Shown here: positions 1 to 64,000 of the stretch, one piece after another
Layout: each line of letters starts with the position of its first letter
How positions within the stretch are numbered: position 1 is the first letter of the stretch
Source of the DNA: Dictyoglomus turgidum DSM 6724
Lineage (GTDB): Bacteria > Dictyoglomota > Dictyoglomia > Dictyoglomales > Dictyoglomaceae
Length of the DNA: 64,000 bases
Reading direction: 5' to 3'
Assembly (NCBI RefSeq): GCF_000021645.1
Contig: NC_011661.1
Coordinates: 1,520,723-1,584,722 of the forward strand
Program-made: the position numbers and the translations under genes
Notes under the pieces: model-generated
Database searches by the model: none
The model's input: the letters and a program-made list of their open reading frames with translations, nothing else
Told to the model about the DNA's origin: nothing

Positions 1-108
1 TTATTAGGGGGTAGGAAAGCACAACTTGTTGCTTACCAAACCTCAGGAGATATAACAAAAGATATTGATCAAGTAGTAGGATATGCTGGTATAATATTCC
101 CAAAATAA
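1..108 (+). CDS. C-terminal fragment of an unidentified protein
   Basis: An open frame runs from the first base to a TAA at 106-108 and encodes 35 residues ending in Ile-Ile-Phe-Pro-Lys. The beginning lies outside the window. It ends only four bases before the pth start, so it is probably the upstream member of the same operon. The fragment is too short to recognise; it does not look like ribosomal protein L25 or PRPP synthase, which often precede pth in Gram-positive bacteria. No function is proposed. Confidence 0.5.
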   Translation, partial: LLGGRKAQLVAYQTSGDITKDIDQVVGYAGIIFPK

Positions 109-112
109 AAAA

Positions 113-694
113 GTGGAAAGGTTAGGAATAATAGGACTCGGAAATCCAGGATACGAGTATGCTAACACCCGCCATAATGTGGGATTTATGGTAGTTGATT
201 ACTTGCAAAATTTTTATAAATTTCCATCCTACCAGAAAACAAATTTTAACTTGCTTACTTTTGGAAAAATATCAAATACTAAAGTCTACTTAGTAAAACC
301 TCAGACTTATATGAATCTAAGTGGTATAGGAGTCAAAGAGTTCATAGAGAAATTTGCTTTTGCTCCAGAAGAGCTCCTTGTGATTCACGATGATCTTGAT
401 CTTCCCATAGGAACTATAAGAATTAAATTTAATGGAAAAGATGGAGGACATAACGGAATAAAATCTATTATAAAAGAAATTAATACCTCTAATTTTTACA
501 GATTAAGGATAGGAATTGGAAAACCTCAAGATAAAAATCAAATCGTAGAATATGTATTAGGAAAATTTAATGAAGATGAACTTAAAACAATAGAAAAAAT
601 TTTACAAAGCTCACACCAAATAATAGAGACCATAATAAAAGAAGGATGGGATAAGGCACAAAACCTATATAATAGAAAATGTCTATTCTGTTAG
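113..694 (+). CDS. pth: peptidyl-tRNA hydrolase
   Basis: This enzyme releases tRNA from peptidyl-tRNA that drops off the ribosome. The 193-residue length is normal. The family signature is visible: Gly-Leu-Gly-Asn-Pro-Gly at 8-13 with catalytic-site Asn11, catalytic His21 in the TRHNVGF motif, and Asp94 in the HDDLDLP motif. A glycine-rich GGHNG segment lies near residue 112. The start is GTG at 113 with no clear Shine-Dalgarno sequence, which fits translational coupling to the gene ending at 108. Its 3' end overlaps mfd by 16 bases. The pth-mfd order is the same as in Bacillus and relatives. Confidence 0.96.
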   Translation: MERLGIIGLGNPGYEYANTRHNVGFMVVDYLQNFYKFPSYQKTNFNLLTFGKISNTKVYLVKPQTYMNLSGIGVKEFIEKFAFAPEELLVIHDDLDLPIGTIRIKFNGKDGGHNGIKSIIKEINTSNFYRLRIGIGKPQDKNQIVEYVLGKFNEDELKTIEKILQSSHQIIETIIKEGWDKAQNLYNRKCLFC

Positions 695-3600
695 AAAAGA
701 TCATAAAAAGTAGCGAATTCAATACTCTTGAGAAAGTAATTAACTCTAAAAATCGTCTCAAAATTTTCGGAATATACAAGGGTATTTATCCTCTATTTCT
801 TTTATACCTAAAAAGATATGAAAAACCCGTTTTATGGATAACCAATAACGAAGAAGATCTGAATATATGGGAAGATTTACAGGAAGATTTAGAAATAAGT
901 ATATTACCCTCTTATGTGCATCTTCCTTATGAGCGACCTTTAAGATCTCCTCAGATTCAAGGAAAAAGATTGAGAGCTATCTCAAATATAATTTACGATA
1001 AAAATTTTTCCATTATTGCTTCTTTAAAATCCTTAATTTATCCAATTATCCCCAAGGATGTCTTAAAAGAGAGAATCATAAAAATAAGAATCGGAGAAGA
1101 AATAGCTCGAGAAAAAATAGAAAAATACCTGGCAGAAAATTTTTATCAAAGATTACCTCAAGTAGAAAAAATTGGAGACTATAGCATAAGGGGTGGAATT
1201 CTAGATATATTCTCTCCTATATATGAGAATCCTATAAGAATAGAATTTTTTGGAGATGAGATTACTTCTATAAGATTTTTTAATTTGGAAGACAAAAGAT
1301 CTATAGAAACAACAAAAGAAGTATTTATAACTCCCATTTCAGAGCTTATTGCAAATAAAGATGAAGAGAAATACTTTTTAAAAAATAAAGAGCTTAAAAA
1401 GTATATCTTTTCATATCTTCCCCCAAATACCATCTTAATCTTTGAAAATTACGATGAAAGCCTTGCTCTAATCCAAAAATGGACGGAAAAAGGATTAGCA
1501 AATCTTGAAAAAAGAAGGACTAAAGAAAATCTTCCAGAAGATTTATATCTTACTAATTCTTTATTAGAAAGTTATACTTCCCATTACCAAGTATTAGATC
1601 TGAATAGTAAAGATGCAGACATTGCATTTTCCATATATTCACCTCCCTCTTACCAAGGTACCAATGAGTTTTTTGAAAAAAACATAAAATCCTTCGTTTA
1701 TGATGGATGGGAAGTATACATTTCATCGGAACATCAAGATATCGTAAGGACAAGGCTTAAGAATTTAAATGTGAAATACTTGGTTGGAGAAAAGATAAGA
1801 GAGGGTTTTTTATGGGAAAAGGAAAAAATTCTTGTAATTACTGATTATGAGATCTTTGGGAAAAAAAGGAAAAGAAAAGTTATAAGATATGAAAAAGGAC
1901 TAAAACCCAAGGACTTATACCTTTTAAAAGATGGCGATTATGTGGTTCATGTAAACTACGGTATAGGAATATTTAGAGGACTAAAAAAACTTAAAGTAGA
2001 CGAACTAGAAAAAGAATTTATATACATTGAATATGCTAACAATAGCTTTCTATATGTTCCATTAGAAGAAATGCATCTTATCCAAAGATATGTATCCTCC
2101 TCTCCCGACCCACCACAGATAAGTAGATTAGAATCTCGCCAATGGGAAGAAACAAAACGAAAAGTAAAAGAATCAGCGAAAGAGATCGCTGAAGAATTAC
2201 TAAAAATCTATGCTCAAAGGGAAATCACTAAGGGCTTTGCTTTTTCTCCTGATAGCCCACTTCAAGAAGAACTTGAAGCAAGCTTCCCTTATATAGAGAC
2301 AGAAGACCAAATAAAAGCTCTTAGAGAGATAAAAAAGGATATGGAATCTACAAAACCTATGGAAAGAGTGCTTATTGGAGATGTAGGTTTTGGCAAAACA
2401 GAGCTCGCCTTAAGGGCAAGTTTTAAGGCAGTGCTTGATGGAAAACAAGTAGCAATTCTTGTACCAACCACAATTCTTGCTTATCAACATTGGAAGGTAT
2501 TCAAAGAAAGGTTAGAAGTTTTTCCTGTAAATGTAGAAATCTTGAGCAGGTTAAAACCTAAATCGGAGCAAAAAAGAATAATAGAGAAGATAAGAAAGGG
2601 AGAAATAGACATAATAATTGGAACCCACAGAATTCTACAAAAAGATGTGGAATTTAAAGATTTGGGCCTAATAATTGTAGATGAAGAACATAGATTTGGA
2701 GTACTACAAAAAGAAGCCTTTAAAAAGAAATATCCCCATGTAGATATTCTTTATCTCTCAGCAACGCCTATTCCAAGAACTTTATCCATGGTTCTTTCTG
2801 GAATAAGACAATTTTCAGTACTTGAAACTCCACCTGAAAATCGCTTACCTATTCAAACCTTTGTAGTGGAATATAATCCTGAAATTATTCAAGAAGGAAT
2901 AAGGAGAGAATTAGAAAGAGGAGGACAGGTATATTATGTGTGTAATGACATAGAAAGATTAGAAAAAATAAGAGAAGAACTATCAAAACTCGTTCCAGAG
3001 GCAACTTATGCTATAGCCCATGGCAAAATGGACGATGAAAAATTAACAGAAGTTATGAGTAATTTTTATGATGGAAAAATAGACGTTCTGGTTGCCACTA
3101 CCATAATAGAATCAGGCATAGATGTCCCTAATGCAAATACACTGTTTGTGGAAAATGCAGAACATATGGGACTTGCTCAGCTATATCAACTTCGTGGAAG
3201 AATTGGAAGATCCTATAAACAAGCTTATGCCTATTTTTTGCATGCCCCTCTAAAGAAATTATCCCTTGAAAGTATAAAAAGACTTGAAGCTTTAAAAGAA
3301 TTCTCAAGCCTTGGATCTGGTTTGAGACTTGCCTTAAGAGATCTTGAAATAAGAGGTGCAGGAAAGATCCTTGGAAAAGAACAACACGGACATATAAACT
3401 CTGTTGGGTTTTATTTATATCTTCAACTCTTAGAAGAGGCAATCAATGAATTAAAAAGCAATAAAGAAGGAAGTGAAAAAAATAAAATAAATTGCCATAT
3501 TATACATCCATTTCCAGCAATTATACCCGAATACTATATAAGTCAAAGCAGTGATCGTATATACTACTATCAAAAGTTGGCTCATCTTGAAGATATTAAT

Positions 3601-3858
3601 GATATAGAAAAAATAAAAAAGGAAATGGAAGATATTTACGGACCTATTCCAGATTCTGTTGAGAATTTATGTCTTCTCTCTCAGATTAAATTTTTTGCTG
3701 AAAAAATAGGAATAGAAAAAATTGAAATATCTGAAAACCAGGTAAAACTAACATATTCAAAGGGTATTGAAAGAACCTTAAATTTACCTAAAGGGGATTA
3801 TAGAAAAAAAGCCCAATTTCTACTCCAATTTCTCAAAGATATCTCCAATATTAAGTAA
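679..3858 (+). CDS. mfd: transcription-repair coupling factor
   Basis: Mfd is a superfamily 2 DNA translocase that pushes stalled RNA polymerase off lesions and recruits UvrA. At 1059 residues it has the usual length. In order it has a UvrB-like N-terminal region (about 1-330), the RNA-polymerase interaction domain near 415-490, the helicase core with Walker A GDVGFGKTE near 567, the DEEH box near 668 and the TRG region near 850-900, and a C-terminal autoinhibitory domain. It starts with ATG inside the end of pth, so the two are translationally coupled. The name is secure from the domain order. Confidence 0.96.
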   Translation: MSILLEKIIKSSEFNTLEKVINSKNRLKIFGIYKGIYPLFLLYLKRYEKPVLWITNNEEDLNIWEDLQEDLEISILPSYVHLPYERPLRSPQIQGKRLRAISNIIYDKNFSIIASLKSLIYPIIPKDVLKERIIKIRIGEEIAREKIEKYLAENFYQRLPQVEKIGDYSIRGGILDIFSPIYENPIRIEFFGDEITSIRFFNLEDKRSIETTKEVFITPISELIANKDEEKYFLKNKELKKYIFSYLPPNTILIFENYDESLALIQKWTEKGLANLEKRRTKENLPEDLYLTNSLLESYTSHYQVLDLNSKDADIAFSIYSPPSYQGTNEFFEKNIKSFVYDGWEVYISSEHQDIVRTRLKNLNVKYLVGEKIREGFLWEKEKILVITDYEIFGKKRKRKVIRYEKGLKPKDLYLLKDGDYVVHVNYGIGIFRGLKKLKVDELEKEFIYIEYANNSFLYVPLEEMHLIQRYVSSSPDPPQISRLESRQWEETKRKVKESAKEIAEELLKIYAQREITKGFAFSPDSPLQEELEASFPYIETEDQIKALREIKKDMESTKPMERVLIGDVGFGKTELALRASFKAVLDGKQVAILVPTTILAYQHWKVFKERLEVFPVNVEILSRLKPKSEQKRIIEKIRKGEIDIIIGTHRILQKDVEFKDLGLIIVDEEHRFGVLQKEAFKKKYPHVDILYLSATPIPRTLSMVLSGIRQFSVLETPPENRLPIQTFVVEYNPEIIQEGIRRELERGGQVYYVCNDIERLEKIREELSKLVPEATYAIAHGKMDDEKLTEVMSNFYDGKIDVLVATTIIESGIDVPNANTLFVENAEHMGLAQLYQLRGRIGRSYKQAYAYFLHAPLKKLSLESIKRLEALKEFSSLGSGLRLALRDLEIRGAGKILGKEQHGHINSVGFYLYLQLLEEAINELKSNKEGSEKNKINCHIIHPFPAIIPEYYISQSSDRIYYYQKLAHLEDINDIEKIKKEMEDIYGPIPDSVENLCLLSQIKFFAEKIGIEKIEISENQVKLTYSKGIERTLNLPKGDYRKKAQFLLQFLKDISNIK

Positions 3859-3866
3859 AATTGTGT

Positions 3867-3872
3867 TATAAT
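3867..3872 (+). promoter_or_regulatory. possible -10 box for the isomerase gene
   Basis: A perfect TATAAT preceded by GTGT lies 54 bases before the ATG at 3921, just after the mfd stop. The hexamer 17 bases upstream (TCCAAT) is a poor -35. It may therefore be a weak or extended -10 promoter letting the downstream gene be expressed apart from pth-mfd. Confidence 0.4.
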
Positions 3873-3920
3873 CGCAATCAGGTTTTATTTCAAAAACTGT
3901 AAAACATGAGGTGAGATGAG

Positions 3921-4988
3921 ATGAAGAAACACAGTATTTTCAAGATTTTGTTCATTGTCTTTGTTGCAATCTTTATTCTTGGAGGAGCCTTTGTAGCTCT
4001 CGTGTATCATCAGATGAAGAATTACCCTGTATTAAAAATCAATGGTATGCCTGTGAGTAGACAAGAGTATAAAGACCGATTAAACTTTATGAAAACCCAA
4101 TACTCTATTATGTTCAACGTAGACTTTACCACTACCGAAGGACAAAAATTACTCCCCAAGGTAAAAGATGAGACCATCAAAGATCTTGCCCGTTGGAAAA
4201 TAGTACAAACAGAAGCAAAAAAAAGAGGAATTTCAATTTCAGAAAAAGAAGTTGACACACGATTAAAAGAAATAGAAAAAGAATTTCCAAGCGTCTTACA
4301 ATTTGAGATGACCCTTGCCCAATACGGTTATGATAGAAATACCTTCAAAGAAGAACTTAGAAAAAATCTTCTTATGAGAAAACTTATAGATGAGATTGGA
4401 AAAGATGAAAAAGTAACAGAAGACGAGATTAAAAAATATTATAATGAAAATATTAAGCTCTTTGAGCATCCTAAGGAATATAAGGTTTACTCCATACTTA
4501 TAAAAGATGAGAAAAGGGCAAAAGAGGTTTATAATGAGCTCACCTCTAATAAAATAACCTTTACCGATGCCGCCAAGAAATATTCTGAAGACACAACTAC
4601 AAAAGATAAGGGTGGAGAATTAGGATTTATAACCCAAGGGACTCTCCCAGAAGAGGTCGAAAAAATAACCTTCACTTTACCTCTCAACCAAATAAGCAAA
4701 CCCATAAAAACCAATGAAGGATATTACATAACAAAGGTCACCGAGGTAAAAGAAGCTTATACTACTCCATATTTCCAAGCCAAAGCAGAAATAGAAGATA
4801 AGCTACTTTATGACAAAAGGGCAAAGGTTTTCAATAAATGGCTTGAAGATCAGGTAAGCAAAGCAAAAATAGAAAGAGACTTTTCAGACAAGGATATATG
4901 GATGAGGATTTGGAGAAAACTTATTGAAATTCAACAGATCTTTTATAGAAAAGAGGCAAAGACACCACTACCAAAAACTGATGAATAA
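3921..4988 (+). CDS. membrane-anchored peptidyl-prolyl cis-trans isomerase (SurA/PrsA type)
   Basis: This is a folding helper for exported proteins. One N-terminal membrane segment (about residues 8-29) has no lipobox cysteine, so it is an uncleaved anchor or signal peptide rather than a PrsA-type lipoprotein. Residues about 35-175 form the helical SurA-N-like chaperone region. Residues about 180-275 match a parvulin domain, including the KYSEDTTTKDKGGELGF segment and a Gly-Tyr-Tyr strand near its end. It starts at an ATG behind a purine-rich GAGGTGAGATGAG. It is 355 residues and acts outside the cytoplasmic membrane. Whether it is closer to SurA or PrsA cannot be settled here. Confidence 0.88.
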   Translation: MKKHSIFKILFIVFVAIFILGGAFVALVYHQMKNYPVLKINGMPVSRQEYKDRLNFMKTQYSIMFNVDFTTTEGQKLLPKVKDETIKDLARWKIVQTEAKKRGISISEKEVDTRLKEIEKEFPSVLQFEMTLAQYGYDRNTFKEELRKNLLMRKLIDEIGKDEKVTEDEIKKYYNENIKLFEHPKEYKVYSILIKDEKRAKEVYNELTSNKITFTDAAKKYSEDTTTKDKGGELGFITQGTLPEEVEKITFTLPLNQISKPIKTNEGYYITKVTEVKEAYTTPYFQAKAEIEDKLLYDKRAKVFNKWLEDQVSKAKIERDFSDKDIWMRIWRKLIEIQQIFYRKEAKTPLPKTDE

Positions 4989-5063
4989 AAAATTTTTGCA
5001 ATTTCTCAAATAAGGTTTAGTCTTATTTTGTTGAGTTCATTTTTCAAAATATAGCATAGAGGC

Positions 5064-5091
5064 TTGCTTTTTATAAAGTAAGTGCTATAAT
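5064..5091 (+). promoter_or_regulatory. promoter for mazG-hup
   Basis: TTGCTT (5064-5069), a 16-base spacer and TATAAT (5086-5091) form a good sigma70-type promoter. It lies in the 144-base gap between the isomerase gene and mazG, about 40 bases before the mazG ATG. Confidence 0.7.
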
Positions 5092-5132
5092 TTTAGTGAA
5101 ATTCATATTTTTAAAGATAAAGAGAAAACCAT

Positions 5133-5909
5133 ATGGACGAAAAAGAAAAAATATGTAAAGAGTTTATAGATCTTTACTTAGTAGTAAAGAGAGTCAGGGA
5201 GGAATGCCCATGGGATCAAAAACAAACCTCCCAGACTCTTATTCCATATTTTCTTGAAGAATCTTATGAGCTTATAGATGCCTTGGAAAAAGACGATTCA
5301 GAGATGATAAAAGAAGAACTTGGGGATATTCTCTTGCATATTCTTATGCAAAGTATAATGGCAGAAGAAAAAAATAGATTTAATTTTGAAGAGGTATGTA
5401 AAAATTTAAAAATAAAGTTAATAACAAGACATCCTCATGTATTTGGAGAAATCAGGGTAGAAGGAGTAGAGGATGTTCTAACAAATTGGGAAAATATAAA
5501 GAGCAAAGAAAAAGAAGAAAAGGGAATTTTAAGTGGTATTCCTAAGAATATGCCAGCTCTTCTTACTGCTTTTAGAATACAGGAAAAAGCTTCTCATGTG
5601 GGGTTTGATTGGAAAAACAGCAAAGAGATATTACCAAAATTGTATGAGGAGATAAAAGAATTAGAAAAAGCAATTCAGGAAGATAACAAAGAAAAAGTAG
5701 AGGAAGAAATTGGAGATTTGTTGTTCACTGTAGTGAATATATCAAGGCATTTAGGAATTGATCCAGAATCTTCTCTAAGAAAAACTAATAATAAGTTTAC
5801 TGAAAGATTTAATTATATAGAAAGAAAAGTAAAAGAATCCGGAAAAGATTGGAAAGATTATAGTTTAGAAGAATTAGACGAACTTTGGGAGGCTTCGAAA
5901 ACTTTATAA
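5133..5909 (+). CDS. mazG: nucleoside triphosphate pyrophosphohydrolase MazG
   Basis: MazG hydrolyses (d)NTPs to NMPs and pyrophosphate, cleaning the nucleotide pool and, in some bacteria, lowering ppGpp. The 258-residue protein shows the two tandem MazG domains of the long form. Each has an acidic metal-binding helix pair: EESYELIDALE followed by EELGDILLHIL near 48-72, and EIKELEKAI followed by EEEIGDLLFTVVN near 172-200. It is preceded by its own promoter and followed 43 bases later by hup. The mfd-isomerase-mazG-HU neighbourhood resembles the Bacillus mfd-yabN region. Confidence 0.93.
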   Translation: MDEKEKICKEFIDLYLVVKRVREECPWDQKQTSQTLIPYFLEESYELIDALEKDDSEMIKEELGDILLHILMQSIMAEEKNRFNFEEVCKNLKIKLITRHPHVFGEIRVEGVEDVLTNWENIKSKEKEEKGILSGIPKNMPALLTAFRIQEKASHVGFDWKNSKEILPKLYEEIKELEKAIQEDNKEKVEEEIGDLLFTVVNISRHLGIDPESSLRKTNNKFTERFNYIERKVKESGKDWKDYSLEELDELWEASKTL

Positions 5910-5952
5910 AAGTTTTTATAAAAACCCATATCAGAAAGGGGGTGAATAAGAA

Positions 5953-6228
5953 ATGAAGAAAGCAGAATTTATCGCAAAAGTAGCAGAGAAAGCAAAAATC
6001 ACTAAGAAAGAAGCAACAAAAGTAGTAAACGCTGTATTAGAAACCATTACCGAAGCTCTCTCTAAGGGGGATACTGTTCAATTTGTAGGCTTTGGAACCT
6101 TCTCTGTAAGAAAGAGAGCTGCAAGAGAAGGGAGAAATCCACGTACACAGCAACCAATTAAGATTCCTGCTACAAAAGTTCCAGTATTCCGTCCAGGAAA
6201 AGAGCTTCGTGAAGCAGTAAAGAAGTAA
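5953..6228 (+). CDS. hup: HU-family DNA-binding protein
   Basis: This is a small, basic, dimeric nucleoid protein that bends DNA. The 91 residues include the family signature GFGTFSVRKRAAREGRNP and the beta-arm sequence PATKVPVFRPGK, which is the minor-groove arm. A strong ribosome binding site (GAAAGGGGGTGA) fits an abundant protein. A hairpin terminator follows ten bases after the stop codon. It is most likely co-transcribed with mazG. Confidence 0.97.
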   Translation: MKKAEFIAKVAEKAKITKKEATKVVNAVLETITEALSKGDTVQFVGFGTFSVRKRAAREGRNPRTQQPIKIPATKVPVFRPGKELREAVKK

Positions 6229-6237
6229 AAAACATCT

Positions 6238-6272
6238 CCGGGCTGGGGAATCCCAGCCCGGAAGCATTTTTT
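6238..6272 (+). terminator. intrinsic terminator after hup
   Basis: A perfect 10-bp GC-rich stem CCGGGCTGGG / CCCAGCCCGG (6238-6247 and 6252-6261) with a GAAT loop is followed by a run of six T at 6267-6272. It is the strongest terminator structure in the window and sits between hup and gcvT. Confidence 0.88.
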
Positions 6273-6286
6273 AAAGGAGTGGAAAA

Positions 6287-7357
6287 ATGGCAAAGAGGCT
6301 ATTTCTCGAAGATGAGCATTTAAAATATGGGGCAAAATTTTTTGAATTTGCGGGTTGGTGGATGCCTCTTGAGTACTCGGGCACCATTAATGAACACCTT
6401 ACTGTAAGAAAACACGTTGGAATTTTTGATATATCCCACATGGGAAGAATCCTCCTCAAAGGTCAAAAAGTAAAAAACTTTGTTCAATATGTTACTACTA
6501 ATGATGTGAATAATCTCTATCCTGGGAAAGCTCAATATTCTCTAATATTAAATTACGACGGAACCATTAAGGATGATATTATTGTTTATGAAATAAGTGA
6601 AGAGGAATTCTTGTTGGTAGTAAATGCAATAAATACTCAAAAAATTTTAGATTGGCTAAATTTAAATAATAAATTTGAAGTAAATATTTTAGATCTCACA
6701 AATACTACAACCCTATTAGCTATTCAGGGACCAGACTCAGAAAAAGTTCTTGAAGAATACTTCAACCTAAATCTTTCAAACATCAAATATTATCACTTTA
6801 AAAAGAATCATATGATTATTTCGAGAACAGGCTATACAGGCGAAGATGGATTTGAAATAGTCTCAGATCCTGAAATAGGGAGAAAAATATTCAGGGATTT
6901 GGTAGAAAAGAAAAAAGCTACTCCATGTGGTTTAGGCGCAAGGAATACTTTAAGAATAGAAATGGGATATGCCCTCTACGGTCACGAAATAGATGAAAAT
7001 ACGACACCTTGGGAAGCCAATTTAGGTTGGGTTGTAAAACTTAATAAAGGAGATTTTATAGGCAAAGACTCTTTGGTAGAGAGAAAAACAAAAAAAGAAA
7101 AGATCCTCAAAGGATTTGTCATGTTAGAAAATGGAATACCAAGAGATGGATACGAGGTGTATTTAGATAAAGAGAGAATCGGATACATTACAAGTGGAAC
7201 CTTTTCTCCCATGTTGAAAATGGGTATTGGTATGTTATATACTACCAAAGACATAAACCATGAGATACTTATTAAAATAAGAGAAAAATTTTATAAAGCC
7301 AAAATTGAAAAACCACCTTTTGTTAAAAATACTTCAATAAAGAAAGGAGAGAGATAA
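6287..7357 (+). CDS. gcvT: glycine cleavage system T protein, aminomethyltransferase
   Basis: GcvT moves the methylene group from the lipoyl arm of GcvH to tetrahydrofolate and releases ammonia. The length of 356 residues is normal. Recognisable segments are the N-terminal MGRILLKG region, the folate-site LLAIQGPDSEKVLEEYF, the SRTGYTGEDGFEI motif and the C-terminal IGYITSGTFSPML. It is the first gene of gcvT-gcvH-gcvPA-gcvPB, separated from gcvH by two bases. No promoter or glycine riboswitch is visible in the 58 bases before it; only the hup terminator is present. Confidence 0.96.
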   Translation: MAKRLFLEDEHLKYGAKFFEFAGWWMPLEYSGTINEHLTVRKHVGIFDISHMGRILLKGQKVKNFVQYVTTNDVNNLYPGKAQYSLILNYDGTIKDDIIVYEISEEEFLLVVNAINTQKILDWLNLNNKFEVNILDLTNTTTLLAIQGPDSEKVLEEYFNLNLSNIKYYHFKKNHMIISRTGYTGEDGFEIVSDPEIGRKIFRDLVEKKKATPCGLGARNTLRIEMGYALYGHEIDENTTPWEANLGWVVKLNKGDFIGKDSLVERKTKKEKILKGFVMLENGIPRDGYEVYLDKERIGYITSGTFSPMLKMGIGMLYTTKDINHEILIKIREKFYKAKIEKPPFVKNTSIKKGER

Positions 7358-7359
7358 AA

Positions 7360-7737
7360 ATGTATCCAGAAGATAGAAAGTATTCAAAAGATCATGAGTG
7401 GGCAAAAATAGAAGGTAATGTAGCAATTATTGGAATCACTTATCATGCTCAAGAGGAACTTGGAGACATTGTACATGTAGATCTTCCAGAAGTGGGGAAA
7501 GAGGTAAAACAAAATGAAGTTCTTGCAGTAATTGAATCAGTCAAATCTGCATCCGATGTTTACTCTCCTCTGTCTGGAAAAGTCATTGAAATCAATGAAA
7601 GTCTAAAAGGAAAACCAGAACTTATAAACGAGGATCCCTATAATGCAGGATGGCTTGTTAAATTAGAAGTCTCAGATCCAAAAGAATATGAGGGTTTACT
7701 TTCTGCAGAGGAGTATAAGAAACTTATTGGAGAATAA
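7360..7737 (+). CDS. gcvH: glycine cleavage system H protein
   Basis: GcvH is the lipoyl carrier that shuttles the aminomethyl group between the P, T and L proteins. The 125-residue sequence has the lipoyl-attachment segment ESVKSASDVYSP, with Lys62 as the modified residue, and the usual tail with NAGWLVKLE. It sits between gcvT and gcvPA with almost no spacing. The modification it needs may be supplied by the two radical SAM genes at the end of the same operon. Confidence 0.97.
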   Translation: MYPEDRKYSKDHEWAKIEGNVAIIGITYHAQEELGDIVHVDLPEVGKEVKQNEVLAVIESVKSASDVYSPLSGKVIEINESLKGKPELINEDPYNAGWLVKLEVSDPKEYEGLLSAEEYKKLIGE

Positions 7738-7741
7738 TTAA

Positions 7742-9103
7742 ATGGCGTATTTTCCTCACACCCCTCAAGAAATTAGGGAGATGCTGAATACCATAGGAGT
7801 AGACTCCATAGAGGAGCTATTTTCAGAGATTCCTGAAGAAATAAGGCAAAAAGCAAAAGAAAATTTTAAGCTTTCAGCGTCTCCCTCAGAAATTGATCTT
7901 TTAGAAGAAATAAAACAGATATCAAAGAAAAATATAGGGAAAGACTATATTTCTTTTCTTGGTGGTGGAGCATATAGACATTATATTCCATCTTTTGTAA
8001 AATTAGTAAGCCTATTTCCTACATTTTACACTTCTTATACCCCATATCAACCTGAAATAAGTCAAGGAGTACTTCAATCTATTTTTGAATATCAAAGTCT
8101 TATTTGTGATCTTACAGGTATGGAGGTAGCAAATGCATCTTTATATGAGGCAGGGTCAGGAATAGCAGAAGCAGCCCTTATGTCTGTTAGGATCACAGGC
8201 AAAAAAGAGGTTATTGTCTCCTCTGGGTTAAATCCCGAATATATCTCAGTACTTAAAACCTACCTCCAAGTCCAGAACATTGACTTAAAAATTTTACCTT
8301 TAGATGAAAATGGCGAAACCGATATTACTGCTCTTGAAAGGACCATATCCCCCAGCACTTCTGGGGTTATATTACAGAATCCTAATTTTTTTGGAGTTAT
8401 AGAAACAAAACTCAAAGAGATGGAAACTCTAATTCACAAGAACAATGCATTATTCATTCTCTCTATATATCCCATCTCCCTTGGTATCCTCAAACCTCCT
8501 TCTGAATATAATGTAGACATTGTGGTAGGAGAAGGACAATCCTTGGGAATTCCATTGGGATTTGGGGGGCCTTATTTAGGAATTCTCGCTACAAAAAAAG
8601 AATTCATAAGACAAATTCCAGGAAGAATCGTTGGAGAAACCATAGACCTTGAGGGAGAAAGAGGCTTTGTAAACACTTTACAAACTCGTGAGCAACACAT
8701 AAGAAGAGCAAAAGCCACATCTAACATATGTACCAATGAGGCATTATCCGCTATATCTGCTGCTGTATACATGGCTCTTCTGGGTAAGAAGGGGATTAAA
8801 AAGATTGCAGAAGTATGTTTTTCAAGAGCTCACTACTTAAAGGATAGACTTCAAAAAAAATTAGGAATAGATTTTATATATCCTAATTCCTACTTTTTTA
8901 ATGAGTTTGTGATTAAAACTCCTGAAAACAGTAAGGTTTTTCTTAAAAAATTAGAAGAAAGGAAGATTCTTGGAGGAATTCCTCTTTCTAAATTCTATAA
9001 AGAAAGAGAAAAAGAAATTCTTATAGCTGTGACAGAAAGAAATTCTATAGAAGAGATTGATTATTATGTAAAATCCCTTAAGGAGGTTCTTAAAAAAGAT
9101 TGA
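7742..9103 (+). CDS. gcvPA: glycine dehydrogenase (decarboxylating) subunit 1
   Basis: This is the alpha subunit of the split P protein, which with GcvPB decarboxylates glycine using pyridoxal phosphate. It is 453 residues, the normal size for the two-subunit form of Gram-positive and thermophilic bacteria. Typical segments include [26 protein letters not shown]-like RFQ region [18 protein letters not shown] (18 residues) and the substrate-channel region near 290-320. It lacks the PLP lysine, as expected for this subunit. It starts at ATG behind TTGGAGAA and overlaps gcvPB by four bases. Confidence 0.95.
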
Positions 9104-10542
9104 AGAAGAAAATACCTTTGATAAAAGAATTAAGTAATGATGATAGACCTAATATTCATCTTCCAGAGCCATTAGAGGAGTTCTCACCTGAAAAATTATT
9201 GCCCAAAGAATTATTAAGAGAAGATCTTCCCTTACCTCAACTAAGTGAAATTGAGGTGGTAAGACATTTTACCAATTTATCTTCTTTAGGATATGGTGTA
9301 GATCTTGGCTTCTATCCTCTTGGTTCGTGTACCATGAAATATAATCCAAAAATAAACGAGGAAATTGCAAACAATGAGTATTTTACTGATCTTCATCCCC
9401 ATACTCCTGAAGATCTCTCTCAAGGAGCTCTTGAAATAATTTACAAACTTGGAGAGGCACTTTCTAAAATAACAGGAATGGATAAGTTCACTTTTCAACC
9501 TTCTGCCGGAGCCCATGGAGAGTTAACAGCCCTTCTTATGATAAAAGCATACTTAAAAGATAAGGGTGAAGATAGAAATATTGTTCTTGTACCCGACTCT
9601 GCTCATGGTACAAACCCAGCAAGTGCCTCAATGGCTGGATTTGAAACCATAGAAATACCCTCTGACGAAAGGGGACTCATAAATCCTAATATTCTTGCAA
9701 AATATTTAAATAAAAACGTGGCTGTACTAATGCTAACAAATCCTAACACCCTTGGACTTTTTGAAAGAGATATTCTTAAAATAGCTAAAATGGTACACGA
9801 AGAGGGTGCTCTTTTATATTACGATGGTGCTAATTTAAATGGAATTATGGGATATGCTCGTCCTGGAGATATGGGATTTGATGCAGTACATATAAACCTA
9901 CATAAAACCTTTTCAACTCCCCATGGAGGTGGAGGACCTGGTGCAGGACCTGTAGGTGTGAAGGACTTCTTAAAAGATTACTTGCCTATTCCAACGGTAG
10001 AATTTAATGGAGAAAAATATTATCTAAATTATGATATTCCTAAAACTATAGGACGAGTAAGAACCTTTTATGGAAATTTCTTAGTTATGGTAAAGGCTTA
10101 CGCTTATATTAGGCTGCTGGGAGACGAGGGACTAAAAAGAACCACCGAGATGGCAGTATTAAATGCAAATTATTTAAAAGAGAAGCTAAAAGAATATTTT
10201 AACCTTCCCTATCCATCTATATGCAAGCACGAATTTGTATTATCAGGTAAAAGACTAAAAGAAAAAGGTGTAAAAGTATTTGACATAGCAAAAAGACTAT
10301 TAGATTATGGTATTCATCCTCCTACCATTTACTTCCCCCTTATAGTCGAAGAGGCATTAATGATAGAACCTACTGAAACAGAGACTAAATATACCTTGGA
10401 GGAATTTGTAGATATCATAAAAACAATCCTAAAAGAGATTGATGAAAATCCAGAAATAGTCAAAAATGCCCCCCATAATACTCCTGTAAAAAGACTAAAT
10501 GAAGCCTATGCAGCAAAAATGTTAAAGGTAAATTGGAGATGA
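9100..10542 (+). CDS. gcvPB: glycine dehydrogenase (decarboxylating) subunit 2
   Basis: This is the PLP-binding beta subunit of the split P protein. The 480 residues include the cofactor lysine, Lys269, in [16 protein letters not shown], and PSAGAHGE and [11 protein letters not shown] motifs that shape the PLP pocket. The start is TTG overlapping the gcvPA stop, indicating translational coupling. Its stop codon overlaps the next radical SAM gene (ATGA at 10539-10542), so the operon continues without a break. Confidence 0.96.
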
Positions 10543-11342
10543 CCATAAAAGTAACCCCTATAAGTACTCTGCCCATAAGTATCACAGGAGATTATTGCGC
10601 CTTACAATGTGATCACTGCAAAGCACATTTTCTCAAAAACATGACTCCTTTATACCTTTCGGAAAATAAGCTTAAAAAGGATAACAATTATAAAAGTATT
10701 CTTATAAGTGGGGGCTATAATAAAGAAGGAGTGCTACCTATAACCGATGTCCATTTAACATACCTTAAAAGATTTAAATCCATGGGATATAAATTAAACT
10801 TCCACTTAGGACTTATTAATGAAGAGGATGCTAAAAAACTTAATGGTATTCCTGACATGGTATCCTTTGATCTCATATTTGACAACTTTGTCATAAAAGA
10901 AGTATTTCACTTGAAAAGCAAAAATAAAGAAAATTTCAAAGAGTCATTTTTACTTCTCAATGAACACTTCCCAGTAAGCCCTCACATCTTGATAGGAGCA
11001 AATTATGGAAAAATAAGTAAGGAGTATGAAGAGATAGAATTTTTAGAAAAAATAAACCCAAAAAAGCTTATATTCATCGTAATCACCCCATTAAAAAATA
11101 CACCTTTTGAAAAGATAGACCTTCCTCCTATTAAGGAGATAGAAGACCTTTGGAAATTTGCAAAGAAAAAACTTCCCAATACAGATCTATACCTAGGATG
11201 CGTAAGACCCAAAGGAGATTATAGATATGAATTAGATTCTCTTGCCTTAGAATTTGAATTTAAAGCAATAGTAAATCCTTATCATGATGTAATGAAGAAT
11301 TTAGACGATAACAAATTTGATCAATGCTGTGCTCTACTATGA
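10539..11342 (+). CDS. radical SAM protein, probable subunit of split lipoyl synthase (COG1856-like)
   Basis: With the ATG at 10539 the protein has 267 residues; a TTG at 10533 is an alternative. The SAM-cluster motif is C20-x3-C24-x2-C27 within [11 protein letters not shown]. The C-terminal half has LGCVRPKG and a Cys-Cys pair at 263-264 near the end, which could hold an auxiliary Fe-S cluster. From memory this matches biotin-synthase-like COG1856, one of the two proteins (LipS1/LipS2) that together make lipoyl groups in Thermococcus kodakarensis. I am not sure which of the two names applies. Overlap with gcvPB and with the next radical SAM gene supports the role by context. Radical SAM membership is certain, lipoyl synthesis is inferred. 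Confidence 0.8.
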
Positions 11343-12271
11343 AGATTGGAGTTTCTTCTGGAAGTCTTGAAGTATTAAAAAGAAAAATATTTAAAAAAGA
11401 CTCTCCCACCACTCTTTATCTTTTAATTGGAAGCAAATGTCTAAATAATTGTGCCTTTTGTATTCAAGCAAGAAACGTAAGAAAAGAAACTATTATGCTG
11501 TCAAGAATCTCATGGCCTCCTATAGATTTAGAAGAGCTTGAAACACTCCTATCAGAGTTTAATCCCTTCAAAAGAATATGCCTTCAAGTTACAAACCATT
11601 TAGGTTGGAAGGCTAATATTGTAAAGCTTACAAACGCCTTTAAAAAATATAATCTTCCTATCTCTATATCTGCACCCGTGGAGGATTTAGAAGATGTTAA
11701 CTTCCTTTTTAAGAATGGAGTAGATAGGATAAACATCTCTATAGATGCGGCAGAAAAAGAACTCTATGAAAAAATTAAAGGGAAAAACTGGAAAGAGAAA
11801 ATAGATCTTATAAGAGAAGCAAGCAAAATATTTCCCAAGAAAATAACAACTCATATCATTGTAGGTTTAGGAGAAAAAGAAAAATCTTTAGTAGAACTTA
11901 TAAAAGACCTTTCCTGTTGGGAAGTAAAGGTTGCCCTTTTTGCCTTTACCCCATTACCAGGTACACCTCTTGAAAACCTATCCCAACCCTCCTACTTAAA
12001 ATACAGAAAGATACAAATAGTTACCTATTTATTGCAAAATCATCTTATTGATTCTGAGGATTTAACCTTTGATAAAGACGAGCTTATACTAACTAAAAAG
12101 ATCTTAGAAAAAGCTTATCTATATTTTCATGAAATATTTAAAACCTCTGGTTGTCCTTACTGCAACAGACCATATTATAACGAAAGTCCAAGAATTATAC
12201 CCTATAATTACCCCAGAGACCTCACAAAAGAAGAGATAGAAGAGATAAAGTTGACTTTAGAAGATGGATAA
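11339..12271 (+). CDS. radical SAM protein, probable second subunit of split lipoyl synthase (COG2516-like)
   Basis: The start is ATG at 11339, overlapping the previous stop as ATGA, giving 310 residues. The SAM-cluster motif is C34-x3-C38-x2-C41, followed by IQAR and LSRISWPP, which I recall as hallmarks of the biotin-synthase-related COG2516 family. A C-terminal SGCPYCNRPYYNESP segment (Cys272, Cys275) is a likely auxiliary cluster site. In Thermococcus kodakarensis a COG2516/COG1856 pair (LipS1/LipS2) inserts both sulfurs into octanoyl groups. Here the pair ends a glycine cleavage operon whose GcvH needs lipoate. A true biotin synthase is unlikely because no biotin genes are nearby. Confidence 0.8.
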   Translation: MKIGVSSGSLEVLKRKIFKKDSPTTLYLLIGSKCLNNCAFCIQARNVRKETIMLSRISWPPIDLEELETLLSEFNPFKRICLQVTNHLGWKANIVKLTNAFKKYNLPISISAPVEDLEDVNFLFKNGVDRINISIDAAEKELYEKIKGKNWKEKIDLIREASKIFPKKITTHIIVGLGEKEKSLVELIKDLSCWEVKVALFAFTPLPGTPLENLSQPSYLKYRKIQIVTYLLQNHLIDSEDLTFDKDELILTKKILEKAYLYFHEIFKTSGCPYCNRPYYNESPRIIPYNYPRDLTKEEIEEIKLTLEDG

Positions 12272-13673
12272 AGAGTTATATAAGATACTCTATGTAGTAA
12301 GGGAATATGCAAAAGTATATAATATCACTCCCTATATTGTAGGAGGATTTATCAGAGATTACCTATTAGGGAAAAATCCAAGGGATATAGATTTCCTAAT
12401 TCATCCTTTCAATGTAGATTTCATAGATCATATCGTAAAAATATTAAACGGTAGGCTCGTAATTTTAGATGAAGAGAGAAAATATTTCCGAATAGTAATA
12501 AAAAATAAAGAAAAGACTTTTGTCCTTGACTTTACTCCTATATATCAGCAAAATCTTCTCTTTGAGATTATAAGAAGAGATTTTACTATAAATTCCATAG
12601 TATTAAATCTTAAGAATTTTAAAATATTTGACCCATTAAGAGGCTTAGAGGATTTAGAAAGAAACGTGATAAAGCTTTCATCTCCCAATTCTCTAAGAGA
12701 GGACCCCTTGAGGATATTAAGAGTTTTTAGGTTTGGAGCTTCAGGCTTTAAGATAGATAAAAATGTTCTTGAAAACATAGAAAAGAATAGCCAAAACCTT
12801 TCTAAAATAAAACCTGAAAGGATTCATGAAGAGATTTATAAGATATTAAAAAATCCTTTTACCTCTCACTTTTGGAAAGAAATGGAAGAATACGGAGTAT
12901 TAAAAGAGATATTTCCAGAACTTTCCAAGATAAAGTATATTCCGTGGAGTAAACCCCATCACGAAAATCCCCTTGATCACTCTATAACTACCTTATATGT
13001 TCTAGAAGACCTATTCTATAATATGGATTTTCTTTTTCCATCTATCAAAAAAGATCTGGAAAATTATTTTAGCAAAAATTTATTTTCAGAATTTACAAAA
13101 AAAGAAACCTTAAAACTTACAAGTTTGCTCCATGACATCGGAAAGAGTAAAACTTATAGTATAGATGAAGAGAATCTTGTTCATTACTATGGACATTCAA
13201 AAGTAGGGGCAGAAATGATAAAAGAAATTGCTGAAAGGTTAAAATTAAGCAACAAGGAGTTAACATTTATACAAAAACTTATAAGAAATCACATGTATCT
13301 CATTGATCTTATAAAAAACCCAGAGATAAAAACAATCCATAAACTAATCTCAAGGGTAAATGAAGATGTACCATCCCTGGTATTTCTTTTTATATCTGAC
13401 CAGATAGCCATAAAAGGAAATTTTGAAAATAAAGACTACTTTGAAAAGTTGTTAGAAGAATTCTTTAAACTTAAAAATATCCCCAAACCTTTATTAAGTG
13501 GACATGAAATTATGCAATTATTTAATTTAAATCCCTCTCCAATTGTGGGTACATTAAAAGAGAAACTTATAGAAGCCCAAATAGAAGAAAGGGTAAAGAC
13601 AAAAGAAGAAGCAATAAAATTTTTAAGGGAGATCTTAGAAAATGAAAGATATTCCTCAGGAAATAATTCATAA
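12264..13673 (+). CDS. cca: tRNA nucleotidyltransferase / poly(A) polymerase family protein with HD domain
   Basis: A class II nucleotidyltransferase that adds CCA to tRNA 3' ends, or part of it. Residues 27-43 carry GGFIRD and the metal-binding D41-x-D43. IIRRDFTINSI near 107-117 and the PLRILRVFRFG segment near 150 are the other core motifs. An HD phosphohydrolase domain with LLHDIGKS lies near residue 289. The 469 residues fit the HD-containing bacterial form. In deep-branching thermophiles the CCA job can be split into separate CC- and A-adding enzymes, so the exact specificity is open. It overlaps the previous gene by eight bases. Confidence 0.85.
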   Translation: MDKELYKILYVVREYAKVYNITPYIVGGFIRDYLLGKNPRDIDFLIHPFNVDFIDHIVKILNGRLVILDEERKYFRIVIKNKEKTFVLDFTPIYQQNLLFEIIRRDFTINSIVLNLKNFKIFDPLRGLEDLERNVIKLSSPNSLREDPLRILRVFRFGASGFKIDKNVLENIEKNSQNLSKIKPERIHEEIYKILKNPFTSHFWKEMEEYGVLKEIFPELSKIKYIPWSKPHHENPLDHSITTLYVLEDLFYNMDFLFPSIKKDLENYFSKNLFSEFTKKETLKLTSLLHDIGKSKTYSIDEENLVHYYGHSKVGAEMIKEIAERLKLSNKELTFIQKLIRNHMYLIDLIKNPEIKTIHKLISRVNEDVPSLVFLFISDQIAIKGNFENKDYFEKLLEEFFKLKNIPKPLLSGHEIMQLFNLNPSPIVGTLKEKLIEAQIEERVKTKEEAIKFLREILENERYSSGNNS

Positions 13674-14331
13674 AGTGATGAGAGACTTATTAGAAAGAAT
13701 ATACTTACCCTTTTCATGGGGTAAGGAAACTCTTTTTTATTTTTATCATTTCCAAAAGGGAGAAGAGGAAAAGCTAATAAAATCCTTTAATTACTTTAAA
13801 GATTTTCAAAATTGGATGATCAAAAACAAATCTAAATTTAACAAGCTAATAAGAAGGCTTAATGAGATAAAAGATTTGAGGGGAGAAATTTTAGTTACAT
13901 TAAGAACTACTGAAAATTTAAATAATATCAGTCTTATAATTGATGACATCAAAAATTTAATATGCCAAGAAAATATAATATTGCCTGAAGATATTTTAAT
14001 CCCAGATATGAAATACTTATCCTACGAGAATTTCCTTTGGGAAGTCTTATCCTTTTATCTGAAGATGACAAAATTTATAACCTTTGCTATAAATTTTGAT
14101 AAATTTCCCAAGTTATCAGAAAGATTCAAAGGAAAAAAACTCTACAAATATAATACTCCATATAAAATGGAAGAAGAAAAAAGCTTTTTACAAAACTTAA
14201 TTCTTGCCATATGTGGAGTTCCAGGATTCGAGGAGATAGAGTTTTCACTATTAAACTCTATCTCCCCCAAGAGAAATTCTTTACCTGAAACCTTAGAAAT
14301 AAAAGATGATATTTTTATTTTTCATAAATAG
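13642..14331 (+). CDS. hypothetical protein of 229 residues
   Basis: I do not recognise this protein. It starts at an ATG inside the 3' end of the cca gene, preceded nine bases upstream by AAGGGAG; an in-frame ATG at 13678 lacks such a site. The sequence is Lys/Ile/Phe-rich and looks helical, with no signal peptide, clear membrane segment or cysteine cluster. It is the last gene of the gcv-radical SAM-cca run. A perfect 13-bp inverted repeat lies inside its final codons. Its end overlaps the convergent gene by 17 bases. Confidence 0.7.
   Translation: MKDIPQEIIHKVMRDLLERIYLPFSWGKETLFYFYHFQKGEEEKLIKSFNYFKDFQNWMIKNKSKFNKLIRRLNEIKDLRGEILVTLRTTENLNNISLIIDDIKNLICQENIILPEDILIPDMKYLSYENFLWEVLSFYLKMTKFITFAINFDKFPKLSERFKGKKLYKYNTPYKMEEEKSFLQNLILAICGVPGFEEIEFSLLNSISPKRNSLPETLEIKDDIFIFHK
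14232..14265. repeat. perfect 13-bp inverted repeat inside a coding end
   Basis: GGAGATAGAGTTT (14232-14244) is repeated as its exact complement at 14253-14265 with an eight-base loop. It lies in the last third of the 229-residue gene, about 50 bases beyond the stop of the convergent minus-strand gene. It could end transcription from one or both sides, although no T-run follows it on either strand. Confidence 0.6.
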
Positions 14332-14806
14332 AAATTTCTATCTTCTTAAGCCAAAATTCTCCACTAGCATCCTTATCCAATCTTATCTCTACGATATTTG
14401 TCTGCCCATTAAGCCAATACTTGGAAATATTAAAAGAAGGTGTAATGTAATAATCGCTTCCAAAATCAAAACCACTAACAAGCTCCTTAGAATTTACTAA
14501 AATTACTATTGGTGCCCATGTCTCTTGAGATAAAAGAGATGAAGATATACCAGTAAGCTTAAGTATGACTCTTTTGGGAGATTCTAAGGATGAGACAGGG
14601 GTATATATTTTTAAACTACTTCCACCCTTTAAAAATGCCAAATGATACTCTCCATCTTCTTTTTCCAAATCAACTCCTTTACTAATCTCGTAACTTAAAT
14701 TACCTTTTGGTGGATTTTTAGTAAAATCTAAAACAAAACTTTGTTTTGCAAGACCAATATTTAACATTAATAAGAGCATCACTCCAAGTACAACATATCT
14801 TTTCAT
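14315..14806 (-). CDS. small secreted protein of unknown function
   Basis: The 163-residue product begins with a signal peptide (Lys-Arg, then a hydrophobic core to about residue 20, ending Leu-Ala-Lys). The rest is rich in beta-forming residues, for example FVLDFTKNPP near the start and FWLKKIEISIYEK at the end. This resembles a small carbohydrate-binding-like beta-sandwich, but I cannot name a family. It follows the xer gene by four bases and so ends the dprA-topA-trmFO-xer operon. It is probably exported to the cell surface or periplasm. Confidence 0.7.
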   Translation of the reverse strand: MKRYVVLGVMLLLMLNIGLAKQSFVLDFTKNPPKGNLSYEISKGVDLEKEDGEYHLAFLKGGSSLKIYTPVSSLESPKRVILKLTGISSSLLSQETWAPIVILVNSKELVSGFDFGSDYYITPSFNISKYWLNGQTNIVEIRLDKDASGEFWLKKIEISIYEK

Positions 14807-14810
14807 ATAA

Positions 14811-15713
14811 TTATTCCTCCCTTTCTTTTTTGATAGCTCTTGGATGAGATACAGTATAAGTTCTTCTTATTTGGTCAGTAGTTAAATGAGTATAAATTTG
14901 AGTAGTAGAAATTCTTACGTGTCCCAAGAGCTCTTGCACGTACCTCAAGTCTGCTCCTCCTTCAAGAAGGTGGGTAGCAAAAGTATGTCTCAAAGTATGA
15001 GGAGAAATCTTTTTATTAAATTCTTTGGTATATTTTTTAATGATCATTCTTACTCCTCTATCAGAGATTCTTCCACCTTTTGCATTAAGAAAGAAGGCTT
15101 TTTCAGGTTTCTTTAGAAGTTTAGGTCTTACATAATCTTTATAAAGCTGTAATATTTTAAGAGTTTCTTCACCTACTATTACCACCCTCTCTTTAGCCCT
15201 TTTCCCAAAAACCCTAATCTCTCCATAATTCCAATTAATATCCTCCTCATTTATGCCCACAAGCTCACTTACCCTAATCCCCGTAGCATAAAGAGTTTCT
15301 ATTATAGCCCTATCCCGAATGCCAATAAGATTATCTAAAGAAGGAGAATTCAAAAGTTTCCTTACTTCATCTATGGATAAAAATTGAGGAAGTTTCTTCT
15401 CAATCTTCGGTGTTGGAATAAACACGGTAAGGTCCTCTTTAATTTTTTCAAAAGTCAATAAATACTCAAAAAAGCTCCTTAAACTTATTACTTTCCTTAC
15501 AAAGGTACTATTTTTATAACCTTTTTGGGCTATAAATTGAATATAACTTCTAATATTCCTTTTATTAGTAAAATCCAGATCTTTTTCTTTGCAATACTTA
15601 TAAAAATCCAAAAGATCTCTAAGATAACTCCTTAAGGTATTAGGAGAATAATTTCTTTCAAATCTTAGATAATTTATATAATTCTCTATTTCTCTCTTTA
15701 GATCCAAATTCAT
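14811..15713 (-). CDS. xerC: tyrosine recombinase XerC/XerD-like
   Basis: A site-specific recombinase that probably resolves chromosome dimers at a dif site. All catalytic residues are present: Arg147, Lys171, His239, Arg242, His265 and nucleophile Tyr274, the last two in [14 protein letters not shown]. The N-terminal SAM-like core-binding domain covers about 1-90. The length of 300 is typical. Context (topA-trmFO-xer) is that of XerC in Gram-positive bacteria, but a single Xer protein could do both roles. Its ATG overlaps the trmFO stop. No phage or integron features are nearby. Confidence 0.9.
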
Positions 15714-17029
15714 ACGTTGATCGCAAATCTCCTTATTACATCCTCAAGATCTCTAAGTGCTCTTTCAGCAAGGAGTCTGTTCCTAAGCTTTTTATCTTTT
15801 ATAGGCTTATCAAGAGGTAATAATATACCCCAATTGGCATTCATAGGCTGATAATATCTCACCGGCACCTTTGTAGTAACATAAGAGATAAGAGCTCCAA
15901 TCATAGTAGTTGGAGGTAAAATAATCAAAGGCTTTCCCTTATACAAACGTGCTGCATTTATTCCTGCCACAATTCCCATAGCAGCTGACTCCATATAACC
16001 TTCTACTCCTATTAGTTGCCCTGCAAAAAACACCCTTTCATCTTTTATAAACTGGAGAGTGGCTTTCAAGAACTTCGGAGCATAAAAATAGGTATTTCTA
16101 TGCATTACTCCATACCTTGCAAATTCTGCATTCTCAAGTCCAGGTATCATTCTAAAGATTCTTCTCTGTTCTTGAAATTTCAATCTTGTTTGAAATCCTA
16201 CCATGCTATAAAGGGTTTTCTGAATATTTTCAGGTCTGAGCTGAACTACTGCATAAGGTTCCTTTCCTGTTTTAGGATCTATTAGCCCAATAGGTTTCAT
16301 AGGTCCATATCTTAAGGTATCAATACCTCTTTTAGCAAGGACCTCTATAGGGAGACATCCTTCAAAAAACTTTTCTTCTCCAGGATAATGGGATTCAACA
16401 GTCTCGGCATTAATAAGCTCTTCTACAAACCTTTCATATTCCTCCTTAGTCATGGGACAGTTAAGATAAGTTTCTTCTCCTTTTCCATAACGGGAGGCAC
16501 TAAAGACCTTTTCATAATTAATGCTATCAGCGTAGATTATAGGTGATACCGCATCATAAAAATACAAAGAGTCAGTATCAAGAACCTCCATTAAATGTTC
16601 CGCAAAATCTGAAGAGGTTAAAGGGCCTGTGGCAACTATTACTATACCTTCCTTAGGTAGCTTTTTGACTTCTTCTCTTATTACGGTAACATAAGGACTC
16701 TCAAGTAATATTTCTTGAACTCTTTTTGAAAAAAGTTCCCTATCTACAGCTAAAGCAACTCCTGCAGGAACCCTTGTTTCCTCTGCTACCCTTAAAAGTA
16801 GAGAGTCTAGTTTCCTCATCTCTTCTTTTAAAAGACCTGATGCATTGGTTATCTCTGTAGATTTAAAGGAATTGCTACAAACAAGTTCTGCAAGGTATTC
16901 TGTCTTATGCACTGGAGTTGTAACTATAGGTCTCATCTCATATATCTCAACAGGAATCTTCCTTTTAGCAAGCTGCCATGCTGCCTCTGATCCAGCAAGT
17001 CCTCCACCTATTATTTTGACTTTTTCCAT
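15710..17029 (-). CDS. trmFO: methylenetetrahydrofolate--tRNA-(uracil-5-)-methyltransferase
   Basis: TrmFO is an FAD- and folate-dependent enzyme that makes m5U54 in the tRNA T loop. The N-terminal FAD motif is [15 protein letters not shown], followed by [10 protein letters not shown] and, in the middle, [16 protein letters not shown]. The C-terminal [14 protein letters not shown] is also typical of the family. I chose the ATG at 17029 (439 residues) because GGGAGGAGAAAGAG lies just before it; an upstream in-frame ATG at 17050 would add seven residues and overlap topA more. Lies between topA and xerC, the standard Gram-positive order. Confidence 0.95.
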
Positions 17030-19101
17030 CTCTTTCTCCTCCCTGTCCATACAATATAATTACAATCTTTATTACTGCATTTCTTAAATCCGTTCCCCTT
17101 AAGCATGGTGCTTCCACACTGAGGGCATTTTTCATTTAATGGTTCATAAGGGGATGCAAAGCTACACTCAGGATAATTTATACAACCCCAAAAAGTCTTT
17201 TTTGTCTTTTTTGCTTTTTTCTTTACCACAACCCCACCACATAGTGGACATCTACCTTGAGCCTCTTCATATATAGGTTTTGTGTATTTACACTCAGGAT
17301 ATCGTGAACAAGCATAATACTTTCCATTTTTATTCTCTCTTATAACCAACTTACTACCACAAAGAGGACAAATCTCATCAGTTTTTTCTATCACTTGAAT
17401 TTTTCCAATATTTTTTGATACTTTTTCAAGCTCTTCTTTAAAAGCTGGATAAAACTTTTTCAACACTTCAATTGCCTTTACCTTCCCACTTTCTATCTTA
17501 TCTAAATCCTCCTCCATCCTTGCAGTAAATTTTACATCAATAAGGTGAGGAAATTGCTTTGTCAAAAAGTCATTTACCACCTTTCCAAGGGTTGTTGGAA
17601 CAAGAGTTCTATCTTTAACCTCTACGTATTTTCGTTCTTTTAAAGTCTCAATTATTGTAGCATAGGTACTTGGCCGTCCAACACCATATTTTTCAAGAGT
17701 CCTAACAAGAGTTGCTTCAGTATATCTTGGAGGAGGTTCTGTAAAAAATTGCCTTGGGATAAGAGTTGTCAGTTTTACGTTCTTTCCCTCCTCAGGTACA
17801 TAATCTATATTAACTTCATCTTTTTCCTCTCCATTCTCTTCTTTCTCCATGTAAAGAGACATAAATCCTGCAAATTTCAGCTTCTTACCCTTAGAAAGAA
17901 ATACATAATCTCCACCTTTTATGTAGATCTCCACCACCTCAAATATTGCATGATTCATCTGGCTTGCTATAAATCTTTCCCATATGAGCTTGTATATCTT
18001 AAATTGCTCATCAGTTAAATATTTCCTAATTTTTTCAGGATCCCTAAATACAGAAGTAGGTCTTATGGCTTCATGAGCATCCTGTACCCCTAATTTTTTC
18101 TTTTCCTTATGCTCCTTACCCACATATTCTTTTCCAAAGCCCGATTCAATATATTGAACAGCTTCCTCTCTTGCCTCAGGAGCAATTCTTGTAGAATCAG
18201 TCCTCATATAGGTTATAAGCCCGATTCTCTCATTCCCTATATCAACTCCCTCATAAAGAGATTGGGCTATCTTCATAGTCTTTCCTACAGGAAAACCAAA
18301 CCTCTTTGAAGCCTCTTGTTGAAGAGTACTGGTTATGAAAGGAGGCGGTGGTGTTCTTTTCTCTTCTTTTATTACAACTTTGTCAATTCTATAATCAAGA
18401 CAATTTAATATTCTAATGATCTTATTTACTTCCTGTTCATTTTTAACATTTACCTCTTCATCTTTATATAAAATAAGCTTTCCATATAGCACTTTTTCTT
18501 CATCTCTAAATTCTCCATATATATACCAATACTCTTCAGGAATAAATTTTTCAATTTCTTCTTCTCTCTCACATATAAACCTAAGAGCCACCGATTGAAC
18601 TCTGCCAGCAGAAAGTCCTTTTCTTACTTTTTCCCAAAGTAGTGGACTCAACTCGTACCCCACAAGCCTATCAAGAATTCTTCTCGCTTGCTGAGCCTCA
18701 ACTCTATCTAGATCTATTTCTCTTGGATTCTTTATTGCTTCAAGAATTGCCCTTGGAGTTATTTCATGAAACTCTATTCGTGTAAATTTTTCCTTCGGAA
18801 GCTTTAATTCTTCTACTAAATGCCAAGCAATAGCTTCCCCTTCTCTATCAGGATCTGTAGCGAGATACAACTTTTCTGCCTTTTTTGACAAATCCTTAAT
18901 AGTATCAATAATTTTCTTTCGAGAAGGTAAAAGCACATACTTGGGTTTAAAATTATTCTCTATATCAACTCCAAGTTCCTTTTCTGGTAGATCCCTTATA
19001 TGTCCATAAGAAGCCAAAACCTTAAACTCTTTTCCAAGAATCTTCTCTATAGTCTTAGCCTTTGCAGGTGATTCTACAATGATTAATTTTTCGTTATCCA
19101 T
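17011..19101 (-). CDS. topA: DNA topoisomerase I
   Basis: A type IA topoisomerase that relaxes negative supercoils. The Toprim domain opens with LIIVESPAKAKTIEKILG and has DPDREGEAIAWHL. The catalytic tyrosine is in GLITYMRTDSTR near residue 300. Three C-terminal zinc ribbons of the CPxCG...C type follow, the last one imperfectly spaced. The preferred start is the ATG at 19101 (696 residues), placed 11 bases after AAAGGAG; an upstream ATG at 19128 adds nine residues. It overlaps dprA and trmFO. Confidence 0.96.
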   Translation of the reverse strand: MDNEKLIIVESPAKAKTIEKILGKEFKVLASYGHIRDLPEKELGVDIENNFKPKYVLLPSRKKIIDTIKDLSKKAEKLYLATDPDREGEAIAWHLVEELKLPKEKFTRIEFHEITPRAILEAIKNPREIDLDRVEAQQARRILDRLVGYELSPLLWEKVRKGLSAGRVQSVALRFICEREEEIEKFIPEEYWYIYGEFRDEEKVLYGKLILYKDEEVNVKNEQEVNKIIRILNCLDYRIDKVVIKEEKRTPPPPFITSTLQQEASKRFGFPVGKTMKIAQSLYEGVDIGNERIGLITYMRTDSTRIAPEAREEAVQYIESGFGKEYVGKEHKEKKKLGVQDAHEAIRPTSVFRDPEKIRKYLTDEQFKIYKLIWERFIASQMNHAIFEVVEIYIKGGDYVFLSKGKKLKFAGFMSLYMEKEENGEEKDEVNIDYVPEEGKNVKLTTLIPRQFFTEPPPRYTEATLVRTLEKYGVGRPSTYATIIETLKERKYVEVKDRTLVPTTLGKVVNDFLTKQFPHLIDVKFTARMEEDLDKIESGKVKAIEVLKKFYPAFKEELEKVSKNIGKIQVIEKTDEICPLCGSKLVIRENKNGKYYACSRYPECKYTKPIYEEAQGRCPLCGGVVVKKKAKKTKKTFWGCINYPECSFASPYEPLNEKCPQCGSTMLKGNGFKKCSNKDCNYIVWTGRRKRWKKSK

Positions 19102-20188
19102 CAATAATAACACTCCTTTTTTTAGCATATCTTAGTCCGGGATATTCTTCTACAAAGCCCTTTCCTTGCAAGGATATTATTATAAACATCAATCTGGATA
19201 AATCAATATTTAAATTCTTCATTAAATCCTCGATAAAAATAGGCTCTAAACCCAAAAAATTAAGTACTAATTTTTCTTCTTCGGTCAATTCAAAGTCTTT
19301 TTCTTTTCTCACCTCATAAGGAATGTTATATTCCTCAAGAATATCTCCTATATCAATCACCATTTTAGCCCCATCCTTTATAAGTTTATTGGTGCCAATA
19401 CTCTTCTCATCGGTTAACCTACCTGGAATAGCAAAAACATCCCTTCCTTCATTTGCTGCAAAACCTGCAGTAATCAAGGCCCCACTTTTCTCTCCTGCCT
19501 CAACCACCAATATGCCTTGACATATACCACTTATTATTCTATTTCTTTGAGGAAAAGTATAACGCGCAGGTCTTGTTCCAAGAGGATATTCGCTAATAAT
19601 AGCTCCACTTTCCATGATCTTCTCCGCAAGCTTTAAATTCCCTGATGGATATATATGATCTAAAGAGCTTCCAAGAACAGCAAAAGTTTTTCCTCCACCT
19701 TCAATAGCTCCCTTATGGGCATAAGTATCAATACCATATGCAAGTCCGCTTACCACCACAAAGCCATACTTTACTAACTCTCTTGCAAAACTTTCTGCCA
19801 TCTTAACTCCATAAGCTGAAGGTCTTCTTGTTCCAACAATACCTATAAATTTTTCTCCCTCTATACTTCCCTTATATAAGAGGAGGGGTGGTGAATTCTT
19901 AATTTCTTTTAGTAAAGGAGGAAAGTCTTCTTCCCATAACGTGACCATCTTTATACAATGCTTTTCAAGCTTTTCCCACTCTTTCTCCCAATTAAACCTA
20001 CGCTTAAAAACAATAAACTCTTGAATTAGAGAGGATCCTGAAAATAAATTAATTAACTCACTTTCAGAAAGAAAAAACAACTCTTTTGGACTTATAATAT
20101 CAATCCATTCTCTCCATCTTCTAAATAAAGGGGAGAAGAAGCTTAAAGCATATATAAAAGGTTTATCTTCAACTCTAAATTGATACAT
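19094..20188 (-). CDS. dprA: DNA-processing protein DprA
   Basis: DprA binds incoming single-stranded DNA during natural transformation and loads RecA. The 364 residues contain an N-terminal helical region, the Rossmann-fold core with FIGIVGTRRPSAYG, VSGLAYGIDTYAHKGA and ISEYPLGTRPARYTFPQRNR, and a C-terminal winged-helix-like domain (about 295-360). There is almost no Shine-Dalgarno sequence at its ATG. A promoter-like element and a perfect palindrome sit directly before the start, so it may be leaderless. It heads dprA-topA-trmFO-xerC. Confidence 0.94.
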   Translation of the reverse strand: MYQFRVEDKPFIYALSFFSPLFRRWREWIDIISPKELFFLSESELINLFSGSSLIQEFIVFKRRFNWEKEWEKLEKHCIKMVTLWEEDFPPLLKEIKNSPPLLLYKGSIEGEKFIGIVGTRRPSAYGVKMAESFARELVKYGFVVVSGLAYGIDTYAHKGAIEGGGKTFAVLGSSLDHIYPSGNLKLAEKIMESGAIISEYPLGTRPARYTFPQRNRIISGICQGILVVEAGEKSGALITAGFAANEGRDVFAIPGRLTDEKSIGTNKLIKDGAKMVIDIGDILEEYNIPYEVRKEKDFELTEEEKLVLNFLGLEPIFIEDLMKNLNIDLSRLMFIIISLQGKGFVEEYPGLRYAKKRSVIIDG

Positions 20189-20196
20189 TCCGAATT

Positions 20197-20224
20197 ATTT
20201 TACCAAAATTTGGTAAAAAATCAA
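20197..20224 (-). promoter_or_regulatory. putative dprA promoter with palindromic operator
   Basis: On the minus strand TTGATT (plus 20219-20224), a 16-base spacer and TAAAAT (plus 20197-20202) form a promoter only eight bases from the dprA ATG. A perfect inverted repeat with 10-bp arms TTTTACCAAA / TTTGGTAAAA around one central A (20198-20218) fills the spacer and overlaps the -10. This is the layout expected for a repressor site. Confidence 0.55.
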
Positions 20225-20252
20225 AAAGGGGAGGAAAAGATCTCTCCTCCCC
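20223..20252 (-). terminator. intrinsic terminator after the purine permease gene
   Basis: On the minus strand an 8-bp stem GGGGAGGA / TCCTCCCC (plus 20228-20235 and 20245-20252) with a nine-base loop is followed by five T (plus 20223-20227). It lies just past the permease stop and closes the long ffh-to-permease gene run. Confidence 0.8.
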
Positions 20253-20261
20253 TCTTAATTC

Positions 20262-21584
20262 TTAGAAAGCGAAGTAAAGAATAAAGAGTATAGAGAGGAT
20301 TATTAGAACAGGATTGAGATCCTTAAATTTTCCAGTAAGAATTTTCAATAACACATAACTTAGAATGCCAAGAATTAAACCATTGGCAACAGAATAAGTA
20401 AAGGGCATTGCAATAATTGTTACAAAAGCAGGAAGAGCCTCAGCAATGTCCTTAAAATTAATTTTTAGTATAGGCTCCATCATAAGAAATCCAACTATCA
20501 CAAGAGCTGGAGCAGTAGCTGCCGATGGTATTATACCTGCAAGAGGCCAAAGGATGATAGAAAGAAGAAACAAAAGACCTGTAACTAATGATACTGCTCC
20601 TGTCTTTCCTCCCTCAGCAATTCCAGCAGCAGATTCAATATAGGTAGTAATAGTAGAGGTACCACAGAGGGCTCCAGCGATAGTTCCAACAGCATCACTT
20701 ACAAGAGCCCTTTCTGCTCCCTCAAAACTTCCATCCTCTTTTAAAATATTTAACTTAGAAGCAAGTCCTGATATTGTCCCTACTGTATCAAACATATCCA
20801 CAAAAGTGAAGGTAAAAATTATAGAAAAGAATCCCCACTTTAAAGCACCTAATATATCAAGAGATAAAAAGGTCTTTGAAAATTCACCCCAATTGGGTAG
20901 AGCTATAATATTACCAGTAAAATGGGTAATATATTCTCCATTTGATCCTTTAACAAAAGCTCCCACAATTGTGGTGATGATAATACCAAGAAGAATATTT
21001 CCTTTAACATTTAAAGCCATAAGAAGGGCTATGACTATTATTCCAAAAATAGAAAGAAGGGTTTCTGGAGTCTTTAAAGATCCAAGGGTAACCAGGGTAG
21101 CATCACTTTTCACTACAATTCCTGCAGACCTTAAACCAATAAGCGCTATAAACAATCCAATACCTACTGACGTGGCAAGCTTTATATTAAGGGGAATTGA
21201 TTGTATGATCCACTTTCTCACAGGTAATATGGATAATATAAGGAAGATTATTCCATCAATAAAAACTGCTCCTAAAGCTACTTGCCATGGAAGTCCAAAT
21301 CCGTGACATACTGAGTAGGCAAAATAGGCATTCAAGCCCATTCCTGGAGCAAGAGCAAAGGGAAGCTTCGCATAAAGTCCCATAGTAAGAGTAGCTATAC
21401 CAGCTCCAATAGCTGTTGCCATTAACACTGCGGACTTTGGCATACCCGCATCGCCTAATATATTTGGATTCACAAATAAAATGTATGCCATGGTAACAAA
21501 AGTAGTAAGTCCTGCTATGATCTCGTTAGACCAAGATGTACCCTTTTCTCTAAATCCAAAATATTTAGCTAATGCTCCAAACAA
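20262..21584 (-). CDS. adenine/guanine/hypoxanthine permease (NCS2, AzgA/PbuG type)
   Basis: A cytoplasmic-membrane purine base transporter. The 440 residues are almost entirely hydrophobic segments, enough for 12-14 membrane spans. The family is recognised from GLTTFVTMAYILFVNP near residue 25, APGMGLNAYFAYSV near 78 and FTFVDMFDTVGTISGLA near 257. It starts 28 bases after the comM stop with an AAGGGGG site, so it may be read from the ffh operon. There is no room for a purine riboswitch. The exact base it carries cannot be told; guanine/hypoxanthine is most likely by family. Confidence 0.9.
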   Translation of the reverse strand: MFGALAKYFGFREKGTSWSNEIIAGLTTFVTMAYILFVNPNILGDAGMPKSAVLMATAIGAGIATLTMGLYAKLPFALAPGMGLNAYFAYSVCHGFGLPWQVALGAVFIDGIIFLILSILPVRKWIIQSIPLNIKLATSVGIGLFIALIGLRSAGIVVKSDATLVTLGSLKTPETLLSIFGIIVIALLMALNVKGNILLGIIITTIVGAFVKGSNGEYITHFTGNIIALPNWGEFSKTFLSLDILGALKWGFFSIIFTFTFVDMFDTVGTISGLASKLNILKEDGSFEGAERALVSDAVGTIAGALCGTSTITTYIESAAGIAEGGKTGAVSLVTGLLFLLSIILWPLAGIIPSAATAPALVIVGFLMMEPILKINFKDIAEALPAFVTIIAMPFTYSVANGLILGILSYVLLKILTGKFKDLNPVLIILSILFILYFAF

Positions 21585-21612
21585 ATAAAATACCCCCTTT
21601 CAACAAAAAAAA

Positions 21613-23133
21613 TTACAAATTTGAAATGAAATCCTCAAGCCCTCTGTAAGATAAAGCCTCAGCTAAATGCTCTATTCTAATATACTCATTTTTCTCTAAG
21701 TCTGCAATAGTTCTTGCCACCTTTATTATCCTATCTACCGCACGCATTGATAAATTCTTTCCATCCACTGCATCCAATAGAAACCTTTGAACATCTTTGG
21801 AAAGGACACCATATTTCTTAAGAGTCTTTGGAGTTAATTGAGAATTTAATTGAAATTTTTCTTTTTTATATCTCTCTTTTTGTATCTCTCTAGCTTCGAT
21901 TACTCTCTTCCTTATCTCTTCTGAACTTTCTTCCTCAGTATCGCTAAATATCTTCTCTTTTTCAATCCTTCCTACATATACTCTAATATCTATTCTATCC
22001 AAAAGAGGACCAGAAACTTTTGACCAATATTTTTTTACCTCAAAAGGAGAACAAGTACATTCCTTTTCCTTATCTCCAAAATGTCCACACTTACATGGAT
22101 TCATACCTGCAAGTAGAATAAACTGAGCAGGATAAACCACAGTATATTTAGACCTTGAAATAACAATCCTACCTTCCTCAAGAGGTTGTCTTAATGCCTC
22201 TAAAACATCCCTTCTAAATTCAGGAAGTTCATCTAAGAATAAAACTCCTCGATGAGCGAGGGTTATTTCTCCAATCTGAGGATTAGAGCCTCCTCCCAGA
22301 AGACCTGCATAAGATATGGTATGATGAGGGTTTCTAAACGGCCTTTCCAATACTAAAGATTCCTTATCTAAAAGACCAGCAGCACTATAAATCTGAGTCA
22401 CCTCAAAAGCTTCTTCATAAGTAAGAGGAGGCAATATAGAAGGAAAGGTTCTTGCAAGGAGAGTCTTACCTGTTCCAGGAGGTCCCACTAATAGAACATT
22501 ATGTCCTCCTGCTGCAGATATTTCCAAAGCTCTTTTAGCATAAGCTTGCCCCTTTATAAAGGAAAAATCTTCACTAAACGTAGGTATATAATCTGGAAAA
22601 CTATATTTCAAAGGCTTAATCTTGATCTCTCCTGTCAAAAATTTAACTAGCTCTGAAATATGAGATATAGGATAAATCTCAACTTCATCCACTAAAGCAC
22701 ACTCAAATTCATTTTCTTTTGGCACAAAAAACCTTTTATAGCCTTTATTTTTTAATCCATAAACTAAAGAAAGTAAGCCTTTGCCTTTTCTTATTTTACC
22801 TTCAAAGGAAAGCTCGCCAAAGAAAGCTGATTCTTCGGGATTAAAATCAAAGTTCATATAATTAGAAAGAATACCTATAGCAATAGGCAAATCGAATAAA
22901 GGACTGTTCTTTTTTAGATCTGCAGGAGCAAGATTAATAGTTATTCTCTTTAAAGGAAATTCATACCCTGAATTTTTAAGTGCAGACCTTACCCTCTCCT
23001 TAGATTCCTGAATCTCTTGTTCTGCAAGTCCTACTATATTAAAGCTTGGTACACCACTAGAAATGTCAATCTCAATCTCTACTTCATGACAATTTAGCCC
23101 TAAAAGAGTTGCTGACCTTATTTTAGAAAGCAT
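21613..23133 (-). CDS. comM: YifB/ComM-family Mg chelatase-like AAA ATPase
   Basis: This family includes ComM, a helicase-like ATPase that promotes branch migration during natural transformation. The 506 residues have an N-terminal Lon-protease-like region (about 1-170), Walker A GPPGTGKTLLA near 217, Walker B LFLDELPEF near 293, and the Cys-rich CKCGHFGDKEKECTC near 350 that is usual for the family. A C-terminal Mg-chelatase-like domain follows. It overlaps the yraN gene by 11 bases. With dprA close by, a role in DNA uptake is reasonable but inferred. Confidence 0.92.
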   Translation of the reverse strand: MLSKIRSATLLGLNCHEVEIEIDISSGVPSFNIVGLAEQEIQESKERVRSALKNSGYEFPLKRITINLAPADLKKNSPLFDLPIAIGILSNYMNFDFNPEESAFFGELSFEGKIRKGKGLLSLVYGLKNKGYKRFFVPKENEFECALVDEVEIYPISHISELVKFLTGEIKIKPLKYSFPDYIPTFSEDFSFIKGQAYAKRALEISAAGGHNVLLVGPPGTGKTLLARTFPSILPPLTYEEAFEVTQIYSAAGLLDKESLVLERPFRNPHHTISYAGLLGGGSNPQIGEITLAHRGVLFLDELPEFRRDVLEALRQPLEEGRIVISRSKYTVVYPAQFILLAGMNPCKCGHFGDKEKECTCSPFEVKKYWSKVSGPLLDRIDIRVYVGRIEKEKIFSDTEEESSEEIRKRVIEAREIQKERYKKEKFQLNSQLTPKTLKKYGVLSKDVQRFLLDAVDGKNLSMRAVDRIIKVARTIADLEKNEYIRIEHLAEALSYRGLEDFISNL

Positions 23134-23479
23134 TAGGTAAATACTCCCAGTTTAAAACTTCCCCCTTGGGAGAAAGGATTATACTCATAATATCAAATCT
23201 TATCTCTTTAAATCTAAGTTGTTTATTCTTTACATATATTTCTGCTATCTTTTTAATTCTATTTTGTTTTTCAAAGCTTACCGATTCTACAGGCATACCA
23301 AAATCTAAATTTCGCCTCGTTTTTACCTCTACAAAAATTAAAATATCTCCCTTCCTTGCAATAATATCAATTTCTCCAAAAGAGACCTTATAATTCCTCT
23401 CAAGCACAATAAAACCTCTACTACTCAAAAACTCTACTGTAAAGTCCTCCCCCAACTTACCTATCTCTTTATTATTCAT
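23123..23479 (-). CDS. yraN: YraN (UPF0102) family endonuclease-like protein
   Basis: A 118-residue protein with the endonuclease-like fold of Holliday-junction resolvases. The opening KEIGKLGEDFTVEFLSSRGF, GEIDIIARKGDILIFVEVKTRR with the Asp and Glu-x-Lys residues of the PD-(D/E)XK site, and the ending with RFDIM are all family hallmarks. Its start overlaps the rnhB stop and its end overlaps comM. The rnhB-yraN-comM order is conserved in many bacteria. Its cell role is not established. Confidence 0.92.
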   Translation of the reverse strand: MNNKEIGKLGEDFTVEFLSSRGFIVLERNYKVSFGEIDIIARKGDILIFVEVKTRRNLDFGMPVESVSFEKQNRIKKIAEIYVKNKQLRFKEIRFDIMSIILSPKGEVLNWEYLPNAF

Positions 23480-24087
23480 AAAAGTTTAAAACCCTTTCTA
23501 TGAATTAAAAGACTACCCAAGCTTTTTATCTTTTCTCTATGCTCCTTCGTAGCATATCCTTTATGCCTACTAAAACCATATCCTGGATACTCCTTATCAA
23601 GCTCCTTCATGTACCTATCTCTCAAAACCTTTGCCACAATAGATGCTGAAGCAATACTCAAACACTTCCGATCCCCCTTTACAATGGTTTCTTGGGGTAT
23701 ATCCATGTTAGGAATAGGAATGTTTCCATCTACAAGTAAATACTCAGGTTTAATTTCTAATTTTTCTATGGCTCTTCTCATAGCCAAAAGGGTAGCTTTT
23801 AAGATACCTAATTCTTCTATTTCTTCCACTGTGGCATAACCAAAGCTCCAACATAGAGCTTCTTTCTTAATTATCTCAAAAAGTTCTTCTCTCTCCTTAG
23901 GAGATAACAATTTGGAGTCATTTACAGGAATAGAAGATAGGGGAGGAAGAATAACTGCTCCTGCATAAACAGGGCCGGCCAGTGCTCCTCTCCCTGCCTC
24001 ATCTACACCTGCAATATATCTAAAATAATACCAGAGCTCCCTCTCTCTTTCTCCTAATGTACGAGGCCTATTCTTTGGGGAGGCCAT
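23476..24087 (-). CDS. rnhB: ribonuclease HII
   Basis: RNase HII cuts RNA in RNA-DNA hybrids and single ribonucleotides in DNA. The acidic active site is seen as AGVDEAGRGALAGP, followed by VNDSKLLSPKER and LVDGN, with the C-terminal GYGFSRHKGYATKEH segment. The ATG at 24087 gives 203 residues; an ATG at 24138 would add 17 but lies deep inside lepB. Even so the start overlaps lepB by 34 bases and has only a weak ribosome binding site, so the exact start is uncertain. Confidence 0.93.
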   Translation of the reverse strand: MASPKNRPRTLGERERELWYYFRYIAGVDEAGRGALAGPVYAGAVILPPLSSIPVNDSKLLSPKEREELFEIIKKEALCWSFGYATVEEIEELGILKATLLAMRRAIEKLEIKPEYLLVDGNIPIPNMDIPQETIVKGDRKCLSIASASIVAKVLRDRYMKELDKEYPGYGFSRHKGYATKEHREKIKSLGSLLIHRKGFKLL

Positions 24088-24617
24088 AAGAGGAGCACCG
24101 CTTTTCCTACAAGGTTTTTCTTTGGAACAAATCCCCAATATCTACTATCTACACTTACAGGTCTATTATCACCAAGGACAAAATAACTATCCTTAGGTAC
24201 CTTTACCGGTCCATAGTTATCATAGCTTTTATTCTTAACATAAGGTTCGTCTAATGCTTTTCCATTAATATAAACTACTCCATTTTTTAATTCCACTATA
24301 TCTCCAGGAATTCCTATTAATCTCTTTACGTACTCTTTTGTTGGATCCTCGGGATATTTGAAAACAATAATCTCCCCTCTTTTTGGCTCTCTAAAATAGT
24401 AGGGTATTCTCACTACGAGAACCGCTTCCCTTTCATTTAAAGTTGGTATCATAGAACCAGTAGGAATATAGGAAATCTGCAATATAAAGCTTTTTATTAT
24501 GAAAGCTAATATAAATGCTAATACAATAGTTTCAAGAAGATCATACCATTCATGCTGTTTTAATTCCTGCCTCTTAGAAAGTATTTTGCTTACAATCTCC
24601 AAAATTTTATCCTTCAT
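24054..24617 (-). CDS. lepB: signal peptidase I
   Basis: A membrane protease that removes signal peptides from exported proteins. The 187 residues have one membrane segment (about 30-48). The catalytic serine is Ser55 in [11 protein letters not shown] and the general base is Lys98 in [12 protein letters not shown]. The box [16 protein letters not shown] follows near 148-163. It starts inside the end of rplS (11-base overlap). It ships with rplS and rnhB as in Bacillus. Confidence 0.95.
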
Positions 24618-24963
24618 TTTCTTCCCTCTCAGCTATTTTTGCACTCTTGCCTTTTCTCTCCCTTAAATAATAGAGTTTAGCTCTTCTTACCCTACCTCTT
24701 CTTACCACTTCAATTTTTTCTACTAAAGGAGAATGTAAGGGAAAGATTCTCTCAACACCAACCCCTTGAACTACCTTCCTTACAGTTATAGTCTCTCTAA
24801 TACCTCCATGCTTTTTTGCAATCACTACACCCTCATAAACTTGTATTCTCTCTTTATCACCTTCCACTATACGATAGTGTACCCTTACAGTATCTCCTGG
24901 CCATATTTCGGGAATATCCTTTTTCATATATTCCTTCTCTAAATTTTGAATTATAAGATCCAT
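24607..24963 (-). CDS. rplS: 50S ribosomal protein L19
   Basis: L19 lies at the 30S-50S interface. The 118 residues contain [23 protein letters not shown] in pieces, [11 protein letters not shown] and [21 protein letters not shown], all highly conserved. The C-terminal tail with repeated Lys/Arg is a little longer than in Bacillus. It starts four bases after the trmD stop in the trmD-rplS arrangement found in most bacteria. Confidence 0.97.
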
Positions 24964-24967
24964 TTTT

Positions 24968-25705
24968 CTATACCTCCTCTCTTAGCTCTTTTTTTATTTC
25001 TTCTAAAAGTTCAAGATCTTCTTGGGTCAAGCTAGTTTTCTCAAGAAGATCAGGTCTTTTTAAGAAAGTTTTCTTTAAAGCTTCCTTTCTCCTCCATCTT
25101 CTAATTCTTTCATGATTTCCAGAAAGTAAAATATCAGGAACCTTCATACCCTCAAAATCTCTTGGATGGGTATACTGAGGATATTCCAATATACCCCACT
25201 GAAAGGATTCCTCCCTCAAGGAATCAGGATCTCCCAAAACCCCGGGCACAAGCCTAACCACGGCATCTACTATTACCATTGCAGGTATTTCTCCTCCAGT
25301 TAAAACATAGTCACCTATAGAGATTTCCCTCGTTATTATACTCTTCACCCTCTCGTCTACTCCTTCATATCTACCACATATCAGTATTAGATGATTTTTC
25401 TTAGATAATTCTTCCGCAATTTTCTGATTAAATAAATCTCCACTTGGTGAAAGTAAAATTACCTCACTATCCTCTTTTTTCAAACTTCTCACAGCCTTAA
25501 ATATTGGCTCGGGCTTCATCACCATCCCCGAACCCCCGCCATAGGGATAATCATCAACGGTCCTATGTTTATCTTCTGTAAAATCTCTCAGATTATATAC
25601 CTTAATTTCTACCAAACCTTTATCTTGAGCCTTCTTTAAAATACTTACATCAAAAGGACCTTTAAACATTTCAGGGAAAATTGTTACTATGTCTATCCTT
25701 AACAT
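24968..25705 (-). CDS. trmD: tRNA (guanine-N1)-methyltransferase
   Basis: TrmD makes m1G37 next to the anticodon and prevents frameshifting. It starts [13 protein letters not shown] and has the knotted SAM site with [29 protein letters not shown] and [13 protein letters not shown], all diagnostic. I prefer the ATG at 25705 (245 residues); a TTG at 25711 overlapping the rimM stop would add two residues. It lies between rimM and rplS. Confidence 0.96.
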
Positions 25706-25707
25706 CT

Positions 25708-26220
25708 TCAATACTCTTCCATTTTCCTTATAATAATTTTTCCTTCGTCCAAATTTATCTCAACTATTACATCTTTTATAGCAGGAATATATATATCTTC
25801 ATCTTCTCCCTCAACTATATATACATCATTACTTCCAGTTTCAAGTATCTCTTTAACTTTCCCCAAATATTCACCACTTTCCTCGTATACCGAGAGCCCC
25901 ATTATCTGATACGTGTAATACTGCCCCTCAGGAAGTTTTGGTAGATCCTCCTCCTCTATTAAAAGCCAATTCCCTCTAATCTTTTCTGCATCTTCTCTTG
26001 TCTCTATTTCAGAAAAATAAATAACATAACCTTTATTATGTTCTCTTATATTCTCCAAGGAGAGTTCTCTTCTCACTAAAAGAGTATCTCCCCAAGACAA
26101 ATAGATCTTCTGTCCCTTCTTTAAAGTATCAATCAAGTCAAAGAAGGGCCAAATCTTAATACCACCTTTTATACCAAAGGGTTCACCCAATTTAGCAATT
26201 CTTACCAAACGAGACCTCAT
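25708..26220 (-). CDS. rimM: ribosome maturation factor RimM
   Basis: RimM binds S19 and helps mature the 30S head. The 170 residues split into the N-terminal RimM domain ([19 protein letters not shown]) and a C-terminal PRC-barrel with [29 protein letters not shown] and [10 protein letters not shown]. It starts three bases after the KH-protein gene and runs into trmD, the order rpsP-khpA-rimM-trmD-rplS known from Gram-positive bacteria. Confidence 0.95.
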
Positions 26221-26223
26221 TCT

Positions 26224-26454
26224 CTATTGTAGTACTTCAATTACAACCTTCTTTCCCTTCTTAAGTCCAGCAACCCTCACTATAGTCTGCAATGCCTTAA
26301 CAGTTTGTCCTTGTTTCCCTATTACCCTGCCCCTATCTTCTGGAGCAACTTTTACCTCAAGAATTACAGACTTAGTCCCTTCTACTTCTCTTACTTCGAC
26401 CTCCTCGGGCTTTTGTACAATCGCCTTAATAATATACTCCAAAAGCTCTTTCAT
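26224..26454 (-). CDS. khpA: KH-domain RNA-binding protein KhpA
   Basis: A 76-residue single KH domain protein. The GxxG loop is in GRVIGKQGQTVKALQT. KhpA binds RNA and, with KhpB, affects cell division and sRNA metabolism in some Gram-positive bacteria. It sits between rpsP and rimM, its standard place. Confidence 0.94.
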   Translation of the reverse strand: MKELLEYIIKAIVQKPEEVEVREVEGTKSVILEVKVAPEDRGRVIGKQGQTVKALQTIVRVAGLKKGKKVVIEVLQ

Positions 26455-26469
26455 TAACCAAAGCCCCCT

Positions 26470-26751
26470 TTACGCAGAACTCTTTGCACTTTTCTTCATA
26501 GCTAAAAACTTATCCCACACACCATATCTCTTTAGAATACTAAGAACAGTATCTGTAGGCTGAGCACCTTGACTAAGCCAGTAGAGGATTCTTTCTTCCT
26601 TTAGTTGAATCGTAGCTGGATCTGTTTTAGGATCATAAAAACCCAAAATCTCTAAATGTTTTCCGTCCCTTGGCTCTCTACTATCCATAGCAACTATTCT
26701 GTAAGCTGGCTTATTTTTTGCCCCAACCCTTGTAAGACGAATTTTTACCAA
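26470..26751 (-). CDS. rpsP: 30S ribosomal protein S16
   Basis: A primary 16S rRNA-binding protein. The N-terminal VKIRLTRVGAKNKPAYRIV, the DSREPRDGKHLEILGFYDP segment (in two parts) and WLSQGAQPTDTV are conserved S16 features; the 93 residues are of normal length. A strong AAAAAGGAGGTGA ribosome binding site precedes it. It follows ffh by 28 bases. Confidence 0.97.
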   Translation of the reverse strand: MVKIRLTRVGAKNKPAYRIVAMDSREPRDGKHLEILGFYDPKTDPATIQLKEERILYWLSQGAQPTDTVLSILKRYGVWDKFLAMKKSAKSSA

Positions 26752-26779
26752 CTAAAATCACCTCCTTTTTTAATTTATT

Positions 26780-28090
26780 TTATCTAAAAAATGGGAACAT
26801 AGATTTTTTACCTTTATTAATCTGCTTTATTAACTCAAGGGTCTGAAAATATTGTTTTAATAATCTATTCACATCCTGTACCGAAGTACCACTTCCTCTT
26901 GCAATCCTTTGCCTCCTACTACCATTAATTATGGAAGGATTTCTTCTTTCCTCAGGTGTCATTGATTCTATTATAGCAAGAAATTTTTTGATCTCCTTCT
27001 CACTTAATTCCACATTTATTTTATTTTTAGGAACATAAGGAAGCATATCAAGGATCTGCTCAAAAGTTCCCACTTTTTTAAGTTCCTTTAATTGAATATA
27101 AAAATCTTCAAGATCAAACTTAGATTTCTTTAGCTTTTCTTCCAATTTTGCCATTTTCTCTAATTCTATATTCTTTTCTATCTTCTCCACAAGGGATGCG
27201 AGATCGCCCATTCCAAGGATTCTTGAAGCTAGTCTATCAGGATAGAAATACTCTAAATCCTCAATCTTTTCTCCAACCCCTATAAACTTAATAGGTTTAC
27301 CAGTGATAGCCTTAACTGAAAGTGCTGCTCCACCCCGAGCATCACCATCCATCTTGGTTAAAATCACTCCTGTTAAAGGCAACTTCTCGTTAAACTTCTC
27401 AGCAATATTTACCGCATCTTGCCCTGTCATTCCATCTACCACAAGCAATATCTCCGAGGGATGGTATCTTTTGTTTAATTCACTTAACTCGTTCATCATT
27501 TCTTCATCAATATGAAGTCTACCAGTAGTATCCACAATCATAACATCAGAAAACTTTTCTCTTGCTACTTTTAATGCTCCATCAATTATCTCAAAAGGAT
27601 TACTTCCATCAATATACACAGGAACTTTAATCTTCTCCCCGAGAATCTGAAGCTGCTTTCCTGCTGCAGGCCTAAAAGTATCCGCTCCTACTAAAAGAAC
27701 TCTCCTTTGTTCTTGAGAAAGTCTATATGCAAGTTTTGCACAAGTAGTAGTTTTTCCTGAACCCTGAAGTCCTACTACTAAAATTATTCCTGGTTTTTTA
27801 TCTCCAAGATTTAGATCTACTTTTTCACCACCAAGAATATTTAAAAGTTCATAGTATAGTATTCTTATTATCTGTTCTGCAGGAGTTACACTCTTTAAAA
27901 CATCTTCTTGTAAGGCTTTCGTCTTTACATTATTCAAAAGTTCCTTGACCACCTTATAATGAGCATCAGCCTCCAAGAGAGCTTGCCTTACCTCTCTTAG
28001 AGCTTCTTCAATGTCCTTTTCGGTAAGTTTTCCCTTTCCTCTTAATTTTCTAAATATCTCTTGGAGCCTACTTGTAAGATTCTCAAACAT
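26780..28090 (-). CDS. ffh: signal recognition particle protein Ffh
   Basis: Ffh is the SRP GTPase that binds signal sequences and 4.5S RNA to target membrane proteins. The 436 residues comprise the N domain (about 1-90), the G domain with GLQGSGKTTTCAKLA, DTFRPAA, DTTGRLH and TKMDGDARGGAALS, and the methionine-bearing M domain (about 305-436) with RRQRIARGSGTSVQDVN. It is the first gene of the long minus-strand operon and has a strong promoter of its own. Confidence 0.97.
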   Translation of the reverse strand: MFENLTSRLQEIFRKLRGKGKLTEKDIEEALREVRQALLEADAHYKVVKELLNNVKTKALQEDVLKSVTPAEQIIRILYYELLNILGGEKVDLNLGDKKPGIILVVGLQGSGKTTTCAKLAYRLSQEQRRVLLVGADTFRPAAGKQLQILGEKIKVPVYIDGSNPFEIIDGALKVAREKFSDVMIVDTTGRLHIDEEMMNELSELNKRYHPSEILLVVDGMTGQDAVNIAEKFNEKLPLTGVILTKMDGDARGGAALSVKAITGKPIKFIGVGEKIEDLEYFYPDRLASRILGMGDLASLVEKIEKNIELEKMAKLEEKLKKSKFDLEDFYIQLKELKKVGTFEQILDMLPYVPKNKINVELSEKEIKKFLAIIESMTPEERRNPSIINGSRRQRIARGSGTSVQDVNRLLKQYFQTLELIKQINKGKKSMFPFFR

Positions 28091-28137
28091 ATCTTTTCCT
28101 TTTTAATTTTTTTATAGAATTTTATGACACATAGCAT

Positions 28138-28166
28138 ACTATAGAAAATATACGATACGTTGTCAA
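28138..28166 (-). promoter_or_regulatory. strong promoter for the ffh operon
   Basis: On the minus strand a perfect TTGACA (plus 28161-28166), a 17-base spacer and TATAGT (plus 28138-28143) lie about 48 bases before the ffh ATG. It is one of the two best sigma70-type promoters in the window. Confidence 0.82.
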
Positions 28167-28171
28167 TAATT

Positions 28172-29905
28172 CTATTTTTTCCAAAAATTAGGTATTTTAT
28201 TCCACCTTTCTCTTAAAAAATGAGCCACCATTTTGGGTTGTCTATTTCTCGTAAAAACCCCCTTCCTATTTCCCACCACCCTTGTTATATGTTGCTTTGT
28301 CATAAAATCAGCAAAATTCCACACATGTTCTCCCACTACAAAATCGAGTTTATCAAGAACTTCTACAAACTTTTTAATCATCTCCTGTTGATACTCTTCT
28401 GTAAACATTAAAGGAGGATCAGAATGAAATCCAGAAATAGTATCTGCTCCAAACTCAGAGAGAATCAATGGCTTCTTATATATTTCAAACCATTCTTTAA
28501 GCTCTTTTTCAAGCTGATATTCAATTATACTTAGATCTCCACAATCAGTATACCAAGAATAATATCTATTTACACATATCACATCCACATACTTACTAAC
28601 CTTTGTTTCCTTAGGTGCTACATTTTCTACTATAGTTATAGGCCTTGTAGGATCAAGCTTTCTTGTCTCCTCTATAACTTTCTTAAAATACTCCTCTGCT
28701 CCATCCTCATAAGTTGCTGCCTCATTAGCCACACTCCACATAACTACACTAGGATGATTTCTATCTCTATAGATAAGATCTCTCATTACCTCTAAATGAT
28801 GTTCTAACGTCTTTTCATCAACTCTTCCTTTGGTAAAAACTTTTTCATCACGATTCCACAGATTTAAACCTACAGCTGGAGCCTCTTCAATAACAGCTAT
28901 CCCGTATTTATCAGCAAGAAAGAGTATTTCTTCGCTATAAGGATAATGAGAGGTTCTAAAAGAATTTGCTCCTATCCATTTCAGTAAATTAAAATCTTTG
29001 ACATTAATAACATGATCTAAGCCTTTACCTCTTATGTCTGCATCCTCATGCTTGCCAAACCCCTTAAAATAAAATGGCTTCTCATTTATTAAAAACTGCT
29101 TTCCTTCAACCTTTACAGTTCTTATTCCTATCTCCATTCTATACACATCAAAGTTATCTTTTTCTAAAAGTCTAACTTCTAAATTATAAAGGTAGGAATT
29201 TCCAGGTTCCCACAGCTTTGGACTTCTTACCTCCATAACTCCATCTTTTCCTCTACTTTCTGCTACAATTTCACCTTTATCTCTTAAAATAACATGAAAA
29301 TTCTTCCCTTCGCTCTCAATACTATATTTCACTATCCCAAAATTGTTGACTATCTCTGTTATAATAGAGATATCTTTAATATATACTTTGGGCGTAGAAT
29401 ATATCATCACAGGTCTATGAATTCCCGAATAATTATAAAAGTCAAAATAGTAATTTAAGATTCTATATCCCTTAGGATGCATATTGTCTTCTATAGTTTT
29501 TAATTCCCCAGGAGGAAGAATATCCCAAGTAAGAGTATTATCTAACACAATTTCCAAAATATTTTCCTTTCCGTAATTTACATAATCAGAAATTTCTGCC
29601 TCAAAGGGTAAAAATCCACCTTTATGCTTAACCACTAAAACTCCATTCACATAAACCTCAGAAGAATGTGTGGCTGCACCAATTCTTACAAAAATATTTT
29701 TATCTCTCCAATATGATGGCACAAAAAAACTTCTTTTATAAAAAACCTTTCCTATATAGTCCCTTAAATTAATATCCTGAGTGACATCATTGAAACTTGC
29801 TGGAACAGGCATTAATATGTAGTCTTTATCAATTTCAGTTCTAAACTCCCACACTCCTGATAAATCTTTAACTTCTCTTGTTTCACTCTCCTTAGGATAA
29901 AGCAT
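28172..29905 (-). CDS. uidA: beta-glucuronidase (glycoside hydrolase family 2)
   Basis: This enzyme removes beta-linked glucuronic acid (or a related sugar) from glycans. The 577 residues show the three GH2 parts: a jelly-roll sugar-binding domain (about 1-170, with KVFYKRSFFVP), an Ig-like domain (about 170-265) and a TIM barrel. The acid/base Glu is in VVMWSVANEAAT near 390 and the nucleophile Glu in LILSEFGADT near 480. No signal peptide is seen, so it acts in the cytoplasm. It is a single gene with its own promoter. Beta-galactosidase specificity is the alternative within GH2, but length and motifs favour glucuronidase. Confidence 0.87.
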   Translation of the reverse strand: MLYPKESETREVKDLSGVWEFRTEIDKDYILMPVPASFNDVTQDINLRDYIGKVFYKRSFFVPSYWRDKNIFVRIGAATHSSEVYVNGVLVVKHKGGFLPFEAEISDYVNYGKENILEIVLDNTLTWDILPPGELKTIEDNMHPKGYRILNYYFDFYNYSGIHRPVMIYSTPKVYIKDISIITEIVNNFGIVKYSIESEGKNFHVILRDKGEIVAESRGKDGVMEVRSPKLWEPGNSYLYNLEVRLLEKDNFDVYRMEIGIRTVKVEGKQFLINEKPFYFKGFGKHEDADIRGKGLDHVINVKDFNLLKWIGANSFRTSHYPYSEEILFLADKYGIAVIEEAPAVGLNLWNRDEKVFTKGRVDEKTLEHHLEVMRDLIYRDRNHPSVVMWSVANEAATYEDGAEEYFKKVIEETRKLDPTRPITIVENVAPKETKVSKYVDVICVNRYYSWYTDCGDLSIIEYQLEKELKEWFEIYKKPLILSEFGADTISGFHSDPPLMFTEEYQQEMIKKFVEVLDKLDFVVGEHVWNFADFMTKQHITRVVGNRKGVFTRNRQPKMVAHFLRERWNKIPNFWKK

Positions 29906-29941
29906 CTTTAACCTCCTTAAATAAGTTCATTTTATAATGAA

Positions 29942-29969
29942 ATTATATCAAAAGCCTAATATCTTTTAA
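29942..29969 (-). promoter_or_regulatory. putative promoter for uidA
   Basis: On the minus strand TTAAAA (plus 29964-29969), a 16-base spacer and a perfect TATAAT (plus 29942-29947) lie about 37 bases before the ATG, which also has an AAGGAGG site. The -35 is weak. Confidence 0.5.
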
Positions 29970-30021
29970 TTTTTTATGTTAAAATATGTTTACTTAGTTA
30001 AGAAAGGAGGGCTGGGGAAAT

Positions 30022-30339
30022 ATGCCTAAAAAGGAAAACTATACAGCCTTATCTGATGAGGCTTTACAAAATATGAGCGATATATTGAAAATTCTCGCAC
30101 ACCCTCTTAGGATAAAATTAATATTCATATTAGCTCAAAATTCTGCCACTGTATCAGATCTGTTAAAAATTCTCAATGTGAGACAGCCAAATCTTTCTCA
30201 ACATCTAACCTTATTAAAAAGAGTAAAACTTTTGAAGACAAAAAGAGAAGGAAAATCTGTATATTATCAATTGTCTCATCCTGAGATTAGAGATCTCTTA
30301 GAGAGTATAAATGAAATAACAAAAGAGATACAGAGGTAA
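30022..30339 (+). CDS. ArsR-family transcriptional regulator
   Basis: The 105 residues form a winged helix with the ArsR pattern ILKILAHPLRIKLIFILA, recognition region VRQPNLSQHLTLLKR, and the wing KTKREGKSVYYQL. There is no cysteine at all, so it is not a thiol metal sensor of the ArsR/CadC kind. It starts behind AAAGGAGGG and is followed six bases later by a DUF554 membrane protein, its probable target and operon partner. The signal it senses is unknown. Confidence 0.88.
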   Translation: MPKKENYTALSDEALQNMSDILKILAHPLRIKLIFILAQNSATVSDLLKILNVRQPNLSQHLTLLKRVKLLKTKREGKSVYYQLSHPEIRDLLESINEITKEIQR

Positions 30340-30344
30340 AAAAT

Positions 30345-31019
30345 ATGGGGACGATAGTCAACTCCATTACAGTAATTATTGGAGGATTAATGGGTACTAT
30401 ATTTAAGAAAAGAATTCCTGAGGGATTACAAAAATTATTAATGGATGCTCTTGGACTAATATGTATTCCCTTAGGAATGGAAATGGCAATTAAAGGAGAA
30501 AAATTTCTTGCTTTAGTCTTCAGCATAGTAGTAGGAGCAATTATAGGAGAACTTTTAGGAATCCACGCATGGCTTGAAAATCTATCCTTAAAAATAGAGA
30601 AAAAGTTCGCAAAAGAACAAAACACTTTTGCAAAAGGTTTTCTAACCGCCACTCTTCTTTACTGTATAGGACCTATGACTATAATGGGATCTCTTCAAGA
30701 TGGACTTGGACAAACACCTCAAATTCTCTACACAAAAGCGCTACTTGACGGAACAGCTTCTATTGCTCTTGCATCAGCCTTGGGGGTGGGGGTTATATTT
30801 TCCTCCATTTCCGTTCTTATCGTCCAAGGAAGCATAACTCTTTTTGCCAGATTTATAAGTCCTTTCTTCACAACTTTAGTAGTTCAAGAAATGACAGCGG
30901 TAGGCGGAGTACTTATTCTTGGTATTGCCTTAAACCTACTAAATATAAAGCAAATTAAAGTAGCAAATCTTTTACCAGCTTTATTTTTAATACCTTTCTT
31001 TATACATATATTTCCTTAA
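30345..31019 (+). CDS. DUF554 family membrane protein
   Basis: The 224 residues contain about six membrane segments. The start MGTIVNSITVIIGGLMG, the middle YCIGPMTIMGSLQDGL and LLDGTASIALASALGVGV are features of the DUF554 (YdfK/YqgA) family, whose function is not established, though a transporter role has been guessed. It is co-transcribed with the ArsR regulator. Its stop overlaps the convergent LUD-domain gene by four bases. Confidence 0.88.
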   Translation: MGTIVNSITVIIGGLMGTIFKKRIPEGLQKLLMDALGLICIPLGMEMAIKGEKFLALVFSIVVGAIIGELLGIHAWLENLSLKIEKKFAKEQNTFAKGFLTATLLYCIGPMTIMGSLQDGLGQTPQILYTKALLDGTASIALASALGVGVIFSSISVLIVQGSITLFARFISPFFTTLVVQEMTAVGGVLILGIALNLLNIKQIKVANLLPALFLIPFFIHIFP

Positions 31020-31657
31020 AATCCTAAATCTTCATTAACTAGTATAACAGTAAAAGGGGTTCTTGAAGGTGGAGCCTCAAGAATAGTAGTTATTCTACAT
31101 ATTCTATTAGGATGATTACAATTCATACAATATCCTTCATCTGCACAAGGAAGCTCCAATTTCAATCTTTTTGCATTGAGAGGTGTAACTATGTTTTTAA
31201 TTCTCCATATCGCAGTCTCTAAATTTACCACAAGCTTATTCCTTCCTACTACTACAATCACTTTTTTAGGACCAAAAATCTGAGCTGCAACCCTATTCCC
31301 AATAGCCTCCATATTTACAATTTCTCCTGAAAAAGTCAGCGCATTTACACTAGATAAGAATACATCTGAAAGAAGTTCTTGTCTTCTTATTTCAAGATCT
31401 TGCTCTGGGGTTAAGCCCTCTTTCCAGTGATGGATCACTTTGTTTCCTCTTTTCTCAAGTTCTTCTATAACTCCGATTTCCCTTATAGTTATACTTCCTC
31501 CAATTCCCACTGTGGCTTCCCGAGGAATTAAACTAAGAACTTTATTTTTTGCTTCTTCTCTGTCTTCTACTAAAAATACTTCATAGCCTCTTTCTTTCAA
31601 CAATTCTGCTGTTCTTTCTAATTGTTTCTTGGTGAGCCAACTTTCTAGATCTTTCAT
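31016..31657 (-). CDS. LUD domain protein (LutC/YkgG family)
   Basis: LUD proteins relate to the LutB/LutC subunits of lactate oxidation, but many single copies have unknown roles. The 213 residues have VGIGGSITIREIGVIEEL, the typical glycine-rich turn, and a C-terminal CADEGYCMNCNHPNRICRI segment with four cysteines that may hold an Fe-S cluster or zinc. It follows guaA by 21 bases as the last gene of larB-larC-guaA. No LutA or LutB gene is in the window, so lactate use is not shown. Confidence 0.85.
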   Translation of the reverse strand: MKDLESWLTKKQLERTAELLKERGYEVFLVEDREEAKNKVLSLIPREATVGIGGSITIREIGVIEELEKRGNKVIHHWKEGLTPEQDLEIRRQELLSDVFLSSVNALTFSGEIVNMEAIGNRVAAQIFGPKKVIVVVGRNKLVVNLETAIWRIKNIVTPLNAKRLKLELPCADEGYCMNCNHPNRICRITTILEAPPSRTPFTVILVNEDLGF

Positions 31658-31678
31658 TCTTTACCCTCCTTTTAAATT

Positions 31679-33202
31679 CTATTCCCATTCAATAGTAGCA
31701 GGCGGTTTATCAGTAAGATCATACACTACCCTGTTTATACCTATTATCTCATTAGTTATTCTTCGTGCTATCTTACCAAGGATATCATAGGGTACCTCAA
31801 CAAAGTTTGCAGTCATCCCATCTTCACTTTTCACAATCCTAATGGCAATAACATATTCATAAGATCTAAAATCTCCCTTTACACCAACTGTTTTTATAGG
31901 GAGCAATACTGCAAAGGACTGCCATATTTCATCATATTTATCCCATTTCTTAATCTCTTCCATCAGAATTCGATCAGCTCTTCTCAAAAGCTCTAACTTA
32001 TCTTCTGTGACTTCACCAAGAATTCTCACTGCAAGCCCTGGTCCTGGAAAAGGTTGCCTTCTTATGATATCCTTAGGAATTCCTAAAATTTCTGCAATTT
32101 TCCTTACTTCATCTTTAAACAGATATCTAAAGGGCTCAATCAACTCAAAACCGAGTTCTTCAGGGAGCCCGCCTACATTATGATGAGTCTTTATCTTAGC
32201 AGCCATTCCAGTGTTAGATGCAGCACTTTCTATAACATCAGGATAAAGAGTACCTTGGGCAAGAAATTTAAAAGGTCCCCTTTTTCTTGCCTCTTCTTTA
32301 AAAACCCCTACAAATTCGTGTCCAATAACCCTTCTCTTTTCCTCAGGATCAATAACTCCTCTTAATTTTTCAAGAAATCTCTCCCTAGCATCTATCACTA
32401 CTAAATTCACACCAAGATCCTTTAAAAATCTTGATACTTCTTCCTTTTCTCCTATTCTCAATAACCCATGGTCTACAAAAATAGCAGTTAGCTTATCTCC
32501 AATAGCCCTCTGCAATAAAACTGCAAGGGTTGTTGAATCTACTCCGCCGCTCACTGCGAGAAGCACTTTATTCTCCCCAACTTGTTCTCTTATTTCTTCT
32601 ATCTTTTCCTCCACAAATCTATCAAGATTCCAATTCTTTTCAGCCTTACAAATCTTAAAGGCAAAATTCTCAATAATTAAACGTCCCTTTTCTGTATGAG
32701 AAACCTCAGGATGAAACTGAACAGCAAAAAAGGGTTTCTTCAGAGACTGAGCAGCAGCAAGAAAACCATTCTCAGATATAGCTATATCCACAAAATCTTC
32801 AGGGAGTTTTGTCACCACATCATAATGACTCATCCAAACCTTCTCTTTCTTTTCAAGTCCTTCAAATAAAAGGGAATCTCTAACTATCTTTATCTCCGTT
32901 AAGCCAAATTCTCCCTTTTCTCCTTTTCTAACTTCTCCTCCTAAAAATTTAGCCATAAACTGAAAACCAAAACAAATTCCCAAAATAGGTATATCGCCTT
33001 TAAAAATCTCGTAATCTATCTCCAAATCACTATCATAAACACTATTAGGTCCACCAGAAAGTACTATTCCTTTTACCTCTTTTTCCTTTAAAAAAGAGTA
33101 TTTCACATTAGGAGAATAAATCTCTGAATATACCCCTATCTCTCTAAATCTCCTTGCAATGAGCTGAGTATATTGAGAACCAAAATCAACAACTGCAATC
33201 AT
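31679..33202 (-). CDS. guaA: GMP synthase (glutamine-hydrolysing)
   Basis: GuaA turns XMP into GMP with glutamine and ATP. The 507 residues contain the class I glutamine amidotransferase domain with catalytic Cys77 in LGICFGFQ and the [10 protein letters not shown] His/Glu pair near 166, then the ATP-pyrophosphatase P-loop AVSGGVDST near 218, and the C-terminal dimerisation domain ending [10 protein letters not shown]. Its ATG overlaps the larC stop by four bases, an unusual pairing. Confidence 0.97.
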
Positions 33203-34368
33203 ACTTCCAACTCCCTTTCTATTATCTTTTCAATTTCCCCAATTACATCTTTCAAAGGAATATTTTCTCTTTCTGCAATACTTTTACAATCCTCATATTC
33301 AGGGTAAGCTTTTTTAATGCCGTTGATATTTGCTACTTTTATTCTCACTTTACCCCATTTTGTCTCAATCTCTCTTATCTCTCTTTGCATAATTCTTTTA
33401 TCCACATAAATTCTTCTTACCCCAAGGGTCGTTGTTTCTCCAAATATGACTTCTAAAAGTTTTTCCTCCATAGCTAAAGGAGCTATAACCGTAAGAAGAA
33501 CCCCAGGTCTTCCTTTTTTCATATAAACAGGAGTTAAGAAAACATCCAAGGCTCCCTCTTTGAAAAGTTTTTCTGTCAAATAGCCAAAAATTTGTGGATT
33601 CATATCATCTATGTTAGTCTCAAGTACCACATTCTTTTCTTCAATAACTTTCTCTATCAATTCCCCTTCATATACTCTAAGAAGATTGGGAAAAGGAAAA
33701 TCTTTTTTTCCACAACCGTAACCAACTTTATCTACTTTTATAGGAGGAAGAATTTTTACAAACTCAGCTATAGTAGATATAATTGCAGCTCCAGTAGGAG
33801 TAACAAGTTCTCCCTCTCTTCCATCCCTATACACAGGAACCCCTCTTAGTATTTCCAAAGTTGCAGGCGCTGGAACAGGTATAGTCCCATGGGAAGCATT
33901 GACAAATCCTCCGCCAAGGGGGAGAGGAGAAGAATAAATTTTATCAACCTTTAACATATCTAATAAAATTAGTGAACCTAACACGTCAATAACTGTATCC
34001 AAAGCCCCTACTTCATGAAAATGCACTTCATTTATAGATGTATTATGAATTTTAGCTTCCGCTTCAGCGATTTTATAAAAAACCTCTTTTGCCCTGTTCT
34101 TTATGTTTTCGGATAGTTCACTTTTATCTACAATCTCCAAAAGATCCTCAAGATGCCTATGAGAATGATGATCTTCTATAATTATTTCCACATCTGTTCC
34201 CCATATATGATTTTTTTGTTTCTTAGATATCTCAATTTTATATCCCTCAACAGGAATCTTATTAAGTTCATTTTTCCATTCTTCCAAATTGACTCCAAGA
34301 TCTAATAGAGCCCCAAGAATCATATCTCCACTTATACCTGAGAAACAATCAAAATATAATACTTTCAT
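33199..34368 (-). CDS. larC: nickel-pincer cofactor nickel insertase LarC
   Basis: LarC is a CTP-dependent cyclometallase that inserts nickel into the pyridinium dithioacid cofactor of lactate racemase and other LarA-type enzymes. The 389 residues start with [23 protein letters not shown], then have [26 protein letters not shown] and a C-terminal domain with [19 protein letters not shown]. It is full-length; the family is often split by a programmed frameshift in Lactobacillus, but not here. It overlaps larB and guaA by four bases each. LarA and LarE are not in the window. Confidence 0.93.
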
Positions 34369-35123
34369 TTTCTATTTTCCTCCACCATTAAATTTATCAT
34401 ATTTGCTAAATAACCTGCGGAGAATCCGTTGTCTATATTGACCACTGCAATCCCAGGAACACAGCTATTTAACATACTCAGCAAAGCAGAAAGCCCATTA
34501 AAATTAGCTCCGTATCCTACACTTGTGGGAACAGCAATTATAGGTTTTGCTATAAGTCCTCCTACCACTGAAGGTAAAGCCCCTTCCATACCAGCAACTA
34601 CTATTACCACATTAGAAGAATAAAATTTATCAAGTTGATCTATTAACCTGTGCAAACCTGCAACTCCCACATCATATATCCTTTCCACATTGCTTCCCAT
34701 AATTTCTGCGGTTATAGCTGCCTCTTCAGCAACAGGCAGATCCGCAGTCCCTGCACAAGCAACCACAACTTTACCCTTTTTCTTTATGTCTTCCCTTAAA
34801 ACAGCTATTATCCTGGCTTTATCAAAATAGATTGCATCAGGAATATATTCTTTTAGCTTTTCATAAAGCTCAAAACTTGCCCTTGTTGCTATAACCCTTT
34901 TATTAATCTTTAACAAATTTAGCATTATATTTATTACCTGGTCTGTAGTCTTTCCTTGAGAAAAAATTACTTCTGGGAAACCCTTTATTACTCCCCTCAA
35001 ATGATCAACTTTGGCATATCCAAGGTCTTCATAAGGTAAAATTCTGAGTTCGTCGATTGCCTTCTCTATAGAGACTTCCCCCGTTTTTACTTTTTCAAGT
35101 ATTTCTCTTAGTTTTTCTCTCAT
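34365..35123 (-). CDS. larB: nickel-pincer cofactor biosynthesis protein LarB
   Basis: LarB carboxylates and hydrolyses nicotinic acid adenine dinucleotide, the first step of the Ni-pincer cofactor. The C-terminal half is PurE-like: [48 protein letters not shown] and VPTSVGYG. The N-terminal part has [14 protein letters not shown]. The ATG at 35123 (252 residues) is preceded nine bases upstream by AAAGGAG; an in-frame TTG at 35141 overlaps that site and is rejected. It heads larB-larC-guaA-LUD. Confidence 0.93.
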
Positions 35124-35162
35124 TCTTGATGCTCCTTTCAACTAAATTTAACTTAACTATTT

Positions 35163-35168
35163 ATTATA
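35163..35168 (-). promoter_or_regulatory. -10 box for the larB operon
   Basis: A perfect TATAAT on the minus strand, 39 bases before the larB ATG. No good -35 lies at 16-18 bases; a TTGAAA is present but only 12 bases away. Low to moderate support. Confidence 0.4.
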
Positions 35169-35180
35169 CAAAACAAAATT

Positions 35181-35209
35181 TTTCAAGAGTAAATTTAAAG
35201 TGGTAAAAT
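35181..35209 (+). promoter_or_regulatory. putative promoter for the 43-residue cysteine protein
   Basis: TTTCAA (35181-35186), a 17-base spacer and TAAAAT (35204-35209) lie 43 bases before the ATG of the small gene and diverge from the larB -10. Confidence 0.4.
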
Positions 35210-35252
35210 ATTATTGTCAAAGAGAAATGAAGCTAAAGGGGGTGTGTCCATT

Positions 35253-35384
35253 ATGACGGAAGAAAGAAAATGTAAAAATTGCAAATTCTTTCAGCCCAAC
35301 CCTAGTGACCCTTCTCGTGGTACTTGCTTCGGACTCCCTGTAAAAGCTGAGAATAGTTGTCCTCAGTTCGTTGCTAAATCTTAA
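35253..35384 (+). CDS. 43-residue four-cysteine protein, probable small HiPIP-like Fe-S protein
   Basis: An ATG preceded nine bases upstream by AAAGGGGGTG opens a 43-codon frame. Cysteines are at 7, 10, 25 and 36: CKNCKFFQP, then DPSRGTCFGLPV, then SCPQFVAKS. This spacing and the CxxCxFF and CPxF elements resemble the small subunits of glycyl radical enzymes (the BssB/BssC and HpdC type), which carry a high-potential-like [4Fe-4S] cluster. No glycyl radical enzyme is near, so it is probably a free-standing relative. Its end overlaps the convergent 687-residue gene by 11 bases. Confidence 0.75.
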   Translation: MTEERKCKNCKFFQPNPSDPSRGTCFGLPVKAENSCPQFVAKS

Positions 35385-37437
35385 AAACTACTTTCTCCAT
35401 ATATACTTCGGAGTTTTTTATCAATTCTTTTATGAAATTTGGTGAAAGTAAATATAAAATAATTGTATAAGGTCGATAATTTAAATATTTAAGAGATTTT
35501 TCAAACTGAAGGAGGCTCCTTAAAAGAACGGCAAAAAGAAATAGAAGCTTATATTCCAAAAGCTTTCTCTCCTCAAAAAGATAGCTGGGAGCCTCCTCCT
35601 TTTTAGATTTTATCTCATCTATTATCTTTCTGCGCCTTTCAACTAAATCTTTTAAAACCTTCAGAAAACTCTCGGGAAAGTATAAATTCTTAAACTCTCC
35701 ATTGTATCCCTTATTTCTCAATTTATTAAGCAACTTATAATCCCTTTCTGAAAGCTCTATAAACCCTTTTTCCCAAAGAATTACCTTTGCAAGACGAAAA
35801 TACTCTCCTGCTTCAAGCCCCTTTATGATCTCAATTATCTTCTCTATCTCTTCAACTTTTCTTCTCCAAACTTGAGAAAACTCTTCTGGGGTAATTTCTG
35901 TCTTCTCAAAATATAGCCTTAAAAATTTAGGTAATCTAAATACAAAATCCCCAAGAAGTTTTAAATTATCAAGCAAGTTTAAACTCACCCTTAAAAGATG
36001 ACTCTCAGGCACCACTTTAATCTCCTTCTTTAGCTCTCCCAAGAAATAATCCACCATAGGAGCATATTTAGAACCTTCCTCGGGCACAGCAAGAACCCTT
36101 GGTACCCTCCTCATCTCAGCCATAAAAGGCCCTGCTTTTCCAATAAGAGCAAAACCATTGGGAAATTTTTTGGATAATATAAGAGAAGCCAAAAATTCTC
36201 TTGCACTTTGGATGTTTTTTGTATTTGTAATAGTCTCTGAAGAGCAATGAGGAGAAAATAGTTTAATAGAAGCTTCATGATCCATATTCCTAATTTCTAT
36301 ATTACATCTAGTCAAAATATTTCTTCCATGTTGATTTATGAAAACCTCCAAAAAATATGGGGGTTGAAAGACGTTGTTTTTTATATGAAATCTTTTTAGA
36401 GGTAATTTTGCTTTGTTTAATGCTGTATTATACGCCCTTGCAAAAGCTTCTGTATTTTTTAAGAGTAGATCAAAAAAGTAGTAAAAATCCTTATTCTCAT
36501 AATCACAAAAATTCTTGATCTTGAGCATTTCTGAAGTCTTATTAAAGGATATATTAACGCCATCAAAAAGATCTTTTATAATGAAACTTGCCATTTTTAT
36601 CTGAAAATCCGCTATGGTAACTTCTTCTTTTAATATTTTAATGGCATATGTTTTTATTTTCTTAGCCCTCTCAATTACTTCTTTTCTTTTCTCCCTATCT
36701 TTTATCTGTCTCAAAATTCCTCTAACTCCAGTTATGAATAATTTCTCCATATGTCTTTTCAATTCTTCATTTATATATATGCTGGAAAGACTTATCTCTT
36801 CAGAATACTTAGGCACAACCCCATACCACCCTAAGGATTTGGAAAAAAGATAATAAATCTCTGCTTTTGGATTTCTCAAAAAATACCTCTTCAAAGGCTC
36901 CTTATTGGCAACAAAGCCAGTTCCGCTTATCCTTGAATAATTATCGTAATCCCAGGAAAAACCTAAATCCTCTAATGCCTTAACAAAATCCTTATCTTTT
37001 TCCAAGCTTTCTTTATAATCTTTCCATGAATTCGCAATCCATGTAAGTTTAAAATTTAAATCCTTATACTCAGAAGGCTCTATGGGAACACCATAAAAAA
37101 GTCCATAAGTTATATCCTGATTTATATAAACTGCCCCTGTAAGCTTTCCTGCGTAATCTTCAGTTATTACATACCTATTGCCATCATCATAAAAGGAGGT
37201 AAGACGATGATCACTAGTGCCAAGTTTTTCATCATGTAAAAAAGGCTTAAAAGGAAATTCCTTTAATTTGAAATAAAGGACCAAATCCGTGAGAATTGCG
37301 TCCCAGAGTAGATTTTGGTCTCCTTTATATACCTCATCTATATTTTCCCTTTTTAATGTAGAAATTAAATCATCACATTTATACTTTAAGGTATAAAAAT
37401 TCTCGTCTTCACGAATTACTTTACCACAAGATATCAT
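35374..37437 (-). CDS. hypothetical protein of 687 residues
   Basis: I do not recognise this large protein. It starts three bases after the gyrB stop, so it is the last gene of dnaN-S4-recF-dciA-gyrB. There is no signal peptide or convincing membrane span. The N-terminal third is mixed alpha/beta and aromatic-rich (for example FPFKPFLHDEKLGTSDHRL near 62-80), the middle has LTRCNIEIRNMDHEASIKL near 380, and the C-terminal 250 residues look helical and charged. No Walker, helicase or nuclease motif is seen. A DNA-linked role is only suggested by position. Confidence 0.8.
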   Translation of the reverse strand: MISCGKVIREDENFYTLKYKCDDLISTLKRENIDEVYKGDQNLLWDAILTDLVLYFKLKEFPFKPFLHDEKLGTSDHRLTSFYDDGNRYVITEDYAGKLTGAVYINQDITYGLFYGVPIEPSEYKDLNFKLTWIANSWKDYKESLEKDKDFVKALEDLGFSWDYDNYSRISGTGFVANKEPLKRYFLRNPKAEIYYLFSKSLGWYGVVPKYSEEISLSSIYINEELKRHMEKLFITGVRGILRQIKDREKRKEVIERAKKIKTYAIKILKEEVTIADFQIKMASFIIKDLFDGVNISFNKTSEMLKIKNFCDYENKDFYYFFDLLLKNTEAFARAYNTALNKAKLPLKRFHIKNNVFQPPYFLEVFINQHGRNILTRCNIEIRNMDHEASIKLFSPHCSSETITNTKNIQSAREFLASLILSKKFPNGFALIGKAGPFMAEMRRVPRVLAVPEEGSKYAPMVDYFLGELKKEIKVVPESHLLRVSLNLLDNLKLLGDFVFRLPKFLRLYFEKTEITPEEFSQVWRRKVEEIEKIIEIIKGLEAGEYFRLAKVILWEKGFIELSERDYKLLNKLRNKGYNGEFKNLYFPESFLKVLKDLVERRRKIIDEIKSKKEEAPSYLFEERKLLEYKLLFLFAVLLRSLLQFEKSLKYLNYRPYTIILYLLSPNFIKELIKNSEVYMEKVVFKI

Positions 37438-37440
37438 AAG

Positions 37441-39800
<2,360 letters not shown>

Positions 39801-39808
<8 letters not shown>

Positions 39809-40880
39809 TTAAAATAACCTCACCATTTTTTACTAAAAAATGAGGAAAATCTTTAAGAAACTCTATTCTAATAGGAGTAGTTAAGAATATCTGAAAATTC
39901 TTTATTCCCTCCCATACTTTTCTTTGCTTATCCTCATCCAAATCCCCAAAAAGGTCATCAATAAGAAGAATAGGCTTTTCTTTTCTATTTTCAGAAAGAA
40001 TCTCAACTTGAGCCAATTTCCAAATTATATATCCTAACTTCTTTTCTCCAGCAGAACCAAATTTTCTCAAATCATATTTAACATTGTCTCTTATAACCCT
40101 TAAAATTACATCATCTCTGTGGGGACCTACTAAAGTATATTTTTTCCTTTTTTCTTCCCATTCTTTCTCTTTTAACATTGTCTCAAAATTTTTTAGCATC
40201 TCTTCTTCTGAATCTCCTAAAGGCACTGAAGAAAGATACTCTACTTCAAGGAAATCTCTACCAAGGAGATTATTAGAAACTTCTTTAACCTTACGCTTTA
40301 TCTCTTCCATCACATTCCTTCTCTCAAAAAGAATATATCCCCCTAATCTAATTAGTGTGGAATTCCAAAGGCTAACATCTCTCTCATTTTTAAGAGTTAA
40401 GTTTCTTTGATATAAAGCCTTATAATATTCTGAAAGAGCTTTGTGATATTTATAAGATAAGGTAGAGATAAACCTATTTAGTAAATACCTTCTCTGAGAC
40501 GGACCCTTTTTAAAATTTTCTATCTCTTCTTGAGAAAAAAGTATTATGGGAAAAAGGAAGACCATATCTCTATATCTTTTCAAATTTTTTTGATTAATCT
40601 TTATTCTTTTTTCCTCCCCTGAGAGGGCTGTCTCCAGTATAAGATTTTGGCTTTGCCAATCCACATTTCCTTTAAGATAAAAACTTTCTTCTCCCCACCT
40701 TATAATTTCCTTTTCATTTTTAGTTCTAAAGGATTTTCCAGAAAAAAGAAAATATATACCCTCAAGGATATTAGTTTTTCCTTGAGCATTTTCCCCATAA
40801 AATATATTCACGTCGAAAAAATTTAAACTTAAATTTTTCAAATTCCTAAAATTTATGACCTTTAAATCTATAAGACGCAA
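39801..40880 (-). CDS. recF: DNA replication and repair protein RecF
   Basis: RecF is an SMC-like ATPase that helps load RecA at gaps. The 359 residues start with LIDLKVINFRNLKNLSL and Walker A FYGENAQGKTNILEGIYF; the signature region FGSAGEKKLGYIIWKLAQVE and Walker B ILLIDDLFGDLDEDK are at the C-terminal end. It starts right after the S4-domain gene. Confidence 0.95.
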
Positions 40881-41096
40881 TTACTCTCCCACCATCACAA
40901 CATATTTTTCTCCATCAATCTCTACCACATCTCCATGTTTTAACTTTCTACTTCTATGAAGTTCTATTTCTCCATTAACTTTTACCTTTCCCGCTAAAAT
41001 AAGATTTTTAGCTTGCCCTCCTGTTTCCACAATTCTACACCATTTCAAAAATTGTCCTAATGTAATATACTCTGTATAGATTTTTACTTCCTTCAT
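40881..41096 (-). CDS. S4-domain RNA-binding protein (YaaA/RlbA-like)
   Basis: A 71-residue S4-like RNA-binding domain: TLGQFLKWCRIVETGGQAK, then ILAGKVKVNGEIELHRSRKL and a C-terminal GDVVEIDGEKYVVM. The dnaN-yaaA-recF arrangement is common in Gram-positive bacteria. Related proteins are linked to ribosome assembly. Its ATG overlaps the dnaN stop by four bases. Confidence 0.9.
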   Translation of the reverse strand: MKEVKIYTEYITLGQFLKWCRIVETGGQAKNLILAGKVKVNGEIELHRSRKLKHGDVVEIDGEKYVVMVGE

Positions 41097-42196
41097 AATC
41101 TTACAGGCATTAAGATATATGTATAATTCTCATCTTCAGGAGATGTGATCAAAGCAGGTCCAAGATCAGAAGTAAATCTCATGACTACTTCATCCCAGTC
41201 AGCATTGTCCAAAGGATCCATAAGGTATTCCACATTGAAACCTATCTCTAAATTACCATCTATTTCAACCTCAGCAGGCAATACTTCCTTAGCAAAACCT
41301 CTTTCCGATGGCAAAGTAGAAATTACAACCTCCTCTGAAGAAAGACTAATTTTTACCGTATTTGTTTGATCTATTTCGGCAAAGACCTCCATTCTTCCTA
41401 AAACATCCAGAAAGTCTTTCCTGTTAGCTTTAAAAGAGGCTGTAAAATCCGTTGGTATTATCTTATCATAAGCTGGAAACTGTCCCTGAAGAAGCCTTGA
41501 TATAAAATAAATCTCTCCACAATTAAATACTACTTGGTTATCTAAAGCAGCCATATTTACCCTATCATCCATAGCTTTTGTAATTATTTTTTGCCACTCC
41601 TTTAAGCTCTTAGAAGGAACAATTATAGGAGCAAAATCTTTTTCTATTTCCAAGGTCTTAAGAGCAAGCCTATGCCCATCCACTGCTACCATATTTAATT
41701 TTCCTTCTTTTCCTTCAAAAAGAACCCCAGTAAGTACTTGTTTTATTTCATCTTCGGCTGCAGCAAAAATAGTCTGCTTTATAGCTTTTGCGAACAGAAT
41801 TCTATCAAAACTTGCGTGATATTCACCTATATTACCAATTTCCACTTTTGGAAACTCTTCTGTACTTTCCCCTTGAATCTCTATATCCGAGTATCCAGCA
41901 TGGATTACTGCTCTATTTCTCTCATTCACATGGATCTCTAAAGTTACTTCAGGAAGTTTTCCAATAACATCTATAAATAGACTTGCCGGAAGACAAACTT
42001 CTCCTGGCTCTTCAACAATAACAGGCATACTTAAAGCAAGTCCAATTTCTAAATTATTCCCTTGAAGATATAAAGTATCATTCTCAGCCTTCATATAGAC
42101 ATAAGTTAGAATAGGTATAGTGGTTTTTGTAGCAACAGCGCTCTTAACAAACTGCAATGACTTATATAAATCTTCTTGCTGAGTGATAAACTTCAT
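41093..42196 (-). CDS. dnaN: DNA polymerase III sliding clamp (beta subunit)
   Basis: The ring-shaped clamp that holds the replicative polymerase on DNA. The 367 residues have the three-domain pattern; MVAVDGHRLALK near 180 and the C-terminal YILMPVRL end are typical. An AAGGAGGAGGAAATA ribosome binding site precedes the ATG. It leads the dnaN-S4-recF-dciA-gyrB operon; dnaA, its usual upstream neighbour, is missing and a divergent Rrf2 gene is in its place. Confidence 0.96.
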   Translation of the reverse strand: MKFITQQEDLYKSLQFVKSAVATKTTIPILTYVYMKAENDTLYLQGNNLEIGLALSMPVIVEEPGEVCLPASLFIDVIGKLPEVTLEIHVNERNRAVIHAGYSDIEIQGESTEEFPKVEIGNIGEYHASFDRILFAKAIKQTIFAAAEDEIKQVLTGVLFEGKEGKLNMVAVDGHRLALKTLEIEKDFAPIIVPSKSLKEWQKIITKAMDDRVNMAALDNQVVFNCGEIYFISRLLQGQFPAYDKIIPTDFTASFKANRKDFLDVLGRMEVFAEIDQTNTVKISLSSEEVVISTLPSERGFAKEVLPAEVEIDGNLEIGFNVEYLMDPLDNADWDEVVMRFTSDLGPALITSPEDENYTYILMPVRL

Positions 42197-42237
42197 TATT
42201 TCCTCCTCCTTCTTTGGAATTTAATTTACACTTCTCA

Positions 42238-42243
42238 ATTATA
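42238..42243 (-). promoter_or_regulatory. -10 box for the dnaN operon
   Basis: A perfect TATAAT on the minus strand, 41 bases before the dnaN ATG, with no good -35 at the correct distance. It diverges from the Rrf2 promoter in the same 147-base gap. There is no evident DnaA-box cluster here. Confidence 0.5.
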
Positions 42244-42275
42244 CCCTGACATGGAAAAAATAAAAAGTTTCACTA

Positions 42276-42304
42276 TTGACAAACTCAAAATTCCGACTTA
42301 AAAT
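42276..42304 (+). promoter_or_regulatory. strong promoter for the Rrf2-sufCB operon
   Basis: A perfect TTGACA (42276-42281), exactly 17 bases of spacer and TAAAAT (42299-42304). The ATG of the Rrf2 gene is 40 bases further, behind TAGGAGGCAGG. An Rrf2 protein would be expected to bind around this site. Confidence 0.85.
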
Positions 42305-42343
42305 GTAAATGTTGAGTAAAAAACTAAACTTTTAGGAGGCAGG

Positions 42344-42778
42344 ATGTTTAGAGTATCCGCAAAATTAGAGTATGGCTTAAGAGCCATGATCTTCTTGGGG
42401 AAAAATTATCCCCATGAAAAGTTGACCCTTTCTCAGATATCACAGGAAGAAAACATATCAAGAGAATTTCTTGCTCAGCTTATGTCAGAACTAAGAAGAG
42501 CAAATCTTGTGGAAAGCTATAAAGGCATAACGGGAGGCTATACTTTAACTAAACCACCCCATGAAATAACTTTAAAAGAGATTTTCGAAGCCTTAGAGGG
42601 ACCTATTCAGATTATTGATTGTATCCATATAGATAACAAATGTAATAAAGAAAGAAGCTGTTATTCAAAAAATATTTGGATATTTATCGAAAAGAAAATC
42701 ATAGATCTTTTGGGGAGTTTAACCTTAGAAGACCTTATTAATGGAACAATTAGAAAGGAGGAAATTTTAACATTATGA
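42344..42778 (+). CDS. Rrf2-family transcriptional regulator, probable Fe-S sensor
   Basis: The 144 residues have the Rrf2/IscR winged helix: VSAKLEYGLRAMIFLG, ISREFLAQLMSELRRANLVES and KGITGGYTLTKPP. Three cysteines follow the IscR-like layout, in DCIHIDNKCNKERSCYSK (C-x7-C-x5-C), and could bind an Fe-S cluster. It precedes sufC (ATGA overlap), so it probably measures Fe-S status and controls the suf genes, as SufR/IscR do. The exact family member cannot be settled. Confidence 0.9.
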   Translation: MFRVSAKLEYGLRAMIFLGKNYPHEKLTLSQISQEENISREFLAQLMSELRRANLVESYKGITGGYTLTKPPHEITLKEIFEALEGPIQIIDCIHIDNKCNKERSCYSKNIWIFIEKKIIDLLGSLTLEDLINGTIRKEEILTL

Positions 42779-43527
42779 AAGAAGTATTGAAGAAAGAGAT
42801 GTTAAGATTGGAAAATTTAAAAGTCAAAGTCAAAGACGAGGTAATTCTTGAAAACATAAATCTCTCTCTAAATGAGGGAGTACATGTACTCCTTGGGCCC
42901 AATGGAACAGGAAAATCTACTCTCTTAGGAGCAATTATGGGACTTTCCAAATATAAAGTGTCAGGAAAAATATGGTTCTATAATGAGGATATTACTGAAT
43001 TATCTCCAGATCAAAGGTTTAAAAAAGGAATATTTCTTGCATATCAATTACCACCAGCTGTAAGAGGTGTAAGATTAAAAGATATTTTAAAGAAAATCTT
43101 AAATATTGATCCTAAAAAAAGTTTACCCGATGAGGTATATACATATTTAAGAGAATTAGACCTTGATGAAAGTTTCCTTGAAAGAGAAATTAATTATGGG
43201 TTTTCAGGAGGAGAAAGAAAGAAAAGTGAAATTCTTCAACTCCTATTGGCAAAACCAAAGCTCGCTATGCTTGACGAGCCAGATTCGGGTGTAGATATAG
43301 ATTCTCTAAAACTTATTGGCGAAAACTTAAGAAAGATCTCCAAAGAAAGTAATCTGTTAATTGTTACCCATAATCTGAAGATTCTTGATTATGTAAATAC
43401 TGATTCTGTGGTTGTGCTTTTAGATGGAAAATATATTTATAAAGACGGTATTGAAATAATACATCAGATTGAAGAAAGAGGATATGAGTATGTAAGGAGG
43501 TTAGCATATGCTCAAAACTTATCTTAA
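42775..43527 (+). CDS. sufC: Fe-S cluster assembly ATPase SufC
   Basis: SufC powers the SufBC(D) scaffold that builds Fe-S clusters. The 250 residues contain Walker A GPNGTGKSTLL, signature FSGGERKKSEILQ, Walker B LAMLDEPDSGVD and the switch His in VTHNLKILDYV. It starts at the ATG overlapping the regulator's stop, behind AAAGGAGGAAA, and overlaps sufB by 20 bases. Confidence 0.94.
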   Translation: MKEVLKKEMLRLENLKVKVKDEVILENINLSLNEGVHVLLGPNGTGKSTLLGAIMGLSKYKVSGKIWFYNEDITELSPDQRFKKGIFLAYQLPPAVRGVRLKDILKKILNIDPKKSLPDEVYTYLRELDLDESFLEREINYGFSGGERKKSEILQLLLAKPKLAMLDEPDSGVDIDSLKLIGENLRKISKESNLLIVTHNLKILDYVNTDSVVVLLDGKYIYKDGIEIIHQIEERGYEYVRRLAYAQNLS

Positions 43528-44743
43528 AGAGTTAAGAGAAAGAGCTCTAAAAGCGAAAAATAAACCAGCATTATTGGGCCCAGATATAGATTTAGAACCT
43601 TACATGAGGACTATAAGGGATGTTCAGGTTGAGGATTTAGATGATCTTCCCGACGAAATAAAAGAGAATATTCTTTATTCTGGAATAACCCCATCTGAGG
43701 AAGAAAGAGCAGGAACTTATTTCCAAATAAACCATAGTGTGGTCTATGAAAAATTGAAAGAAACCTATAAAGGTAAATTAGAGATAATGTCTATCCAAGA
43801 AGCCCTTGAAAAATATGACTGGTTAGAAAACTATTACGGAAGACTCGTTTCACCAGATACTGATAAATATACAGCATGGGCTGAAATTCTTCCTACTGGA
43901 GGTTACTTTATAAGGGTATTCGCTAATCAGAAAGTTGAATATCCTGTACAATCCTGCTTATACATAAAAGAAGGAAATATAAGTCAAAATGTACACAATA
44001 TAATAATAGTAGAAGAAAACGCTGAAGTTTTTGTAACTACAGGATGTCTAACTCACTTAAAAAATCAGCCTGGAATCCACATAGGGATATCAGAGTTCTT
44101 TGTTAAAAAGGGTGGTAAGCTCTATTTTACTATGATTCACAACTGGTCAGAAGAATTTCATGTAAGACCAAGAACCGTAGTGCTTGTGGAAGAAGGTGGA
44201 TTGTTTATTAATAATTACATAAGCTTAAAACCGGTAAAATCCATTCAAAGCTATCCCATAATATATGTAAAGGAGAATGCTATAGCAAGACTCTACAGCA
44301 TCATATATGGTAGAAAAGATTCTTATATTGATCTTGGTGGAAGAATAGTATTTGAAGGTGAAAATTCAAAAGGAGAAATAGTCTCAAGGATAATCGCCGA
44401 TGATTCATCACAGGTATATAGTAGAAGTGAACTCATAGGAAAAGCAAAAGGCTCAAAAGGTTTCTTAGACTGCAGAGGTATAATCTTAAATAAAAATGCT
44501 AAAATAGTTGCAATACCCATTCTTGATGCCCAACATCCAGAAAGCGAACTCTCTCACGAAGCAGCTATAGGTCCAATAAATGAAGAAGAGATAGAATATT
44601 TAACCACTCGTGGTTTTGACAAAGATGAAGCAATGTCCACCATAACACGTGGTTTCTTAAATCTTGAAATACCTGGTCTTCCTAAGGTTGCAAAGGAACA
44701 AATCAGCAATACAGTAGCACAATTAGAGAAAGCTGGGCTATAA
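43508..44743 (+). CDS. sufB: SufB/SufD family Fe-S scaffold protein
   Basis: The 411 residues cover the SufBD beta-helix core (about 90-370) and C-terminal helical part with SHEAAIGPINEEEIEYLTT. Cysteines in QSCLYIK, TTGCLTHL and LDCRGI could bind a cluster. With SufC alone and no SufD, SufS or SufU following, this is the minimal SufB-SufC (SMS-type) arrangement of anaerobic bacteria and archaea. The protein may be called SmsB in that scheme. It is shorter than E. coli SufB. Confidence 0.92.
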   Translation: MLKTYLKELRERALKAKNKPALLGPDIDLEPYMRTIRDVQVEDLDDLPDEIKENILYSGITPSEEERAGTYFQINHSVVYEKLKETYKGKLEIMSIQEALEKYDWLENYYGRLVSPDTDKYTAWAEILPTGGYFIRVFANQKVEYPVQSCLYIKEGNISQNVHNIIIVEENAEVFVTTGCLTHLKNQPGIHIGISEFFVKKGGKLYFTMIHNWSEEFHVRPRTVVLVEEGGLFINNYISLKPVKSIQSYPIIYVKENAIARLYSIIYGRKDSYIDLGGRIVFEGENSKGEIVSRIIADDSSQVYSRSELIGKAKGSKGFLDCRGIILNKNAKIVAIPILDAQHPESELSHEAAIGPINEEEIEYLTTRGFDKDEAMSTITRGFLNLEIPGLPKVAKEQISNTVAQLEKAGL

Positions 44744-44752
44744 TATGAATAA

Positions 44753-45475
44753 ATGGAAGAAAGCTTTAAAGAGATTCTTAAAGAAAAAGTTAACGAGTTG
44801 AATCTAAAACTTGATCCCCTTCAAGAGGAGAAATTCTATTTATATTACAAAGCCTTAAAGGAATGGAATAGGAAAATAAATCTTACTTCTCTTGAAGGGG
44901 AAGAGGAAATTATTTTAAAACATTTTGTTGATTCCCTTGCTTGTATTATCCCTATAAAAGATGAAAATATAGAAAAAATAATAGATATTGGAACAGGAGC
45001 AGGATTTCCTGGTATACCACTAAAAATCTATAATGAGAAATACAAGCTAACCCTTTTAGAATCTCAAAAGAAAAAAGTCTTATTCTTAGAAGAGATAACA
45101 AAAATACTAAAACTCTCTAATGTAGAAATTATTTGGGATAGAGCTGAAAACCTAGGGAAAAATCCTAAATACAGAGAAAATTTTGATTTAGCCCTTGCAA
45201 GAGGAGTTGCCAAGCCCCATATAGTTTTAGAATATGCTATACCCTTTGTAAAGATTGGTGGGATATTCCTAGGACAAGCAACACCAAACAATATTACAGA
45301 ATGGGAAAATACAAAAAGGACTATTGAAATATTAGGGGGAGAAATTGAAGAAAAACTTGAGGTAAATTTTGATAATATCACAAGAATTTTTCTCAAAATA
45401 AGGAAGAAAAACAATACCCCAGAAAAATACCCTCGAAGACCAGGCATTCCTGAAAAAAGACCCCTTATTATGTAG
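44753..45475 (+). CDS. rsmG: 16S rRNA (guanine(527)-N(7))-methyltransferase
   Basis: RsmG methylates G527 of 16S rRNA. The 240 residues have YYKALKEWNRKINLTSL and the SAM motif IIDIGTGAGFPGIPLKI, followed by FDLALARGVAKPHIVLEYA. The C-terminal end has a Pro/Arg-rich tail (YPRRPGIPEKRPL) shared by RsmG proteins. It begins nine bases after sufB. In many bacteria rsmG is near gidA and parA instead, so this place is unusual. Confidence 0.94.
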   Translation: MEESFKEILKEKVNELNLKLDPLQEEKFYLYYKALKEWNRKINLTSLEGEEEIILKHFVDSLACIIPIKDENIEKIIDIGTGAGFPGIPLKIYNEKYKLTLLESQKKKVLFLEEITKILKLSNVEIIWDRAENLGKNPKYRENFDLALARGVAKPHIVLEYAIPFVKIGGIFLGQATPNNITEWENTKRTIEILGGEIEEKLEVNFDNITRIFLKIRKKNNTPEKYPRRPGIPEKRPLIM

Positions 45476-45483
45476 AATCTTTA

Positions 45484-45533
45484 TTGATATTGATGAATTA
45501 ATTAACTAAAATATTTAAGTTAAGAATTTCTTA
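45484..45533 (+). promoter_or_regulatory. promoter with palindrome at the start site, GNAT-like gene
   Basis: TTGATA (45484-45489), exactly 17 bases and TAAAAT (45507-45512) form a good promoter. A perfect 13-base palindrome with arms TAAGAA / TTCTTA around one T (45521-45533) falls right at the expected transcription start, before the GAAGGAGGAAAAG ribosome binding site. It could be an operator. Confidence 0.6.
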
Positions 45534-45555
45534 TCTGAAGGAGGAAAAGTATTTT

Positions 45556-46683
45556 ATGACAAGAGAGATAAGAGAAGTAAAAACAGAAAAAGAAAAAAAA
45601 GACTTCATAATGCTTCCTTTTGAGCTTTATAAAAATGACCCCCACTGGGTTCCCCCTTTAATCTCAGAGATGAAAAGAATAATAAATGGATCTGGGAGTT
45701 TACTTTTTCAAAGCGGACCCTATGCCCTTTTCAATGCTTATGAAAATGGAAAAGTAGTAGGAAGAATAGCAGTAGGGATAGATGAAAAAATGAATAGACT
45801 AAGAAATAAAACTGAAGGCTATATTACCCTTTTTGAAAGTATAAACAGTAAAGAAGTAGCTTTCTCTCTTTTAGATACAGCTCAAAATTGGCTCAAAGAG
45901 AGAAACATGACAAAAATGGTAGGACCTGTTTCTCCTACCAATGGAGATGATTATAGAGGAATGTTAGTAGAAAATTTTGAAGATCCACCTGTTATATATA
46001 CCACCTATAATCCTCCTTATTATGTTGACTTTTTTAAAGAATATGGATTTGAGCCGGAACATACCTTTGTTGCCTTTAAATACGACTTAAAAAGACTTCC
46101 TCTTGATGAATCCATAAGAGTAATTGAGTATGCAAAGAAAAGATATAATTTCTACACCAGAAAGGCAGATTACTCCAAAATCCCAGACGAGGCAAGAATA
46201 TTGCAGAAAATATTAGAAAGATCCCTTATACCCCTTGAATATGATTATCTTATTCCCCCTACAGAAGAGGAAATGCTCACTTTAGCAAAAGACTTAGTTA
46301 AATTTATACCTGCTGAATTTGTACAACTGGCTTTTTCGGGAGAAAGTCCAGTTGGTTTCGCAGTGGCAATGCCAGACTATAATCAAGTACTTAAAAGATT
46401 AAATGGAAGATTGTTTCCCTTAGGATGGCTGAAGTTTTTATGGTATAAAAACAAAATAAACAAAGCAAGGGTATTTTTACTCTTTGTGATCCCTGAATTC
46501 CAATCTAAAGGTGTTCCTGCAGCATTATTTATTGAACTATTAAGATATGCCAGAGAAAAGGGATACGTGTTTGCAGAAGGGTCCACTATAAATATAAACA
46601 ATACAAAGATGTGTCGTGAGGCTGAAGGAGTAGGTGGAGTACTTTATAAAAAATTTGTAATATTTAAAAAAGAAATAGTATAG
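45556..46683 (+). CDS. GNAT-superfamily-like protein of unknown substrate
   Basis: The 375 residues look like the large uncharacterised GNAT-like family: an opening REVKTEKEKKDFIMLPFELY, then DPHWVPPLI, then a middle VGPVSPTNGDDYRGMLVENF and a C-terminal acetyltransferase-like stretch with LFVIPEFQSKGVPAALFIELL. This family is found in many bacteria, often near stress genes, and the acceptor is unknown. It stands alone with its own promoter. Confidence 0.75.
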   Translation: MTREIREVKTEKEKKDFIMLPFELYKNDPHWVPPLISEMKRIINGSGSLLFQSGPYALFNAYENGKVVGRIAVGIDEKMNRLRNKTEGYITLFESINSKEVAFSLLDTAQNWLKERNMTKMVGPVSPTNGDDYRGMLVENFEDPPVIYTTYNPPYYVDFFKEYGFEPEHTFVAFKYDLKRLPLDESIRVIEYAKKRYNFYTRKADYSKIPDEARILQKILERSLIPLEYDYLIPPTEEEMLTLAKDLVKFIPAEFVQLAFSGESPVGFAVAMPDYNQVLKRLNGRLFPLGWLKFLWYKNKINKARVFLLFVIPEFQSKGVPAALFIELLRYAREKGYVFAEGSTININNTKMCREAEGVGGVLYKKFVIFKKEIV

Positions 46684-46713
46684 AGGAAAGGGGGTGTTAA
46701 AACAAAATTTTTC

Positions 46714-46741
46714 TTGACTTTATTCCTTCTTCTCGTATACT
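46714..46741 (+). promoter_or_regulatory. promoter for the second ArsR gene
   Basis: TTGACT (46714-46719), a 16-base spacer and TATACT (46736-46741). The start of transcription would be around 46748, inside the phased direct repeat described next to it, about 50 bases before the ATG. Confidence 0.7.
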
Positions 46742-46757
46742 TATATAGAACTTATAT
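46739..46757 (+). repeat. phased direct repeat, possible operator of the ArsR gene
   Basis: ACTTATAT occurs at 46739-46746 and again at 46750-46757, 11 bases apart (one helical turn), overlapping the -10 box and the expected start site. This is a plausible autoregulatory site. Confidence 0.5.
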
Positions 46758-46799
46758 TAATTAAATAAAAAAACAAAAAGAAAGGGAGTAATAGGACCT

Positions 46800-47117
46800 A
46801 TGAGTATGGAGAATAAAAAGAAACTCTCAATGGAAGAGTGTGAGGCCTTATCAGATATCTTTAAGTCACTCTCAAGTTATGTAAGAATCCACATTCTTTG
46901 TGCTCTTTCCGACGGTGAGAAAAGTGCAGGAGAAATAGCAAAAATAATTAATGCATCCTTTGCAAATACATCTCAAAACTTAAAAGATCTTTATAATTTA
47001 GGACTTCTCAAGAAAAGACGCGTAGGACAATTTGTCTACTATTCCTTAGCCGATGATTCCGTCTTAGAACTATTAGAGTTAGTAAGAAAAATTAGGTTCA
47101 AAGCTACAAAGAGTTAA
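46800..47117 (+). CDS. ArsR-family transcriptional regulator
   Basis: The 105 residues show DIFKSLSSYVRIHILCALSDGEKSAGEI in two parts, a recognition helix ASFANTSQNLKDLYNLGLL and wing KKRRVGQFVYYSL. Cys14 and Cys34 are the only cysteines and do not form the ELCVCDL metal box. It is not close to the other ArsR protein in detail. It stands alone with its own promoter and a terminator, and no target is next to it apart from the convergent porin-like gene. Confidence 0.85.
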   Translation: MSMENKKKLSMEECEALSDIFKSLSSYVRIHILCALSDGEKSAGEIAKIINASFANTSQNLKDLYNLGLLKKRRVGQFVYYSLADDSVLELLELVRKIRFKATKS

Positions 47118-47126
47118 AAAAATAAA

Positions 47127-47146
47127 GGGGGGATCAAAATCCCCCC
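47127..47146. terminator. bidirectional terminator between ArsR and porin-like genes
   Basis: GGGGGGAT (47127-47134) and ATCCCCCC (47139-47146) form a perfect 8-bp stem with a CAAA loop. On the minus strand it is followed by TTTATTTTTTT, a good T-run; on the plus strand by TAAAAATTTTT. It can serve both convergent genes. Confidence 0.8.
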
Positions 47147-47160
47147 TAAAAATTTTTACC

Positions 47161-48381
47161 TTAGAATCTTATAGAACCTGAAATCGATCCTGCAACAGGA
47201 GCCATAACTTGAGGATCTATTGCAATTGCTGCGTCAGCTTGAATAAGAAGAACATTTAATCCTAAACCAAGGGTGTAAAGTTGAGGTTGGAAATTAGTAT
47301 CAAGTACTGCTCCGCCCCTTGCTGTTAATACAAAGAATAGAGGTTGTTCTATACCAAACCTATAGGAAAGAGGAGTAAAGGTCTTATCAAGATCGGCATC
47401 CACAGAAACCCTGGTGCCAAGCACTGGAACCTTTACAAATACACCTGCCTTTAAAGACATGTCTGGTAAAACTACATCTATAGGAGTAGGAGTTTCAGAA
47501 TAAGGAGTAACTGTGGAGTATGTAGGATTACCAGTTCCCGAATCCAAATAATAATATCCTTTTTCATATCCAAAAGTTTCCTTGCCTTCTAATGGTATAG
47601 CATAAACATCCTTTACTACTATTCCTGCTGCCACAAAAGGTGAAAATCTTACGTAGGTTCCAAGATCAAAAGACACATATCTTTGTTCTATTAAATCAAA
47701 TTTTCTTTCATAATAATCATTCTCATTTGGTCCTCCAGTTAAAGTAGCCTCCGTCACTCCAGTTTGGGTTACCTTTGTACTTATAGAAGTATCCACATAA
47801 TACTCATTCACTGCCCTAACATTAGCACCAAAATTTACTTTTAATCCCAAAAGGTCAATAGCAGGAATTGCAACAGTAAGAGCACCGTTAGCTTTTACAT
47901 TTGCATCAAGGGATACTTGCCCTTCTAATTGCAAATCCGCAGAAGAATCACTTGCAGTATACTTATAGTAGTAAGCATCTACATCTCCATCTCCAAACAA
48001 AGTTAAGCCAAGCTTACTTATACCAAGATGTAAGTATCCAGCTGAGGACAAATTAAAAGAAAGTTTTCCATCAGGAGGTTCACTATCATTCTGGAGAAGT
48101 TGTAAATACTCTACAAAAGTGTTAAGATTGTTAAAATTTTGCTCATCAAGGGGGGCAATTCCAAAACCAAATTTAAAAGCTAATCTTGAGTATTCCCCCA
48201 TTAGTGCTGGATTGTAAATAGCAGAGGTTGGAGAATCTGCAAGAGCTGTCATAGCACCAGCCATACCCATTGCCCTTGGATCATACAAAAGATCTTTATA
48301 GCTAAAAGTAGTAGTTGCAGCATAGGATATGCTCATCAAGAAAATCGCCAAGATCAATAGGGGAAGAAATCTTTTTTTCAT
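47161..48381 (-). CDS. outer-membrane beta-barrel protein (PorV/FadL-like)
   Basis: A signal peptide (residues 1-21, ending SYA) is followed by a segment DPRAMGMAGAMTALADSPTSAIYNPAL near 34-60 typical of PorV/TraF-like and FadL-like outer-membrane proteins (quoted in parts: AMGMAGAMTALAD and SAIYNPAL). The remainder alternates beta-strands of aromatic and small residues and ends in SIRF, a barrel-like end with a terminal Phe. The 406 residues would form a 12-14-strand barrel. It shows that the host has an outer membrane or toga-like layer. The cargo is unknown. Confidence 0.78.
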   Translation of the reverse strand: MKKRFLPLLILAIFLMSISYAATTTFSYKDLLYDPRAMGMAGAMTALADSPTSAIYNPALMGEYSRLAFKFGFGIAPLDEQNFNNLNTFVEYLQLLQNDSEPPDGKLSFNLSSAGYLHLGISKLGLTLFGDGDVDAYYYKYTASDSSADLQLEGQVSLDANVKANGALTVAIPAIDLLGLKVNFGANVRAVNEYYVDTSISTKVTQTGVTEATLTGGPNENDYYERKFDLIEQRYVSFDLGTYVRFSPFVAAGIVVKDVYAIPLEGKETFGYEKGYYYLDSGTGNPTYSTVTPYSETPTPIDVVLPDMSLKAGVFVKVPVLGTRVSVDADLDKTFTPLSYRFGIEQPLFFVLTARGGAVLDTNFQPQLYTLGLGLNVLLIQADAAIAIDPQVMAPVAGSISGSIRF

Positions 48382-48450
48382 AAGCCTCTCACCTCACAAT
48401 TTCAAATTTCTTTTTTCCACGCTTTCATTATACCTCTTACAGCTGAAATA

Positions 48451-48474
48451 AAAAAGTGATGTAGCTCACTTTTT
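48451..48474. repeat. 9-bp inverted repeat in the divergent porin/hsp20 promoter region
   Basis: AAAAAGTGA (48451-48459) and TCACTTTTT (48466-48474) form a perfect inverted repeat with a six-base spacer. It covers the place where the -35 of the hsp20 promoter should be, so it looks like a repressor or activator site. It differs from CIRCE. Confidence 0.6.
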
Positions 48475-48478
48475 ATGA

Positions 48479-48484
48479 TATAAT
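48479..48484 (+). promoter_or_regulatory. -10 box of the hsp20-lon promoter
   Basis: TATAAT, 47 bases before the hsp20 ATG. There is no TTGACA-like hexamer 17 bases upstream; the region there is the 9-bp inverted repeat, which suggests an activator or alternative regulation. Confidence 0.55.
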
Positions 48485-48531
48485 GAACCTAAAAAGAATA
48501 TAACATAATTGTTACACCTTGGAGGAAGAAT

Positions 48532-48933
48532 ATGGAGAGGAGAAGAATATACATGCAAGGAAATGATCCATTTGGAGGTCAAATATTTAGAATAGTAGAT
48601 TGTTTTTATAGGGAAGGGTCGAGGTTTTCAATGCAATGGGGAGCATGGGTTCCCAGAGTAGATGTATATGAAACGGACGATAAAATTGTAGTACTTGTAG
48701 AAATTGCAGGGGTGAGAAAAGAAGATATAGATTTAACCTTCCATGAAGGAAAACTAATATTAAGAGGTACAAGACAAGAACACTATGTATCAGACCCTGC
48801 AATATACTACCAAATGGAGATAAACTTTGGTCCCTTTGAGAGGATAATACCACTACCCACAGATGTGGATGCTGAAAAGGCAGAGGCGGTGTATAAAGAT
48901 GGTTTTCTGGAGATTATTCTCCCCAAAAAGTAA
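48532..48933 (+). CDS. Hsp20/alpha-crystallin small heat-shock protein
   Basis: A 133-residue ATP-independent chaperone that holds unfolded proteins. The alpha-crystallin domain spans about 38-130, with [29 protein letters not shown] in pieces, [19 protein letters not shown] and the A-x-x-x-GxLxI-like [15 protein letters not shown]. The usual C-terminal I-x-I tail is missing after the last strand, so oligomer formation may differ. It starts behind TTGGAGGAAGAAT and is followed by lon after 16 bases. Confidence 0.92.
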
Positions 48934-48949
48934 AGAAAGGAGGGAAAAT

Positions 48950-51328
48950 ATGCAAGAAAAAGAACTCAATCAGACTCAAGATATACCAGAAATTCTCCCT
49001 ATACTCCCTCTAAGAGAGACGGTAGTTTATCCTCAAATGCTTATACCCCTTATTGTGGGAAGAGAAAAGAGCATAAAGCTCGTTGAAGATGCTCTTGCAG
49101 GAAATAAACTAATTGGAATGTGTATGCAAAAAACCCCAATAGAGGATCCTACTCCTGATGATATTCATAGAATAGGAACTGTAGGAATTATTGTTAGAAG
49201 TTTAAAGTTTCCAGATAATACATTAAGACTTTTTGTACAAGGACTACAAAGAATAAGGGTTGTGGAGTTTATAGAAACGGAACCTTATTTTAAGGCAAAA
49301 GTTGAAGTTATTGAAGAAAAGGTTGAAAAAACCGTTGAAATAGAAGGAATGATGAGGAACCTTCTTAATCTCTTCCAAAAAATGGCATCACTGATACCCC
49401 AATTCCCTGAAGAACTATTAATCAATGCTATGAATATACAAGAGCCAGGAAGACTTGCAGATTTTATAGCCTTTAATACCAACCTAAATATTAACGAAAA
49501 GCAAGAGATTCTTGAGACCATAGATATTAAAGAGAGATTACAGAAGGTAACCTACTATCTAACAAGAGAATTAGAAATTCTTGAAATAGCTAATAAAATT
49601 CAAAATGAAGTAAAGAATGAAATAGAAAAAAGCCAAAAAGAATACTTCCTAAGACAACAGATGAAAGCAATACAAAAAGAGCTTGGGGAAATAGATCCAA
49701 GAGAAATGGAAATAAACGAATTAAGACAAAAACTCCAGGAAGCAAAGCTTCCACCAGAAGCTATGAAAGAAGCAGAAAGAGAATTAGAAAGGCTTGCCTT
49801 AATGCCTCCTGGCTCTGCGGAGTATACAGTAACCAGAACCTACCTTGACTGGCTTATAAGCCTTCCTTGGGCAAAATCCACTGAAGATAATTTAGATATA
49901 AAAAGGGCAGAAGAGATATTAAACGAAGATCATTATGATTTAGAGAAAGTAAAAGAAAGGATCTTAGAATACTTAGCTGTAAGAAAACTTAAAAGTGACA
50001 TGAAAGGACCAATACTATGCTTTGTAGGACCACCAGGCGTTGGAAAAACCTCTCTTGGAAAGTCTATCGCCAGGGCTCTTGGTAGAAAGTTTGTAAGAAT
50101 CTCCCTTGGAGGAATAAGAGATGAAGCTGAAATAAGGGGACATAGAAGAACTTATGTTGGAGCTCTTCCTGGAAGAATTATACAGGGTATGAGAAAAGCG
50201 GAATCAAATAATCCTGTATTTATGCTTGACGAAATAGACAAATTGGGCTCTGATTTTAGAGGAGATCCTGCTGCAGCTTTATTAGAGGTATTAGATCCTG
50301 AGCAAAATAATGCCTTTGTAGATAACTACTTAGGGGTACCTTTTGACCTTTCAAAGGTCATGTTTATAGCAACAGCTAATGTGCTTTACACTATACCTCC
50401 TGCATTACTTGACAGAATGGAAGTTATAGAACTTCCTGGATACACAGAATATCAAAAAATGGGAATAGCCAAAGGATTCCTCATACCAAGACAACTTAAA
50501 GAACATGGTCTTGAAAATGAACAAATAGAGTTCACCGATGACGCTATAAGAAAAATCATAAGGGAATATACTCGAGAAGCAGGGGTAAGAAATTTAGAAA
50601 GAGAAATAGCCAGCATAATCAGAAAAATAGCAAAGGGAATAGCAGAAGGAAGTATAACTGAGAAAGTCTTAGTCAAGGCAGAAGATATCTCTAAGTATTT
50701 AGGTCCAGAAAGATACACTTTTGGTATGAAGGGAGAAAAAGATGAAATAGGTGTTGCCACAGGACTCGCATGGACAGAAGCAGGAGGAGATATCTTGTTT
50801 GTGGAAGCTCTTGTTGTGGAAGGGAAGGGAAATCTAATTCTTACAGGAAAATTAGGGGAAGTAATGCAAGAATCTGCAAAAACTGCTCTATCATATGTGA
50901 GATCAAGACTAAAGGATTTAAATGTAAGTTATGAATTGTTAGAAAAATCCGATATTCATGTACATGTTCCTTCAGGGGCAATTCCTAAAGATGGACCTTC
51001 TGCTGGAGTAACTATAGCCACAGCTATAGCCTCTGCCCTTACGAGAAAGCCTGTCAAAAAAGATATTGGTATGACTGGAGAAATAACCTTAAGGGGCAAA
51101 GTCCTTCCCGTAGGAGGAATAAGAGAAAAGGTACTTGCTGCCCACAGAGCAGGACTTACAGCAGTAATAATGCCTAAGGAGAACAAAAAAGATTTAGAGG
51201 AAATCCCGGAAGAAGTGAAAAAAGAAATGACTTTTTACTTCGTGGAACATGCTGACGAGGTTCTTAATCTTGCCCTTTTGGAGGTGAGAGAGAGTGCTGA
51301 GCAAAGAAATCCTGAAAGAATTAGGTAA
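48950..51328 (+). CDS. lon: ATP-dependent protease Lon
   Basis: Lon degrades damaged and regulatory proteins. With the ATG at 48950 (behind AAAGGAGGGAAA) the product has 792 residues; an in-frame start at 48863 would overlap hsp20 and is rejected. The LAN domain opens [17 protein letters not shown], Walker [12 protein letters not shown] is near 359, and the Ser-Lys dyad is Ser684 ([10 protein letters not shown]) and Lys727, with the same 43-residue spacing as in E. coli. It is coupled downstream to a release-factor-like gene. Confidence 0.96.
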
Positions 51329-52403
51329 CTTTTCCCTTCAGCCCTATTTTATAACTACTCTTTATCTAAATGTCTCACCTTTATCAAATCCTAAGGGTGA
51401 GTACAAAATTATATGGAAGGATCTGAAAAAGAATTTCCTTGAGTCTCTAAATTTGGAAGGGGAAATAAAAAAGTCGGTTTTATCTGATTTAGAGTATATA
51501 GAAAACCTCATTGATCAAGTTTCTTTTGGATCTGCAAACACTATTGTACTTATGAGCTGTAGTGCAAAGGATTGGAGATATCAAATTCCTCTTTATCCCA
51601 TATTAAAAAACAAGTTAGTCATAGATAAAGATCCCTATACTCGTCCTCTTTCCTATCTTATTACTGCCAACAAACCATATTATTTAGTTGTTCTTTCAAG
51701 AGGCGATGCAAGGGTTTTTAAATACTTCATTGGAGAGATAAGAGAAGAAGGAGAAATAAAGGAAGAAATTCCCAAAAAGCATAAACAAGGGGGATGGGAA
51801 GCTTCAGATTGGCAAAGATGGCATGAAACTCATGTAATATGGCACTTCAAAGAGGTGGCTGAGTTCTTAGATAAAAAAATACAGGGAGAGGAAAAAATAG
51901 TATTAGGTACTACTTCTCCAAAAAATACTTCTGAATTTCTTGATGTATTACCAAAAAGACTTCATGAAAAAATCATAGGTGAAATACCTATTGAACTTGA
52001 TTCTCCTATAAATGAAATTCTTGAAAAAACTCATAATATGATAGAAGCTCATGAAGAAAATGAAATAAATGATCTAATAGATCAGTTAATCGTAACTAAC
52101 GCAAAAGGAAAAGAGGCAGTAATAGGACTTGAAGACGTAGCCCATGCGGTTCATCAAAAAAGAGTAAGAATGATTTTGGTCTACGACCAATTTGAACAAC
52201 CAGGCTTCCAATGTCCATCATGCTCTTTTATGAGTCCTTACTTAGAAAATTGTCCCTATTGCAATGTAAAGATGGAAAAACGAGCAGATATAGTGGATGA
52301 ATTAATAGAAGAGGCAATCATCAATAATTCAGAACTAAAGTACATTAAAAATAAAGAACTTGCAGAAAAAATTAAAAATATCGGGGCTTTTCTAAGATTT
52401 TAA
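51294..52403 (+). CDS. baeRF/Vms1-like (archaeo-eukaryotic release factor fold) protein
   Basis: The 369 residues look like the bacterial archaeo-eukaryotic release factor (baeRF) families, which share the eRF1 domains 2-3 fold with Vms1/ANKZF1. The [19 protein letters not shown] segment (about 163-181) is in the place of the catalytic loop. A C-terminal [17 protein letters not shown] zinc ribbon follows near 306-322. The GTG start at 51294 is behind GGAGGTGA inside lon (35-base overlap). By family and context it may cut peptidyl-tRNA on stalled ribosomes. Recognition is from memory and the fine family number is uncertain. Confidence 0.7.
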
Positions 52404-52408
52404 AAAAT

Positions 52409-52438
52409 AAGAAGGGGAAGAAAAATCTTCCCCTTCTT
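52409..52438. terminator. bidirectional terminator between baeRF-like and gap genes
   Basis: AAGAAGGGGAAG (52409-52420) and CTTCCCCTTCTT (52427-52438) form a perfect 12-bp stem with an AAAAAT loop. The minus-strand side is followed by ATTTTTTAA-type T-rich bases; it can serve both convergent genes. Confidence 0.78.
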
Positions 52439-52461
52439 ACAAATTAACCTGGTATAAAATC

Positions 52462-53517
<1,056 letters not shown>

Positions 53518-53521
53518 CTAC

Positions 53522-53527
53522 ATTATA
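53522..53527 (-). promoter_or_regulatory. -10 box for gap
   Basis: A perfect TATAAT on the minus strand, 46 bases before the gap ATG, with no convincing -35 at the standard distance. Confidence 0.45.
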
Positions 53528-53573
53528 TCACTTATATTCTTCTAAATTTGTTAAAATCTTTTTAAACTCACTT

Positions 53574-56006
53574 CTATACGTATAAACTCAATATCTTTCC
53601 TGGAACATACACTATCTTTTTAATCTCCTTATTATCTAAATACCTCTTAACGTTATCTCTCTCAAGAGCAAGTTTCAAAATTTCTTCCTGGGTAGCATCA
53701 GCATTCACATCAATTCTATCCCTCACCCTACCATTTATCTGTATAACTACCGTCACAACTTCTTCTTTTATCATTTCAGGATCATAAGAGGGCCATTTCT
53801 GCATATGTACACTATACTCATTTCCAAGCTCAACCCAGAGTTCTTCGGTTATATGAGGCACAAAGGGAGAAAGAAGTAAAATAGAAGTTCTAATTGCTTC
53901 TTCAAAAGCAGGAGTCCTTCCAAAGGATCTCTTATGTTCAAAGAGAAGATTAGTAAGCTCCATGATCGCTGCTATAGCGGTATTAAATTTGAAATTTTCA
54001 ATATCTTCTGTAACCTTCTTAATAGTCTTATGAAGTTTTCTCTTAATTAACTTCTCTTGTTCTTCATCTATTTTAGGCTCTACCTCAGCATCCTCTAATA
54101 CCAATCTCCAAAATCTATTTAAGAATCTATTTGCTCCTTCTACTCCTTCATCACTCCACTCAATATCTACTTCAGGGGGTGCTACAAAGAGAATAAAAAG
54201 TCTTGCGGTATCTGCCCCGTAATTTTCTACCATATAGTCTACAGAGACAATATTTCCTAAGGATTTGGACATGATTTGACCATCTTTATAAACCATACCT
54301 TGTGTAAATAATCTTTTGAAAGGCTCTCTTACTGGACTATACCCTGCATCGTATAAAACCTTTGTTATAAAACGAGAATACAAAAGATGCAAAATAGCAT
54401 GTTCAATTCCACCTGTATATTGGTCTACGGGCATCCAATATTCGGCTTTATTCCTTGAAAAAGGCTCCTTATCATTGTGAGGGTCAGTATATCGGAAATA
54501 GTACCAAGAAGAATCCACAAAAGTTGCAAGAGTATCGGTCTCCCTTCTTGCAGGAGATCCACATTTAGGACATTTTGTGTTCACAAACTCCGGAACCTTT
54601 GCTAGAGGGCTTTCTCCAGTTCCCGTAGGTTCAAAATCAGAAAGTTCAGGAAGTTCTACTGGGAGATCCTCATAAGGTACCGGCACAATACCACAATTAG
54701 GACAATATATTATAGGAATAGGAGCCCCCCAATATCTCTGTCTTGAAATAAGCCAATCTCTTAGTCTATACTGAACCTTTTTCTTTCCTATACCTAAATT
54801 TTCAAACTTTTCCACAATTAACTTCCAAAATTCAGAACTCTTCATCCCATTGTATTCGCCAGAATTTATCATTATTCCTTCCTCTTCATAGGGAAGTTCA
54901 GGAGCCTTATTGGGGTCAGGAGTAATGACTGGAATTATGGGAAGGTTGAATTTAACTGCAAAATCATAATCCCTTGAATCATGAGCAGGAACCGCCATTA
55001 TAGCACCAGTACCATATGTAGCAAGAACATAATCTGCTACATATATAGGAATAGGTTTTTTAGTCAAAGGATGAATTGCATAACTTCCTGTAAAGACACC
55101 AGTTTTTTCCTTTTCTGATGTGAGCCTTTCAAGTTCGCTCTTATTCTTGGCTTGTCTTATGTACTCTCTTACCTTATCTAAATGTTCAGGAGTGGTTATT
55201 TTTTCTACCAATGGATGCTCAGGAGCAAGAACCACAAAAGTTACGCCATAAATGGTATCAGGTCTTGTAGTATATACATAAATTTTTTCATCCATACCTT
55301 GAACTTCAAAATAAAACTCAAGACCTTCTGATTTTCCTATCCAGTTTTTCTGCATTAACTTTACTTTTTCTGGCCAATGCTCTAAGGTATCCAGATCATT
55401 TAAAAGAGCTTCTGCGTATTCGGTGATTTTAAAAAACCATTGTTCAAACTCTCTCCTTTCCACAGGAGTTTTACATCTCCAACATCTTCCATCTATCACT
55501 TCCTCATTAGCAAGTACTGTCTTACAAGTAGGACACCAGTTAGCAGGAGCTTTTTTCCTATAAGCAAGCCCTCGCTCATAAAGCTTTAAAAATATCCATT
55601 GAGTCCACTTATAATAATCAGGAGCACAAGCAGTAACTTCTCTATCCCAGTCATAAACTACGCCCATTTTAAAAAGTTGTTCTTTCATCCTTGCAATATT
55701 CCTATAGGTCCATTCCTTAGGATGAACTTTATTTTTTATAGCAGCATTCTCAGCAGGCTGTCCAAAAGCATCCCATCCCATGGGATTTAGCACATTATAT
55801 CCCTTCATGGTGTAATACCTTGCCACCACATCTCCAATGGTATAATTTCTCATATGTCCCATATGAAGATCTCCAGAAGGATAGGGAAACATAACAAGAG
55901 TATAATACTTTTGTTTATCTGATCTTTCAGTTACATGATATAGCTTATCCTCATTCCACTTCTTCTGCCATTTAGGCTCTATTTCCTGTGGATTATATCT
56001 CTTCAT
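53574..56006 (-). CDS. leuS: leucyl-tRNA synthetase
   Basis: Charges tRNA-Leu. With the ATG at 56006, placed after AAAGGAGAGGG, the enzyme has 810 residues; an in-frame start at 56087 would add 27 residues that do not belong to the family and fall inside the promoter region. The HIGH motif is in [18 protein letters not shown], the editing-domain motif in [24 protein letters not shown] as [11 protein letters not shown]. Two zinc-type cysteine sets are seen: CPTCKTV...CWRC and CPNCGIV...CPKCG. There is no T-box leader. Confidence 0.96.
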
Positions 56007-56087
56007 CCTTCTATCCCTCTCCTTTTCTTCAAAAATTTCTTTAACTCCAATTATATAAAAGTATTTATTTAAAGACAATAAAAACAA

Positions 56088-56145
56088 GCCCTTCCCCTTG
56101 AGAAGGATTATACCTTCAAAAAACTTCTATCCAAGGAGAAGGGGC
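56088..56145 (-). terminator. large hairpin after the M1-peptidase gene, overlapping the leuS promoter
   Basis: On the minus strand a stem of about 13 bp with one bulge and one G-U pair joins plus 56132-56145 (read GCCCCTTCTCCTTG) and plus 56088-56100 (CAAGGGGAAGGGC), followed by TTGTTTTTATTG. It is the likely end of the M1-peptidase transcript. The loop holds the leuS -10. Confidence 0.6.
56107..56134 (-). promoter_or_regulatory. leuS promoter inside the hairpin
   Basis: On the minus strand TTGGAT (plus 56129-56134), a 16-base spacer and TATAAT (plus 56107-56112) would start transcription about 94 bases before the leuS ATG. It lies inside the inverted repeat that ends the upstream gene. Confidence 0.6.
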
Positions 56146-56162
56146 AAAAATTTACAAGATAT

Positions 56163-58931
56163 TTACAATCCAAAGGACAAATAGGAATAAAATCTTCCTA
56201 CCTCATTGGGATTAGGTGTTCCTTGCCATATAGGAAAAGCATATCCCATATAAAGATTTAATGGCAAATCAAAGAAAGTAATAAATTTATAGACAAACTC
56301 AAATCCAAGTCCTAAATTTAGTCCAGCCTTATCAATAGAGTTTATGTTATCCCATACTCCTCCAAATTCTAAATAAACATTTGTCTCAAGTCTATGTAAT
56401 ATAAAGAAATTAAAGAATTTCAACTCTAAATCTTTAGCTATAGGAATATTCCAATTTATAAAAGAAGCAAGTTTTACATTTCCATAATAATCTGAGGTCA
56501 AGGATTTGAAATCAGAAAGATTGACCCTTTCTTCCTCATCAGGATTACCACCTACATATCCCACCTTAGCTGTTATGTTAAGTGTACTCTGAGGAAAGAT
56601 TAAGAAGTCTTTGCTCAAAACTCCGTCAACCCTATACATGTCAAAACCTACCCTTGAATATCCAGTCCTCAGAGAAAATTGACTTAATAAAGCCTTCTTA
56701 TAATAGTCTGCAACCCTTGTTATGACAAAGTCAAAATATAATTTATTATTCAAAAGTTCATTATAGGACAAAGAAAAATTCAAAATATATGCCTTATCCC
56801 AATAATTATTACTTATGCCAAGGTCAAATTTTTTCCATATATTTTTGGTAAAGGAAAGCTTTCCTGCCCAAATATCAGGCTCCATAAAAACAAACTGCAT
56901 GGTAAAATTATCATCCTTGGGGAAATTGCGAGTAAATATGAAATTTGCACCTCTATATCCATCCTGATAAAAACTTTCCAAAAGCAAATGAAAATTAAAA
57001 AGATCATAGAATTCTAAATGATAGGACGCATAGTTTATCTCAAAAGTAGAAAAATCAATGCTAAAACTCGGAACTAAATCATAATAAAATACATAAGCAT
57101 CTAAAGGAATCTCTCTTTTAGAAGTAAAAATTATTTTTCTTGGGTACCAATTATTAACCCTATTAGCGTCAGGGATTTTTGAATCGGGATCAATCACTAC
57201 TTTATCTATAGGAACATTGGTTTCAACTTCTAAAATCTTGCTAATTCCATCATATATAACTTTCTTCTCTTGTTTATCTTGAGTAAAAACTTTTACTTCA
57301 CAAGGAATATTAATTTCTCCATTGTTTTTGATTTCAATCCTGTTTATATATTTTCCATCTTTGTATAAAGTTTTTATCCCTACTATCTCATAATCTACTT
57401 TTCCCTTTGAATAAAACCACTTTTTAAAGAACTCCGAAAGATCTTTTCCACTGTATTTTTCTAAATTGCTTTTTATTTCTTCGGTGGTAATTACCTTATT
57501 CTCATACTTTTCGTGCAAATTTTTAATATAATTATCAAAATTATCCTCCCCAAATTCATAAGCTAAAGCCCTCAAAGCAAGATAAGACTTATTATAGACT
57601 TTATCACTATAACCATTGGCACAGCTATTCCAAAAATCTTTTACTATTTCCTCATCCCAACCATCTCTTAAATAATAAATATAGGGAATTTCCACCATAT
57701 ACTCTCTTAAATTTAAATCACCTAAAAGATAATCTTTAATATAAGACAAAAAATAATCATCTTCCAAGTCAGGGAAAAGATTCCCTCCCTTTGCCCCATA
57801 TTTTCTTTCAAAATAGGTTATGGAAAGATATTGAGCAAAACCTTCTGAAATCCAATTCTCTCTATCAAAATCTGTGCTTATGTCCATAGCCCACCAAAGA
57901 TGAGCAATTTCATGAGCCAAGAGACATTCATTTAATCTTTCCAAAATAAAAGGAGTTATTAAATCGGAAGAATTAAATGCACTCTTCCCAACTATAATCA
58001 AACCGTCGGAAGTCATACCATAAAGTCCATAAGTCTGTCCCTCAACTATATTTATTCTTTTATGTTTTGTTACTCCATAGAGTCTTGAATAATAGTCGTA
58101 AATCTCCCGAGCATAACTAGCAAAAATTCTTGCCTTATATTCTCTTCCTGGATAATGGTACACATAGATCTCAGGATATTTATCATCGTAAAGTTTATAA
58201 ACCCTATATTCACTACTAATAGCCAATGGAAGAGATCTTCTTGGACTTGTATTTTTGCCTATAATTCTTTTCCAATCTCCAGCAACTTCTTCCTGAACTT
58301 CATCCATACCTACTGCTGCTTGATAACTCTTAGGAACTAAAAGCTCTAAATAAAAGTTAGCAGAAACTAATATTCCACCTTTATCCCAACCATTTTGAGT
58401 ATGGGCAAGTTCATAGGGGAACCATCCAAATCGACATAAAAAGGCATTACTTGCGTATGCCATATCCCCAAAATAGGCTTCAGGAAATTTCGTTTCAAAA
58501 TATATGACTAACCTAAACCTTTCTTTTGGAGCAAGACTCTTTGGAAGTTTCACCCTTAAATAATTATCTTTTAATGAATAATTCTGAGAAAGTATTTTAC
58601 CTTCCTCAAGGGTATATTCTAAAGCTTTCCCGTTGTCATCTTCTACTCTATTTATTTTAGTATAGGCTGGATCAAACCCATTAACATATTGAGAATCCTG
58701 AATCACATTACTAATATATGGATTTTTCTCTTTGTAAAGATTCATGGGAAGATAAAAATATATTTCTTCTAAATCCTTTTGGGTATTATTCTCATAATCC
58801 ACCTCTACCTTTCCACTTATCATCTTCTCTTTTGGAGAAAGTTGTGCATAAATCTTATAACTTGACTCTGCCCAGACTATATTTGAGACAAAAATTGCAA
58901 TAAAAAAGGTTAATAAAATAAACTTCTTCAT
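56163..58931 (-). CDS. secreted M1-type (gluzincin) metallopeptidase with C-terminal beta-barrel-like region
   Basis: A 922-residue exported protein. A signal peptide covers 1-21 (ending WAES). Residues about 25-520 form an aminopeptidase-N-like unit: an N-terminal beta domain, then the zinc site His340-Glu341-x-x-His344 in CLLAHEIAHLWW and Glu363 in WISEGFAQYL, an exact HExxH-18-E spacing. The GAMEN-type exopeptidase loop (here near TSDGLIIV) is not clear. The last ~300 residues are alternating hydrophobic strands with aromatic girdle residues and end LSFGL, as in outer-membrane barrels. It sits directly below an ABC exporter pair and may be a surface-anchored peptidase. Confidence 0.8.
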   Translation of the reverse strand: MKKFILLTFFIAIFVSNIVWAESSYKIYAQLSPKEKMISGKVEVDYENNTQKDLEEIYFYLPMNLYKEKNPYISNVIQDSQYVNGFDPAYTKINRVEDDNGKALEYTLEEGKILSQNYSLKDNYLRVKLPKSLAPKERFRLVIYFETKFPEAYFGDMAYASNAFLCRFGWFPYELAHTQNGWDKGGILVSANFYLELLVPKSYQAAVGMDEVQEEVAGDWKRIIGKNTSPRRSLPLAISSEYRVYKLYDDKYPEIYVYHYPGREYKARIFASYAREIYDYYSRLYGVTKHKRINIVEGQTYGLYGMTSDGLIIVGKSAFNSSDLITPFILERLNECLLAHEIAHLWWAMDISTDFDRENWISEGFAQYLSITYFERKYGAKGGNLFPDLEDDYFLSYIKDYLLGDLNLREYMVEIPYIYYLRDGWDEEIVKDFWNSCANGYSDKVYNKSYLALRALAYEFGEDNFDNYIKNLHEKYENKVITTEEIKSNLEKYSGKDLSEFFKKWFYSKGKVDYEIVGIKTLYKDGKYINRIEIKNNGEINIPCEVKVFTQDKQEKKVIYDGISKILEVETNVPIDKVVIDPDSKIPDANRVNNWYPRKIIFTSKREIPLDAYVFYYDLVPSFSIDFSTFEINYASYHLEFYDLFNFHLLLESFYQDGYRGANFIFTRNFPKDDNFTMQFVFMEPDIWAGKLSFTKNIWKKFDLGISNNYWDKAYILNFSLSYNELLNNKLYFDFVITRVADYYKKALLSQFSLRTGYSRVGFDMYRVDGVLSKDFLIFPQSTLNITAKVGYVGGNPDEEERVNLSDFKSLTSDYYGNVKLASFINWNIPIAKDLELKFFNFFILHRLETNVYLEFGGVWDNINSIDKAGLNLGLGFEFVYKFITFFDLPLNLYMGYAFPIWQGTPNPNEVGRFYSYLSFGL

Positions 58932-58934
58932 AGA

Positions 58935-60236
58935 TTAAATCCCTCCAATCTTAGCTTTTTTTCCAAATCTCAATTTCATAGTAATCACTTGATCGGTAGA
59001 GAAAATTCTTGCAGCAATAAAAATCAGAATTATAAATACTATAAGCATGTAAAGAATCCCATAATAGACTATGTTATAATTTCCAAGGAGTATGTTTGAG
59101 GAAGCAATAAAAGGATGACTAAAAGGAATAGCATAAACCAACAGCTTTACAGGTAAAGAAAGGGAATTTATATCGGTGAAAAGGGAAAGAAAATAGGGAA
59201 TCATTATAAGAATAATGATAGGAAAAGAAAAACCCTGAGCACTTCTCAAATCTTCCGATAAAACCCCCAAAATCGTAGATAAAGCTAAAGCGTTAAGAAT
59301 AGCTAAAAATAAAGATAATCCAAGAAGGAGATAACCATAAGGAGTAAAGGAAATCCCAAGCTTGGTAATGATATCACTACTTAATTTATTTATATCAACT
59401 CCTCCTGTTATGCCAGAGAAAAAGGATCTATAACCCAACATGTATACACCTGCAGAGATCAGTCCCACAATTCCAGCTCCAGCCATCTTTGCCACCACAA
59501 TATACCTTCTACTTACAGGTACTGTAAGTAGGGTCTCAAGGGTTTTATCTTGCTTTTCAAGAGCAATAGCCGAAAGGACCATTTGAGAAGCATAAGTTAT
59601 GACAAGCATAAGCACAATGGGTATAAAAACCGATTGAGAGTAGACGAAATTCATAACTTCAGAAGAAGAAGCCTCAGCAATTCTATCCTTTATGATCACA
59701 AACTCTTTGCTTTTTATAGGATTTTTAATACTTTCAGGATTCAAGTTAGGAAATTTGGCTTTTAAGAAATTATTAGACACATAATTATTTATGGAATTTA
59801 TTATATTATTAACAATAGAACTCCCCACAGTACTTCCCATAGAAAAGCTCTTTATAAAGGAGTAAAATTCAACCTCTGTAGATTGAAAACTGGAAACTTT
59901 ATCTCCGAAGCCCCTTGGAATTATCAAAAGAAAATTTAAGTTTTTCATCCTTGCATAATCAATGGCAAGGTTTTTATCTTCTCTCTGAATTTCCTTATTT
60001 ATAAGATTAACTCTAAAACCGCCAACAGATAAATTATTCAAAAGCTCCTTAGAAAAATCAGTTTTATCCAAATCCAATACATATACATCTCTTAATTGAA
60101 CCGACTTTTTAATCTCACTTTTAGTCAAACTTCCCAGAAAATTAAAAAGGATAATTGTAAAAATAAGAGAAATTATCAATTGCAAAGTAACGAGTTCCCT
60201 AATTTCTTTCTTAAGAAGGTTTGTAAACTTCTTCAT
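58935..60236 (-). CDS. ABC-2 type transporter permease
   Basis: The 433 residues have one N-terminal membrane span (about 17-35), a long external loop to about 200, and five or six more spans to the end, as in NatB/YhaP-type ABC-2 exporters. The region KQDKTLETLLTVPVSRRYIVVAKM is the family's coupling-helix segment. It overlaps the ATPase gene by four bases, so the two form one transporter. The substrate is not known; export of Na+, peptides or lipids is possible by family. Confidence 0.87.
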   Translation of the reverse strand: MKKFTNLLKKEIRELVTLQLIISLIFTIILFNFLGSLTKSEIKKSVQLRDVYVLDLDKTDFSKELLNNLSVGGFRVNLINKEIQREDKNLAIDYARMKNLNFLLIIPRGFGDKVSSFQSTEVEFYSFIKSFSMGSTVGSSIVNNIINSINNYVSNNFLKAKFPNLNPESIKNPIKSKEFVIIKDRIAEASSSEVMNFVYSQSVFIPIVLMLVITYASQMVLSAIALEKQDKTLETLLTVPVSRRYIVVAKMAGAGIVGLISAGVYMLGYRSFFSGITGGVDINKLSSDIITKLGISFTPYGYLLLGLSLFLAILNALALSTILGVLSEDLRSAQGFSFPIIILIMIPYFLSLFTDINSLSLPVKLLVYAIPFSHPFIASSNILLGNYNIVYYGILYMLIVFIILIFIAARIFSTDQVITMKLRFGKKAKIGGI

Positions 60237-60955
60237 TGTACTACCCTCCTAAATACCTCTTCTAAATTTTTTGCAGAATACTTTTCTTTTAATTCTTCCG
60301 CTGTCCCCACCTCAAGTATCCTTCCTTTATCAATCAAGGCTACCCTATCTGATAGAAACTCAATCTCAAGCATATTGTGAGAAGAAAGAAGTACAGATGT
60401 TCCCTCCTTTACATATTCCCTAATAATCTCCCTAATCTCAAGAGCGTTCATAACATCAAGACCTGAAGTGGGTTCGTCAAGAATAGCAAGAGCAGGTTTT
60501 GTCATTAAAGCTCTTGCAAGAAGAAGTTTCCTTATCATTCCTTTACTATAAGTTCCAATCTTATCACTTAATCTATCCGAAAGTCCACTTATTTCCTTTG
60601 CTCTATTAATAAAAATTTCTACATCCCTTTCATTTTTTGCATAAAAAGTTGCCATAAATCTCAAATACTCAAGCCCTCTCATATTTTTATATGCACCTGC
60701 TTCTTCGGGAAGGTAAGAAATATTCTCCCTTACAAAATCTGCGTGCTCCTTAAGATTTTTCCCCATAAAAACTACATTACCTTCGGAAGGAGTAAGAAGA
60801 GTAGCAACAATTCTCAAAGTAGTAGTTTTTCCAGCACCATTAGGACCAATAAGAGCAAAAACCTCTCCTTTTTTAACCTCAAAGCTTAATCCCTTTAAAG
60901 CCTCAATCTTGCCATAGGATTTTTTAAGGTCCTCAACCTGCAATATGGTTTCCAA
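60233..60955 (-). CDS. ABC transporter ATP-binding protein
   Basis: The 240-residue ATPase has Walker A GPNGAGKTTTLRI, the signature YSKGMIRKLLLARAL, Walker B LAILDEPTSGLD and the switch His in LLSSHNMLEIEFLSD. It starts at TTG seven bases after GGGGGTGA. The partner permease gene overlaps its end by four bases. The region between this gene and the divergent Fur gene (215 bases) is AT-rich and holds no recognised gene. Confidence 0.93.
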   Translation of the reverse strand: METILQVEDLKKSYGKIEALKGLSFEVKKGEVFALIGPNGAGKTTTLRIVATLLTPSEGNVVFMGKNLKEHADFVRENISYLPEEAGAYKNMRGLEYLRFMATFYAKNERDVEIFINRAKEISGLSDRLSDKIGTYSKGMIRKLLLARALMTKPALAILDEPTSGLDVMNALEIREIIREYVKEGTSVLLSSHNMLEIEFLSDRVALIDKGRILEVGTAEELKEKYSAKNLEEVFRRVVQ

Positions 60956-61100
60956 AATAAATCACCCCCATTAATCTAAATTTTTTAATTTTTTATATCA
61001 CTGAAATTTTAAACCAATATTAACAAGTTTAATAATAATACTGTATTAGATACATAACACACTATAACAAAAAACAAAAATTATGTCAAGGAAATAAAAA

Positions 61101-61119
61101 TTGCAAATTTTTTGCAAAT
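61101..61119 (+). repeat. phased TTGCAAAT repeat in front of the Fur-feo operon
   Basis: TTGCAAAT at 61101-61108 and 61112-61119, 11 bases apart, also gives a GCAAA-TTT-TTTGC inverted repeat. With the first TTGCAA as -35 and TATTTT at 61124-61129 (17-base spacer) it forms a candidate promoter, so the second copy would be an operator in the spacer. Confidence 0.5.
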
Positions 61120-61170
61120 ATGGTATTTTAATTATGGAAATCAAAATGAAAAATTTTTGCAGGTAAAGAA

Positions 61171-61605
61171 ATGAGTTTAAAAGAGAGCTTAAAAGAAAGA
61201 GGAATAAGATTAAGTAAACCAAGACTTATGGTTCTTGAGTTTTTCGAAAATAATCCCTCAGGACATTTTTCTATAAATGAAATCTATGAAAATCTTAAAA
61301 AACAGAGTAAAAACATCTCTTTTACATCGGTCTACAGGACTTGTAAACTCCTTGAAAGACTTGGATATATAAAGGCCATAACCTTTGAAGAGAGACATGT
61401 ACATTATGAATCCAATTCAAAGCCTCATCTTCATATTCAATGCATTTACTGCGGAAAAAGGGAAGAAAGAGAATTTAAAAATTGGAACGAAATACTAAAA
61501 ATATTACCTGTAGACGAAAAAGAGTATTTAATCACATCTTGTAATATAAACATTTTAGGAGTATGTAAAGAATGCAAAGAAAAAATCAACAAAAAGGAGG
61601 AATAA
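61171..61605 (+). CDS. fur: Fur-family ferric uptake regulator
   Basis: The 144 residues have the winged helix RGIRLSKPRLMVLEFFENN and FTSVYRTCKLLERLGYIKAI, then the dimer domain with EERHVHYESNSKPHLHIQC and two CxxC pairs, IQCIYC and GVCKEC, for structural zinc. It is followed four bases later by feoA, so it most likely controls ferrous iron uptake in response to iron. A Zur or PerR role cannot be ruled out; the feo neighbourhood favours Fur. Confidence 0.88.
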   Translation: MSLKESLKERGIRLSKPRLMVLEFFENNPSGHFSINEIYENLKKQSKNISFTSVYRTCKLLERLGYIKAITFEERHVHYESNSKPHLHIQCIYCGKREEREFKNWNEILKILPVDEKEYLITSCNINILGVCKECKEKINKKEE

Positions 61606-61608
61606 TCA

Positions 61609-61848
61609 TTGATTAAAAAACTTATAGAAATGAATAAAGGACAAAAAGGAAGAGTAGTTGCTATACGTGGAGGAAGAGGTAAAATTTTAAGGCTTGCAGA
61701 AATGGGCATAACCCCAGGAGAAGAGGTCATTCTACTTCAGAAATCTTTAGGACCTGTTATTATCAAAGTAAAAGATACAAATCTTGCCCTTGGCAAAGGT
61801 CTTGCTGAAAGCATCTTAGTGGAGGTTGGGGAGAATGGAAAAAATTAA
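61609..61848 (+). CDS. feoA: ferrous iron transport protein FeoA
   Basis: A 79-residue SH3-like protein with GQKGRVVAIRGGRGKILRLAEMGITPGEEV in pieces and a C-terminal VKDTNLALGKGLAESILVE. FeoA helps FeoB at the membrane. The start is a TTG eight bases behind AAAAAGGAGG. It overlaps feoB by 14 bases. Confidence 0.93.
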   Translation: MIKKLIEMNKGQKGRVVAIRGGRGKILRLAEMGITPGEEVILLQKSLGPVIIKVKDTNLALGKGLAESILVEVGENGKN

Positions 61849-63814
61849 AATAAGGGTTGCTCTCGCTGGGAATCCAAATGTGGGAAAAAGCACTGTTTTT
61901 AATCAATTAACAGGGTTAAATCAGCACACAGGAAATTGGCCTGGAAAAACCGTAGAAAAGAAAGTAGGATATGTGGAAAAAGATCATTACATATTGGAAA
62001 TAACTGATCTCCCCGGTATATATAGTTTGACTGCAAATACCTTAGAAGAGTTAATATCTCGGGAATTCATTGTAAAAGAAAAACCTGACATAGTTATACT
62101 TATTGTGGATGCTTCAGCCCTTGAAAGAAATCTTTATCTCTTATTACAGTTAAGAGAACTTATTCCCAATATCATTATAGGTCTCAACATGTTAGATATC
62201 CTAAAAGCAAAAAGATATAAATTAGATGTAAAAAAATTAGAAGAAAGATTGAACATACCAATTATTCCAATGATTGCTTCAAGGGGAATAGGAATTGATG
62301 AACTTATCAATAAAGTTATTGAAGTATATGAAAAGGACAACTTAGATCCAACAAAAATTGATTATGGGGAGTTAGAAGAAGATATTAATAAGATTGAAAG
62401 TATTTTGCCAGAAAACTTAGAAGATTATCCAAAAAGATGGATAGCTCTAAAGCTTCTTGAAAGCGATCCTATAATAACTGATCTCTGCAAAAAGAAATTA
62501 AAAAGAGAAGATTGGGAAAAAATAAAAGAACTTATTGAGAAAAATGAGAGTAATCCTATAAGAGTTGCCACTGCAAGATACAATTTTATCAAAAAAATTT
62601 TAGAGGGAGTTTTAGAAAAACCAGAGAAACAAGCCATATCTTGGACTGAAAAATTAGATGAGTACTTTACTCATCCTGTATGGGGTAGTTTCTTAGCTAT
62701 ATTAATTGTGGCATTAATTTTTTATCTAACCTTTACTTTAAATAACTTCTTAGCAGAACCTGTCAAGAATGTATTAGACTTTATGGGAGACAAACTTTCT
62801 TCACTTTTAGTCTTCTTACCTAATTGGTGGAGAGATTTACTTATAGAAGGAGTATGGCAAGGAATTGCTACTATACTGTCTTTTACCCCTTTAATTACTT
62901 TTTTCTTTTTCTTTCTTGCTCTGCTTGAAGACTCAGGATATTTGGCTCGCTTAGCCTTTGTGTCCGACAGATTAATGCATATCTTAGGATTACATGGAAA
63001 GTCTCTAATTCCTTTAGTGATAAGTTTTGGTTGTAATGTCCCAGGGGTCATGGCTACGAGAACTTTAGAAGATGAAAAAGATAGAATACTATTAATAATC
63101 TTAGATTCCTTTATACCATGTGTCCCAAGAATACTTGTAGCTTCTTTTTTCCTAAGTATATTCTTTCCTAAGCAAGCATTTTTTCTTCTTATACTCTTAT
63201 ATCTCATAAGTTTTATATCTATCTTTATTAGTGGAAAAATCCTAAGGACAAAAGTATTAAAAACGTCCTTCAATCCTTTACTCATGGAGCTTCCTATATA
63301 TAAAATTCCAAATCCAAAATTGGTACTTCTTTATATTTGGGATAAAATAAAACATTTTCTTGTAAGAGCAGGAACCGTTATGGCTTTCCTTTCGGCTATT
63401 ATATGGATTTTATCCCATTATCCAACAGGAGATATTCAAAACTCAATTCTCGCAGAAATTAGTAGATTCTTTTCTCTGTTTATGAAACCCCTGGGTTTTA
63501 ATTGGGAACTTACTACGGGACTTCTCTCTGGATTTGTCGCTAAAGAAGCAACCCTTTCCACCTTAAGTGCCATTTATGGGGTAAGTGGGAGTGAACTTGG
63601 AAAGATCCTTTTAGAAAATATTACCCCTATAGCGGCTTTTAGCTTTATAGTCTTCCAACTTCTATATATTCCATGTGCTTCCACAGTAGCTACCATATAC
63701 CAAGAGACAAAATCTATTAAATGGACCCTTTTCTCTATGGGTTATTCTCTAATGTATGCCTATGTTTTTACTTTTATTCTTCACCAAATCTTGTCCATTA
63801 TAGGGATATTGTGA
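61835..63814 (+). CDS. feoB: ferrous iron transport protein FeoB
   Basis: A membrane Fe2+ transporter with an N-terminal GTPase domain. The ATG at 61835 gives 659 residues, and GGAGG lies before it; an in-frame TTG at 61826 is less likely. G1 is GNPNVGKST (12-20), G3 is DLPGIYSL and the GTPase is followed by a helical GDI region. Membrane spans occupy about 285-659, with two Gate motifs each holding a conserved Cys (SFGCNVPGVMATRT and IPCASTVATIYQE). Confidence 0.96.
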   Translation: MEKIKIRVALAGNPNVGKSTVFNQLTGLNQHTGNWPGKTVEKKVGYVEKDHYILEITDLPGIYSLTANTLEELISREFIVKEKPDIVILIVDASALERNLYLLLQLRELIPNIIIGLNMLDILKAKRYKLDVKKLEERLNIPIIPMIASRGIGIDELINKVIEVYEKDNLDPTKIDYGELEEDINKIESILPENLEDYPKRWIALKLLESDPIITDLCKKKLKREDWEKIKELIEKNESNPIRVATARYNFIKKILEGVLEKPEKQAISWTEKLDEYFTHPVWGSFLAILIVALIFYLTFTLNNFLAEPVKNVLDFMGDKLSSLLVFLPNWWRDLLIEGVWQGIATILSFTPLITFFFFFLALLEDSGYLARLAFVSDRLMHILGLHGKSLIPLVISFGCNVPGVMATRTLEDEKDRILLIILDSFIPCVPRILVASFFLSIFFPKQAFFLLILLYLISFISIFISGKILRTKVLKTSFNPLLMELPIYKIPNPKLVLLYIWDKIKHFLVRAGTVMAFLSAIIWILSHYPTGDIQNSILAEISRFFSLFMKPLGFNWELTTGLLSGFVAKEATLSTLSAIYGVSGSELGKILLENITPIAAFSFIVFQLLYIPCASTVATIYQETKSIKWTLFSMGYSLMYAYVFTFILHQILSIIGIL

Positions 63815-64000
63815 TTGAAAAAGTAATAAATTATTTAAAGGATTCAAACTATATAGTAGATGTTAAAAAACTGAAGAAGGACCTCTCCCTTTCTGATGAA
63901 GAATGGGATTTAATCCTTCTTCAGTTAAGAGATTTAGGCTATATAAAGGAAATTAATAAATTAGATCCAAGCAGTTGTAAAAATTGTCCTTATACTAAAG
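63811..64000 (+). CDS. FeoC-like winged-helix protein, incomplete
   Basis: A GTG overlapping the feoB stop (GTGA) opens a frame that runs past the window end. It starts VIEKVINYLKDSNYIVDVKKLKKDL, a small winged-helix pattern, and near the end has CKNCPYTK, a CxxC that resembles the Fe-S cysteine motif of FeoC. The 63 residues seen are nearly the length of FeoC. The position after feoAB supports FeoC. Confidence 0.65.
   Translation, partial: MIEKVINYLKDSNYIVDVKKLKKDLSLSDEEWDLILLQLRDLGYIKEINKLDPSSCKNCPYTK

Follow-up and report, generated by a model that had tools for sequence, protein, structure and literature searches.

Does a reading frame of only 43 codons in the genome of Dictyoglomus turgidum DSM 6724 encode a genuine protein, and, if so, what would its four Cys residues hold in a cell of this kind? 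Dictyoglomus is an extreme thermophile and a strict anaerobe that lives by fermentation. The frame lies in a stretch of 64,000 nucleotides (hereafter, the window) of a genome that consists of a single contig of 1,855,560 bases. In the initial annotation it was regarded as an overlooked gene, preceded by a ribosome binding site and resembling the BssB/BssC/HpdC-type small subunits of glycyl radical enzymes (GREs).

The gene, its start codon and its conservation

The product of the frame is MTEERKCKNCKFFQPNPSDPSRGTCFGLPVKAENSCPQFVAKS, a protein of 43 residues terminated by a TAA stop codon and containing Cys residues at positions 7, 10, 25, and 36. The ribosome binding site claimed ahead of the frame is present (Table 1). 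An alternative in-frame TTG codon at 35214 would extend the product to 56 residues. Since this extension is not conserved, with an open frame of only 42–43 residues in the genomes of the second genus (n = 3), comparison of the frames indicates that ATG 35253 is the likely start codon. The arrangement of the Cys residues is rare in this DNA: the pattern C-x2-C-x(8–18)-C-x(8–16)-C is found in one of the 296 window frames of 30–100 residues, namely the small gene alone, and, in 60 first-order Markov copies made from the window, occurs 0.03 times on average (maximum 1).

The small gene is found as a single copy in each of the seven Dictyoglomota genomes examined, which belong to two genera and include two assemblies that are only 72% and 86% complete; in G003 the gene runs off the end of a contig, so that its first two codons are missing. 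The six other members share 81–98% identity with the window protein, and 29 of the 43 positions, including all four Cys residues, are invariant in the seven members. The pN/pS ratio ranges from 0.016 to 0.30 in all 21 pairs. This conservation establishes the 43-codon frame as a real gene, as first proposed, and the gene is under strong purifying selection. The loss of Cys residues or the lack of a homologue in close genomes had been named as observations that would speak against it, and neither was encountered in the seven genomes. Since the last codons lie within the overlap with a convergent gene (Table 1), K42 and S43 should not be taken as evidence of constraint on the protein, and the conservation of these codons may be partly due to the overlap, whose length was measured in the five genomes other than G005 and G003.

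Table 1. Coordinates of the small gene and of the elements surrounding it in the window.
Feature	Position	Strand	Basis or remark
43-aa four-cysteine HiPIP-like protein gene	35253..35384	+	Translation, conservation, Pfam, HiPIP profile, seeded model
Ribosome binding site AAAGGGGGTG	35235..35244	+	8 bases ahead of ATG 35253
-10-like hexamer TAAAAT, TG directly before	35204..35209	+	Putative; agrees with the consensus
Possible -35 hexamer TTTTCA, spacer 18	35180..35185	+	Weak
11-base tail-to-tail overlap, small gene / convergent 687-aa gene	35374..35384		Length identical in all five genomes measured
Convergent 687-aa gene, last of the recF-dciA-gyrB run	35374..37437	-	Conserved neighbour, no recognised family

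Outside the phylum, no relative with the four-Cys pattern was found in 379 genomes. A profile of the family (A1) searched against 386 genomes retrieved six genomes that do not belong to the Dictyoglomota at E ≤ 0.01 (best 3.6e-4), and none of the six loci has a four-Cys open frame. A mixed profile (A3) retrieved nine non-Dictyoglomota genomes at E ≤ 0.02, of which two correspond to the HPAD-gamma genes that had served as seeds, one to a leader-bearing HiPIP (L045), two to small Cys proteins without a Pfam family (L043 and L044), and four to matches that are chance-like or ambiguous. Two patterns of eight residues, by which distant relatives would be missed, retrieved three loci from a genome-contig collection, two of them labelled Dictyoglomus or Dictyoglomaceae. 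The small protein has no match in viral contigs, nor any match better than E = 4 among phages and plasmids. Separately, a phage protein family of 55 positions whose function is not known (phrog_15529) matches residues 5–26 of the small protein with E = 7.1e-4.

Promoter-like element and genomic neighbourhood

In six of the seven genomes, those with upstream DNA available, a TG-extended -10-like element, GTGnTAnAATAnTAT, can be aligned; four promoter-like sites were found in a stretch of 501 bases for which 1.3 were expected. Downstream, the convergent gene of 687 residues has no match in Pfam (E ≤ 0.001), PADLOC, or the PDB (E ≤ 1), and all of its NCBIfam matches are sub-threshold. Upstream, the divergent neighbour is larB in the three genomes of the first genus with upstream DNA (the window, L002, and L004), and guaA in the two genomes of the second genus that were inspected (G004 and G006). 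The order in G004 is recF-dciA-gyrB-687-aa-type gene-small gene-guaA-LUD-DUF554, otherwise as in the window, the genes of the second genus being named by their likeness to those of the window. In the window, larB and larC (33199–35141, minus strand) lie between the small gene and guaA, and both are absent from the corresponding stretch of the second genus (L063), so that two genes have been either gained or lost at this fixed position. A link of the small gene to these nickel-pincer genes is not favoured, as guaA replaces larB beside it in the second genus.

The small gene thus has a fixed place and, judging from the aligned element, probably a promoter of its own, and its position suggests no partner: no redox enzyme linked to it was found in the neighbourhood. 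Likewise, no structured RNA was detected with Rfam at the gathering threshold between 34000 and 37000, no terminator in a scan of 35100–35600, and no PADLOC (defence) match for the small protein.

Sequence resemblance to HiPIP-fold families

The window protein has four Pfam matches, all of them under the curated cut-offs: HPIP_like (PF18524), the best one, with E = 4.5e-4 and a score of 20.4 against a cut-off of 28.1; BssB_TutG (PF18512), with E = 5.4e-4 and 20.3 against 25.6; HIPIP (PF01355), with E = 9.9e-4 and 19.8 bits against 22 (17.5–18.8 bits in the genome scan); and BssC_TutF (PF08201), with E = 0.31 and 11.5 against 25. The NCBIfam model NF033716 gives 18.3 against a cut-off of 50. 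The first three families are each matched by all seven members at E ≤ 1, and none of ten shuffles that kept the Cys residues in place matched any Pfam family at this threshold. When the HIPIP profile was run on 251 whole genomes, the small gene was matched in all seven Dictyoglomota (E 0.0035–0.0087), and matches elsewhere were restricted to seven of the 244 other genomes, four of them over the cut-off. The HPIP_like profile, run on 386 genomes, matched at E ≤ 0.01 four of the seven Dictyoglomota, missing all three genomes of the second genus, together with three of the 379 genomes outside the phylum, two of these over the cut-off.

The small protein presents four Cys residues in the C-x2-C-xn-C-xn-C order of the HiPIP-fold superfamily, a motif given in PMC12358834. 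Moreover, Phe39, three residues after the fourth Cys (Cys4), is invariant and agrees with the rule, given in PMC7462912, that HiPIPs carry an aromatic residue at Cys4+2 or Cys4+3. The residue before Cys4 is Ser in six members and Cys in one, the Trp that occupies this place in HiPIPs being absent. Only six residues precede Cys1, which leaves no room for a leader, and on inspection there is no Tat leader.

Which branch of the superfamily stands closest was approached in several ways. The best sequence match in the PDB is BSS-beta, over residues 4–26 of the small protein. Alignment of profiles with hhalign gave a probability of 84.5 over 39 columns, with the four Cys residues in register, against four HiPIPs, and of 39.5 over 12 columns against two HPAD-gamma C-terminal domains; since the latter profile holds only two sequences and is shallower, this comparison leans towards HiPIPs without deciding the matter. 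Among 3000 Cys-fixed shuffles of the window protein, the score with the four HiPIPs was reached by 0, 49, 76, and 11, the score with the two HPAD-gamma domains by 55 and 189, and the scores with L043 and L044 by 41 and 1, respectively. For a protein of the second genus, the corresponding numbers of 3000 were 1, 10, 109, and 7 for the HiPIPs, 226 and 298 for HPAD-gamma, and 12 and 14 for L043 and L044. Taken together, the sequence comparisons do not decide between GRE subunits and HiPIPs. The likeness to BssB/HpdC-type subunits that was first remarked upon is supported by the sub-cut-off Pfam matches, by BSS-beta as the best PDB match, and by the matches of the seeded model described below; HiPIPs proper are resembled as well.

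Predicted structure

AlphaFold2, when provided with the seven relatives alone, produced a model with a pLDDT of 63, for which Foldseek gave no match at E ≤ 0.001 and VIA-align no row at Z ≥ 2; BSS-beta was ranked first by Foldseek with E = 0.43. Seeding with four HiPIP sequences raised the pLDDT to 85.1 in the best model and 82.1 in the second, the other three of the five remaining at 50–56. Ranks 1–9 of the 22 Foldseek matches of the seeded model are occupied by BSS-beta (two), HiPIPs (six, one of which was assigned from its entry title alone), and MASS-beta (one), with TMq values of 0.59–0.77, probabilities of 0.77–1.00, and E-values of 0.02–0.93. In VIA-align, 15 of the 16 listed rows have the HiPIP fold, with Z 2.8–4.1, and one is unrelated (Z 2.1). 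The best rows, HPAD-gamma (residues 39–86; Z 4.1) and BSS-beta and a HiPIP (both Z 4.0), are effectively tied. All these VIA-align Z values lie below 5 and all Foldseek E-values of the seeded model are at least 0.02, and the absence of a family from VIA-align excludes nothing. Since the good model depends on the four HiPIP seeds, the evidence for the fold is partly circular. With this proviso, the modelling makes a HiPIP fold likely for the small protein.

Comparison with known systems

The fold and the type of cluster are already known, and the small protein can be compared with several of the families that share them. BSS-beta (BssB/TutG; PDB 4pkf and 9pzj; PF18512) has in common with it the elements R-x-C-x2-C-K and DP-x-RG-x-C and the spacing from Cys1 to Cys3, and is the top Foldseek match of both models, weak for the unseeded one and with E = 0.02 for the seeded one. 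However, BSS-beta has about 80 residues compared with 43, the sequence match ends just after Cys3, and BSS-beta accompanies a PFL-type enzyme, of which there is none above the cut-off in the Dictyoglomota genomes. Functionally, BSS-beta controls conformation and the formation of the thiyl radical (PMC12358834, PMC12590467). Cluster-free BSS-beta is prone to proteolysis (PMC12590467), so that in this subunit a very small fold is kept stable by the cluster.

HiPIPs align with the small protein over nearly its full length, in the four Cys residues and in the aromatic residue after Cys4, and those matched by the seeded model come from R. marinus and purple bacteria. In contrast with them, the small protein lacks a leader, has its short segment before Cys1, shows neither Trp nor Tyr before Cys4, and stays under the Pfam cut-off. 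True HiPIPs are described in PMC7462912 as electron carriers exported by means of a Tat leader, and the authors of this paper give PioC, with 54 residues, 21 of them before Cys1, as the smallest HiPIP known.

Among the GRE subunits, the C-terminal domain of HPAD-gamma (HPIP_like) provides the best Pfam match and the best, though tied, VIA-align row, and MASS-gamma and BSS-gamma are similarly small. These last two are about 60 residues long and are supported by a large subunit, HiPIP-type GRE subunits carry their [4Fe–4S] cluster far from the active site, and BSS-gamma and HPAD-gamma aid solubility, according to PMC12358834 and PMC12590467. Genes of the HPAD-gamma type adjoin a GRE gene (L020 and L021, where the GRE was judged from the frames and the small genes by Pfam), whereas the Dictyoglomus gene does not. 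The HPAD-gamma-like gene of L021 (1483–1746, minus strand), which lies beside the apparent GRE, has an N-terminal domain without the Cys ligands seen in L020 and represents a natural one-cluster version.

Two short proteins without a Pfam match, retrieved with the mixed profile, have a CxxC-x-[FY]-[FY] motif followed by two single Cys residues, like the small protein; their spacing and tails differ from it, as do those of phrog_15529. The frame in L043 (1447–1734, plus strand; CRSCRYYTPEGRRGGQCQQLGAPV...C), which resembles cyanobacterial proteins, could be a further free-standing HiPIP-like family. The one in L044 (96–476, plus strand; HACLNCRFYDPGAAGECREEQAELV...RCEWF) is a small Cys-rich protein that lacks an NCBIfam match too, and a frame near it is presumably elongation factor P-like.

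Proposed role and alternatives

That the small protein is a HiPIP-fold [4Fe–4S] protein, this part taken on its own, appears quite highly probable. The complete reading, a cytosolic, leaderless, minimal HiPIP-fold [4Fe–4S] protein that acts as an accessory on a larger enzyme, is moderately probable. Cys7, Cys10, Cys25, and Cys36 would bind a single [4Fe–4S] cluster, and the protein, presumably located in the cytosol, would sit on a putative partner enzyme belonging to the core metabolism of the Dictyoglomota, by analogy with BSS-gamma, MASS-gamma, and HPAD-gamma on their enzymes. The cluster would chiefly stiffen the fold, and one-electron transfer would also be possible.

The HiPIP sequence and fold evidence, namely the genome scan, the hhalign comparison, and the seeded model, applies equally to a free-standing soluble carrier, either a mini-HiPIP or a ferredoxin-like [4Fe–4S] shuttle that would serve a fermenting cell in its cytosol. 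The function of true HiPIPs in carrying electrons (PMC7462912) and the conserved promoter-like element of the gene, as found in many small carriers, are in agreement with this role. However, the small protein has neither the Trp ahead of Cys4 nor most of the N-terminal part of HiPIPs, which renders a couple of +50 to +500 mV unlikely; COX1 had no match in any of the seven Dictyoglomota genomes; and the D. turgidum genome paper assigns electron transfer to other ferredoxin-like genes (PMC5167688). These two absences in the protein, together with those of a leader and of COX1, favour the accessory over a high-potential carrier, and we regard the soluble carrier as rather unlikely.

A small zinc-binding protein, of a knuckle or treble-clef-like type and perhaps an adaptor for nucleic acids or proteins, is improbable. 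Many small CxxC proteins are indeed zinc sites, and three of the seven members have a zinc-finger match at E ≤ 1, the best one with 0.075. Moreover, L044, a protein of no known family, scores nearly like the best HiPIP under shuffling, so that short CxxC proteins can look alike. Nonetheless, the second Cys pair is C-x10-C, unlike the CxxC found there in most zinc ribbons, and the four families that the window protein matches in Pfam are, without exception, those of HiPIPs or of GRE subunits. The zinc controls of the shuffle test, the NrdR and NrdD zinc segments, were reached by 140 and 1607 of the 3000 shuffles of the window protein, and by 156 and 2536 of those of the second genus.

The remaining alternative concerns the GREs of the phylum. 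Gly_radical (PF01228) was matched in none of nine genomes, six of which are Dictyoglomota, and PFL (PF02901) reached its cut-off in none of the seven Dictyoglomota, the sub-threshold matches in five of them falling inside NrdD, the class III ribonucleotide reductase. NrdD is itself a glycyl radical enzyme and occurs in many organisms in which it is not known to need a small subunit of this kind. It was found in six of the seven Dictyoglomota, once as a fragment, and the sole negative genome is the draft that is 72% complete. The initial statement that no GRE lies nearby consequently stands for the surroundings of the small gene, whose neighbours are larB/larC, guaA, and gyrB, but NrdD is encoded elsewhere, nrdD being located about 158 kb from the small gene in G000. 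As a separate observation, NrdD of one genome of the second genus (L034/L036; G004:C6:89584-92139) is interrupted by about 260 additional residues in frame, ending ...FITGN before TPFTNL, and this insert, from its motif, looks like an intein.

An unrecognised accessory subunit of NrdD, the only GRE found in these genomes, would fit the lack of PFL-type matches above the cut-off, the near-complete presence of NrdD, and the view of a 2025 paper that annotation may have missed additional accessory subunits of GREs (PMC12590467), but it is very improbable, considering that the two genes are unlinked, that NrdD is also present in six of 14 control genomes, that NrdD commonly does without such a subunit, and that co-occurrence over seven close genomes carries no information. 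An accessory on a larger enzyme is therefore favoured over the soluble carrier, the zinc protein, and the NrdD subunit.

Significance for the Dictyoglomota

In the open-licence literature, no free-standing, leaderless HiPIP-like form of 43 residues was found described in strict anaerobes, and no paper was found that pairs Dictyoglomus with HiPIP. If the cluster is held, the small protein would be shorter than PioC, called the smallest known HiPIP in PMC7462912, and would show how little protein a cubane cluster needs in an extreme thermophile. A bolder form of the proposal, distinctly unlikely at present, is that this phylum-wide protein of 43 residues is both the smallest natural HiPIP-fold [4Fe–4S] protein and the cluster subunit of an enzyme for which none is known, e.g., the class III ribonucleotide reductase, in which case HiPIP-fold subunits would be a general enzyme add-on and not peculiar to hydrocarbon and arylacetate GREs. 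A small protein that holds the cluster would, in addition, separate the HiPIP-type cluster fold from its usual settings, phototrophic or respiratory electron transfer and PFL-type GREs, and would suggest that all known Dictyoglomota keep a novel enzyme or redox step.
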